From a virus: a stretch of 38,340 nt of DNA. The stretch is taken from positions 1-38,340 of IMG/VR virus record IMGVR_UViG_3300036770_000738; one strand, written 5' to 3'. Positions within the stretch are counted from its first letter, which is position 1; each line of letters opens with the position of its first letter. A model generated the notes under the pieces. That model searched no databases. It was not told where the DNA came from and worked only from the letters and a program-made list of their open reading frames with translations. The translations under genes were made by a program, and so were the position numbers. Below are positions 1 through 38,340 of the stretch, in pieces.

Positions 1-17
1 GTTGGATGGGTGCCTAG
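1..17 (+). CDS. terL: 3' end of terminase large subunit (second copy of the tail of 36584-38110)
   Basis: These bases hold the last four sense codons (Trp-Met-Gly-Ala) and the TAG stop of the large terminase, identical to 38094-38110. They are here only because the contig ends overlap. The TAG stop shares its G with the GTG start of the next gene, the taGTG arrangement typical of translational coupling. Confidence 0.85.
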
Positions 18-247
18 TGGCGCGTAAGTCCGTCAGCCTAGCAGTCGGTCGAGGCGAGAAGCTCTCGACTAAGGCAGGCGCAGGGCTCACGGCTAAGGGC
101 AGGGCTAAGTACAATCGAGAGACGGGGAGCAAGCTCAAGGCGCCAGCGCCGAACCCGAAGACTAAGGCGGACGCAGGGCGTAAGAAGTCGTTCTGTGCCC
201 GCATGAAGGGCGTGGTCGCCAAGGCCAAAGGGCCAGCCGAGCGCGCT
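1..247. repeat. Terminal redundancy, left copy (pairs with 38094-38340)
   Basis: Bases 1-247 match 38094-38340 without gaps. All differences lie in positions 85-120: 85 g/a, 91 g/a, 94 t/c, 97 g/a, 103 g/a, 106 t/g, 112 c/t and 120 a/c (left/right). The other 239 positions are identical. Seven of the eight changes are synonymous third-codon changes in the basic-protein gene; the last changes Glu to Ala. This overlap shows that the window is a closed circle of about 38,093 bp. The differences look like natural variants rather than sequencing noise. Confidence 0.95.
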
Positions 248-277
248 AAGGCCTCACTCAGACGGTGGAAATGCTAA
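17..277 (+). CDS. Small basic phage protein downstream of terminase
   Basis: This is an 86-residue protein. I chose the GTG at 17, which overlaps the terminase stop, rather than the upstream in-frame TTG at 2. The chain is Gly/Ala/Lys/Arg-rich (25 of 86 residues are Lys or Arg) and starts MARKSVSLAVGRGEK. I recognise the pattern from small conserved phage proteins of unknown function encoded beside terminases (DUF6321-like, from memory). The charge suggests contact with DNA or RNA, but nothing shows a specific role. Its stop overlaps the next start (taATG). A variant copy begins at 38110. Confidence 0.75.
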   Translation: MARKSVSLAVGRGEKLSTKAGAGLTAKGRAKYNRETGSKLKAPAPNPKTKADAGRKKSFCARMKGVVAKAKGPAERAKASLRRWKC

Positions 278-429
278 TGGCTAAACCAGGACTGTACGCT
301 AACATACACGCCAAGCGTAAACGCATCGCGGCGGGCTCAGGCGAGAAGATGAGGAAGCCGGGCGCTAAGGGCGCACCGACCGCTAAGGCGTTCCGCGAGT
401 CGGCTAAGACCGCAAAGAAGAGGAAGTAA
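277..429 (+). CDS. Small basic protein, 50 residues
   Basis: ATG at 277 overlaps the preceding TAA (taATGg), and the frame runs to TAA at 427-429. The product starts MAKPGLYANIHAKRKRIAAG and ends in a Lys-rich tail. 16 of 50 residues are Lys or Arg. I recall near-identical short proteins next to terminase and portal genes in other environmental phages, always of unknown function. The tight coupling to both neighbours supports a real gene. A DNA-contacting or packaging-accessory role is only inferred from charge and location. Confidence 0.7.
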   Translation: MAKPGLYANIHAKRKRIAAGSGEKMRKPGAKGAPTAKAFRESAKTAKKRK

Positions 430-430
430 C

Positions 431-619
431 ATGCGTAATCGGATGGGCATGGCACCGGGTGGCATAGGTGATCAGATGGTCGAGATGCGTAAGCGCATCC
501 CTCGGCAGCAGAACCTACCGGCGCCGCGCCAGCGCGCACGGCCTGACGCTGTGAGCCTCGTGGTAGACTTTAAGCCATCGCCTGTGCGGCGGATCGGCAC
601 GGGCGGGAGGATGAAGTAA
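431..619 (+). CDS. Small basic hypothetical protein, 62 residues
   Basis: The gene starts one base after the previous stop and ends with a TAA that overlaps the next ATG. The product is Met/Arg/Pro-rich (14 of 62 residues are Lys or Arg) with no visible domain. The N-terminal half reads MRNRMGMAPGGIGDQMVEMR and the C-terminal half resembles a short beta-strand segment. It belongs to the four-gene run of tiny basic proteins between terminase and portal. The function is unknown; support comes from the gap-free packing of the operon. Confidence 0.55.
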   Translation: MRNRMGMAPGGIGDQMVEMRKRIPRQQNLPAPRQRARPDAVSLVVDFKPSPVRRIGTGGRMK

Positions 620-759
620 TGCCGCTCGTCAAGTCTGCCAGCAAGGGCGCGTTCCGTAAGAACATCAAGACTGAGATGGCGCGCGGCAAGCCGCAGAAGC
701 AAGCCCTAGCAATTGCTTACTCGGTCAAGCGTAAGGCACAAGGTAAGAAGCGCAAATAA
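619..759 (+). CDS. DUF6496-like small basic protein, 46 residues
   Basis: ATG at 619 overlaps the previous stop, and TAA at 757-759 overlaps the portal ATG. The sequence MPLVKSASKGAFRKNIKTEM followed by a GKPQKQALAIAYSVKRKA segment matches what I know of the DUF6496 family, small phage and bacterial proteins of unknown function. 15 of 46 residues are Lys or Arg. The KPQKQALAIAY core is the recognisable part. The location between terminase and portal suggests a packaging or head-related role, which is inference. Confidence 0.75.
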   Translation: MPLVKSASKGAFRKNIKTEMARGKPQKQALAIAYSVKRKAQGKKRK

Positions 760-2912
760 TGGCTAAAGATCCGACAGGACTTCGAGGCGCGGCACGAGTC
801 GCCAACACGCCTGAAGACAAGGGCAAAGCCTCCCGCGATCCAGCGGACATTTTGGCTACGGCGCGCACGCGCCTGACGATGGCCCTCTCGGCATACTCTG
901 ACAGCCGAGAAGACGAGCTGGATGATTTGCGGTTCATGGCGGGATCGCCTGATAACCAGTGGCAGTGGCCCCAGGACGTGTTGGCGACTCGGGGCTCGGT
1001 GCAAGGGCAGACGGTCAACGCACGCCCCTGCCTAACGATTAACAAGCTACCGCAGCATGTGCGGCAAGTCACGAACGATCAGCGTCAGAACCGCCCCTCG
1101 GGCAAGGTCATCCCTGTGGACGACCAAGCCGACATCGAGGTGGCTGAAGTTTTTGACGGTATCGTGCGGCATATTGAGTACATTTCAGACGCCGACGTGG
1201 CGTACGACACCGCCTGCGACAACCAAGTGACGTACGGCGAGGGGTATTTCCGCATTTTGACGGAATACTGCGACGAGGATACCTTCGATCAGGATCTGCG
1301 AATCGGGCGCATCCGTAATAGCTTCAGCGTGTACATGGATCCGACGATCCAAGACCCCTGCGGCTCGGATGCCGAGTGGTGCTTCATTACGGAAGACATT
1401 CCGAAATCGGATTTTGAGCGAATGTATCCGGATGCGGAGCCGATTTCGTCCATTATGGCGCGAGGTGTCGGAGACGCCGCGCTGACGCAGTGGATTAACA
1501 AGGATACGGTGCGGATTGCGGAGTATTTCTACAAAGAACACTCTAAAGCGACGTTGAATCTGTACGCCGGCAATCAAACGGCCTTTAATGGCTCACCGGA
1601 AGCCAAAGAGCTCGAAATGTTGGGCTTGCAACCCATTCGCAAACGCGAAGTGGACGTTAAACGCGTCAAATGGGTCAAAACCAACGGCTATGAGATCCTT
1701 GAAGAGTCCGAATGGCCGGGCAAATGGATCCCTGTGATCCGTGTCATTGGCAACGAGTTTGAGGTTGAGGGGCGTATGTACGTCTCGGGCCTCGTGCGTA
1801 ACGCCAAAGATGCCCAGCGCATGTACAACTACTGGGTCTCGCAAGAGGCTGAGATGCTGGCTCTGGCGCCCAAAGCGCCGTTCATTGGCTACGGTGGTCA
1901 GTTTGAGGGCTACGAGCAACAGTGGAAAACCGCCAATACGAACAATTGGCCGTATTTGGAGATCAATCCGGACGTTACTGACGGTCAGGGAGCGGTATTG
2001 CCGCTACCCCAGCGCGCAGCGCCACCGCTTGCCCAAACAGGCCTCATTCAGGCCAAGTTAGGGGCGTCGGATGACATCAAAGCGACGACCGGACAGTACG
2101 ATTCTAGCCTAGGCGCGACGTCAAACGAGCGTTCTGGGCGGGCCATTTTGGCGCGTGAACGGCAAGGCGACACAGGTACCTATCATTTCGTAGACAATCT
2201 TGCTCGGGCCATTCGCTATGGGACGCGCCAACTCGTTGATTTGATCCCGAAAATATATGATACGCAGCGCATCGCGCGCATTATCGGCATGGACGGCGAA
2301 ACATCGACCGTTCGCATCGATCCGATGCAAGCCGAGCCTGTGCGCCGTATCATGGACGAGGCAGGGGTCGTGATCGAGAAGATCTACAACCCGTCAGTCG
2401 GTAAGTACGACGTCGCGGTGACGACAGGACCGTCCTATGCGACCAAGCGCCAAGAGGCGATGGACGCAATGGGGCAGATCCTGCAAGCCAACCCGCAGCT
2501 TTGGGGCGTAGCGGGCGACCTCTTCGTCAAAAACATGGATTGGCCGGGCGCGCAAGAGATTGCCAAGCGGCTACAGAAGATGATCGACCCCAAACTGCTT
2601 GCGGACGAGGAAGATCCTGCGTTGCAAGCCGCCAATCAGCAGATGGAAGTGATGGCGCAAGAGATGCAGATGATGCAGGAGATGCTCCAGCGCGTGCAGC
2701 AGTCGATGGAAGCCCGCGAAGTGCAGATCAAGGAGTTCGAGGCGCAAGTCAAGGCGTACAATGCCGAAACCGATCGCATCAAGGCGGTTGAGAGCGGCTT
2801 GAGCGAGGAGCAAGTGCAGGACATTATCCTTGGCACGTTGAGTGGCATGTTAGCTTCTGGCGAACTTGTGGCGCCAAGCGCTACGCGGGAGATGCCTAAT
2901 GAGCCAATGTGA
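759..2912 (+). CDS. Portal protein (P22-like)
   Basis: The 717-residue product matches the length (about 725) and position of the P22 gp1 portal. The portal is the dodecameric ring at one capsid vertex through which DNA is packaged and ejected and to which the tail attaches. Visible hallmarks are the N-terminal region with VTNDQRQNRPSGKVIPVDD, the QVTYGEGYFRI segment, a central core with SNERSGRAILARERQGD, and a C-terminal Met/Gln/Glu-rich helical stretch (about residues 625-690) that could form the barrel. The start is ATG at 759, overlapping the previous stop. The 3' end overlaps the next gene by 14 bases. Assignment rests on family pattern and on position between terminase and scaffold. 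Confidence 0.92.
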   Translation: MAKDPTGLRGAARVANTPEDKGKASRDPADILATARTRLTMALSAYSDSREDELDDLRFMAGSPDNQWQWPQDVLATRGSVQGQTVNARPCLTINKLPQHVRQVTNDQRQNRPSGKVIPVDDQADIEVAEVFDGIVRHIEYISDADVAYDTACDNQVTYGEGYFRILTEYCDEDTFDQDLRIGRIRNSFSVYMDPTIQDPCGSDAEWCFITEDIPKSDFERMYPDAEPISSIMARGVGDAALTQWINKDTVRIAEYFYKEHSKATLNLYAGNQTAFNGSPEAKELEMLGLQPIRKREVDVKRVKWVKTNGYEILEESEWPGKWIPVIRVIGNEFEVEGRMYVSGLVRNAKDAQRMYNYWVSQEAEMLALAPKAPFIGYGGQFEGYEQQWKTANTNNWPYLEINPDVTDGQGAVLPLPQRAAPPLAQTGLIQAKLGASDDIKATTGQYDSSLGATSNERSGRAILARERQGDTGTYHFVDNLARAIRYGTRQLVDLIPKIYDTQRIARIIGMDGETSTVRIDPMQAEPVRRIMDEAGVVIEKIYNPSVGKYDVAVTTGPSYATKRQEAMDAMGQILQANPQLWGVAGDLFVKNMDWPGAQEIAKRLQKMIDPKLLADEEDPALQAANQQMEVMAQEMQMMQEMLQRVQQSMEAREVQIKEFEAQVKAYNAETDRIKAVESGLSEEQVQDIILGTLSGMLASGELVAPSATREMPNEPM

Positions 2913-3264
2913 CGTCTTTATCGGGCATTTGTTTCTTGCGCGGGACGTAACGCACTCAACGCACTTAAATACGCGTAATTACGCCAAACATAAGGCGTTG
3001 CAGAAGTTTTATGAGGGTATTATCCCGCTTGCGGATGACTTTGCCGAAGCCTATCAAGGTCGTTATGGGCTGATTGGTCCGATCGCACTGCAATCGGCTA
3101 AAAAGACCAATAACGTGTTGGATTTTCTGCAAGACGAGCTTAAAACGCTCGAAGAGATGCGATATAAGGTCTGCGATAAGGATGACAGTCCGTTGCAGAA
3201 TTTGATTGACGAGATACTGACGTTGTATCTTACAACCATTTACAAATTGAAGTTTTTAGCGTGA
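2899..3264 (+). CDS. Helical phage protein, DUF5856/Dps-like
   Basis: I chose ATG at 2899 (MSQCDVFIGHLFLARDV), 14 bases before the portal gene ends, over an earlier in-frame start; the product is 121 residues. The segment HLNTRNYAKHKALQKFYEGI followed by LADDFAEAYQGRYG resembles phage DUF5856 proteins and, more distantly, the first helices of Dps/ferritin-like four-helix proteins. The metal site is not convincing, so enzymatic activity should not be assumed. It sits between portal and small structural genes. The family name is from memory. Confidence 0.65.
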   Translation: MSQCDVFIGHLFLARDVTHSTHLNTRNYAKHKALQKFYEGIIPLADDFAEAYQGRYGLIGPIALQSAKKTNNVLDFLQDELKTLEEMRYKVCDKDDSPLQNLIDEILTLYLTTIYKLKFLA

Positions 3265-3273
3265 GGATAGAGC

Positions 3274-3576
3274 ATGGAACTTCTTAATCCCTTAGCAGAC
3301 GCGCTTTATCCAGGGCGCACAGTCAGCTACACCGGCACGGCAGGCTCGACCGGCACTTGGCAGGCGGGTCCGCAAGGCGTCGTCGTGTGGTCAACGTCTG
3401 CGGCTTACGTAGTGGTTGGCGAAGGCGTGACGGCAACGACCAACAGCACGCCGATCCCGCCCAACACGCCGATCCCGTTTAAGGTGCCGGAGGGCACAGG
3501 CGCGCCATGGCGCGTGAGCGCGATCCGCGTAGGGTCTGACGGCGACGTGTACGCCAAACCCATCAACATTCGATGA
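3274..3576 (+). CDS. Small beta-rich structural protein (possible capsid decoration)
   Basis: The 100-residue product reads as alternating beta strands rich in Thr, Gly and Val (RTVSYTGTAGSTGTW, AYVVVGEGVTATTNS) and ends with a WRVSAIRVGSDGDVYAKPI motif. I have seen this type of protein repeatedly in podovirus and siphovirus virion regions without an assigned role. It has no signal peptide or membrane segment. The ribosome site is gaggatagagc before ATG. The stop overlaps the next start (ATGA). A head-surface or tail accessory role is inferred from fold type and neighbours. Confidence 0.65.
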   Translation: MELLNPLADALYPGRTVSYTGTAGSTGTWQAGPQGVVVWSTSAAYVVVGEGVTATTNSTPIPPNTPIPFKVPEGTGAPWRVSAIRVGSDGDVYAKPINIR

Positions 3577-3734
3577 GTTGGGGCGTTGCAATGCGTAACG
3601 CGGTCGGGCTAGGGCTCGGCGGCGTTGTGTCGCTGGTGGCAGGTTACGCCAGCGATATTATTTTTGGAAATTTAGAAACCGAAGCCGGTCAAAACTTGGT
3701 GCAAGAAGATGGCGGTTTACTGTTGCTGGAGTGA
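3573..3734 (+). CDS. Small structural stub protein, 53 residues
   Basis: ATG at 3573 overlaps the previous TGA. The product starts MSWGVAMRNAVGLGLGGVVS and ends with GQNLVQEDGGLLLLE. The beginning matches the N-terminus of larger phage structural proteins that carry lectin-like domains after a MSWGVSLRN-type leader. The LLLE ending is also typical of them, so this may be a reduced version lacking the middle. One hydrophobic stretch spans about residues 11-25. The function is unknown. Confidence 0.6.
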   Translation: MSWGVAMRNAVGLGLGGVVSLVAGYASDIIFGNLETEAGQNLVQEDGGLLLLE

Positions 3735-3737
3735 CGA

Positions 3738-4052
3738 ATGGCTATCATTAAAATTACTGAGCTCCCTGCGGCTACGCTTCCGTTAGATTACACGGAACTA
3801 ACGCCTATCGTTCAAAGCGGCACAACTAAAAAAGTCGCTTTAGGCGATATTTTTTCGGTTAATGTGGCTAATTTTACAGGTACAGGCTCTCAGGTTAATT
3901 TTGCGCTGCCTAGCGCCGCAACAGAAAGTGCCACTAACATTTATATTAATGGCGTATATCAGCAAAAAAATACTTACCAAGTTGCGGTAGACACTATTAT
4001 TTTTTCTGAAGCCCCGCCAGCTACTTCAGCTATTGAAGTAATGTACGCGTAA
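3738..4052 (+). CDS. Tail fibre/tailspike adapter-like protein
   Basis: The 104-residue protein opens with an ITELPAATLPLDYTELTPIV segment followed by QSGTTKKVALGDI. The same pattern begins the proteins at 4063 and 10625, and I read it as a small N-terminal attachment module for fibres. The remainder is short beta strands with the phrase NIYINGVYQQKNTYQ, common in phage tail proteins. It is the first gene of the AT-richer receptor-binding module (about 3600-6054). It may anchor or chaperone the tailspike; that is inference. Confidence 0.6.
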   Translation: MAIIKITELPAATLPLDYTELTPIVQSGTTKKVALGDIFSVNVANFTGTGSQVNFALPSAATESATNIYINGVYQQKNTYQVAVDTIIFSEAPPATSAIEVMYA

Positions 4053-4062
4053 TGAGGTTGCC

Positions 4063-4662
4063 ATGACGGACAAAAAAATCTCTCAACTTTCTGCTGCGTC
4101 CACTCCGCTTGCAGGCACGGAAGTTTTACCGATTGTGCAAAGCAGCGCTACAGTAAAAGTAGCAGCTGATGATCTGACGGTAAAAAACATTCGATCAAAT
4201 GCAACAAGCGGTATTTTGCAAGTTGCTGGCCCTGCCGCCGCCGCAACCCACACTATGACGGTGCCTGACGCTAATTTTACTGTAGCTCGAACTGACGCCG
4301 CGCAATCATTTACCGGCGATCAAACCCTTGCAACAGGCAACCTCGTCATCGGCACCACCGGCAAAGCGTTTGAAACCACTGGTTTTATTGGGATCAACGC
4401 TTCAACAGCTACAACTGTTGCATCAGGTATCTCATTTTTGGCCGTAGTTCGATGCCGAGGAAGCGGTGGGTCAGCTATTATTCTTTATGAAAACAATACG
4501 ACGCCTGTAATTGTTGCTCAAGCAGGGCCGGTTACATTTGTGACCGGAGCGCCGGGAGCGAACGAAATTCAGATTGCGGACGGAGGCAGTTCAATTACGG
4601 CTCTTGCCGGGGCAACGGTTGGAACTAACAATCTCAACATCTCTATTCTTAAAAATCAGTAG
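4063..4662 (+). CDS. Tail fibre protein with adapter-like N-terminus
   Basis: The 199-residue product starts KKISQLSAASTPLAGTEVLP followed by IVQSSATVKVAADDL, the adapter pattern shared with 3738 and 10625. The middle has the fibre phrase ARTDAAQSFTGDQTLATGNL, also present in variant form in the 10625 protein (ARTDAAQTFIGTQTF). The C-terminal half (about residues 100-199) is a separate beta-rich domain. It is probably a virion fibre or a branching adapter for the tailspike that follows. It has no signal peptide, and composition is AT-rich like its neighbours. Confidence 0.65.
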   Translation: MTDKKISQLSAASTPLAGTEVLPIVQSSATVKVAADDLTVKNIRSNATSGILQVAGPAAAATHTMTVPDANFTVARTDAAQSFTGDQTLATGNLVIGTTGKAFETTGFIGINASTATTVASGISFLAVVRCRGSGGSAIILYENNTTPVIVAQAGPVTFVTGAPGANEIQIADGGSSITALAGATVGTNNLNISILKNQ

Positions 4663-4674
4663 CAGGAAATTGAA

Positions 4675-6054
4675 ATGTCTCTAACAAAAGCATCCTATTC
4701 AATGATTTCTGGTGCTCCGGTAAACGTACTTGATTACGTTTCGGGCGGCAACGGGACGGATGCTAATCCATACGTCGGATGGGATACTGCATCTCCGTGG
4801 GCGGCTAATACACAATATGTATTTCCGCCTGGCGTGTTTCAGTACAGTTCAACTTTAAGTTTGCCTTACGCCGGTATTTACCTGATTGGTGCTGCTTATC
4901 GGGGAACTACGCTAAAGTTTACGGGCAGCGGTAATTGCATATCGTTTGATGGCGGGGTGACTGGATTTAATAATCCTCGCCTTGAGAATTTAACGATTGA
5001 GGGCAACCCATTAGCAACGAATGGCATTTTTACCGATAACGCACAATACGGCGTTCTTAAAAATATCATCATTCGCAATATCAGCGGTGCGGGGTTAAGA
5101 AGTCTTTTTGGTGTTTATTGGCACATCGAAGACTTTTATATGGGCAATAACTTGGGGACTCCAGGATTTGTTGCACAAACCACTTATCCGGCAGTAGGTA
5201 TATATTTAGGTGACTCTTCTAGCGCATTGAAAACCGTTACCGCATATACGATCATCAACGCAAACATTGCTGATTGTGTCAATTCAGGCATTGATATACA
5301 GAACGGTTGGCTAAACACCATTGTTGGCGGCGCAGTAGAAGCAAACGGCGATCAAGGACTTTATTTGGCGCAAAATTCGCATGACAACCTTATTAACGGT
5401 TTATATGTAGAGGCAAACGGTACTGAAAATATCGTTGTAGCAGGATCAGGCGAAAACCTTGTTGGTTTATGGTGTGTTGATAGCGGTAACAAACGAATAA
5501 GATTTACAAGTACAAGTAGTTCTTGCCACGTTTTTGGCGGCATATATGGCGATATTACACTTGACGCTGGCGCAACTCGCAACGAGTTTACTAGCAGTCG
5601 AATGGCCGGAACATTGACGGATAATGGCACTGGAACAGCATACAACAATATGTATAGCTTTGGTCCTGCCAACGGTTATATTCATCCGGCGTTTATTGCA
5701 TCGTGGACTAACAATGCCACGTTTCCTTACGAAACTTTTACGTCGTCAGGGGCGAACATTACTTCAGCAATTAACAGCAGCGGATTCGGTATTGCAAATA
5801 CCAACAGTTTTTGGCTAAACAAAGGCGCAACGTATTTGTTTCAATGGAACATCACGCTTAATTCAGGAACCGCGCCAGGATTTCTTGTAGGTACGAACAC
5901 GTCTGCGGCGGCGGTTGGAGTTTCCGTTGCGGGAAACAATGTCTATATGTTTACCGCTGGTACCAACGATAATTATTATTTTACGTTACGCACCGAAGAT
6001 GGCGTTGCAGCTAATTACAGTTGTTCTGGCATTGACGTAAAACAAATTAATTGA
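4675..6054 (+). CDS. Tailspike / receptor-binding protein, right-handed beta-helix
   Basis: The 459-residue protein has a tailspike layout. An N-terminal segment (TKASYSMISGAPVNVLDYVS) is followed by an entry strand (YVFPPGVFQYSSTLSLPYAG) and then a parallel beta-helix of short coils with repeated small and Asn residues (LENLTIEGNPLATNGIF, GVLKNIIIRNISGAGLRS, NGLYVEANGTENIVVAG) from about residue 60 to 320. A C-terminal beta domain spans about 330-459. Pectate-lyase-superfamily helices of this type usually bind or cleave host surface polysaccharide. Catalytic residues cannot be assigned by eye. The region is visibly AT-richer (43% GC in 5221-5280), a sign of module exchange. Confidence 0.82.
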   Translation: MSLTKASYSMISGAPVNVLDYVSGGNGTDANPYVGWDTASPWAANTQYVFPPGVFQYSSTLSLPYAGIYLIGAAYRGTTLKFTGSGNCISFDGGVTGFNNPRLENLTIEGNPLATNGIFTDNAQYGVLKNIIIRNISGAGLRSLFGVYWHIEDFYMGNNLGTPGFVAQTTYPAVGIYLGDSSSALKTVTAYTIINANIADCVNSGIDIQNGWLNTIVGGAVEANGDQGLYLAQNSHDNLINGLYVEANGTENIVVAGSGENLVGLWCVDSGNKRIRFTSTSSSCHVFGGIYGDITLDAGATRNEFTSSRMAGTLTDNGTGTAYNNMYSFGPANGYIHPAFIASWTNNATFPYETFTSSGANITSAINSSGFGIANTNSFWLNKGATYLFQWNITLNSGTAPGFLVGTNTSAAAVGVSVAGNNVYMFTAGTNDNYYFTLRTEDGVAANYSCSGIDVKQIN

Positions 6055-6065
6055 TCTAGCATAAC

Positions 6066-6093
6066 TTGACGTTTTGACGCAACAGACTATATT
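6066..6093 (+). promoter_or_regulatory. Putative sigma70 promoter before scaffold and coat genes
   Basis: A TTGACG -35 box at 6066-6071 and a TATATT -10 box at 6088-6093 are separated by 16 bp, in the 84-base gap between tailspike and scaffold genes. It would give extra transcription to scaffold and major capsid protein, the most abundant products. A second TTGACG at 6074-6079 is not correctly spaced for this -10. The assignment rests on consensus match and location only. Confidence 0.5.
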
Positions 6094-6102
6094 TAACCCG
6101 TA

Positions 6103-6119
6103 CTGGTGCGGTTCACCAG
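6103..6119 (+). promoter_or_regulatory. Small hairpin in the leader of the scaffold/coat transcript
   Basis: CTGGTG and CACCAG form a perfect 6-bp inverted repeat around a 5-base loop, about 10 bases after the expected transcription start of the 6066 promoter and 19 bases before the scaffold ATG. A 5'-end hairpin can protect an mRNA from decay. There is no T-run, so it is not a terminator. The scaffold Shine-Dalgarno (acagga) lies just outside it. Confidence 0.35.
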
Positions 6120-6138
6120 GGATTCGACAGGAATCACA

Positions 6139-6918
6139 ATGACTGACAATGCTGAAGTTGTAGCGGAACAAGTACCCGCGCCGGAACCGGAAGCGACGGC
6201 CGCACCGGAACCCGAAATCGTTGCCCAAGAGGCAGAACAGCCGGAGGAAAAGCCAGCCAAGACGTTCACCCAAGAGGAACTGGACGCGATGGTCGGCAAA
6301 CGACTTGCGAGAGAACGTCGCAAGTGGGAACGAGAGCAAGCGTTAAAAGCGCCCGAGCCGAAAGCTCAGACGCCCGCCACGCTGCCTGATCGGGACGTGG
6401 ACCCCGACGCTTATGCGGAAGCCCTTGCGGCCCGCAAAGCCGAGGAGCTTCTTGCCCAACGTGAGGCAGAGCGACAACAGCGCGAACTCTTGATGGCCTA
6501 CAAGGAACGTGAAGAGGCTGCGTTCGAGAAGTATGACGACTTTGAGCAAGTCGTTTACAATCGCTCGCTACCGATCACGACCGTGATGGCTGAGACGATC
6601 CAAGCCTCCGACATTGGGCCCGACGTAGCATACTACCTAGGCTCCAACCCGCGAGAGGCCGAGCGTATTTCCCGCTTGTCACCGTATCTGCAAGCCAAGG
6701 AGATCGGTAAGATTGAGGCTAAAATAGTCGACAATCCGCCGGTCAAAAAGACAACTAATGCGCCCCCGCCGATTAAGCCTGTTACGGCTAAAACCGCAGG
6801 AGCCCCGTCTCGGGACACGACAGACCCCCGCTCTGTGAAGGACATGAGCACGTCTGAGTGGATCGAGGCCGAGCGCCTGAGACAGATTAAGCAGTGGGAA
6901 GCGCGACGTAACCGCTAA
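6139..6918 (+). CDS. Scaffolding protein
   Basis: I chose ATG at 6139 (MTDNAEVVAEQ, preceded by acaggaatcaca) over an in-frame GTG at 6106; the product is 259 residues. It is highly charged. An acidic Pro/Glu/Ala N-terminal third (to about residue 45) is followed by FTQEELDAMVGKRLARERRKWE, a phrase characteristic of phage scaffolds, and then long Glu/Arg coiled-coil helices (about 60-150). A basic C-terminus (KQWEARRNR) is typical of the coat-binding end of P22 gp8-type scaffolds. It lies directly upstream of the coat gene, as in P22. It would direct procapsid assembly and be released before maturation. Confidence 0.88.
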   Translation: MTDNAEVVAEQVPAPEPEATAAPEPEIVAQEAEQPEEKPAKTFTQEELDAMVGKRLARERRKWEREQALKAPEPKAQTPATLPDRDVDPDAYAEALAARKAEELLAQREAERQQRELLMAYKEREEAAFEKYDDFEQVVYNRSLPITTVMAETIQASDIGPDVAYYLGSNPREAERISRLSPYLQAKEIGKIEAKIVDNPPVKKTTNAPPPIKPVTAKTAGAPSRDTTDPRSVKDMSTSEWIEAERLRQIKQWEARRNR

Positions 6919-6939
6919 CTTCTTTATTGGAGATTTATT

Positions 6940-8151
6940 GTGGCTAATTCACTTCTGACTATTGACATGATCACGAGGAAGGCTCTCGAAATTCTTGAGA
7001 ACAACCTTGTGATCACCCGTAACGTGAACCGTCAGTACGACGACAGCTTCGCTGTCGAAGGTGCCAAGATCGGTTCGACCCTCCGCATCCGTCTGCCGGA
7101 TCGTGCCCTTGTGACCGACGGCGCCGCTTTGCAGGTGCAGGCTGACAACGAGCAGTTCACCACGCTCACCGTCGCCTCGCAGAAGCACATCGGTGTCAAC
7201 TTCACGAGCGCCGAAATGGCCCTTCAGTTGGACGACTTCGCCGATCGCGTGTTGAAGCCGCGTATCAGCCAGTTGGCCGCCAGCATCGACGCCGACGTGG
7301 CGAACTCGTACAAAAACGTGTTCCAGTCTGTCGGTTCGCCTGGCACCACGCCTGGCACCTCGCTCGTTCTGTTGCAAGCGCAGCAGAAGCTGAACGAAGC
7401 CGCCGCCGGTATGGCTCCGCGCTACGCAACCGTCAATCCGGCTGCCAACGCTGGCCTCGTGGAAGGCATGAAGGGTCTCTTCAACCCCGTTGACTCCATC
7501 AGCCGTCAGTTCAAGAACGGCATGATGGGCGAAGGCATCTTGGGCTACGACGAGATCAACATGTCTCAGTCGATCAAGCAGCACACCAACGGCTCGGCCT
7601 CGCGTTCGGATACCCCGATCGTGAAGACCACGCTGACCAACGGTGCGACCAAGCTGACCCTCGACAACGTAACCGACGGCCTTACCCTCGTCCCTGGCGA
7701 CGTGTTCACCATCGCTGGCGTGTTCGCGGTCAACCCGCAGACCCGCGAGTCGACCGGCGCGTTGCAGCAGTTCGTTGTGCAGAACACCGTTACCTCGGCC
7801 TCTACGGAGTTCGTGGATGTGGAGTTCCTGCCGGCGGTCTACGGCCCGACTCACGCCCTCGCCACCGTCAGCAAGCTGCCGACGGCCAGCGATGTCGTGA
7901 CCTACGTGGGTGCTGCCAGCGGCCAGTACGCGCAGAACTTGGTGTACCACAAGGACGCGATCACGTTCGCTACCGCCGACCTCCTGCTCCCGCAGGGCGT
8001 TGACATGGCGAGCCGTCAGGTCCACAACGGTATCTCCATGCGCGTTGTTCGTCAGTACGACATCAACAACGACCGTATGCCCTGCCGTATCGACGTGCTG
8101 TATGGCTACTCGGTGATTCGTCCGCAGATGGCCTGCCGCATCTGGGGCTAA
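6940..8151 (+). CDS. Major capsid protein (P22 coat-like)
   Basis: The 403-residue protein starts at a GTG (6940) with a good ribosome site (ggag at 6929-6932). Family hallmarks include ITRKALEILENNLVITRNVN near the N-terminus, the DRALVTDGAALQVQ loop, MAPRYATVNPAANAGLVEGM, and near residues 230-300 an inserted beta domain (NGATKLTLDNVTDGLTLVPG) like the telokin/I-domain of the P22 gp5 coat. The C-terminal GVDMASRQVHNGISMRVVRQ is also typical. It follows scaffold as expected. Codon use is strongly biased to G/C-ending codons, consistent with high expression. Confidence 0.93.
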   Translation: MANSLLTIDMITRKALEILENNLVITRNVNRQYDDSFAVEGAKIGSTLRIRLPDRALVTDGAALQVQADNEQFTTLTVASQKHIGVNFTSAEMALQLDDFADRVLKPRISQLAASIDADVANSYKNVFQSVGSPGTTPGTSLVLLQAQQKLNEAAAGMAPRYATVNPAANAGLVEGMKGLFNPVDSISRQFKNGMMGEGILGYDEINMSQSIKQHTNGSASRSDTPIVKTTLTNGATKLTLDNVTDGLTLVPGDVFTIAGVFAVNPQTRESTGALQQFVVQNTVTSASTEFVDVEFLPAVYGPTHALATVSKLPTASDVVTYVGAASGQYAQNLVYHKDAITFATADLLLPQGVDMASRQVHNGISMRVVRQYDINNDRMPCRIDVLYGYSVIRPQMACRIWG

Positions 8152-8181
8152 TGTTTAACCTTATTCACGGAGTAACTTAAA

Positions 8182-8583
8182 ATGGCACTTTCTAATGGTA
8201 CTGGTGGTTATCAGATCAGTGCAGGCGCTATTGGCGAGCCGGTAATGTTTGCGCAAGGCGCCCCTGTGGCGCTGACCGCAGGCGCGACCGCAACGCCCGA
8301 GCAGCTTGCAAACGGTCTTTTCACGTTCAACGGCACGGCGGGCAACCTTGTCCTTCCGACCGTTGCATTGTGGGAAGAGGCGTATCCTTCCACAGACAAA
8401 GTGGACGCCGCGTTCGACTTCTTCGTCATCAACATTGATGCGTCGGGTTCGGATGCCATCACGGTCGCTGTGGGCACGGGCTGGACGCTCGTGGGCGCAG
8501 GCGCTGTAGCGGCGGCAACGTCAGGCCACTTCCGTTGCCGTAAGACCGGCGCGGGCGCGTGGACTGTCTACCGCATCTCGTAA
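8182..8583 (+). CDS. Putative capsid decoration / minor head protein
   Basis: The 133-residue, beta-rich protein lies directly after the coat gene with ribosome site ggag 13 bases before ATG. It is rich in Gly, Ala, Thr and Val with few charges, and has motifs such as ALWEEAYPSTDKVDAAFDFF and a C-terminal CRKTGAGAWTVYRIS. Proteins of this length and composition after coat genes often trimerise on the capsid surface. It has no signal peptide. A strong hairpin follows at 8592-8619. The decoration role is inference from position and fold type. Confidence 0.6.
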   Translation: MALSNGTGGYQISAGAIGEPVMFAQGAPVALTAGATATPEQLANGLFTFNGTAGNLVLPTVALWEEAYPSTDKVDAAFDFFVINIDASGSDAITVAVGTGWTLVGAGAVAAATSGHFRCRKTGAGAWTVYRIS

Positions 8584-8591
8584 TAGCAAAC

Positions 8592-8619
8592 GCCCCCTAC
8601 GGGTGATACCGTAGGGGGC
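8592..8619 (+). terminator. Strong hairpin after the coat/decoration genes
   Basis: GCCCCCTACGG (8592-8602) and CCGTAGGGGGC (8609-8619) form a perfect 11-bp stem around a 6-base GTGATA loop, 9 bases after the stop at 8581-8583. No T-run follows, so it is not a classic intrinsic terminator. It may attenuate transcription or protect the 3' end of coat mRNA from exonucleases, keeping coat levels above the downstream tail proteins. Confidence 0.7.
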
Positions 8620-8640
8620 ACTGCCTAGAGGACTACGCTC

Positions 8641-8919
8641 ATGCCGAATACCAAGCCGATTGGTGTCGCCTACGCAGATCAGCTTTTGGACGGAGCTCGC
8701 TTCGTTCCGGAAGTGGCTGCGAACACGGCGGCGCTGACCACGATTACGTCTACCGCTCCTGTCACTCCCGACTTTGCGATTCAGGATCTGGTTAACAGCA
8801 GTGCGTTTGGCTTCGTCACTAAGGACGAAGGCAACACGGTGCTGGCTGTTATCGCCAATCTTCAGACTCGCGTGGCGGAGTTGGAGAGCAAACTGCAAAC
8901 TTACGGTATGCTTCCGTAA
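8641..8919 (+). CDS. Small structural protein with C-terminal coiled coil (possible head fibre)
   Basis: The 92-residue product begins MPNTKPIGVAYADQLLDGAR and ends in a short heptad segment (TVLAVIANLQTRVAELESKL, about residues 66-85) suited to trimerisation. I have seen such proteins after phage coat genes, sometimes called head fibres. Ribosome site is agaggac before ATG. It has no enzyme motif, signal peptide or membrane helix. It is probably a virion surface component. Confidence 0.55.
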   Translation: MPNTKPIGVAYADQLLDGARFVPEVAANTAALTTITSTAPVTPDFAIQDLVNSSAFGFVTKDEGNTVLAVIANLQTRVAELESKLQTYGMLP

Positions 8920-8921
8920 CT

Positions 8922-9116
8922 ATGCATTACTATCTTCGTCATCCCGTTCACGGGACCAAGGTGGCTATTTCCGATATGGAAGTAGCTTTGGATTCAGAAA
9001 ACGGGTGGGAAGAGTACGACCCCACGGACCCGGCGGTACAAGAGGAAACTTTTGTGCCGTCGGACTCCGTTTCGGCTAACAACCAGTTAAGGGTGCGCCG
9101 TAAGAGGAAGGAATAA
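8922..9116 (+). CDS. Small hypothetical virion-region protein, 64 residues
   Basis: It starts two bases after the previous stop, and its TAA overlaps the next ATG (taATGg). The sequence opens MHYYLRHPVHGTKVAISDME and includes a GWEEYDP motif, common in short phage proteins encoded before head-completion genes, and ends with the basic tail RRKRKE. The function is unknown. The tight packing between two virion genes argues that it is real. Confidence 0.6.
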   Translation: MHYYLRHPVHGTKVAISDMEVALDSENGWEEYDPTDPAVQEETFVPSDSVSANNQLRVRRKRKE

Positions 9117-9829
9117 TGGCCGTCACCGCCCAAAACTTGATCAACAAGTCGCTGCGACTGCTGGGCGTTTTGGCTTCGGGTGAAACGACCACGGCGGCGG
9201 AAGCTGAAGACTCGTTATACAGCTTGAACTCAATCATCGACTCGCTGTCGGCGAACCCACAGTATTATTTTTGCACGCAGGCCGAACAGTTTACGTTGGT
9301 CAACGGGCAGAGCACGTACACGATCGGTAACGATCCCAACACGTCGCCAGCGGCTAACTTTGTCGCAGCGCGACCGATTCGCATTGTGGGCGCGTTCGTG
9401 CGCATCAGCAACGTCGACACGCCGCTTGCGCTGATTACCGAGCAGTATTGGACTAACATTGCGGCTAAAGCCACGAGCGGTACGCCGACAAAGCTCTTGT
9501 ACCGACCTAACGTGCCGTACGGGCAGATCGTGCTGTACCCCACGCCTAACGCAGCGGTGCCGATCTTTATCAAAGCCGAGCGGATGATTGGCGAATACGC
9601 CACGCTGACTTCGACGCAGTACCTGCCGCCGGGGTATCAGCGGCTGCTTGAGCTGTCACTCGCTATGGAGTTAGCACCGGAGTATGGGACGCAAGTTAAA
9701 CCGGAGATTTTGGCGAACCTTCGTGCGGATCTGGATAGCCTTATCCGTACCAACATTCAGCCCTTGCCGGTTAACAAGACTGATAACTTCCCCAACTCGA
9801 ACACCACGTTCAATATGCCCCCGATCTAG
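9116..9829 (+). CDS. Head-completion / tail accessory factor, P22 gp4-like (copy 1)
   Basis: The 237-residue protein has an N-terminal helical bundle (QNLINKSLRLLGVLASGETT; EDSLYSLNSIIDSLSANP), the FTLVNGQSTYTIG strand, and a C-terminal helical part with LPPGYQRLLELSLAMELAPE. These are traits of the gp4 family, which assembles under the portal ring and closes the head for the tail. It is followed by a second protein of the same plan at 9837. The gp10-like gene lies downstream, preserving P22 gene order. Confidence 0.85.
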   Translation: MAVTAQNLINKSLRLLGVLASGETTTAAEAEDSLYSLNSIIDSLSANPQYYFCTQAEQFTLVNGQSTYTIGNDPNTSPAANFVAARPIRIVGAFVRISNVDTPLALITEQYWTNIAAKATSGTPTKLLYRPNVPYGQIVLYPTPNAAVPIFIKAERMIGEYATLTSTQYLPPGYQRLLELSLAMELAPEYGTQVKPEILANLRADLDSLIRTNIQPLPVNKTDNFPNSNTTFNMPPI

Positions 9830-9836
9830 GTGATTT

Positions 9837-10622
9837 ATGCCAACGACTCGTGAATTGTTAGGTGGCGCGCATCGACTGCTGGGGTTAGTGAACTCAGGTA
9901 ACGTGCTGCCTGAAGCGGTCTACCAAGATAACTTGGTGGCGCTTAATCAAATGGTTGATAGCTGGAGCACCGAGCGGCTTGCAGTGTTCTGTACACAAGA
10001 CCAAACGTATTTTTGGGATCCCGGCTTTCGTATTCGTACACTAGGCCCGACGGGCGATTTTGTGTTTATTTTGGCTAATCAGTCTGACACGCCAATTGTT
10101 ACGCAAGGCGAAGACTACATTGGCGTTGACGACGCTACGACTCAAAGGCCGATTTTGTTAGAAGATTCCACGTATTTTCGTGACCCTAGCAACAATGTGT
10201 CATTTGGTATTCGGTTTATTAACCAATTGCAGTACAACAACATTGCGGTCAAGACGGTTACTAGCACCTATCCGCAGGTGATGTTTGTCAATATGACTTT
10301 CCCAAACATCACGTTAGCGGTCTACCCAGTGCCAAACAAAATGCTGGAGTTTCACTTTATCTCGGTGCAGCCCTTAGCAAACCCCGCCACACTTGAAACT
10401 GAACTTGCCTTTCCGCCAGGTTACTTGCGCGCGTTTCGCTATAACTTGGCGCTTGAGCTTGCCCCCGAGTTTAACGTGGAACCTTCAAGCGAAGTGCGAC
10501 GAATTGCCATGTATAGCAAACGTAATTTGAAGCGCATCAACAATCCTGATGACATTATGGCAATGCCGTATAGCGTCATTGCCCGCCGTAACCGCTACAA
10601 CATCTTTGCAGGGAACTACTAA
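9837..10622 (+). CDS. Head-completion / tail accessory factor, P22 gp4-like (copy 2)
   Basis: This 261-residue protein parallels its upstream neighbour: GAHRLLGLVNSGNVLPEAVY, then LNQMVDSWSTERLAVFCTQD, the TYFWDPGFRIRTLG strand, and near the C-terminus FPPGYLRAFRYNLALELAPE, matching LPPGYQRLLELSLAMELAPE in copy 1. The C-terminal tail (RRNRYNIFAGNY) differs. It is probably a diverged duplicate that forms a second ring layer or a specialised connector. Identity is low enough that the duplication looks ancient. Confidence 0.78.
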   Translation: MPTTRELLGGAHRLLGLVNSGNVLPEAVYQDNLVALNQMVDSWSTERLAVFCTQDQTYFWDPGFRIRTLGPTGDFVFILANQSDTPIVTQGEDYIGVDDATTQRPILLEDSTYFRDPSNNVSFGIRFINQLQYNNIAVKTVTSTYPQVMFVNMTFPNITLAVYPVPNKMLEFHFISVQPLANPATLETELAFPPGYLRAFRYNLALELAPEFNVEPSSEVRRIAMYSKRNLKRINNPDDIMAMPYSVIARRNRYNIFAGNY

Positions 10623-10624
10623 TC

Positions 10625-11305
10625 ATGGCGACTAAAATCACCATTTCTAATCTTCCCGCAACTGCTTCGTCCTCGGGCGCGGATGAGTTTGTGTTGGTGC
10701 AGGGCAGCCTGACCAAAAAGATCACGAACACTAACCTTTTTACCAACGTCACGTTGACTAGCCCAACAATGGTCACGCCGACATTAGGCGTGGCGTCGGC
10801 GACTAGCATCAACAAGGTTGCGATCACAGCGCCTGCGGCAGGCGCGACACTTACGCTCGCGGATGGCAAGACGCTGACGGTCAATAACTCCATCACGTTC
10901 TCGGGCACAGATGCCACGACCATGACGTTCCCTGCAACGGATGCGACTTTGGCGCGTACGGATGCCGCGCAGACATTCATTGGCACGCAGACTTTTGGCG
11001 GCGCGATTGTTGGTGGCGTGCAGGCGCTTTCTGGTCCTGGCGCTGTTAACGTCACGACCGTTACGACCGCGTTCACTTCAACCGGCACGGGCGATGCGCT
11101 GACGCTTTCCGATGGCGCGAACGGTCAATTGAAGTCAATTGTTTATGTTGCAGAAACTGCTGGTGCCGATACGGGCGTGCTGACGCCGAGTAATTTTGGT
11201 AACGGTACGACTATTACATTTACCAACGTAGGTGATAGCTGTCTTTTGCAATTTCTCGGCACCAATTGGTGGGTAGTGTCCCTTAACGGCGCGACCGTTG
11301 CTTAA
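10625..11305 (+). CDS. Tail fibre-like protein with adapter N-terminus
   Basis: The 226-residue protein begins KITISNLPATASSSGADEFV followed by LVQGSLTKKITNTNLF, the same attachment pattern as the proteins at 3738 and 4063. Typical fibre phrases follow: LADGKTLTVNNSITFSGTD and ATLARTDAAQTFIGTQTF. The C-terminal third (about 130-226) is a compact beta domain ending in LQFLGTNWWVVSLNGATVA. It sits between the gp4-like and gp10-like genes and would be a virion component attached to the tail hub. Confidence 0.65.
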   Translation: MATKITISNLPATASSSGADEFVLVQGSLTKKITNTNLFTNVTLTSPTMVTPTLGVASATSINKVAITAPAAGATLTLADGKTLTVNNSITFSGTDATTMTFPATDATLARTDAAQTFIGTQTFGGAIVGGVQALSGPGAVNVTTVTTAFTSTGTGDALTLSDGANGQLKSIVYVAETAGADTGVLTPSNFGNGTTITFTNVGDSCLLQFLGTNWWVVSLNGATVA

Positions 11306-11308
11306 CCC

Positions 11309-12859
11309 ATGAAGACGCCGATTCTCGGATCGTCGTATGTTTTGCGCAGCCCTAACGCGGCAGATGCGCGCATGGTCAATCTTTATCCGGAAGTTATCCC
11401 TGAAGCTGGCAAAGAGCCCGCTTACTTGCAGCGTTGTCCTGGCATGGAGCTCATCGCTTCGGTAGGGGCGGGCCCGATCCGTGGCATGTGGAACCACGAG
11501 GGCGATGTGTACATTGCTTCAGGCAGCGAGCTCTACAAGATGGCGCCGGACATCTCGCTGACTAAGATCGGCGACATTACGGGCACGGGGCCGGTGTCGA
11601 TGGCTGACAACGGCTTGCAGCTTTTTGTGGCCTGTAACCCTGACGGTTACATCTACAACTTCACCACGACTGCGTTCGCGCAGATTACCGATCCCGATTA
11701 CCCTGGCGCTGTAACGGTAGGGTATCTGGATGGGTATTTTGTCTTTAACGAGCCCAACAGCCAACGCATCTGGGTTACGCAGCTTTTTGACGGTTTGTCG
11801 GTCGATCCGCTTGACTTTGCGAGCGCCGAAGGATCCCCCGACGGTTTGGTGTCAATCATCATTGACCATCGCGAGGCGTGGCTCTTTGGCACGAACTCGA
11901 CTGAAGTTTGGTACAACTCAGGCAACCCTGACTTTCCGTTAGAGCGCATCCAAGGCGCCTACAACGAAGTCGGTTGCATTGCCCCCTACTCGGTCGCCAA
12001 GCTCGACAACAGTGTGTTCTGGCTCGGAGCAGACGCTCGCGGTCAAGGCATCGTCTACCGCGCGCAAGGCTACCAAGCCGTTCGCGTCTCGACGCACGCC
12101 GTAGAGTTTGCCATTCAACAGTACGCCGACATGTCGGATGCGCTCGCCTACACGTACCAGCAGGACGGTCACGCGTTCTACGTATTGATCTTCCCAAGCG
12201 CGAATACGACGTGGGTGTTCGATGCCGCAACGGGCGCATGGCACGAACGTGCCGCGCTCGTCAATGGCGAGTATCGGCGGCATCGCTCGAACGCGCACGC
12301 TGCGTTCAATAACTACCCAACCGTTGGCGACTTTGAGAACGGCAACATTTATCAGTTCAAATTGGATGTCTTTTTGGATGCGGGTGTGGTGCAGAAGTGG
12401 CTACGCCGCTGGCGCGCACTACCCACCGGCCAAAACAACCTCACGCGCACGATCCATCATCAGTTGCAGCTTGACTGCCAAACGGGCGTAGGCTTGTCGG
12501 GCGATGAGTCCACCTCGGCGTTGGACCTTATTTTATCGACCGAAACAGCGCAAGAGATTGAGACCAACCAAGCCATTTCGCCGAACACCGCACCGAGCTC
12601 GCTCTACGCCTTGATCGGCCAAAACATCGGCGTCGATCCACAGGTCATGCTGCGTTGGTCGGACGATGGCGGCCATACATGGAGCAACGAGCACTGGCGC
12701 GACATGGGACCGATCGGTGCCACGCAAACGCGTGTCATCTGGCGTCGGCTCGGCGCGACGATGAAGTCTCGCGATCGCGTGTACGAAGTGTCGGGCACGG
12801 ATCCCGTTATTGTCGCCATCATGGGAGCGGAGCTAGAACTTAGCCCGACGGATGCGTAA
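11309..12859 (+). CDS. Packaged-DNA stabilisation / tail hub protein (P22 gp10-like)
   Basis: The 516-residue product has the gp10-family opening MKTPILGSSYVLRSPNAADA with RMVNLYPEVIPE. A propeller-like series of beta strands follows (IRGMWNHEGDVYIASGSELY, HREAWLFGTNSTEVWYNSG, ARGQGIVYRAQGYQAVRVST) and the MLRWSDDGGHTWSNEHW motif near residue 450. In P22, gp10 forms the hexameric tail hub below gp4 and keeps DNA inside. Its TAA overlaps the next ATG (taATGg). The placement after the gp4-like genes matches P22 order. Confidence 0.9.
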   Translation: MKTPILGSSYVLRSPNAADARMVNLYPEVIPEAGKEPAYLQRCPGMELIASVGAGPIRGMWNHEGDVYIASGSELYKMAPDISLTKIGDITGTGPVSMADNGLQLFVACNPDGYIYNFTTTAFAQITDPDYPGAVTVGYLDGYFVFNEPNSQRIWVTQLFDGLSVDPLDFASAEGSPDGLVSIIIDHREAWLFGTNSTEVWYNSGNPDFPLERIQGAYNEVGCIAPYSVAKLDNSVFWLGADARGQGIVYRAQGYQAVRVSTHAVEFAIQQYADMSDALAYTYQQDGHAFYVLIFPSANTTWVFDAATGAWHERAALVNGEYRRHRSNAHAAFNNYPTVGDFENGNIYQFKLDVFLDAGVVQKWLRRWRALPTGQNNLTRTIHHQLQLDCQTGVGLSGDESTSALDLILSTETAQEIETNQAISPNTAPSSLYALIGQNIGVDPQVMLRWSDDGGHTWSNEHWRDMGPIGATQTRVIWRRLGATMKSRDRVYEVSGTDPVIVAIMGAELELSPTDA

Positions 12860-13569
12860 TGGCGGCTCAGAACACAACCAACATTCCTGCACCTCGCGTC
12901 CCGTTCATTGACGAGCGGACAGGGCTAATCAGCCGTGAGTGGTTCCGGTTTCTTAACAACCAGTTCCAACTCACAGGCGGCGGTACGACCGCCATCTCGC
13001 TTGCTGACCTTGAGCTTGCGCCGTACAGCGACGCGGCGACCGAAGCGGAGCTTGCGGTCACGCAGTCTCGCGTGCAGGCGCTAGAGCTCGCGCCGCGCGC
13101 GCCTGAGCTTACGCCTGTGAGCTTTGCGTCGTTCTACTCGACTCAAACGCAAGCAGCGACGACGATCAATACGGCCACGGCAATTAGCTATAACAATGCG
13201 GATACGACCTACGGCATTTACCGAGATCCCGCTGACAACACGAAAATTAAGGTCTCGCGGCCCGCCATTTATAACGTGCAGTTTTCTATTCAAGTCGACA
13301 AGACGTCGGGCGGTAACGGCAGTTTTTACATTTGGCCGGCGATCAACGGGACAGCGGTACCCAACTCAGGCTGCTATATTCAGATCCAAGGCAATAACGC
13401 TGAAATTTTTTCGGCAGCTAACTTTTTCCTGCCTTTGTCCAATGGCGACTACTTTCAGTTATATTTCTCCGTCAATGACTTGAGCGTGCAATTGCAGCAC
13501 TTTGCTGCTTCGGCCCCCGTGCCCGCGATTCCATCCATCATTTTAACCGTGATGCAGGTGTACATATGA
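12859..13569 (+). CDS. Putative tail needle / tail protein with C1q/TNF-like knob
   Basis: The 236-residue protein has an N-terminal PRVPFIDERTGLISREWFRF segment, common in phage tail proteins. A short heptad stretch (ATEAELAVTQSRVQALEL, about residues 56-73) comes next, and then a beta-sandwich from about 110 to 236 (YNVQFSIQVDKTSGGNGSF, FFLPLSNGDYFQLYFSVND) resembling C1q/TNF-type trimeric knobs. It directly follows the gp10-like gene, the position of needle gp26 in P22; the Sf6 needle also ends in a TNF-like knob. The needle role is inference from position and fold. Its end overlaps the next start. Confidence 0.6.
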   Translation: MAAQNTTNIPAPRVPFIDERTGLISREWFRFLNNQFQLTGGGTTAISLADLELAPYSDAATEAELAVTQSRVQALELAPRAPELTPVSFASFYSTQTQAATTINTATAISYNNADTTYGIYRDPADNTKIKVSRPAIYNVQFSIQVDKTSGGNGSFYIWPAINGTAVPNSGCYIQIQGNNAEIFSAANFFLPLSNGDYFQLYFSVNDLSVQLQHFAASAPVPAIPSIILTVMQVYI

Positions 13570-14366
13570 CCGTTTTTCTCTCCCCGCTGGCGGGTGCCGG
13601 CGCACAGTTTTTCGATGGAAACGGCGCGCCGTTGGCAGGCGGTCGGATCTTTACCTACACGGCAGGCACGACCACGCCCGAGGCGACCTACACGAGCATC
13701 AGCGGCGCCACGGCGCACCCGAACCCAATCGTGCTCAACTCTGAAGGCCGCGTGCCCGCAGAGATTTGGCTTACGGAGTCGGTGAGCTACAAGTTCATCC
13801 TGCAAACTGCCGCTGGCGTTCAGATCGGCACGTACGACGACATCTCGGGCGTCAACGATTTGACGGTCTCGGGCATTAGCTGGGCGAACGTAACGGGCAC
13901 CCCCACTACGCTCGCAGGCTATGGCATTACGGACGCGCTGTCCGCAGCGACAGCGGCCTCGACCTACGCCCCGATCGCAAGCCCCACGTTCACGGGCACC
14001 GCGCTGATCCCTGACAACGCGCCCTCGAACACTAACTTCCCGATTGGCTACCGCGAGGCGCCGCTCAACAGCAAGACGACGGGCTACACGCTCATCGCCT
14101 CAGATGCGGGCAAGACGATCCTAATGAACGGCAGCAGCGTGACGCTGACCATCCCTGCCAACGCCTCGGTGCCGTTCCCGACGGGGACGGTGTTTATCGT
14201 CATCAACGTTAATGCAAGTGCATTGTCTATCGCGATTACGTCGGACACGCTGACGCTGGTGAACAGCAGCACGACCGGCACGCGAACATTGGCTCAGAAC
14301 GGGGTCGCGACCTGTATTAAGATTGGCGCGACGTCTTGGCTCATCAGCGGAGCAGGCTTGACCTAA
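13566..14366 (+). CDS. Tail fibre with head-binding-like N-terminal domain
   Basis: The 266-residue protein starts at ATG 13566, overlapping the previous gene by 4 bases. Residues 1-100 (LSPLAGAGAQFFDGNGAPLA through EIWLTESVSYKFILQTAAGV) follow the plan of P22-tailspike head-binding domains: a beta-strand unit with a plus-gap-plus GGRIFTYTAGTTTPEATYT motif. The middle has fibre repeats (TLAGYGITDAL). The C-terminal 90 residues form a beta domain (TGYTLIASDAGKTILMNGS). It probably anchors a fibre at the tail hub. Confidence 0.72.
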   Translation: MTVFLSPLAGAGAQFFDGNGAPLAGGRIFTYTAGTTTPEATYTSISGATAHPNPIVLNSEGRVPAEIWLTESVSYKFILQTAAGVQIGTYDDISGVNDLTVSGISWANVTGTPTTLAGYGITDALSAATAASTYAPIASPTFTGTALIPDNAPSNTNFPIGYREAPLNSKTTGYTLIASDAGKTILMNGSSVTLTIPANASVPFPTGTVFIVINVNASALSIAITSDTLTLVNSSTTGTRTLAQNGVATCIKIGATSWLISGAGLT

Positions 14367-14995
14367 TGAGTGGCGCTACCCTCGTCGCGTTCATTAACGG
14401 CAGCACAGGCGGTGCTGGCGCAGGCGTGTTCGACTTCACCGAACCCGGCACGGGCTTCATTGCGATCCCGACCGGCGCGACAGGCGTGGCGATCCAAGTC
14501 TGGGGCGCAGGCGGTGGTGGTGGTGCGGGGACGTTTGGGTTCATCGCGCCAGGTGAGCCTGAGATCTTTCCAGGCGGCGGTGGCGGAGGTGGGGGGTACG
14601 CTAAGACCGTGCTTACGTTCTCGGCTCAAGACGGTAAGACCATTAACTATACGGTAGGTTCCGGCGGTGCAGGCGGGCCATTTGGTTCGTTAAGTGGTGA
14701 TGCAGGGACGTTTTCTAACGTTTTCAGCGGCACGTACTCGCTAACCACGCTTACCGGAAACGGCGGTCAAGGCGGCACATCGGGTAATTTTCCCGTGCAA
14801 GGTGATGGCGGTACGGCCACGGGCGGCAACACGACCAACACGACCGGCAACGGTGGTGCCGCGTTTGAGCAGTCTGGAGCCGCAGGGGTGGCAGGTGACG
14901 CCAGCCTCACAGCCGGTGCAGGTGGCGATGGCGGGCTCACGTTTGACGGTCAGGCGGGCTCATCGGGCCGCGTGCGGTTCGTCTTTACATTCTAA
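14366..14995 (+). CDS. Glycine-rich tail tip / receptor-binding protein
   Basis: I chose ATG at 14366, overlapping the preceding TAA, over an earlier in-frame start; the product is 209 residues. It has runs of glycine (GAGGGGGAG; GGGGGGGG near residues 75-82) and repeated GG/NGG turns to the C-terminus, ending in GRVRFVFTF. Such glycine-rich domains form polyglycine-II-like lattices in adhesins of some T4-like phages and in glycine-rich fibre tips. Host-range function is likely but inferred. It forms a pair with the head-binding-like gene upstream. Confidence 0.65.
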   Translation: MSGATLVAFINGSTGGAGAGVFDFTEPGTGFIAIPTGATGVAIQVWGAGGGGGAGTFGFIAPGEPEIFPGGGGGGGGYAKTVLTFSAQDGKTINYTVGSGGAGGPFGSLSGDAGTFSNVFSGTYSLTTLTGNGGQGGTSGNFPVQGDGGTATGGNTTNTTGNGGAAFEQSGAAGVAGDASLTAGAGGDGGLTFDGQAGSSGRVRFVFTF

Positions 14996-15003
14996 GGTGA
15001 CGT

Positions 15004-15339
15004 ATGGCAGTTAGCGTAAAAGTTCTAATCCCCGCCAAGATCGCAGAGGCTGCGCAGACAACGCAGTACACTGCGACGAACGTAGCGGCCATCATTGACA
15101 AGTTTACCGCGACGAACTACAGCAGCGCCGCCGCCACTTTGTCCGTCAATTTGGTGACGGCCTTTGACAACGCGGGCAACCAGAACTTGATCATCAAAGC
15201 CAAGACCCTGCTGCCGTCGGAGACCTACACGTTTCCTGAGCTCGTGGGCCAGATCCTCGCGCCAGGCGGGTACATCTCGACGCTCGCTGGCACAGGGTCT
15301 GCCATCAACATCCGCTGCTCGGGGCGTGAAGTGTCGTGA
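15004..15339 (+). CDS. Hypothetical virion-region protein, 111 residues
   Basis: The protein reads as a compact beta sandwich (QTTQYTATNVAAIIDKFTAT, AATLSVNLVTAFDNAGNQN, SETYTFPELVGQIL) with no signal peptide or enzyme motif. Ribosome site is aaggtgacgt before ATG. I know similar short proteins from phage tail regions without assigned functions. Its TGA overlaps the GTG start of the cupin-SET gene, so the two are translationally coupled. Confidence 0.6.
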   Translation: MAVSVKVLIPAKIAEAAQTTQYTATNVAAIIDKFTATNYSSAAATLSVNLVTAFDNAGNQNLIIKAKTLLPSETYTFPELVGQILAPGGYISTLAGTGSAINIRCSGREVS

Positions 15340-16208
15340 CGCAGTTAGCCGAAATCGGCGCGCGCGCGCTGCAAGCCTTTGGCAGTGTGGAAGAGGCCGA
15401 AGAGGCCATGTTGCCTATGCCGCAGGCCGAGTGTCCGGTCACGCACTATTTCGGCCCCGGTATTGCCATCCGCGAAGTGTTTTTGCCGGCGGGCACGCTG
15501 GCAGTTGGGCACAAGCAAAAGTTCGCGCAACTAAACATCATGCTGCGCGGCAAGGTCGTCATGCTCCAAGATGACGGTACGTTACGGACTGTTACCGCGC
15601 CGTTGATTTACACAGGTCAGCCAGGGCGCAAGATCGGCTACGTGCTTGAAGACACCGTATGGCAGAACGTCTACGCGACAGACTTGACCGACGCAGACGC
15701 CGTAGAAGAAGCGTTTATTGAAAAGAGCGATGCTTGGCACAGCCATCAGCTTGCAGACTTGGCGGAGCGGCAATTTGGCCGCGCTGCCGATCGACAGGAT
15801 TTTCAGTGTTTGTTGATTGAGTACGGCATCGACGCCGAAACCGTACGCGCACAGTCAGAAAACACCGACGATCAAATCTCGGTCATCAGCGGCAACACTC
15901 GCATTCACGACTCAGAGATCGAGGGCAAAGGGTTGTTTTTAACGTCTCCCGTTAAAGCCGGCGACGTAATTATGCCGGCGCGGATTGCCGGTAAGCGTAC
16001 GCAAGCAGGGCGATACGTAAACCATTCGTTGACGCCCAACGCCAAGATGGCCCTGCGTGAAAACGGAGACATTGATTTGGTCGCAGTGCGTGATTTATCA
16101 GGGTGCAAAGGCGGTAGCGTAGGAGAAGAACTTACGATAGATTATCGCCACGCGCTCGCCCTTTCGGGGGTTCAGTCTATCTCTCAGGAGCCATCATGTC
16201 AGGAATAG
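15336..16208 (+). CDS. Cupin-SET domain fusion, putative protein lysine methyltransferase
   Basis: The 290-residue protein starts at GTG 15336, overlapping the upstream stop. Residues about 35-115 look like a cupin barrel (HYFGPGIAIREVFLPAGTLA, LNIMLRGKVVMLQDDG), and 118-178 form a helical linker. Residues about 180-272 carry SET hallmarks: EGKGLF at 196-201, NHSLTPN at 229-235 (the NHS..PN motif) and GEELTIDY at 263-270. SET proteins transfer methyl groups from S-adenosylmethionine to lysines. No post-SET cysteine cluster is visible. It lies between tail and ejection genes, so a virion protein or injected host target is possible, but the substrate is unknown. Confidence 0.8.
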   Translation: MTQLAEIGARALQAFGSVEEAEEAMLPMPQAECPVTHYFGPGIAIREVFLPAGTLAVGHKQKFAQLNIMLRGKVVMLQDDGTLRTVTAPLIYTGQPGRKIGYVLEDTVWQNVYATDLTDADAVEEAFIEKSDAWHSHQLADLAERQFGRAADRQDFQCLLIEYGIDAETVRAQSENTDDQISVISGNTRIHDSEIEGKGLFLTSPVKAGDVIMPARIAGKRTQAGRYVNHSLTPNAKMALRENGDIDLVAVRDLSGCKGGSVGEELTIDYRHALALSGVQSISQEPSCQE

Positions 16209-16918
16209 CCACCGCCATTGTCGGCAGCGCCGTAATTGGAGGCGCCGTTGCATCACGCGGCGCTAGTAAGGCCGCTAAAGCACAAACGCAAGCCGCTGAT
16301 GAAGCCGCCCGCGTTCAACGCGAGATCTTCGAGCGCCAGACTGAATTGCAAGAGCCGTTCCGTCAGGCGGGCATTACGTCGCAGAACGAGCTGCTGCGGA
16401 TGCTAGGGCTGGGCGGGGAGCCTGGCACACCGGGCTATGGCGCGATCGGCGCGCCGTTTACCGCTGAACAGATGCAGACCGACCCCGGCTACGCGTTTCG
16501 GCTTGCCGAAGGCGAGCGAGCATTGGAGCGTATGCAGGCCGCTCGCGGGCAGTTGCTCGGCGGCGGTGCGATCCGCGCAGGCGTGCGGTACGGGCAGGAG
16601 ATGGGCTCGCAAGAGTACATGAACGCCTTTAACCGCGCGCAAGCTTTGATGGGCACGCGACTCAGCACGCTGGGCAGTCTTTATGGCGCAGGCCAAGCCG
16701 CAGCGCAGCAGGTGGCTGGTCAGGCTGGTCAGATGGGCACCAACGTCAGTAATCTATTGATGGGTGCTGGACAAGCTCGCGCCTCGGGCTATCTAGGTCA
16801 AGCTAACGCGCTCTCGCAGGCGTTGGGGCAAGGCGCGATGGGCTTTGGACTTTACCGAGGCGGTTACTTTAATCCGCCGCCGGCAGCGGCTCCGCCCGTT
16901 CCACCGGCAGGAGGCTAA
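16196..16918 (+). CDS. Ejection / DNA transfer protein (P22 gp7-like)
   Basis: The 240-residue protein starts at ATG 16196, inside the end of the SET gene, with a strong ribosome site (caggag). The opening MSGIATAIVGSAVIGGAVAS and the Ala/Gln-rich helices (KAAKAQTQAADEAARVQREI) are typical of phage DNA-transfer proteins of the gp7/p32 type. The region GYAFRLAEGERALERMQAAR and the Gly/Ala-rich C-terminal half with AGQ repeats also fit. It would be packaged and ejected to help DNA cross the periplasm. Two further ejection candidates follow. Confidence 0.82.
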   Translation: MSGIATAIVGSAVIGGAVASRGASKAAKAQTQAADEAARVQREIFERQTELQEPFRQAGITSQNELLRMLGLGGEPGTPGYGAIGAPFTAEQMQTDPGYAFRLAEGERALERMQAARGQLLGGGAIRAGVRYGQEMGSQEYMNAFNRAQALMGTRLSTLGSLYGAGQAAAQQVAGQAGQMGTNVSNLLMGAGQARASGYLGQANALSQALGQGAMGFGLYRGGYFNPPPAAAPPVPPAGG

Positions 16919-16920
16919 TC

Positions 16921-18105
16921 ATGGCGGTCATTGGTGCAACACAATTAGAGCCCGTCAACGTCCTTGGGCAGTACGTACAAGGGCTAGAGGCGGGTCGCGC
17001 TGCGCGAGCGCAACGGCAAAAAGAAGCGCAAGCCATGCAGCTTCAGAACATGCTCATGGGCGCAACGTCCGAACAATTGGAAAGCCCTGAGTTTATTAAC
17101 CGGCTAACGGTGATGCCTGGCGGCGCTGAAGTCGCTAAGACGCTATCCGAGTCGGCTGCTGCGCAGCGCACGGCACGCAAAGAGGACTTGGACATTGCGA
17201 TCAAGCAAGGTGAAGTCATTGCTCGCGAAGCCGGCGCCTTTTTAGATGACCCTGCTTCACTTAGCAAAGCGACCATTGACGCATGGGCGCAAGGTGCGGT
17301 TCAGCGCGGCTTACTGTCACAAGAAGCCTATGCGCGGTTTCAGCAGTTGCCTGACGATCCTAATGTGCTAGGCCCAGCGATGCAGCGATTGCAAACGCAA
17401 GGGTTAAGTCTTGCCGATCAGCTTCGCTACCAGCGCGTGACACCGGAAGCCATGCTGCCGTACGAGCAAGCCTTGTCACCAGACGTTGAGGCGCAAAAGA
17501 TTCGGATTGCTGGTGCTGGCGCGTCTCGCACTACTATCCAAAATTTGCCAGCAGGCAAAAAGTTTAGTGAGACGCTTGGCGAACGGGCTGCATCACGGCT
17601 TGATGATCTTCGCACTAAAGCTGAATCTGCACGCAACACGTTGCAAACTTCAGGACAACTTCTGCCCTTGTTGGATGACCCCAATTTTATTTCAGGCACG
17701 TTGGCTAATGCGCGGCTTGCCGTGGCAAAAGCTGTGGGTATTGACGTTTCGGCAACTGAAGCATACTTCGCGGGTATCGGTCAACAAGTGGCTGAACGCA
17801 TCACGGCCTTTGGTGCAGGCACGGGTCTTTCGGACGCTGACCGCGAGTTTGCAAAGAAGATTGCGGGCGGTGAAGAGACCCTTACTGTCGATGCGATCCG
17901 TCGGATTATTCGCATCAACAATGAATCAGCGCGTAACGTTATCGGTAACTATAACGAAGAGCGCACGCGTTTAGGCAAAAAAGACCCTGAAGTGTTGGAT
18001 TATTTCCCTGAACTAGGCATAACTCGTCAAGTTAGACGCACCGGCACGGTCAATGGTCGCCGTGTAGTGGAGTATTCTGACGGGAGCATCGAGTATGCCG
18101 ATTGA
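16921..18105 (+). CDS. Internal virion / ejection protein (gp20-position)
   Basis: The 394-residue, mainly helical protein is rich in Ala, Gln and Glu. Its N-terminus (VNVLGQYVQGLEAGRAARAQ then KEAQAMQLQNML) resembles phage internal virion proteins. The C-terminal part has GIGQQVAERITAFGAGTGLS and DREFAKKIAGGEETLTVDAI, common in phage ejection proteins. No lysozyme motif is visible. Position between gp7-like and the larger third protein mirrors P22 gp7-gp20-gp16. It overlaps the next gene by 11 bases. Confidence 0.75.
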   Translation: MAVIGATQLEPVNVLGQYVQGLEAGRAARAQRQKEAQAMQLQNMLMGATSEQLESPEFINRLTVMPGGAEVAKTLSESAAAQRTARKEDLDIAIKQGEVIAREAGAFLDDPASLSKATIDAWAQGAVQRGLLSQEAYARFQQLPDDPNVLGPAMQRLQTQGLSLADQLRYQRVTPEAMLPYEQALSPDVEAQKIRIAGAGASRTTIQNLPAGKKFSETLGERAASRLDDLRTKAESARNTLQTSGQLLPLLDDPNFISGTLANARLAVAKAVGIDVSATEAYFAGIGQQVAERITAFGAGTGLSDADREFAKKIAGGEETLTVDAIRRIIRINNESARNVIGNYNEERTRLGKKDPEVLDYFPELGITRQVRRTGTVNGRRVVEYSDGSIEYAD

Positions 18106-20041
18106 TCCGAACAAAGTTAAGTGGGACGAGCCTGCTGTAACCGTCACTAAAATTGGCGGTCAAGAGATTGACCCTACTCAAGTAACTTGGGATACGGCGG
18201 CAACTCGCGGAGCTGTAGGTGAAGAAGCACCTGTAGGCCGCACTTGGGCGCAGACAGGCCGAGAAGCTATCGCTAACATCGGCCCTAGCGCGCTGGAGTT
18301 TGGGCGTAGCATGTTGACGGCTGTTTCGCAGCCGCGCGAGACCTTAGAGCAGCTTGGCGAAGTGCTGACGGGCGCCTACGCACGGTTCATTCCGCAAGAG
18401 TGGATGGCGCGACCAGACAAGGCCCAAGAGTTTATCGACAAGGCCAACGCAGTCGGCGGCGTTTACAAAGACCGCTATGGCAGCGTCGAGGCGCTCAAGA
18501 ACACCATCGCTACCGATCCCGTAGGTTTCTTAGGTGACGTGTCGACGTTGACCGGCGCGACCGCTGCGGCAACGCCAGGGCGCGTAGGCCGCGTGCTAGA
18601 GACCGCATCACGCTTTACAGATCCGGCGCGTGTTGTGACAGCACCGATCGGGATAGTTGGAGGCGCGGGCGTCAACGTGTTAGAACGCGTAGCGACAGGT
18701 CCAAAGGCTAACGTGCTGCTTGAAGCGGCAGAAGGTCGTGGGCCCGAGATTGTCAACATGCTGCGCGGGCAGACTGAGATTGTACCTGGCGTCACGCCAA
18801 CAGCCGGTGAAGCCGCATCGCCGCTGGGCGTGACGCGGTATTCGGCGCTACAAGAGTCTGCCGAGCGCGTGCTGCCGTCTCAATACTTGGCACGACGTCG
18901 TGACCAAGACGCGGCGCGAGTCGATGCTATTCGTCAGGTGGGCGGCACGCCTGTGCAGTTGGAAACAGCACGCAAGCTGCGTGACTCCACTGCCAAAACT
19001 AACTACGGCGCGGCGGGTAGAGAAGTGGTTGACGCTGACGAAGTGTTCACCGGCTTGCTAACGCGCCCGTCTATGGACCGCGTTATGGCTCGGGCTGCGA
19101 ACATTGCAGCGGAAAAAGGCCAGCCGTTTGTGGTAGGCCGCAATCTTCCCGAGCAGCGTACCGTTGTGCCGGAGCCTGGCATGGGCGGCATGGGCGTGAC
19201 GGGCCGCGAGGTCACTACGCCCGCACAGTTCGCGCAGTACCCCGTGCAAACTCTGCACTACATGAAAATGGCGTTCGATGATCTCATCAAAGATCCTGCG
19301 ACGTTTGGTATCGGTAAGACCGAAGCCGCCGCCATCACGGGCACGCGGGCTGAGTTTTTGAACTGGCTTGAAGGCAAAGCCGCTGGGTACAAAGGCGCAC
19401 GCGAGACGTTTGCCAAGCAAAGCGGCCCGATCAATCAGATGGAAGTGGGTCAGTTTTTGGAGAGCAAACTTACCTCGGCGCTGGAAGGCGAGCAAAAGCT
19501 ACGTCCTGCGGCGTTTGCGGGTGCAGTTGAATCAGCGCCGCAAACCATCCAGCGCGCTATCTTAGGCGCGCCGCGCTTCAAAAAGTTGTCTGACGTATTG
19601 ACGCCCGATCAGGTCAAGATTGTGGAAGACATCCGAAAAGACTTGGCGCGTCAAGCGGATTACCGCACGCAAGCTCGCGCAGCACGACCTATTGGCCCGA
19701 CCGCCGAGCGCGCAGGCACGGGGCTATTGGTCGAGGCCGTAGGCGGCGTGACCATGCCTACGCTGCTTAACCGCATCGCTACGGTCGCCAACGCTATCTC
19801 ACGGCGTTTGGCGGGCAAGATCGACCGCAAGCTATCTATTGAAATCGCGACCGAGATGTTGCGACCCGAACTTGCCGCGCAAGCCTTAGAGCAAGCAATG
19901 TCTCGCGCCGCAGGCGTGCAGACCGTGACGGGCGGCATCCGTCAAGCGGGTGGAATAGCTCAACGTGCAGCGACGCCGGCTGCGATGTTCACAAACGCGC
20001 TGGCTGAAGCTGAAGCGCGACAGAATCAAATGGCTCAGTAA
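18095..20041 (+). CDS. Large ejection protein (gp16-position)
   Basis: The 648-residue protein starts at ATG 18095 inside the upstream gene. A short repeat at the N-terminus (IDPNKVKWDEPAV and IDPTQVTWDTAAT) is often seen in phage internal proteins. Long helical stretches with Gly/Ala-rich segments follow (GDVSTLTGATAAATPGRVGR, residues about 148-167), and the C-terminus is Ala/Gln-rich. No enzyme motif can be assigned. Its place as last of three ejection candidates and its size match P22 gp16, which opens a path for DNA at the inner membrane. The assignment is by context. Confidence 0.72.
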   Translation: MPIDPNKVKWDEPAVTVTKIGGQEIDPTQVTWDTAATRGAVGEEAPVGRTWAQTGREAIANIGPSALEFGRSMLTAVSQPRETLEQLGEVLTGAYARFIPQEWMARPDKAQEFIDKANAVGGVYKDRYGSVEALKNTIATDPVGFLGDVSTLTGATAAATPGRVGRVLETASRFTDPARVVTAPIGIVGGAGVNVLERVATGPKANVLLEAAEGRGPEIVNMLRGQTEIVPGVTPTAGEAASPLGVTRYSALQESAERVLPSQYLARRRDQDAARVDAIRQVGGTPVQLETARKLRDSTAKTNYGAAGREVVDADEVFTGLLTRPSMDRVMARAANIAAEKGQPFVVGRNLPEQRTVVPEPGMGGMGVTGREVTTPAQFAQYPVQTLHYMKMAFDDLIKDPATFGIGKTEAAAITGTRAEFLNWLEGKAAGYKGARETFAKQSGPINQMEVGQFLESKLTSALEGEQKLRPAAFAGAVESAPQTIQRAILGAPRFKKLSDVLTPDQVKIVEDIRKDLARQADYRTQARAARPIGPTAERAGTGLLVEAVGGVTMPTLLNRIATVANAISRRLAGKIDRKLSIEIATEMLRPELAAQALEQAMSRAAGVQTVTGGIRQAGGIAQRAATPAAMFTNALAEAEARQNQMAQ

Positions 20042-20051
20042 GGAGAGACCT

Positions 20052-20261
20052 ATGACCCCCGAGATGCTTAAAGGCGCACTCAAATCCCGCACGGTTTGGT
20101 GGAACGTCATGTTGGCCCTACTCGCCAGCATGGAGATGTTCGCCGGCAACTTGACGACGCTCTTCGGTCAAGACGTTGCGGCGTCGATCCTATTAGTTGG
20201 TGCGCTTGCAAACTTGGTCTTGCGCACCATTACCACACAGGCTTTAGCAGAGAAGAAGTGA
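20052..20261 (+). CDS. Holin-like small membrane protein
   Basis: I chose ATG at 20052 after a strong ribosome site (aaggagagacct); the product is 69 residues. It has two hydrophobic segments, about residues 14-31 (VWWNVMLALLASMEMFAG) and 41-57 (VAASILLVGALANLVLR), with a RTITTQALAEKK tail. This is the pattern of DUF7940-type putative holins. Holins make timed holes in the inner membrane so the endolysin can reach peptidoglycan. It begins the lysis cassette. Confidence 0.75.
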   Translation: MTPEMLKGALKSRTVWWNVMLALLASMEMFAGNLTTLFGQDVAASILLVGALANLVLRTITTQALAEKK

Positions 20262-20262
20262 C

Positions 20263-20484
20263 ATGGACTACCAAGATGCGTTTAACGTAGCGATCCTTAT
20301 TGCAGCCGCCTTTGGAGGTTGGACGCTGCGGTCGATTACTACAAGCCTAGAGAATCTTCAGCGCGATCATCGAGAGATGATGCACCAGTTTGTCCGGCGC
20401 GATGACTACCGCGACACGCTTGCTGAGATTCGCGAGATCTTAGGCCGCATCTGGGATCAATTGAATCAAAAGGCTGACAAATGA
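20263..20484 (+). CDS. Membrane-anchored coiled-coil protein (holin/antiholin-like)
   Basis: The 73-residue protein has one N-terminal membrane helix (FNVAILIAAAFGGWTLRSI, about residues 7-25) and a charged helical C-terminus with heptad spacing (YRDTLAEIREILGRIWDQLN). It starts one base after the holin-like gene and its TGA overlaps the spanin ATG. Proteins of this shape often modulate or assist holins. The exact role cannot be told from sequence. Confidence 0.65.
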   Translation: MDYQDAFNVAILIAAAFGGWTLRSITTSLENLQRDHREMMHQFVRRDDYRDTLAEIREILGRIWDQLNQKADK

Positions 20485-20945
20485 TCCAAGCGTGGTTGCT
20501 TCGCCAACTACCGCTGCTTATTGTTTCGGCCATCATTATCGGCGGCGGCTTCGCTGCGGGTTGGTGGCTTAAAGAGCAAGGCCGCAAAGAGATGCGGCCT
20601 GTCATCGAGCGCCTTGAGTCGGACCTTGCCTCCGAGCGCGCTGCCCGTCAACGTAACGAGGATGCGTTAAATGCGTACCAGCAAGAGCTTGACCTTCTGC
20701 GTAGCCGCCCTCGGCTTACTAGCCCTGTCCGGCTGTGTGTCACCCCAAGTGTGCGTGAAACCCCTGCCACCACCGGAGGCTCTGATGGTGCCGCCCCCGC
20801 CAGCGGGAGCAGTGCAAGACAAGCTGGAACTGATCTTGTCGCAGGGCCAGACATCGGCATCCCCCTAAGAAACTTAGCCTATCGGTGTGATGCCGAAAAC
20901 GCTAAACTTCGCGCTTTACAGGATTGGGTTCGTGGACTGGAGTAA
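20481..20945 (+). CDS. Rz: Inner-membrane spanin (Rz-like)
   Basis: The 154-residue protein starts at ATG 20481 overlapping the previous stop. One N-terminal membrane helix (LPLLIVSAIIIGGGFAAGWW, about residues 10-29) is followed by a periplasmic coiled coil (VIERLESDLASERAARQRNE, about 41-60). The C-terminal Gly/Ser/Ala-rich part is constrained by the spanin lipoprotein encoded within it in another frame. Rz-type spanins join Rz1 across the periplasm and fuse inner and outer membranes in the last step of lysis. Confidence 0.85.
   Translation: MIQAWLLRQLPLLIVSAIIIGGGFAAGWWLKEQGRKEMRPVIERLESDLASERAARQRNEDALNAYQQELDLLRSRPRLTSPVRLCVTPSVRETPATTGGSDGAAPASGSSARQAGTDLVAGPDIGIPLRNLAYRCDAENAKLRALQDWVRGLE
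20671..20868 (+). CDS. Rz1: Outer-membrane lipoprotein spanin (Rz1-like), nested in Rz
   Basis: The 65-residue protein is encoded entirely inside the Rz gene in another frame. A lipoprotein signal (SLTFCVAALGLLALSGC) has the lipobox LSGC with the lipidated cysteine at residue 21. A short, proline-rich mature chain (PLPPPEALMVPPPPAG) follows, as in lambda Rz1. ATG at 20671 is preceded by a gagg ribosome site at 20658-20661. The full nesting matches the lambda arrangement and proves a Gram-negative host envelope. Confidence 0.88.
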   Translation: MRTSKSLTFCVAALGLLALSGCVSPQVCVKPLPPPEALMVPPPPAGAVQDKLELILSQGQTSASP

Positions 20946-21303
20946 ATATCAAAATTTCTCAAAAGCCGAGTTTGATTGCACACACTGCGGCAAAAATGAG
21001 ATGAAGCCAGAGTTTATGGAAAAGCTCCAATGGCTACGAAGAGTTTACGGCAAGCCTATGCGCGTGACGAGCGGCTACCGCTGTCCCCAGCACCCGATCG
21101 AAGCGAAGAAAGCCGCACCTGGCGCGCACGCGAGCGGCTGCGCGTGCGACATTGGCGTACAAAGCCGCGAAGCCTACGATATTCTGAGGCTGGCTTTTGA
21201 GCTAGGCTTTACCGGCATCGGCGTGCAACAAAAGGGTAGTGGTCGTTTTATACACTTAGATACTTTGGAGGACGGCCCGAGGCCGAATGTTTGGTCCTAT
21301 TAG
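20932..21303 (+). CDS. Endolysin, M15-family peptidase
   Basis: I chose GTG at 20932 (VDWSKYQNFSKAEFDC), with agga 8 bases upstream, over a GTG/ATG pair at 20887-20890 that adds an atypical leader. The product is 123 residues. Zinc ligands of the peptidase M15 type are visible: H66 in GAHASG, D73 in CDIG and H108 in RFIHLD, with the preceding VTSGYRCPQHP motif. Such enzymes cleave peptidoglycan cross-bridges. It follows the spanins instead of preceding them, an inverted order relative to lambda. The cysteine pairs at 16/19 and 70/72 are notable. Confidence 0.88.
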   Translation: MDWSKYQNFSKAEFDCTHCGKNEMKPEFMEKLQWLRRVYGKPMRVTSGYRCPQHPIEAKKAAPGAHASGCACDIGVQSREAYDILRLAFELGFTGIGVQQKGSGRFIHLDTLEDGPRPNVWSY

Positions 21304-21311
21304 GAGGCGTC

Positions 21312-21608
21312 ATGCGCTCAGACGGCATCCCCGCCCGCTTCCAGTTAGCAGGCCACACCATCCAAGTCAAAGTTATTTCGCCGTCAAAGTGGCGCCACAG
21401 CAAAAAATGTGTTGGAATGTGGCTTCCAGACAAATATGAGATTCATCTACTAAGTACTTGTAAAGGCACACATCGCCAACAAGTGTGGGCACACGAAGCG
21501 ATGCACGCAATGCTTGAGATCGGGGGACACGATGACTTGTCGCAAGATGAACAGCTTGTCGATCGCCTTGGGCACTTGCTCCAGCAGATGCTTACGACGA
21601 TGGAGTAA
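21312..21608 (+). CDS. Small HExxH zinc metallopeptidase-like protein
   Basis: The 98-residue protein starts after an ideal ribosome site (AGGAGG at 21302-21307). It has a zinc-binding H61-E-A-M-H65 motif in WAHEAMHAMLEI, and E80 in the following helix (DEQLVDRLGHLL) is a candidate third ligand, as in IrrE-like zincins. Phage proteins of this kind are common but their targets are unknown. It lies at the end of the lysis cassette, so it may act on envelope or on host regulators; neither is shown. Confidence 0.72.
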   Translation: MRSDGIPARFQLAGHTIQVKVISPSKWRHSKKCVGMWLPDKYEIHLLSTCKGTHRQQVWAHEAMHAMLEIGGHDDLSQDEQLVDRLGHLLQQMLTTME

Positions 21609-21610
21609 CC

Positions 21611-22639
21611 GTGGAACGTAAAGCCACCGACGAAGAAATCCTAGCCGCTTTAGATCGCCACAAAGGCAACCGCACCGAAGCCGCTGCCGCGCTAGGCTAC
21701 AACATCCGCACGCTGCTAAGTCGCCTCGCGCAAATCAAAAAAGCGCGAGACATCGACACGCCAGAGTATTCGTTCACGCCGTTGCCTTCTGACGACGTGC
21801 CGATCGAAGAGTTGATCGAACACCGCAAGCGCCAGTTCGCCAACAAGCGTAACCACGAAGAGGCGAGCAAGCTGATTCCTATACGGATCAAACTACAGGG
21901 GCCAATCGGCCTTTTGTTTTTTGGCGACCCGCACGTCGACGATGATGGCACCGACATCGAGGCGCTGGAGCGCCACACGCAGTTGGTTAAAGACACTGAA
22001 GGACTGTTCGCCGTCAACGTAGGCGACACCACGAACAACTGGGTCGGCAGGCTCGCTCGGCTCTACGGCGATCAAAGCACGTCTGCGTCCCAAGCCTGGC
22101 GGCTCGCTGAATGGTTCGTAGGCCGCTGCGATTGGCTGTGGATCATTGGCGGCAACCATGACCTATGGTCAGGGGCGGGCGATCCGATGCGTTGGATCGC
22201 CAAGCAAAGCGATGCCCTTTACAAGTCAAGCGAAGCCCGCATCGCGCTGCGCTTCCCAAACGGTCGCGAGGTGCGCGTCAATAGCCGGCACGATCATGCG
22301 GGATCTAGCATTTGGAACCCCGCGCACGGGCCGATGAAGGCTGCGATTATGGGCACGAGGGATCATCTCTACGTCGCAGGGCACAAGCACGAGTCGGCGT
22401 ACAGCGTGCTCAAAGATCCGATCAACAACATCGCGATGCACGCGCTCAAGGTGTCGAGCTACAAGGTTTACGATCGCTTCGCCAAGGAGCGCGGCTTCAG
22501 GGATAACACTTTGAGCCCCTGCGCGCTCGCCGTGATTAACCCAGATCTGCCGCCCGAGCACCCCGATCTGGTTAAGATCTGGTGGGATCCCGAGGAAGGC
22601 GCGGACTACTTACGCCGCTTGCGAAGCCGACGCGACTAG
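21611..22639 (+). CDS. Metallophosphoesterase with N-terminal FIS-type helix-turn-helix
   Basis: The 342-residue protein starts at GTG 21611 three bases after the previous stop. Residues 6-44 (DEEILAALDRHKGNRTEAAA then LGYNIRTLLSRL) match FIS-family helix-turn-helix domains. The catalytic part has the calcineurin-like motifs D106-P-H108, GD at 138-139, GNHD at 181-184, H227/H229 and GHKH at 257-260. These bind two metal ions, so a DNA nuclease or phosphodiesterase is likely. Its 3' end overlaps the convergent gene at 22610 by 30 bases. Confidence 0.82.
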   Translation: MERKATDEEILAALDRHKGNRTEAAAALGYNIRTLLSRLAQIKKARDIDTPEYSFTPLPSDDVPIEELIEHRKRQFANKRNHEEASKLIPIRIKLQGPIGLLFFGDPHVDDDGTDIEALERHTQLVKDTEGLFAVNVGDTTNNWVGRLARLYGDQSTSASQAWRLAEWFVGRCDWLWIIGGNHDLWSGAGDPMRWIAKQSDALYKSSEARIALRFPNGREVRVNSRHDHAGSSIWNPAHGPMKAAIMGTRDHLYVAGHKHESAYSVLKDPINNIAMHALKVSSYKVYDRFAKERGFRDNTLSPCALAVINPDLPPEHPDLVKIWWDPEEGADYLRRLRSRRD

Positions 22640-22807
22640 CGCCATCAACTCAGCACGCTCGCGGCTCGCCCGCAGCGCGCAGTACCGCTGGTGCAGACGC
22701 TCGATGAACGTCACTCGCTGCGGGCCGGCCACTTCGTCGGCCAGCATCTGCTTGACTTCCGCTTCGCTCATGTCGTTGAGCGTGGCGTTTAATTGTCTCC
22801 AGTTCAT
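22610..22807 (-). CDS. Small conserved phage protein after SNF2 helicase
   Basis: I chose the ATG at 22807, which overlaps the helicase stop (ATGA), with gggag five bases upstream inside the helicase gene; the product is 65 residues. It is helical, with SEAEVKQMLADEVAGPQRVT and FIERLHQRYCALRASRERAE. I know this EERLHQRY-type pattern from replication regions of many phages, with no assigned function. It ends tail-to-tail inside the metallophosphoesterase gene. Confidence 0.72.
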   Translation of the reverse strand: MNWRQLNATLNDMSEAEVKQMLADEVAGPQRVTFIERLHQRYCALRASRERAELMALVASASQAA

Positions 22808-24141
22808 TTCAACTCCCACATAGCAATGTCCGATAGCGCCCGCTTGTCATGCAGGGCGGCCCATATTTTCTCGTCTATCGTCTTGTTCGTTAACAAGACG
22901 TAGACCCACACATCATGCCGCTGACCGCTGCGGTGTAATCGACCGATGACTTGCTCGTACTCTTCAAGCGACCACGGCAGCGAGACGAACACCATACGAC
23001 TGCCGCCGTGCTGCAAGTTGAGCCCATGCCCTGCGGACTTAGGGTGGATCAACAACAGTTCAATCTCGCCTCGATTCCACGCGTCGATCACGCCAGGCTG
23101 ATCAATCGTCGCGGCTTTGGGATACCGCCGTCGAAGCTCGGCGAGCTCGGCTTGGTAATTGTAAACAGTTATTGTATTGGCGCGTTGGTTTTCTTCGAGG
23201 AGTTCATCGAGCAGATCGAACTTGTGCTCGGAGAACCATACGGACTTCTGCGTGACGTCGAACTTGCCAGGGCGATCGGACGCCGTGCGGGTCGTGTCGT
23301 AAACAAACCCGCTCGCCATCTGTTGCAGCTTGGCGGTGACAGCAGCAGCGTTCGCGGCGATCGCCTTGGCGTCAGGGAACTCCACCAAGAAGTCCCGCTT
23401 CATCGTCTCGTACGGGTCGCGGTCCACTAGATCGCAGCGCATCTCGACGACGTGCAAGGGCGGCAGCTTGTCGCTGTATTCGCCAGGCTCTAGCACAAAG
23501 GTCGCCGGCTTGATCCGCGCCATCACCTGTTCGAGCGCCCCCTGCGCGGGCGTCCATTCGCCATACTCGCGATTGAGGCAGATAAAGTATTGCTGCAAAA
23601 ACGCGCCTTTGCTGCGGCCCAGTAGGCTTTGGTCGATAATCTTGCATTGCCCGAACACGTCCTCTAGGCCGTTTGACGTAAAGCTACCCGTCAGCCCCCA
23701 GCGGATCTTGACGGGCTGTAATGCCTTCAGAATCGCCTTAAACCGTACGCCTGAAGGGTTTTTGAGGCGTGTGAGCTCATCAAACACCACGCCGTCAAAG
23801 TCAAGCCGCTGCTTGGCGAGCCACTGCAAGTTATCGTAGTTCGTGACCACTACGCGGGCGTCAGATTCTAAGGCCTTTGTCCGCCACGCGGGTGAACCTA
23901 CAGCAACAGCAAGGTCTAAGCCCGGCGCCCACTTCGGCGCCTCGACCGGCCAAACGTGCTGGGCGACTCGCAACGGCGCGACGACGAGCCACCGCTTGAC
24001 AATGCCGGCAGCCAGCATGTCCTGCATCGCTGTCAGCGTGAGCGCCGTCTTGCCAGCGCCTACGGGCGCCAGCACCATCGCACGGTCGTGCTCGTAGAGA
24101 AAGTCAGCCGCGCTCTCTTGATACGGACGCAAGGAAAGCAT
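22804..24141 (-). CDS. SNF2-family DNA helicase/translocase
   Basis: The 445-residue protein has SF2/SNF2 motifs: RPYQ at residues 5-8 (Q-motif like), Walker A APVGAGKT at 25-32, VVTNYDNL, a VVFDELTRLKN box (DE replacing DEAH), GLTGSF (motif III), and in the C-terminal lobe HGLNLQHGGSRMVF and QVIGRLHRSGQ (motif VI). It would move along double-stranded DNA using ATP. It is shorter than chromatin remodellers and lacks accessory domains, as usual in phages. It overlaps the upstream VRR-NUC gene by 38 bases, suggesting the two act together. Confidence 0.9.
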   Translation of the reverse strand: MLSLRPYQESAADFLYEHDRAMVLAPVGAGKTALTLTAMQDMLAAGIVKRWLVVAPLRVAQHVWPVEAPKWAPGLDLAVAVGSPAWRTKALESDARVVVTNYDNLQWLAKQRLDFDGVVFDELTRLKNPSGVRFKAILKALQPVKIRWGLTGSFTSNGLEDVFGQCKIIDQSLLGRSKGAFLQQYFICLNREYGEWTPAQGALEQVMARIKPATFVLEPGEYSDKLPPLHVVEMRCDLVDRDPYETMKRDFLVEFPDAKAIAANAAAVTAKLQQMASGFVYDTTRTASDRPGKFDVTQKSVWFSEHKFDLLDELLEENQRANTITVYNYQAELAELRRRYPKAATIDQPGVIDAWNRGEIELLLIHPKSAGHGLNLQHGGSRMVFVSLPWSLEEYEQVIGRLHRSGQRHDVWVYVLLTNKTIDEKIWAALHDKRALSDIAMWELK

Positions 24142-24391
24142 CGACGTCCTCGGTGCTAAACAGCACGCAATAGTTCTGGTTCGTCTGCTCCATCACGGAG
24201 GCAAACACCTTTTGCAGCGGCGACAGCCGACCTCGATCCGCCTTGAGCTCAACGAACCACGTCGCGCCGTCAGGCAGACAGACGATCCGATCGGCAACCC
24301 CGCGCTGCGAGGGCGAGCGAAACTTAAACGTGACGCCGCCGACACGCTCCACGGCCCAAGTCAAATACTCTTCGATAGTCTTCTCTCTCAT
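24104..24391 (-). CDS. VRR-NUC domain nuclease
   Basis: I chose ATG at 24391 (MREKTIEEYLTWAVERVGG), with agga upstream, over an earlier in-frame start; the product is 95 residues. The PD-(D/E)XK core is clear: GVADRIVCLP with D34, then FVELKADRGRLSPLQ with E48, K50 and Q60, which is the VRR-NUC signature. Stand-alone VRR-NUC proteins cut branched or flap DNA. It is the first gene of the short leftward operon with the helicase. Confidence 0.87.
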   Translation of the reverse strand: MREKTIEEYLTWAVERVGGVTFKFRSPSQRGVADRIVCLPDGATWFVELKADRGRLSPLQKVFASVMEQTNQNYCVLFSTEDVDAFLASVSRERG

Positions 24392-24420
24392 GGCACGAAT
24401 CCTATGTGATAAAACAATGC

Positions 24421-24449
24421 TTGACAAGCGAATAATGACCGCTTAGTCT
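24421..24449 (+). promoter_or_regulatory. Early rightward sigma70 promoter
   Basis: A perfect -35 TTGACA (24421-24426), a 17-bp spacer and a -10 TAGTCT (24444-24449) precede the DUF2800 gene. The -35 lies inside the palindrome GCTTG-A-CAAGC (24419-24429). Read leftward this gives TTGTCA, 17 bp before TAGGAT just ahead of the VRR-NUC start, so a weaker divergent promoter may share the element. Upstream bases resemble those of the leftward promoter at 34762-34789. Confidence 0.65.
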
Positions 24450-24478
24450 TGCGCAAACACACTAAAGGAGACTACACG

Positions 24479-25603
24479 ATGAGTCATAGCCATATCGTCG
24501 GCGGATCCACCGCCAAACGAGTGATCAACTGCCCTGGCAGCGTCAAGCTCTGCCAACAAGTTCCCCCGAAGCCATCTAGCAAGTACGCCGATGAAGGCAC
24601 GCTCTTGCACAACGTCATGGCTGAGATCTTAGGTCACGACAAAGAATTGCGTCATGTGCTCGATATGGAGTACAACGGCATTTCTCTCACTGGCGATCTG
24701 ATTGACAGCAAAGTGCGCCCTGCGCTGGAGGCGATCAATGATATTGACCCGGAGGCGAAACTCGAATTTGCGGTTGAACAAACCGTCGGCTTTGGTGATT
24801 TTTTACCGGATGTTTTTGGTTCTTGCGATCTTATTGGCCGCCTTGGGGATCGCGCTATTATATTGGATTGGAAATTCGGTGATGGTGTGGCTGTCGAAGC
24901 CGAGGAGAACGCTCAGTTACTGTTCTATACGGCTGCGGCGATCCGCACGCCGAGCCTTTCGTGGGTGTTCGACGGCGCTAAAGAGATTGAGTGCATCATT
25001 GTTCAGCCGCCCTCGATCAAGCGATGGGTGACGTCGTTCGATCGCGTGCGCCAGTTCGAGCGTGAGCTCGCCTACGCGGTCAAGCAAGCTGAGAAGCCCA
25101 ACGCGACCCTCAAGGTCGGCGATCATTGCCGCTGGTGCGCAGCAAAGCCGATCTGCCCGCTGATGAATGGCGCGGTCGATCGCGCACTACAGACGCAGAT
25201 CAAAGAGCTTGACGCCGAGCAGTTAGGCGCCCTGTTGGAGCGCGCCAACGTGTTAGAGCAATGGATCAGCGACCTGCGCGGGCTTGCCATGCAAGTGCTG
25301 GAGTCGGGCAACCCTGTCCCTGGCTACAAGCTCGTGGCGAAGCGCGCCACACGCAAATGGGTCGATGAGGAACAAGCCAAGCAAGTGCTGCTGACGCACT
25401 TGCGGCATGAAGACGTGATCGAGTCGAGTGTGATCAGCCCTGCACAGGCGGAGAAGAAGCTCAAAAAGCTGAAGCTCCCCTTGCCGGATGATCTCGTCGT
25501 CTCGGTCTCGACGGGTAACACGTTTGCGCCGGAGAGCGATCCTCGGCCAGCCGTGTTGCAAATCGGGCAGCAGTTGACTGCGGCCCTTTCTAAACTAGTC
25601 TGA
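24479..25603 (+). CDS. DUF2800 protein, Cas4/RecB-like iron-sulfur nuclease
   Basis: I chose ATG at 24479 (MSHSHIVGGSTAKR), with aaaggag 8 bases upstream; the product is 374 residues. Nuclease residues of the PD-(D/E)XK type are visible: H44 in GTLLHNVMAE, D117 in GSCDLIG, D130 and K132 in IILDWKFGDG, and Q146. Cysteines at 18 and at 217, 220 and 226 (CRWCAAKPIC) match the iron-sulfur arrangement of Cas4 and AddB-like nucleases. It is the first gene of the replication operon, so a recombination or end-processing role is likely. Confidence 0.82.
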   Translation: MSHSHIVGGSTAKRVINCPGSVKLCQQVPPKPSSKYADEGTLLHNVMAEILGHDKELRHVLDMEYNGISLTGDLIDSKVRPALEAINDIDPEAKLEFAVEQTVGFGDFLPDVFGSCDLIGRLGDRAIILDWKFGDGVAVEAEENAQLLFYTAAAIRTPSLSWVFDGAKEIECIIVQPPSIKRWVTSFDRVRQFERELAYAVKQAEKPNATLKVGDHCRWCAAKPICPLMNGAVDRALQTQIKELDAEQLGALLERANVLEQWISDLRGLAMQVLESGNPVPGYKLVAKRATRKWVDEEQAKQVLLTHLRHEDVIESSVISPAQAEKKLKKLKLPLPDDLVVSVSTGNTFAPESDPRPAVLQIGQQLTAALSKLV

Positions 25604-25614
25604 GGAATAAACTA

Positions 25615-26253
25615 ATGTCCAATATCACTGCGTTCAGCAAAGCGGGTCTCCCCGCCGTCTCTTCTCTGTCCACCGCCCTGCGTAACATCGAGGTCGATGT
25701 CGGCCCTGCCGGCACTGCGATCCTCAAGATGGATAAGACGGGCCACTGGGTCTTTGGTGCGGATCAAACCGAGGCCGAAGAGGACAGTAAGTGGGCGATC
25801 AATCCGTTCTCGTTCGTCCACGGCTACATTGCTTGGGGCGACGGCGAGGTGTTAGGCGAGAAGATGGTCTCGGTGTCACAGCCGTTACCTGAGCTTGAGC
25901 CTGCCCCGCCGCAGTCAAAGAAAGGATGGGAGACACAGGTGGGCTTGAGCTTGAAGTGCATCTCGGGTGACGACGCGGGCCTCGAAGCCCGTTACAGCAC
26001 CACGAGCGTGGGCGGCAAGCGTGCCGTGCAGACCCTCGCAGCCGCCATCGCTGCACAGGTCGAGCGCGATCAAAGCAAGCCCGTGCCGGTCGTGTTGCTG
26101 AAGAAGGAGCACTACCAGCATAAGTCCTACGGTCGCATCTACACGCCGGTCTTTGAGATCGTCGAGTGGGTGTCTATGGAAGGCGAAGCGCCATCGAACG
26201 ATGACGAGACGCCACCCCCAGCCGCAGCAGCCCGCCGCCGTCGCGCGGCCTAA
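25615..26253 (+). CDS. Replication-associated protein, possible ssDNA-binding protein
   Basis: The 212-residue protein has the conserved phrases AILKMDKTGHWVFGADQTEA, WAINPFSFVHGYIAWGDGEV, ARYSTTSVGGKRAVQTLAAA and EHYQHKSYGRIYTPVFEIVE. I recognise these from a family that always sits between a DUF2800 nuclease and a family A polymerase in phages. Its acidic, Pro-rich linker and final RRRRAA tail resemble ssDNA-binding proteins, though the order of acidic then basic tail is unusual. The single-strand-binding role is inferred from context. Confidence 0.6.
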   Translation: MSNITAFSKAGLPAVSSLSTALRNIEVDVGPAGTAILKMDKTGHWVFGADQTEAEEDSKWAINPFSFVHGYIAWGDGEVLGEKMVSVSQPLPELEPAPPQSKKGWETQVGLSLKCISGDDAGLEARYSTTSVGGKRAVQTLAAAIAAQVERDQSKPVPVVLLKKEHYQHKSYGRIYTPVFEIVEWVSMEGEAPSNDDETPPPAAAARRRRAA

Positions 26254-26259
26254 GAGGAG

Positions 26260-26287
26260 CGGGGGTCGGCAACGGCCCCCGTCTTTT
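26260..26287 (+). terminator. Hairpin with T-rich tail before the methyltransferase gene
   Basis: Bases 26260-26267 (CGGGGGTC) pair with 26274-26281 (GGCCCCCG), 8 bp including one G-T pair, around a GGCAAC loop, followed by TCTTTT at 26282-26287. It resembles an intrinsic terminator, seven bases after the previous stop. The next ATG is only 7 bases after the stem. A good Shine-Dalgarno, GAGGAG at 26254-26259, lies immediately before the stem. Folding would place it 7 bases from ATG 26289, so it may instead be a translation-bridging hairpin. Confidence 0.6.
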
Positions 26288-26288
26288 G

Positions 26289-26888
26289 ATGCGAGTATTA
26301 GTGGCTTGTGAATTCTCTGGCACTGTGCGAAACGCGTTCCGCAAACGCGGGCACGATGCTATGTCTTGTGACCTGTTGCCGAGCGAAACGGAAGGCCCGC
26401 ACTATCAAGGCGACGTGCGTGACGTGCTGCAAGATGGTTGGGACTTGATGATCGCTCACCCACCTTGCACATATTTGACGAATAGCGGCGTAACGTGGTT
26501 ACACCGTGACCCGACGCGATGGCAAAAGCTCGATGATGCAGCGGAGTTTTTTAAAATGCTGCTTGATGCTCCCATCCCGCGAATTGCGATTGAAAACCTG
26601 ATCATGCACAAGTACGCCAAAGAGCGTATTGGCGGCGTGAAGCAGTCACAAGTGATTCAGCCGTGGATGTTTGGACATCCTGAGTCAAAGGCAACGTGCT
26701 TGTGGCTCAAGAATTTGCCGACGCTCAGGGAAACGAAAAACGTAAAAGAGGAGATGTTAAAGCTACCGGACAGCGAACGGCAAAGATTACATTGGCTTCC
26801 GCCGTCTGCCGACCGATGGAAACTTCGTAGTACAACTTATTCAGGCATCGCTGAAGCGATGGCAGAGCAATGGCAATACTTTGGTTAG
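26289..26888 (+). CDS. DNA cytosine methyltransferase-like protein
   Basis: The 199-residue protein (ATG 26289) has motif I-like VACEFSGTVRNAF at residues 5-17, a GDVRDVL loop at 41-47, motif IV with PPC at 58-60 (AHPPCTYLTNSG) and ENL at 102-104 in place of the ENV motif. These are C5-cytosine methyltransferase signatures, but it is about half the usual length and lacks a clear target-recognition domain. It could protect phage DNA from host restriction. Some short homologues act with partners or on free nucleotides, so the exact substrate is open. It overlaps the polymerase gene by 19 bases. Confidence 0.75.
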   Translation: MRVLVACEFSGTVRNAFRKRGHDAMSCDLLPSETEGPHYQGDVRDVLQDGWDLMIAHPPCTYLTNSGVTWLHRDPTRWQKLDDAAEFFKMLLDAPIPRIAIENLIMHKYAKERIGGVKQSQVIQPWMFGHPESKATCLWLKNLPTLRETKNVKEEMLKLPDSERQRLHWLPPSADRWKLRSTTYSGIAEAMAEQWQYFG

Positions 26889-28825
26889 ACTTCGAGACCC
26901 GTAGCCGCTGCGACCTGAAGGCACACGGCGTCTACACCTACGCGCAAGACCTGAGCACCGAGGTGCTCTGCATGTCGTATGCGTTCGACGATGAGCCCGT
27001 CGAGACGTGGCTCCCGAAGCACCCGTTCCCTGAGCGCGTGGCGAACTGGACAGGGCAGATTCGCGCGCACAACGCTGCGTTCGAGCGCCTGATCTTTTGG
27101 CATGTGCTTGACCTGCCGTTCGCGCTCACTCAATTCTTTTGCACCGCGACACAAGCGCGGGCGAACTGTCTGCCTGGCAGCCTTGAAGACATAGGCCGCG
27201 CTCTGTCGTCTAAGATGAAGAAAGACCATCGCGGCGCGCAGTTGATCCGCCAGTTGTCGATCCCTAGGGCGGACGGGACGTTCAACAACGATCCTGAATT
27301 GATGGCCGAGATGATCCGCTACTGCGAGCAGGACGTGCGCGCGATGCGCGAGATCAGTAAGGCCATGCGTATCCTATCGGATACAGAGCTCCTCGATTAC
27401 CACGTCAACGAGCGCATCAACGATCGCGGCGTGCGCGTGGATCTGCCGCTCTGCGAGGCCGCCGTGCGCTACGCCGAGGCCGAGTTGCAGGACATTGAAG
27501 AGATCGTCGCCGACGTCACGCGTGGCGTGATTACGAGCGTGCGCTCGCCTAAGATGCGCGAGTGGGTATTGGAACGTGTCGGCCCTGAAGCGAAGAAGCT
27601 GATGACCGTCTACAAAGACGGCGAGAAGAAGTACAGCATCGACAAGACCGTCCGAGCGAACCTGCTCGCGATGGACAACCCCGATGAGTTGCCCGCAGAC
27701 GTCGCCGAGGTCGTGCAGTGCGCGGATGATCTTTGGGCGTCGTCCGTTGCGAAGTTCAAACGGTTAGCTAACCTGGCGGGCCAAGACGCTCGCGTGCGTG
27801 GCGCGTTTGTTTTTGCAGGCGGTAGCGCCACAGGCCGCGCGTCGAGCTACGGCGCGCAGGTGCATAACTTCACGCGCAAGTGCCACAAAGAACCCGAGGC
27901 CGTGCGGCACGCGCTCGTGCGCGGGCATAGTATCGTTCCGCGTTACGGAACCCGCGTCACGGATGTCCTCAAGGCCATGCTGCGCCCTGCGCTCATCCCC
28001 GCCAAGGGTAACGTATATGTGGTGGCCGATTGGAACGCGATCGAAGCGCGAGCGACCGCGTGGCTCTCGGCTGACCACACCGCCGAGGACGTGCTCAACG
28101 TCTTCCGCGCAGGCGGTGACATCTACAAGCGTGAGGCCGCAGGGATCTACCGCACTGACGTATCGGTTATTACTGACGAGCAACGCCAGATCGGTAAAGT
28201 CGCAATCCTAAGCCTCGGCTTTGCGGGCGGTGTCGGCGCGTTCGGCAACATGGCTCGCGCCTACGGCGTGACTATGAGCGAGTCGGACGCCCAGCGGATC
28301 GTCGACGCTTGGCGCCGTGCGAACGGCTGGGCCGTGCGTTACTGGCAGAAGCTCGAAGAGGCCTACACCCGAGCGATGCGAAATGTCAACCATGAATTTG
28401 CCGCTGGGCGCGTCAGTTATTTGTTTGACGGGCAGCATCTTTGGTACGCACTGCCGTCGGGCCGCGTGTTATGTTACCCGTTCGCCAAGCTGGACTCTGA
28501 CGGCGTGAGCTATCTCAAAGCCGCTTGGAAACCCGCCGCCGATGCGACCGAGTGGCCGCGAGCGCGGCTCTGGAAGGGCTTGGCGACGGAGAACATCACG
28601 CAGGCGGTCGCCAATGACTTGCTGCGTGAGGCACTGCGTGAGCTCGACCGTCGGGGGTTACAGACCGTGCTGCATGTGCACGACGAAATCGTTTTAGAGT
28701 GTCCTAGCGAGGCCGCCGAGGCCGTCGCTGAGACGCTCGTGGAAGTGATGTGTAGGGCTCCATCGTGGGCCGAGGGCTTGCCGCTGCGCGCCGAAGTGAA
28801 GGTGATGGAGCGGTACGGGAAGTGA
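26870..28825 (+). CDS. DNA polymerase I (family A) with 3'-5' exonuclease
   Basis: The 651-residue protein starts within the end of the methyltransferase gene. The proofreading domain has D7 and E9 in WLDFETRS, the exo II region around RAHNAAFERL (64-73) and D155 in YCEQDVRAM. Polymerase motifs are A (VVADWNAIEARATAW, D387), B (RQIGKVAILSLGF, 439-451) and C (HVHDEIVLE, D605-E606). Motif A has WNAIEAR in place of DYSQIELR, as in many phage enzymes. It would copy the phage genome using the primase-helicase downstream. Confidence 0.95.
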   Translation: MAILWLDFETRSRCDLKAHGVYTYAQDLSTEVLCMSYAFDDEPVETWLPKHPFPERVANWTGQIRAHNAAFERLIFWHVLDLPFALTQFFCTATQARANCLPGSLEDIGRALSSKMKKDHRGAQLIRQLSIPRADGTFNNDPELMAEMIRYCEQDVRAMREISKAMRILSDTELLDYHVNERINDRGVRVDLPLCEAAVRYAEAELQDIEEIVADVTRGVITSVRSPKMREWVLERVGPEAKKLMTVYKDGEKKYSIDKTVRANLLAMDNPDELPADVAEVVQCADDLWASSVAKFKRLANLAGQDARVRGAFVFAGGSATGRASSYGAQVHNFTRKCHKEPEAVRHALVRGHSIVPRYGTRVTDVLKAMLRPALIPAKGNVYVVADWNAIEARATAWLSADHTAEDVLNVFRAGGDIYKREAAGIYRTDVSVITDEQRQIGKVAILSLGFAGGVGAFGNMARAYGVTMSESDAQRIVDAWRRANGWAVRYWQKLEEAYTRAMRNVNHEFAAGRVSYLFDGQHLWYALPSGRVLCYPFAKLDSDGVSYLKAAWKPAADATEWPRARLWKGLATENITQAVANDLLREALRELDRRGLQTVLHVHDEIVLECPSEAAEAVAETLVEVMCRAPSWAEGLPLRAEVKVMERYGK

Positions 28826-28853
28826 AAAAAAAGCCCCACGGCTAGGTGGGGCT
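28825..28853 (-). terminator. Intrinsic terminator oriented leftward (antisense to the replication operon)
   Basis: AGCCCCAC (28832-28839) and GTGGGGCT (28846-28853) form a perfect 8-bp stem with a 6-base loop. Eight A residues precede it on the plus strand (28825-28832), so on the minus strand the stem is followed by eight T residues, a textbook terminator. No T-run follows on the plus strand. It would stop leftward transcripts that pass the convergent junction near 31180. Confidence 0.75.
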
Positions 28854-28876
28854 AAGAGGGGTCTGGAGAAAACACG

Positions 28877-31180
28877 ATGCAATCATTCGTCGACTATCTT
28901 ATCAACATTGCTCCCGAAGGGGAAACGATTTTATTTGTTCAGCAGAAGCCTAAGATGCGTAAGGGTGAGCCCGAGACGCATAACGACGGCTCGCCTAAGT
29001 ACGTCTGGATCCCGCATCTGCCCTACAAGGCGCCGCTCAAGCGCAAGGCGGCGTGGTACGCCAACACCGGCTGCTTCATCGTCGAACGGTTCAAAGAGGG
29101 GCTTTCAGCGTCCGCGCAAAACTGCGAGCGCGTGGCGTTCATGGTGCTCGATGACATTGGCACAAAGTCCAGCGCGCCGCCGATCGAGCCGACATGGAAG
29201 CTAGAAACGAGCCCTGGCAACTACCAGTGGGGTTACACGTTTGGGCTCGATGATCAGCCGATGCGCGGTGAGTTTAACGCCGCGATCAAGGCGATGGCCG
29301 AAGCGGGTTTCACCGACCCCGGTGCGGTGAATCCCGTCCGTAATTTCCGCATCCCTGGCAGTGTCAACCTCAAGGAAGGTCGCAATAACTTCGAGGCCGT
29401 GCTCACCGAGTTTCACCCCGAGCGCGAGTTCACGCTTGATCAGATCATTACCGCCTGCGGCGTCACGCCTGGGCCTGTAGATACCGCGTATATACGCGGC
29501 GTATATCTCGAAGACGACGGGCTCGACACGGTGCTGGAGTGGATCCGCGAGCGCGGGTTGCTGCTCGACAAGGCGAACGGCGAGGGCTGGTACGGCGTCG
29601 TCTGCCCTAACCATGCCGCGCACACGACGGGCGATCCCGGCGGGCGCTATAACCCCGTCAACCGCAGCTATACTTGCTTCCACGGGCATTGCGAAGAGTG
29701 GGACAGCGAGCGTTTCCTGCGCTGGGTCGAGTCCGAGGGTGGCCCCAAGACCGGCTACGGTCTGCGTGATGATCTACTCGCGAAAAAATTAGGAGCGGCA
29801 TTGAGTAAAATTACTCCCAATACTGAGTATCCTGACGAAGCCGCCAAGGTCATCAAAGAAGTCGAGCGCCGCGAGCTCGGGCGCGTCGAGAAGGCAGGCT
29901 GGTACGAACGCTTTGCGTATGTTATCGACGATGACGCGTACTTTGATTTAGTCGAGCGTCAAGAGATCACACGCACCTCGTTCAATGCGCTCTATCGGCA
30001 TGTGACCTGTCACAGCATCCACAATAACCGCCGCATCGAGGCGTCCGTTTGCTTCGATGAGAACCGTCAGGCGATGGGCGCTCGCGTCCTCACGGGCGTC
30101 ACGTTCGCGGCAGGTGAGTCGGTGCTCTGCTCCCGCAGCGGGCTGGTGTATGGCAACCGCTGGCGCAACGCGCGCCCCGAGGGCGTGCTTGGCGACGTGA
30201 CACCGTGGCTTGAGCACGCCGAGCGCATGATCCCCGATCCCGCCGAGCGCGAGCATGTGCTCGATGTCATGGCGTACAAGCGCCAGCACCCCGAGCGCAA
30301 GATCAACCATGCCGTACTGCACGCCGGCAAGCCTGGCAGCGGTAAAGACACGCTCTGGGCGCCGTTCCTGCACGCGATCGGCGGCGACGTGCGCGACCGT
30401 GCCAACATCGCGATCATTAAAAACGAGGAACTTAGTAGCCAATGGGGCTATGCGTTCGAGTCTGAAGTCATCGTGATCAATGAGCTCAGGCAAGCCGAAG
30501 CTAAAGATCGACGGGCGCTTGAGAACAGTTTGAAGCCGGTCATCGCTGCACCGCCTGAGACGCTCACGGTGAACCGCAAAGGGTTGCACCCGTACGATGC
30601 GCTCAACCGTGTGTTCGTCCTCTCATTCTCGAACGAACGCGCCGCGATCAGTCTGCCATCGAATGATCGGCGATGGTTCGTGCTCTGGTCTGAGGCCGAG
30701 CGGATGACGACGGAGGCGGCGGCTGCGCTCTGGGGTTGGTATCAGGCGGGCGGCTTTGCCGCCGTGACCGCGTGGCTCGATGCGCGCGACGTGTCGGCGT
30801 TCAACCCTGGCGCGACTCCGCCCATGACTGAAGCCAAGGCGATTATGATCGAATCGGCGATGAGCACCGCCGAGAGCTTCCTCGTGGACATGATCCGCCG
30901 CCGGCAAGGCGACTTCGCGCGCGGCGTGATCGCGTCACCCTTTTATGCCATTTGTGACCGGCTGCAAGGCCTCGCACCGAGCGGCGTTAAGGTTGTGCCG
31001 GCGGCGCTCATGCACGCGCTGCGCGAGGCCGAATGGATCGACTGCGGGCGCGTTCACTCGCGCGAGTATCCGACAAAGAAGCACGTCTTCGCTCACCCGC
31101 AATTTGCGGCGCTCAATCGTTCCGACTTGCGACGGATGGCGGAAGGCGATGAGCCCGCGCTCTCAATCGTCGGACAATAG
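28877..31180 (+). CDS. Primase-helicase (AEP-like primase, CHC2-type zinc motif, DUF5906 helicase)
   Basis: The 767-residue protein has an N-terminal archaeo-eukaryotic-type primase region, with FMVLDDIGTK around residues 88-97 and a second site NFRIPGSVNLKEG at 156-168. A zinc-binding segment follows with C243, H246, C267, H269/H271 and C272 (CPNH, CFHGHC). The C-terminal SF3-like helicase has Walker A GKPGSGKDT at 484-492, a downstream VIVINELRQAE Walker B, and LSFSNERAAI. It would unwind DNA and prime synthesis for the polymerase. Ribosome site is ggag after the hairpin. Confidence 0.9.
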   Translation: MQSFVDYLINIAPEGETILFVQQKPKMRKGEPETHNDGSPKYVWIPHLPYKAPLKRKAAWYANTGCFIVERFKEGLSASAQNCERVAFMVLDDIGTKSSAPPIEPTWKLETSPGNYQWGYTFGLDDQPMRGEFNAAIKAMAEAGFTDPGAVNPVRNFRIPGSVNLKEGRNNFEAVLTEFHPEREFTLDQIITACGVTPGPVDTAYIRGVYLEDDGLDTVLEWIRERGLLLDKANGEGWYGVVCPNHAAHTTGDPGGRYNPVNRSYTCFHGHCEEWDSERFLRWVESEGGPKTGYGLRDDLLAKKLGAALSKITPNTEYPDEAAKVIKEVERRELGRVEKAGWYERFAYVIDDDAYFDLVERQEITRTSFNALYRHVTCHSIHNNRRIEASVCFDENRQAMGARVLTGVTFAAGESVLCSRSGLVYGNRWRNARPEGVLGDVTPWLEHAERMIPDPAEREHVLDVMAYKRQHPERKINHAVLHAGKPGSGKDTLWAPFLHAIGGDVRDRANIAIIKNEELSSQWGYAFESEVIVINELRQAEAKDRRALENSLKPVIAAPPETLTVNRKGLHPYDALNRVFVLSFSNERAAISLPSNDRRWFVLWSEAERMTTEAAAALWGWYQAGGFAAVTAWLDARDVSAFNPGATPPMTEAKAIMIESAMSTAESFLVDMIRRRQGDFARGVIASPFYAICDRLQGLAPSGVKVVPAALMHALREAEWIDCGRVHSREYPTKKHVFAHPQFAALNRSDLRRMAEGDEPALSIVGQ

Positions 31181-31228
31181 CCAATCAATGACGACGGCGG
31201 CGAGTACGGTCAATACAAAGTAAATCAC
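31163..31228 (-). CDS. Putative 21-residue membrane microprotein
   Basis: A GTG at 31228 is preceded by aagga at a good distance, and opens a short frame that reads MIYFVLTVLAAVVIDWLLSD plus a final Asp before TGA at 31163-31165. Residues 2-18 form a single membrane helix. It overlaps the 31185 gene in another frame and the 3' end of the primase-helicase gene by 18 bases. The start signal and hydrophobicity favour a real product, but the size makes this tentative. Confidence 0.35.
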   Translation of the reverse strand: MIYFVLTVLAAVVIDWLLSDD

Positions 31229-31400
31229 GCGGGTTATCCTTTTGTGCTTGTAACACGTTGTAACGCTCGGTAACGATCTGTAACCGCGTCGGCGCCTTGT
31301 ACCGCCGTCCCTCGCCGCGCGCCACTTGTCGGCGCGCGACGTCGATCCAGCGGCCCATGCGGCGGCGCCACCACTCGCTAACCGTCGGTGTCCGGCTCAT
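31185..31400 (-). CDS. Small basic hypothetical protein, 71 residues
   Basis: I chose ATG at 31400, which overlaps the end of the upstream gene by 23 bases, over a longer in-frame extension. The product is very basic (SEWWRRRMGRWIDVARRQVA, ending RTRRRRH). The coding segment for LQIVTERYNVLQ contains four GTTAC pentamers at 10-bp spacing, which is not a codon-based repeat. Either the DNA carries a binding array inside a gene, or this frame is not a gene at all. It has no recognised domain. Confidence 0.4.
   Translation of the reverse strand: MSRTPTVSEWWRRRMGRWIDVARRQVARGEGRRYKAPTRLQIVTERYNVLQAQKDNPRDLLCIDRTRRRRH
31250..31284. repeat. Four GTAAC pentamers at exact 10-bp spacing
   Basis: GTAAC occurs at 31250-31254, 31260-31264, 31270-31274 and 31280-31284, each separated by five unrelated bases. 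Ten base pairs is about one helical turn, so all four copies face the same side of the DNA. Ten is not a multiple of three, so the repeat is not a by-product of repeated amino acids. It is likely a cooperative protein-binding array (operator or replication element). Confidence 0.7.
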
Positions 31401-31566
31401 GCTTGAACCGATCCAGCGCGCGGCGTGCGATCGCTTGCGCCTCGGTCGGATCGCGGGCGATGGTGTCGAGTGCCAACTGGTAATGCAGTAGCGTTTCGAC
31501 CGCCCTGGCGTAGTTGTCAACGATCCGCCCGAATTGCTCGCTCGATAGCATGGCGTCACGGCTCAT
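31378..31566 (-). CDS. Small helical hypothetical protein, 62 residues
   Basis: ATG at 31566 follows a purine-rich ggggcgag site. The product (MSRDAMLSSEQFGRIVDNYA, then LLHYQLALDTIARDPTEAQA) is amphipathic and acidic-basic mixed, with no known domain. It lies downstream of the GTTAAC cluster in the leftward operon. Codon pattern and start signal support a gene. The function is unknown. Confidence 0.55.
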   Translation of the reverse strand: MSRDAMLSSEQFGRIVDNYARAVETLLHYQLALDTIARDPTEAQAIARRALDRFKHEPDTDG

Positions 31567-31579
31567 CGCTCGCCCCTTG

Positions 31580-31629
31580 ACGTGTTAACAAAATCAAAAA
31601 ACGTTAACACGTTTTGCCAACATGTTAAC
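31580..31629. repeat. Cluster of three GTTAAC sites with a 10-bp inverted repeat
   Basis: GTTAAC lies at 31584-31589, 31603-31608 and 31624-31629, centre distances 19 and 21 bp, close to two helical turns each. The first two are part of a perfect 10-bp inverted repeat, ACGTGTTAAC (31580-31589) and GTTAACACGT (31603-31612), with a 13-base A-rich gap. It lies in the intergenic leader of the 62-residue gene. It may be an operator; on the plus strand it is followed by TTTT, so a weak terminator is an alternative. Confidence 0.55.
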
Positions 31630-31633
31630 GCCG

Positions 31634-31993
31634 TCATCGCTCGCACTCCCGCACGAGTCGCTCGATGAACCAGAGCGCCTTGCGGTATTCCTCCGCCCGT
31701 GCGGCGTCATGGTCGCCGTGCTTATGCCCGACTCGCGATAGATACTTGATCGCGCTCAAACGCAAGTACCCCTCGAACTCTTCAGGCGTACTTTTGGCGC
31801 GCATGTAGTCGATGGTTTCGATGCCGCCAACCTTGTAATGATCGGGGTTGATCGCATCGCCTGGCGTAGTGACGGCCTTCGGATCGAACGGGCGCGACGC
31901 CTGAAAGTCTCGATAGGCGGTCTCGAAGTCGTCGGGCGGGCGTCCTAAGTCGCGCCCAAATTCTAGGTACTCACTCAACGTTAACTTGGTCAT
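31634..31993 (-). CDS. DUF3310 protein (T7 gp1.7-like nucleotide kinase family)
   Basis: The 119-residue protein has the DUF3310 core: INPDHYKVGGIETIDYMRAK, then EFEGYLRLSAIKYLSRVGHK and EEYRKALWFIERLV in the C-terminal half. T7 gp1.7, a nucleotide kinase, contains this domain. The stand-alone form is common in phages, and its activity is not certain. ATG at 31993 is preceded by aaagggga. A role in nucleotide supply would fit with the replication genes. Confidence 0.85.
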   Translation of the reverse strand: MTKLTLSEYLEFGRDLGRPPDDFETAYRDFQASRPFDPKAVTTPGDAINPDHYKVGGIETIDYMRAKSTPEEFEGYLRLSAIKYLSRVGHKHGDHDAARAEEYRKALWFIERLVRECER

Positions 31994-32004
31994 GATGTTC
32001 CCCT

Positions 32005-32121
32005 TTAATGGTAGTCAATACCGCTGCGTCGGCAACGCACGTTGGGCGCTGGCACTTGCCGCCACTCATAGTCGACGCATGCGCGCCAGCGCCGCCGTAG
32101 CGCTCGGATCCAGCGGATCAC
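32005..32121 (-). CDS. Putative 38-residue basic protein
   Basis: GTG at 32121 overlaps the upstream TGA (GTGA), and the frame ends with TAA at 32005-32007, just before the ribosome site of the DUF3310 gene. The product is MIRWIRALRRRWRACVDYEW followed by RQVPAPNVRCRRSGIDYH. It fills the only space between two genes and is coupled to the upstream one. It has no domain; two cysteines are present. The short length makes it tentative. Confidence 0.4.
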   Translation of the reverse strand: MIRWIRALRRRWRACVDYEWRQVPAPNVRCRRSGIDYH

Positions 32122-32474
32122 GGTAGCGACTCCCACGCGCTCGCCTTGCGCTCGATGACGTCGAAATTTTTAATCGGCCAGCGCCGTAGGATGCGCTCAT
32201 CAGGCCAAGCGAGTAGCACCGTGCCCGCATCGTGCCGCCAGCACCCTTCCGCCGTCATGCCGTCGCCCGTGTAGTAAAACGCACGGCGCATGCCGGCAAG
32301 GTTCGCCTTAGTCGTGCCGAGCGCGAGCGCGTCTAGCTTGAGCTCGCATGGGCTAGTCGTCAGGATCGTGCGCCCCTTGCGGTCTCCCTTAACGCCTGAC
32401 ACGGCGAACGTGTCGGCGTGGGCGGTCATGGTCAGTGTGGCAGCAAGCGCCGCCGTTAAGATTGCAGTCTTCAT
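32118..32474 (-). CDS. Exported (periplasmic) hypothetical protein
   Basis: I chose ATG at 32474 (MKTAILTAALAATLTMTAHA) over an earlier in-frame start; the product is 118 residues. Residues 1-20 form a Sec signal peptide with an AHA cleavage site before Asp21. The mature chain has two cysteines (SPCELKLD and AEGCWRHD) that could form a disulfide, and a GTVLLAWPDERI motif. Early phage genes encoding secreted proteins can alter the host envelope or block superinfection, which is inference here. Ribosome site ggag is about 12 bases upstream. Confidence 0.7.
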   Translation of the reverse strand: MKTAILTAALAATLTMTAHADTFAVSGVKGDRKGRTILTTSPCELKLDALALGTTKANLAGMRRAFYYTGDGMTAEGCWRHDAGTVLLAWPDERILRRWPIKNFDVIERKASAWESLP

Positions 32475-32493
32475 TGCGTGTTGTCTCCGTTGT

Positions 32494-32673
32494 TTATAGA
32501 TCATGCTCAGAACCAATAGTCCACTCGATGGCTTCCCATTCGAGCTCGCCGTGCGGCGTGTAGCCATCGCGTACTATGCGCTCGGCGACGTCATGGGCGT
32601 CGTCTTCGTTTGCTGCGGCGACTGTAACCCGCTCGGTTACAGTCGCCGAAAAGGTTATTTCGTAGATGTTCAT
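32494..32673 (-). CDS. Small hypothetical protein, 59 residues
   Basis: ATG at 32673 follows a strong ribosome site (ggaggt, 7 bases upstream). The product reads MNIYEITFSATVTERVTVAA and continues ANEDDAHDVAERIVRDGYTP, a beta-strand then helix pattern seen in short phage proteins of unknown function. It is acidic toward the C-terminus. A perfect 14-bp inverted repeat lies within its 5' third (32616-32648). The start signal makes it a confident gene despite its length. Confidence 0.65.
   Translation of the reverse strand: MNIYEITFSATVTERVTVAAANEDDAHDVAERIVRDGYTPHGELEWEAIEWTIGSEHDL
32616..32648. repeat. Perfect 14-bp inverted repeat with 5-base loop
   Basis: CGGCGACTGTAACC (32616-32629) and GGTTACAGTCGCCG (32635-32648) are exact reverse complements around CGCTC. 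The element lies inside the 59-residue gene, where it encodes a SATVTERVTVAA segment. No T-run follows on either strand. The inner part, TGTAACCCGCTCGGTTAC, resembles the TGTAACGCTCGGTAAC found in the pentamer array at 31259-31274, so a common binding protein is possible. Confidence 0.6.
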
Positions 32674-32676
32674 CGG

Positions 32677-32940
32677 TTAGACCTCCGCGCGATAGTAGGC
32701 GAGCCAATCGCCTGCAAAATCTGAAAATTGTTTGCGCGAATAGAGCACGCCTGCACGCTCGCGCGGCGGTTTCAAACATATGTCGATGCGTTGCATATCG
32801 CTCCGATCATGCGCGGCGCGTGCGATCGCGTCCGCCTGGTTCCACGTATCGCACGCGATCACGAGCACGTTACGCTTGCCCTGGGCGGCGCCCCATCCGC
32901 TTAAAAATTTGTCGGTCATTCTCACGAAATACTTACTCAC
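32677..32940 (-). CDS. Conserved small phage protein (SGWGxAxGK family)
   Basis: The 87-residue protein starts at GTG 32940, overlapping the upstream TGA (GTGA). A later ATG at residue 8 is a possible alternative. Its phrase FVRMTDKFLSGWGAAQGKRN, then VLVIACDTWNQADAIARAAH, is one I recognise from many phage genomes without a known function. The C-terminal FSDFAGDWLAYY is also conserved. It has no membrane segment. It is part of the leftward accessory operon. Confidence 0.72.
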   Translation of the reverse strand: MSKYFVRMTDKFLSGWGAAQGKRNVLVIACDTWNQADAIARAAHDRSDMQRIDICLKPPRERAGVLYSRKQFSDFAGDWLAYYRAEV

Positions 32941-33383
32941 GATTGCACCCCGGCGGCGGTCGCCACTTCATCAATGATCGAGTCTGCATCGCGCGTGCAG
33001 GATCGGTTGAGCGTCCAATACCGATTGCCGATCCGTACATACCATGCGTGAATATCGGCGGCGAGCGCCTCGGTGACGAAAAACGTTTCGTAGTTTTCCG
33101 ATCGGCGCCACTTGCCTGGTGGCAACACGTTAAGCATTTCGTGGAACATTTCGCGCGTCACTTCAAACGGCGCGTGGCAGTAGGCCGCCACTTGCGCGTC
33201 GTCGATCATGCGGCACGCATCATCGAACGGCACGAGCTGCATATGCTCGCCACGCACGGCGCGCACTTCGGCCAGCGTCTCGCGATCGTACTGGGTACGC
33301 CACTCGCCATTTTGGTAGACGGCTAGGGAATACAAATGCGTTTTGCCTGGTTCATAGAATGCCATCATGTTTTCGGTCTGCAT
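32937..33383 (-). CDS. DUF1419-like hypothetical protein, 148 residues
   Basis: The protein starts at ATG 33383 after a tcctttag complement that reads as aagga on the minus strand. Its C-terminal half, FEVTREMFHEMLNVLPPGKW then FFVTEALAADIHAWYVRIGN, resembles DUF1419 proteins of alphaproteobacteria and phages (from memory). The N-terminal half (LYSLAVYQNGEWRTQYDRET) looks like a small beta domain. The function is unknown. Confidence 0.6.
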   Translation of the reverse strand: MQTENMMAFYEPGKTHLYSLAVYQNGEWRTQYDRETLAEVRAVRGEHMQLVPFDDACRMIDDAQVAAYCHAPFEVTREMFHEMLNVLPPGKWRRSENYETFFVTEALAADIHAWYVRIGNRYWTLNRSCTRDADSIIDEVATAAGVQS

Positions 33384-33410
33384 GGTGTAGTTTCCTTTAG
33401 GCTAGGTTAG

Positions 33411-33436
33411 AAAATGGGCGGCCATGGGCGCCGCCC
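33411..33436 (-). terminator. Leftward intrinsic-type terminator after the clamp-like gene
   Basis: GGGCGGC (33416-33422) and GCCGCCC (33430-33436) form a 7-bp GC stem with a 7-base loop. On the minus strand the stem is followed by ATTTTCT, with four T residues at 33414-33411. It lies 12 bases after the clamp-like stop. It may reduce transcription into the downstream genes. Confidence 0.5.
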
Positions 33437-33447
33437 TGGTTGATGGG

Positions 33448-34083
33448 TTAGGCCGCCGCCGCAGGCGACACGGGCAGCATGTCGAGCCACTCGGGGTTAT
33501 CCACGCTCGACGGCATGTCGCATCGAAACGGCATGATCACGCCCACACTATCGCCGGCCAGTAGCACGCGCGCGGGCCCGCCGTCGCCATGCTCGGCGCC
33601 GTTATACGCAACGGCCGGCGAGTACTTCGCGCCGAGTAGCTTGTTCGCTTTTTTAAATGCGTGCATATAGTCTGCATCCAACTGTTGCGGGCGGCCGGAC
33701 ACGGTGCGTGGCACGACACGGCGCCAGTCTGGGAATTGACCGTCGATCAGTGGCGCCGTCGTGTTAGCGCCGCCGGCATTGACGGTCACACTGCGCGCGG
33801 CCGTGTCGATCGACACCGATAGCGGCGCGTCCTTGTAGGCGGGTTTCATCAACTCCAATAGCGGCCGGTTAATGATGTATTGACCTGGTACGGGCGGCGC
33901 GTCGTCGTCGCTGGGCTCGAGCTCGACAGCGACGGCGATCAGGATATGGCCATTGGTTGCGACCGCTACCGCATCATGCGCGCGGACGTCAATACATACG
34001 CCGTTGAGATAGTAACGGCGGTCATCCTTAGCGGCGGCGAGTAGCAAAGCCTTAACGGTAGCCATGGGGGTAATGAATTTCAT
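33448..34083 (-). CDS. DNA polymerase III beta-clamp-like protein
   Basis: The 211-residue protein has phrases of bacterial beta-clamp domains: HDAVAVATNGHILIAVAVEL, GQYIINRPLLELMKPAY, the GQFPDWRRVVP motif and, near the end, SVGVIMPFRCDM, which resembles the terminal PMR motif of clamps. A full clamp has about 366 residues in three domains; this one appears to have two. Sliding clamps tether polymerases to DNA. Whether this works with the phage polymerase or interferes with the host clamp is unknown. Ribosome site is aaagga. Confidence 0.72.
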   Translation of the reverse strand: MKFITPMATVKALLLAAAKDDRRYYLNGVCIDVRAHDAVAVATNGHILIAVAVELEPSDDDAPPVPGQYIINRPLLELMKPAYKDAPLSVSIDTAARSVTVNAGGANTTAPLIDGQFPDWRRVVPRTVSGRPQQLDADYMHAFKKANKLLGAKYSPAVAYNGAEHGDGGPARVLLAGDSVGVIMPFRCDMPSSVDNPEWLDMLPVSPAAAA

Positions 34084-34134
34084 GATGCTAATTTCCTTTA
34101 GGTTAGTTTAGTGAACGGGATAACTTTACAGAGT

Positions 34135-34266
34135 TTAGTCACGGGCTGCAAGGCATATCAAACCAAACGTTTGACAGTAGGCGGCGGCGAGTAATGTCGG
34201 CGCGCCGAAATAAGCGCCCGCGATACATAGGCCGGTGAGAATGAAAAAGAGTGTCGAGAATTTCAT
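34135..34266 (-). CDS. Small single-span membrane protein, 43 residues
   Basis: I chose ATG at 34266 (MKFSTLFFILTGLCIAGAYF), which overlaps the upstream TGA (ATGA) and has ggagg 7 bases upstream; a longer in-frame extension overlaps the upstream gene. Residues about 5-33 are hydrophobic and may form one or two short helices, with a QTFGLICLAARD tail. Small early membrane proteins of phages often act on the host envelope, though no function can be assigned. Confidence 0.6.
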   Translation of the reverse strand: MKFSTLFFILTGLCIAGAYFGAPTLLAAAYCQTFGLICLAARD

Positions 34267-34439
34267 TCGGCATCCTCCAGCATGTAGGGGTAGACAGATT
34301 CGATACTCGGGAACGTGTAGTCCCACACTACCGGCTGGATGTCGACGCGCCCGTTAGCGTTGCGCTCGGACGTCACTTTGTAGAGTAGGCCGACCTCATT
34401 GGCGTCGCGGTATTCGGGTTTGATGTAAACGAGTCGCAT
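34263..34439 (-). CDS. Small hypothetical protein, 58 residues
   Basis: ATG at 34439 overlaps the upstream TAA (taATG), and TGA at 34263-34265 overlaps the next ATG. The product begins MRLVYIKPEYRDANEVGLLY and continues with VTSERNANGRVDIQPVVWDY, a beta-rich acidic chain with no known domain. Tight coupling on both sides supports it. The function is unknown. Confidence 0.6.
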   Translation of the reverse strand: MRLVYIKPEYRDANEVGLLYKVTSERNANGRVDIQPVVWDYTFPSIESVYPYMLEDAE

Positions 34440-34714
34440 TAGATAGCCTCCCGCGCCATTGTTTCGAGTTTAGCGATGACGTTTTGGCGGGCTAAATAGT
34501 CGGGGATCGCTCCGATCACGCAATCCGTTTCGTTATAGTCGTAAGCGCGCATGATCGCGGCCTGCGTGAGCTCGCACGGTGCGCTTGTGACATATCTAAT
34601 ACCGCGATCTACGTCGACGAATAGCACGCGACCGTCGGCGAGTTTTTCGGCGGCGATGCGCTGGCCCTTATCGGTATATCCTCGGCGGGTGTTAAAAGTG
34701 ATGATGTTTGACAT
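34439..34714 (-). CDS. Hypothetical protein, first gene of the leftward operon
   Basis: I chose ATG at 34714 (MSNIITFNTRRGYTDKGQRI), with ggag 6 bases upstream, over an earlier in-frame start that would overlap the promoter; the product is 91 residues. It has a two-strand beta segment (EKLADGRVLFVDVDRGIRYV), a TSAPCELTQAAI motif and a helical C-terminus. No family is recognised. It follows the promoter at 34762-34789 closely and should be expressed early. Confidence 0.65.
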   Translation of the reverse strand: MSNIITFNTRRGYTDKGQRIAAEKLADGRVLFVDVDRGIRYVTSAPCELTQAAIMRAYDYNETDCVIGAIPDYLARQNVIAKLETMAREAI

Positions 34715-34761
34715 GGTTTTCTCCGTTGCGTCCAGGGCGCGTTGTTTTGGCTGGAGCACTC

Positions 34762-34789
34762 ATCATATATAGGCGCAAAACCTTGTCAA
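34762..34789 (-). promoter_or_regulatory. Early leftward sigma70 promoter
   Basis: On the minus strand, TTGACA (34789-34784) and TATGAT (34767-34762) are separated by 16 bp, about 50 bases before ATG 34714. Upstream bases on the minus strand (AAGAAAATGC) resemble those before the 24421 promoter (AAAACAATGC), and both continue TTGACAAG. This is the best consensus promoter in the window and would drive the whole leftward accessory operon. Confidence 0.75.
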
Positions 34790-34826
34790 GCATTTTCTTA
34801 CACTAGCGACCATTATGCGGTTGTTT

Positions 34827-35198
34827 TGTGGGTAGCGTGTGGGTAGCGTTTGGGTAATGAAAACGAGGGCAGATTGCCCACACAAAATGCCTGTATACAT
34901 AGGGCGCGAGTGCTCTGTGGGCAAAATGGTCATGTAATTTTCTGACCCTGTGACTTCTTAATTTTATGCGCATAAAACGTGTGGGCGTGCATAAAGTCGA
35001 GCGCCGCCGACTTTTGTGGGCATGCCCACATTGCCCACATTGCCCACAAACTCCCCCGCCCCCATGCCCCCGCCCGCATGCTTGTGGGTCATGTGGGCAA
35101 TTGCAAACGGATTGCCCACATTGCCCACACGTCATGGCTGCGTGGCTGCGTGTCATGGTTGCCTGACACTTGCGTGGGCTATGCCCACATTGCCCACC
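34827..35198. repeat. Iteron-like array of TGTGGGY / RCCCACA repeats
   Basis: Fourteen exact copies of TGTGGGY or its complement RCCCACA lie within 372 bases. Two tandem 11-mers TGTGGGTAGCG at 34827 and 34838 are followed by a degenerate third at 34849. Single units lie at 34874, 34916, 34980 and 35015. Tandem 9-mers (A/T)TGCCCACA lie at 35022, 35031 and 35040, at 35112 and 35121, and at 35181 with a degenerate unit at 35190. An inverted pair lies at 35083 and 35092. Bases 35015-35030 form the perfect palindrome TGTGGGCATGCCCACA. The region is noncoding and fits an origin or control region. Confidence 0.75.
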
Positions 35199-35212
35199 AC
35201 GCTGGCATGCCT

Positions 35213-35230
35213 GTTATGTTATAACATAAC
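35213..35230. repeat. 18-bp perfect palindrome
   Basis: GTTATGTTATAACATAAC is exactly its own reverse complement. It lies 15 bases after the last iteron unit and 370 bases before the small terminase start. AT-rich palindromes of this length are typical operators for dimeric regulators. No phage regulator gene is recognised nearby, so the binding protein is unknown. Confidence 0.65.
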
Positions 35231-35599
35231 GTCTTACACGCGCGGGTCGTCGGCTGATGGGCTAATCGCCGAGAGCATGGGGGGGGGAGGGCCGAGGGGC
35301 AACCGGTCATAGTTATGGTGGTTCCGCAAGAAAAATTTTTTTTTATTTTTAGCAAACAACCACCCGCATCCTTTATTAAGCCTTCTTGCTAATAAAGCAT
35401 TTCCTGTTATCCTTAAATAACGATGTCTGACGTGATGCGCACGTAGCGATCGGGAGGTAGCTGAAGGGTTCCCCCGCCCACCATCTAAGGCACTCCGCCC
35501 CGACACACAGGCTCGACGGTTGTTCGAGATCGCGGCCTCCCGGCAGGTGAACCCTGCACATCGCTTGTCTTTTGCTTACACGGTCATTAAAGTCACCGC
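35231..35599. other. Noncoding stretch with G9 tract, AT-rich tract and paired segments
   Basis: No convincing gene is present on either strand. Nine consecutive G residues lie at 35279-35287, with further G runs to 35299. An AT-rich tract at 35331-35351 reads AAAAATTTTTTTTTATTTTTA, a possible DNA-unwinding element. Segments CGGGAGG (35452-35458) and CCTCCCG (35537-35543) can pair, as can AGGGTTC (35466-35472) and GAACCCT (35550-35556); the order would be a pseudoknot. A strong promoter before the small terminase is not evident. Confidence 0.5.
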
Positions 35600-36151
35600 A
35601 TGTTCAAATCGCTCCCGCTGACGACACGCGAGCTCAAAGCCACCGAAGAGCGCCTTCAGGCGATTTATGACGCCGCTGCCCTCGGGCTAAAGGGTGATAG
35701 CCTTGCATTAGCCGCCGGCATGTTGCCGGTGGAATATCGACGGCTGTGCCAGATGGACCCTCTGGCGGCGATGGCGGAGGCGAAAGGGCGTGCTGACAGT
35801 GAGGCTGAGGCTGCGGGGCAGTTGCGTGACGCGGCTCGCAATGGCGATAGCAAGGCTGCTCTGTCTATCCTCCAGCACCTGCATGGCTGGGTCGCCAAGC
35901 AGCAGGTCCAAGTCGACGTCACCCAGCAGATCAGCGTCATCGCCGCGCTGCAAGAGGCGGAGTCTCGCGTCATCAATGGCCGAGTATTGTCGGCTGCACC
36001 GGCTGCATTAGAAGGTGCTATAATTGACGAAGCCCCGAACCGTTCCAGCGGATCGAGGCTTCTAACCGATCAACCTGTAAGAGAGGCTGAACATGGCTAC
36101 CAAAATTCTAACGCAAGCTCGATTGAAAGAGCTACTGCATTACAACCCTGA
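35600..36151 (+). CDS. Terminase small subunit-like protein
   Basis: The 183-residue protein has an N-terminal helical domain (LKATEERLQAIYDAAALGLK then GDSLALAAGMLPVEYRRL) suited to a helix-turn-helix, and the AARNGDSKAALSILQHLHGW segment frequent in small terminases. This subunit recognises the packaging site and activates the large terminase. Position before the large terminase agrees. The last 20 residues are encoded in the overlap with the HNH gene, so the original C-terminus may have been replaced. The ribosome site is weak (aaag). Confidence 0.72.
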   Translation: MFKSLPLTTRELKATEERLQAIYDAAALGLKGDSLALAAGMLPVEYRRLCQMDPLAAMAEAKGRADSEAEAAGQLRDAARNGDSKAALSILQHLHGWVAKQQVQVDVTQQISVIAALQEAESRVINGRVLSAAPAALEGAIIDEAPNRSSGSRLLTDQPVREAEHGYQNSNASSIERATALQP

Positions 36152-36584
36152 CACCGGGCGGTTTACATGGCTTCAGCCATGCAACCGTTTTAGCCAAGTA
36201 AGGTCCGGCGACCCCGCTGGCACGCTGCATAAGCGAGGATACATCCATATTAAAGTAGAAGGCCAAAGCTATAAGGCGCATCGCCTAGCTTGGCTATACG
36301 TACATGGTCGTTGGCCTGAGCCGGCTATTGATCACATTAACCGAATTAAAAACGACAACCGGATAGTTAATTTGCGTGAAGCCGATCAGCTTCGTAATAT
36401 GCAAAACAAAAGCCGTTACAAACGTAACGTAAGCGGCTACATTGGCGTTACCCCGCACCGCGCTACAGGTAAATGGGTTGCACAAGTACAAGTTAATAAG
36501 CGTAATCATTACCTAGGCGTATACGAAACTGCCGAAACTGCGGCACTTGCATACGAACAAGCAAAAAGGCAACTTAGTATCTAA
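36093..36584 (+). CDS. HNH homing endonuclease with AP2 DNA-binding domain
   Basis: The 163-residue protein has an HNH nuclease core: H63 in KAHRLAWLYVHG, D80-H81-I-N83 in AIDHINRIKNDN, and N93 in NRIVNL. A C-terminal AP2-like domain follows (YIGVTPHRATGKWVAQVQVN, about residues 116-135, and YLGVYETAETAALAYEQA). These free-standing nucleases cut DNA at sites in uninserted relatives and spread by repair. It overlaps the small terminase by 59 bases, and its TAA overlaps the large terminase ATG. Base composition is AT-richer than the flanks, as expected for a mobile gene. Confidence 0.9.
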   Translation: MATKILTQARLKELLHYNPDTGRFTWLQPCNRFSQVRSGDPAGTLHKRGYIHIKVEGQSYKAHRLAWLYVHGRWPEPAIDHINRIKNDNRIVNLREADQLRNMQNKSRYKRNVSGYIGVTPHRATGKWVAQVQVNKRNHYLGVYETAETAALAYEQAKRQLSI

Positions 36585-38110
36585 TGCAAACTCCTATTTA
36601 CAGCCCCGACGACGAGATGGCGTTAATGTCGCGCCTATGGGCGAAAGACATTAAAAACGACCCTGAATCGTTTGTAAGGTTTGTTTTTCCTTGGGGGCAA
36701 AAAGGCACCCCGCTTGAGCGCCACGCTGGACCGCGTAAATGGCAGCGTGATGTATTACGGCAGATTAAAGAGCATATTGATGCCAATGAAGGGCGCGTAG
36801 ACTTTAAGGTCTTACGCATGGCTATTGCGTCAGGGCGCGGTATTGGTAAATCCGCGTTAGTAGCGTGGTTAGTCATTTGGATGTTAACAACGCGAATAGG
36901 CGGCTCTGTAATCGTGTCCGCTAACTCAGAAGCGCAGTTACGCTCAATTACATGGGCAGAAATTACTAAGTGGTTAGCCATGACGCTTAACAGCCATTGG
37001 TTTGAAATTTCCGCTACTCGTGTTATGCCGGCTAAATGGTTAGCTGAGATCGTAGAACGGGACTTAAAAAAGGGTACCCGATATTGGGCTGTTGAAGGCC
37101 GGCTATGGTCGGAAGAAAACCCAGACGCCTATGCAGGTCTGCATAACAGCGACGGAGTTATGTTGATATTTGACGAAAGTTCAGGTATTCCAGATTCTAT
37201 TTGGGACGTAGCCCAAGGCTTCTTTACGGAGAACACGCCGAGCCGGTTCTGGTTGGCGTTCAGCAACCCACGTCGCAATGAGGGGTATTTCTATGAGTGT
37301 TTCAACGCGAAAAGGGACTTCTGGCGGACGCAAAACATCGACGCGCGCCAAGTCGAAGACACCGACAAAACCGTCTACGAGCAAATCATTGCTGAGTATG
37401 GACCAGATAGTGTCCAGGCAAAGGTTGAGGTCTACGGAGAGTTTCCTGACGACAGCGACGACCAGTTCATTACTCCACGAATTGTGGAGGAGGCTATGGC
37501 AAGGCCTCGGTACAAGGACGAGAGCGCGCCACGCGTTATCGGAGTCGATCCAGCGCGAGGCGGACACGACTCCACAGTCATCGTCGTAAGGCAAGGGCGC
37601 GACATCATCGACATCAAACGCTACCACGGCGACGATACGATGACGACCGTGGGACGCGTGATCGACGCGATCGAAGAGTACAACCCGACGCTCACGATCA
37701 TCGACGAGGGCGGGCTAGGCTATGGCATACTTGACCGCTTGAAAGAGCAGCGGTATAAGGTGCGTGGGGTAAACTTTGGCTGGAAGGCCAAGAACCCTGT
37801 GATGTACCAAAACAAACGCTCGGAGATGTGGGGCGAGATGAAGACATGGCTGCAAACAGCGAGTCTTCCCGCCGATCGACAACTGAAGAGCGACTTGGTG
37901 GGGCCGCATCAGAAGTTTAACTCATCCGGAGCGATCCTGTTGGAGAGCAAGAAGGACATGAAGGCACGGGGGCTCGCCTCACCTGACGCAGCAGATGCGC
38001 TTGCCGTTACCTTCGCCTACCCGCTCGCCAGCCGCGAGGCGCGTGATCGTCCGCGCCGCATCGTGATGAACCAAGGCGGCGCAATCACAAACAGTTGGAT
38101 GGGTGCCTAG
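36584..38110 (+). CDS. terL: Terminase large subunit
   Basis: The 508-residue packaging motor has Walker A SGRGIGKS at 83-90, Walker B LIFDES at 194-199, and a nuclease domain with D322 (VIGVDPARGGHDS), D374 (IIDEGG) and the later SPDAADALAVTFAYP. It uses ATP to drive DNA through the portal and cuts it at the end of each headful. ATG at 36584 overlaps the HNH stop. The first 600 bases are AT-richer (42% GC in 36841-36900) than the rest (60% in 37621-37680), suggesting a transferred segment next to the HNH gene. Confidence 0.95.
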   Translation: MQTPIYSPDDEMALMSRLWAKDIKNDPESFVRFVFPWGQKGTPLERHAGPRKWQRDVLRQIKEHIDANEGRVDFKVLRMAIASGRGIGKSALVAWLVIWMLTTRIGGSVIVSANSEAQLRSITWAEITKWLAMTLNSHWFEISATRVMPAKWLAEIVERDLKKGTRYWAVEGRLWSEENPDAYAGLHNSDGVMLIFDESSGIPDSIWDVAQGFFTENTPSRFWLAFSNPRRNEGYFYECFNAKRDFWRTQNIDARQVEDTDKTVYEQIIAEYGPDSVQAKVEVYGEFPDDSDDQFITPRIVEEAMARPRYKDESAPRVIGVDPARGGHDSTVIVVRQGRDIIDIKRYHGDDTMTTVGRVIDAIEEYNPTLTIIDEGGLGYGILDRLKEQRYKVRGVNFGWKAKNPVMYQNKRSEMWGEMKTWLQTASLPADRQLKSDLVGPHQKFNSSGAILLESKKDMKARGLASPDAADALAVTFAYPLASREARDRPRRIVMNQGGAITNSWMGA

Positions 38111-38340
38111 TGGCGCGTAAGTCCGTCAGCCTAGCAGTCGGTCGAGGCGAGAAGCTCTCGACTAAGGCAGGCGCAGGACTCACAGCCAAAGGCAGAGCGA
38201 AGTATAATCGAGCGACGGGGAGCAAGCTCAAGGCGCCAGCGCCGAACCCGAAGACTAAGGCGGACGCAGGGCGTAAGAAGTCGTTCTGTGCCCGCATGAA
38301 GGGCGTGGTCGCCAAGGCCAAAGGGCCAGCCGAGCGCGCT
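38094..38340. repeat. Terminal redundancy, right copy (pairs with 1-247)
   Basis: This copy aligns to 1-247 over its whole length with 8 substitutions in positions corresponding to 85-120. It runs to the end of the window, so the true extent of overlap is set by where the contig was cut. It contains the end of the large terminase and the start of the first basic protein gene. Confidence 0.95.
38110..38340 (+). CDS. Small basic phage protein, variant copy, truncated by the window end
   Basis: GTG at 38110 shares its G with the terminase stop. The 77 codons present match the protein at 17-277 except Glu to Ala in KYNR(E/A)TGSK. Seven silent third-base differences accompany this change. It is the same locus seen in another variant, not a second gene in a circular genome. 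Confidence 0.85.
   Translation, partial: MARKSVSLAVGRGEKLSTKAGAGLTAKGRAKYNRATGSKLKAPAPNPKTKADAGRKKSFCARMKGVVAKAKGPAERA

Follow-up and report, generated by a model that had tools for sequence, protein, structure and literature searches.

The window analysed here, a 38,340-nucleotide stretch of viral DNA (IMG/VR record IMGVR_UViG_3300036770_000738), carries within a P22-like virion-morphogenesis module a gene whose product had been read, from sequence alone, as a cupin fused to a SET domain. To our knowledge, bacteria are without histone tails of the eukaryotic kind. The locus raises the question of whether a bacterial virus encodes a working lysine methyltransferase, and of what such an enzyme would act upon among virion and ejection genes.

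A cupin-fold domain and a compact SET domain in one reading frame

Three parts were confirmed in the product of the open reading frame at 15336-16208: a cupin fold at the N-terminus, a compact SET domain at the C-terminus and a helical linker joining the two. They are delineated as follows.

15336..16208, + strand: cupin-SET fusion gene; 290 aa; start codon GTG; matches PHROG 34170 (E=3.2e-88)
15384..15740, + strand: cupin-fold (RmlC-like) domain, residues ~17-135; matches phrog_12032/24280, named "short tail fiber/adhesin"
15741..15875, + strand: helical linker, residues 136-180, by DSSP of the AlphaFold2 model
15876..16175, + strand: compact SET domain, residues ~181-280, by Pfam, PDB profile matches and Foldseek
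15924..15932, + strand: GKG, the SAM-binding GxG motif (G197, G199), invariant in 94 relatives
16020..16040, + strand: NHSLTPN motif, residues 229-235 (N229, H230, P234, N235), by conservation in 94 relatives
16125..16145, + strand: EELTIDY motif, residues 264-270, with the presumed catalytic Y270; E265 and Y270 invariant

Relatives were collected by scanning viral contigs, which gave 29 loci at first and later 80, of 390 stretches encoding relatives, and genome contigs, which gave 13 loci with relatives, MAGs and Burkholderiaceae among them. Two sets were drawn up: an alignment of 24 relatives (A1) and a conservation set of 94 non-redundant full-length cupin-SET fusions. An AlphaFold2 model of the protein, built with 24 sequences, reached a pLDDT of 89.5 and a pTM of 0.84, and the structural comparison that the sequence-only reading had proposed could thus be made for both halves. 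In Foldseek searches of the PDB, the C-terminal half matched the SET methyltransferases SETD8, MLL1, ASH1L and PBCV-1 vSET with E-values of ~1e-5 to 1e-4, and the N-terminal half matched TM1459, ectoine synthase and other cupins.

The assignment of the SET half was corroborated by profile and conservation analyses. The Pfam SET family (PF00856) matched the protein at 27.4 bits, above the curated cut-off of 22.4, and matched 24 of 24 relatives in A1 when these were scanned singly. The three signatures picked out beforehand (EGKGLF, at residues 196-201, NHSLTPN and GEELTIDY) correspond to the GxG, NHxxPN and E-x-T-x-x-Y motifs, all of which are present, with key residues 98-100% conserved across the 94 relatives. 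No substitution occurs at G197, G199, R221, G225, N229, E265 or Y270; H230 is retained in 93 of 94 (98.9%), and P234 and N235 in 92 of 94 (97.9%). Loss of the NHS..PN or GEEL..DY residues in relatives, which had been named as grounds for abandoning the SET assignment, is thus not what we found, the key residues of both motifs being kept at 97.9-100%. For the other ground named, a predicted structure lacking the SET pseudoknot, the analysis covered overall fold similarity, in which the model matches SET enzymes. Separately placed SET proteins (L042, L043, L188 and L196) also retain the SAM-binding residues and the tyrosine. Between relatives, the NG86 dN/dS of the SET half was ~0.05-0.23 where computable, with synonymous sites saturated in several comparisons; these ratios show that purifying selection acts on this half. 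The combination of invariant active-site residues and low dN/dS indicates that the domain has been maintained together with its active site, and we predict that the cupin-SET protein is very probably catalytically active.

SETD8, MLL1 and vSET of PBCV-1 share with the cupin-SET protein its predicted fold and the GxG, NHxxPN and E-x-T-x-x-Y motifs; the phage protein differs from them in its much shorter SET-I, its fusion to a cupin and its setting in a bacterial virus. A full-length SET-I, the segment from GxG to NHxxPN, is usual in histone methyltransferases and is not defining for Pfam SET. It is absent here, the segment being ~35 residues shorter than that of MLL1: in the PDB profile comparison, the two aligned blocks are separated by 6 residues in the cupin-SET profile versus 41 in MLL1, so SET-I is much reduced and substrate binding must differ from that of characterised enzymes. 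The helical linker might compensate for the reduced SET-I. In L188, where SET and cupin are fused in reversed order, a stretch of sequence similar to this linker precedes the SET domain, and the linker may therefore belong to the SET module.

In the N-terminal half, the barrel of the model spans roughly residues 35-113, close to the 35-115 first assigned to it, and phrog_12032 (E=4.2e-30) and phrog_24280 were matched. A conserved metal-cupin motif was not found across the relatives: H59 is invariant in A1, the second histidine is variable, and Pfam Cupin_2 matched only 2 of 24 members. Given the unconserved motif and these few matches, "cupin fold" is a safer label than "cupin enzyme".

The slot upstream of the ejection genes

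The gene lies in a P22-like module that runs portal, scaffold, coat, two gp4-like proteins, gp10-like (Hc3), fibre-like genes, a 111-aa gene, cupin-SET, a gp7-like ejection protein and two large genes at the gp20 and gp16 positions. Its immediate neighbours are as follows.

15004..15339, + strand: 111-aa gene directly upstream of the fusion; no confident family
16196..16918, + strand: P22 gp7-like DNA-ejection protein; 240 aa, 2 lysines; phrog_598 (E=6e-34)
16921..18105, + strand: probable second ejection protein (gp20/T7 gp15 position), by gene order only; no PHROG match
18095..20041, + strand: probable third ejection protein (gp16 position), by gene order only; no confident match

The fusion shares 4 bp with the 111-aa gene before it and 13 bp with the gp7-like gene that follows. 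It had been placed between a glycine-rich fibre gene and the gp7-like gene; the latter is indeed its downstream neighbour and the glycine-rich gene does lie upstream, but the 111-aa gene intervenes, and in many loci of close relatives it is often co-conserved directly upstream of the fusion. Elsewhere in the window, the adjacent genes at 9116-9829 and 9837-10622 share a match to phrog_12985 and a weak one to head-tail adaptor Ad3 (P22 gp4-like), and are probably a tandem duplication of an adaptor gene. A DNA methyltransferase family gene (26286-26888, phrog_757) has a nucleotidyltransferase-like gene and a DNA polymerase as neighbours.

The search for the fusion and its neighbours in other phages revealed a tighter link to the ejection module than had been claimed, one that holds with or without SET. 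A gp7-like gene lies directly downstream of the cupin in 178 of 204 loci (122/137 with SET and 56/67 without), the remainder including some contigs that end at that point, and the commonest offsets between the two genes are -12 and -3 bases. The fibre-like genes upstream vary among loci; the cupin gene tracks the ejection gene instead. Stand-alone SET genes near cupin genes were found in none of 205 loci.

Among named phages, the fusion is carried by Rhodoferax phage P26218, Pseudoalteromonas phage PH1 and an uncultured podovirus. P26218 gp30 and PH1 gp49 belong to PHROG 34170 and are likewise cupin-SET proteins encoded directly upstream of a gp7-like gene. Members of this family are annotated as hypothetical or of unknown function, apart from one uncultured entry named "pbcV-1 histone H3-lys 27 methyltransferase structure". 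Phage SET proteins are thus already present in databases (PHROG 34170 and 28741, and BFVD entries). Our literature search, with most subscription journals outside its coverage, found nothing direct on phage SET proteins or on a podophage cupin virion protein. The cupin half belongs to a phage family that occurs with and without SET: the phrog_12032/24280 proteins of Vibrio phages VvAW1, VPMS1 and 234P9 have a homologous cupin and share the slot before the gp7-like gene, but lack SET.

In the model podophages, the corresponding slot is occupied by gene 14 in P22 (order 10-26-14-7-20-16) and by gene 13 in T7 (order 12-13-14-15-16), P22 gp7 and T7 gp14 being treated as counterparts (PMC8954989). 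T7 gp13 (phrog_308; Pfam Phage_T7_Gp13, "probable scaffold") and P22 gp14 (Pfam DUF2824) share the position upstream of the ejection genes; they appear GNAT-like and are not SET proteins, have no cupin and are not homologous to the cupin-SET protein. The latter matched neither phrog_308 nor phrog_651, and its likeness to them is positional only.

Enzyme domains joined to the same cupin

The same cupin was found in three enzyme arrangements. Besides cupin-SET, a single contig encodes SET followed by cupin in one reading frame (L188:6104-6898), and two loci, L186:7461-8303 and L288:5001-5840, encode the cupin preceded by a GNAT domain in the same protein, with a mutual identity of 57%. These GNAT-cupin genes sit between a tail-tube-like gene and further late genes. 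In a further locus (L172), GNAT and cupin are encoded by separate genes with a 4-bp overlap. The idea that a GNAT gene accompanies every SET-less cupin was rejected, L172, L186 and L288 being the only cases found in a search of limited reach, its GNAT profile having been built from just two sequences. In a phylogeny of 114 cupin domains (a short alignment of 135 columns, unevenly sampled), the SET label requires 7 changes, with gains indistinguishable from losses, and at least 4 of them are forced by well-supported branches; PH1, with SET, is for example sister to VvAW1, without it. Enzyme domains that could modify proteins have therefore been joined to the cupin more than once, which makes it look like a platform for such enzymes beside the ejection genes.

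The GNAT half of L186 matched phrog_4177 (1.3e-24) and, with E=3.7e-4, the internal virion protein family phrog_308, which T7 gp13 itself matches at 1.1e-42; direct BLASTP of T7 gp13 against this GNAT half gave no match. A profile of the L186 and L288 GNAT halves retrieved N-alpha-acetyltransferases from the PDB at E=0.0023. For P22 gp14, a head-morphogenesis protein (L036:8911-9366), the best PDB matches of the structural model were nearly all GNAT acetyltransferases (best E=1.1e-3), and its sequence gave only a weak glyoxalase match against the PDB. With a pLDDT of 58.6, the model is of low confidence, and the GNAT-like character of gp14 is a lead, not proof. That gp14 might be a homologue of the cupin was rejected, since it is a DUF2824 protein. 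A broader proposal, possible though doubtful, is that the slot before the ejection genes holds an exchangeable protein-modifying enzyme that would covalently mature injected proteins or assembly partners; this enzyme would be a GNAT in T7 gp13, P22 gp14 and the GNAT-cupin fusions and a SET domain in cupin-SET.

Candidate substrates and competing explanations

To delineate possible substrates, we searched the virion proteins for lysines that were invariant in SET phages and confined to them. The sequence-only reading had put forward a coat, scaffold or ejection protein as one target, which found no support here. No SET-specific invariant lysine was detected in the coat, scaffold, gp10-like and 111-aa proteins, nor in the gp20- and gp16-like proteins, both of which diverge too fast. 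As a universal substrate, gp7 was rejected for want of a conserved lysine, and the 251-aa gp7-like ejection protein of the SET phage L058 contains no lysine at all; gp7-like proteins are generally lysine-poor. A lysine of a gp4-like protein is kept in 60 of 61 SET phages (98%), but also in all SET-less phages. Self-methylation at the invariant K130 was likewise discarded, as the residue is absent from the sequences of the separate SET-bearing lineage L042/L043. With no lysine tracking SET in these proteins, the simplest version of a virion substrate is removed; methylation may instead fall on variable sites or on a host protein.

Our best explanation, to which we assign about an even chance, is that cupin-SET is a predicted phage lysine methyltransferase mounted on a cupin-fold assembly protein and that, during assembly, it methylates a protein of the virion or ejection core. 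The cupin half would fill the T7 gp13/P22 gp14 position, probably as an assembly or chaperone module without enzymatic activity. The SET half, for which we infer methyltransferase activity, would bind SAM through GxG and N229/H230 and use Y270 for lysine methylation. Encoded beside and overlapping gp7, cupin-SET would most likely work late, as virions or ejection cores are assembled, and methylate a protein of one or the other; a virion or assembly protein is tentatively suggested as the substrate. The many cupin relatives without SET count against this explanation, as do the lack of a SET-specific invariant lysine and the shortened SET-I. In its favour, methylated lysines were described in 2026 on structural proteins of Cellulophaga phages, in cells and in free virions, the phages being described as encoding no methyltransferase of their own (PMC13288928).

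The same study reports that methylation of Cellulophaga host proteins, EF-Tu included, rises after phage infection (PMC13288928), and this, together with the failure to find a lysine conserved specifically with SET among the virion proteins compared, speaks for an active SET methyltransferase with a host substrate (for example a translation factor, a ribosomal protein or an envelope protein), acting either late in the infected cell or after it is injected along with the ejection proteins. The ejection slot would then be relevant only for timing or delivery. Yet the slot of the cupin is unchanged where SET is missing, which points to assembly, and packaging of the cupin-SET protein is putative; we regard a host substrate as rather unlikely. 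The PHROG 12032/24280 names and the fibre-like genes upstream would instead fit a short tail fibre or adhesin of the virion, whose SET half would either modify fibre and adhesin proteins or be exposed on the particle surface. Since the PHROG label is automatic, with no experiment found behind it, and the cupin gene follows the ejection gene and not the variable fibre-like genes, we consider this improbable. Slightly more improbable still is that the SET fold persists as a non-catalytic SAM- or protein-binding module: its compactness and reduced SET-I would be in keeping with such a role, but all 94 relatives keep the SAM-binding residues and the tyrosine, as do L042, L043, L188 and L196.

A widespread family of short-tailed phages thus carries its own predicted lysine methyltransferase within the virion-morphogenesis operon, and cupin-SET phages may place chemical tags on virion proteins or on those of the host cell. 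Since virion methylation was reported only recently, in phages described as lacking a methyltransferase, a phage-borne lysine methyltransferase is timely. For T7 gp13 and P22 gp14, assembly proteins known for a long time but poorly understood in function, the link by position and by fusion suggests that they may likewise be protein-modifying enzymes.
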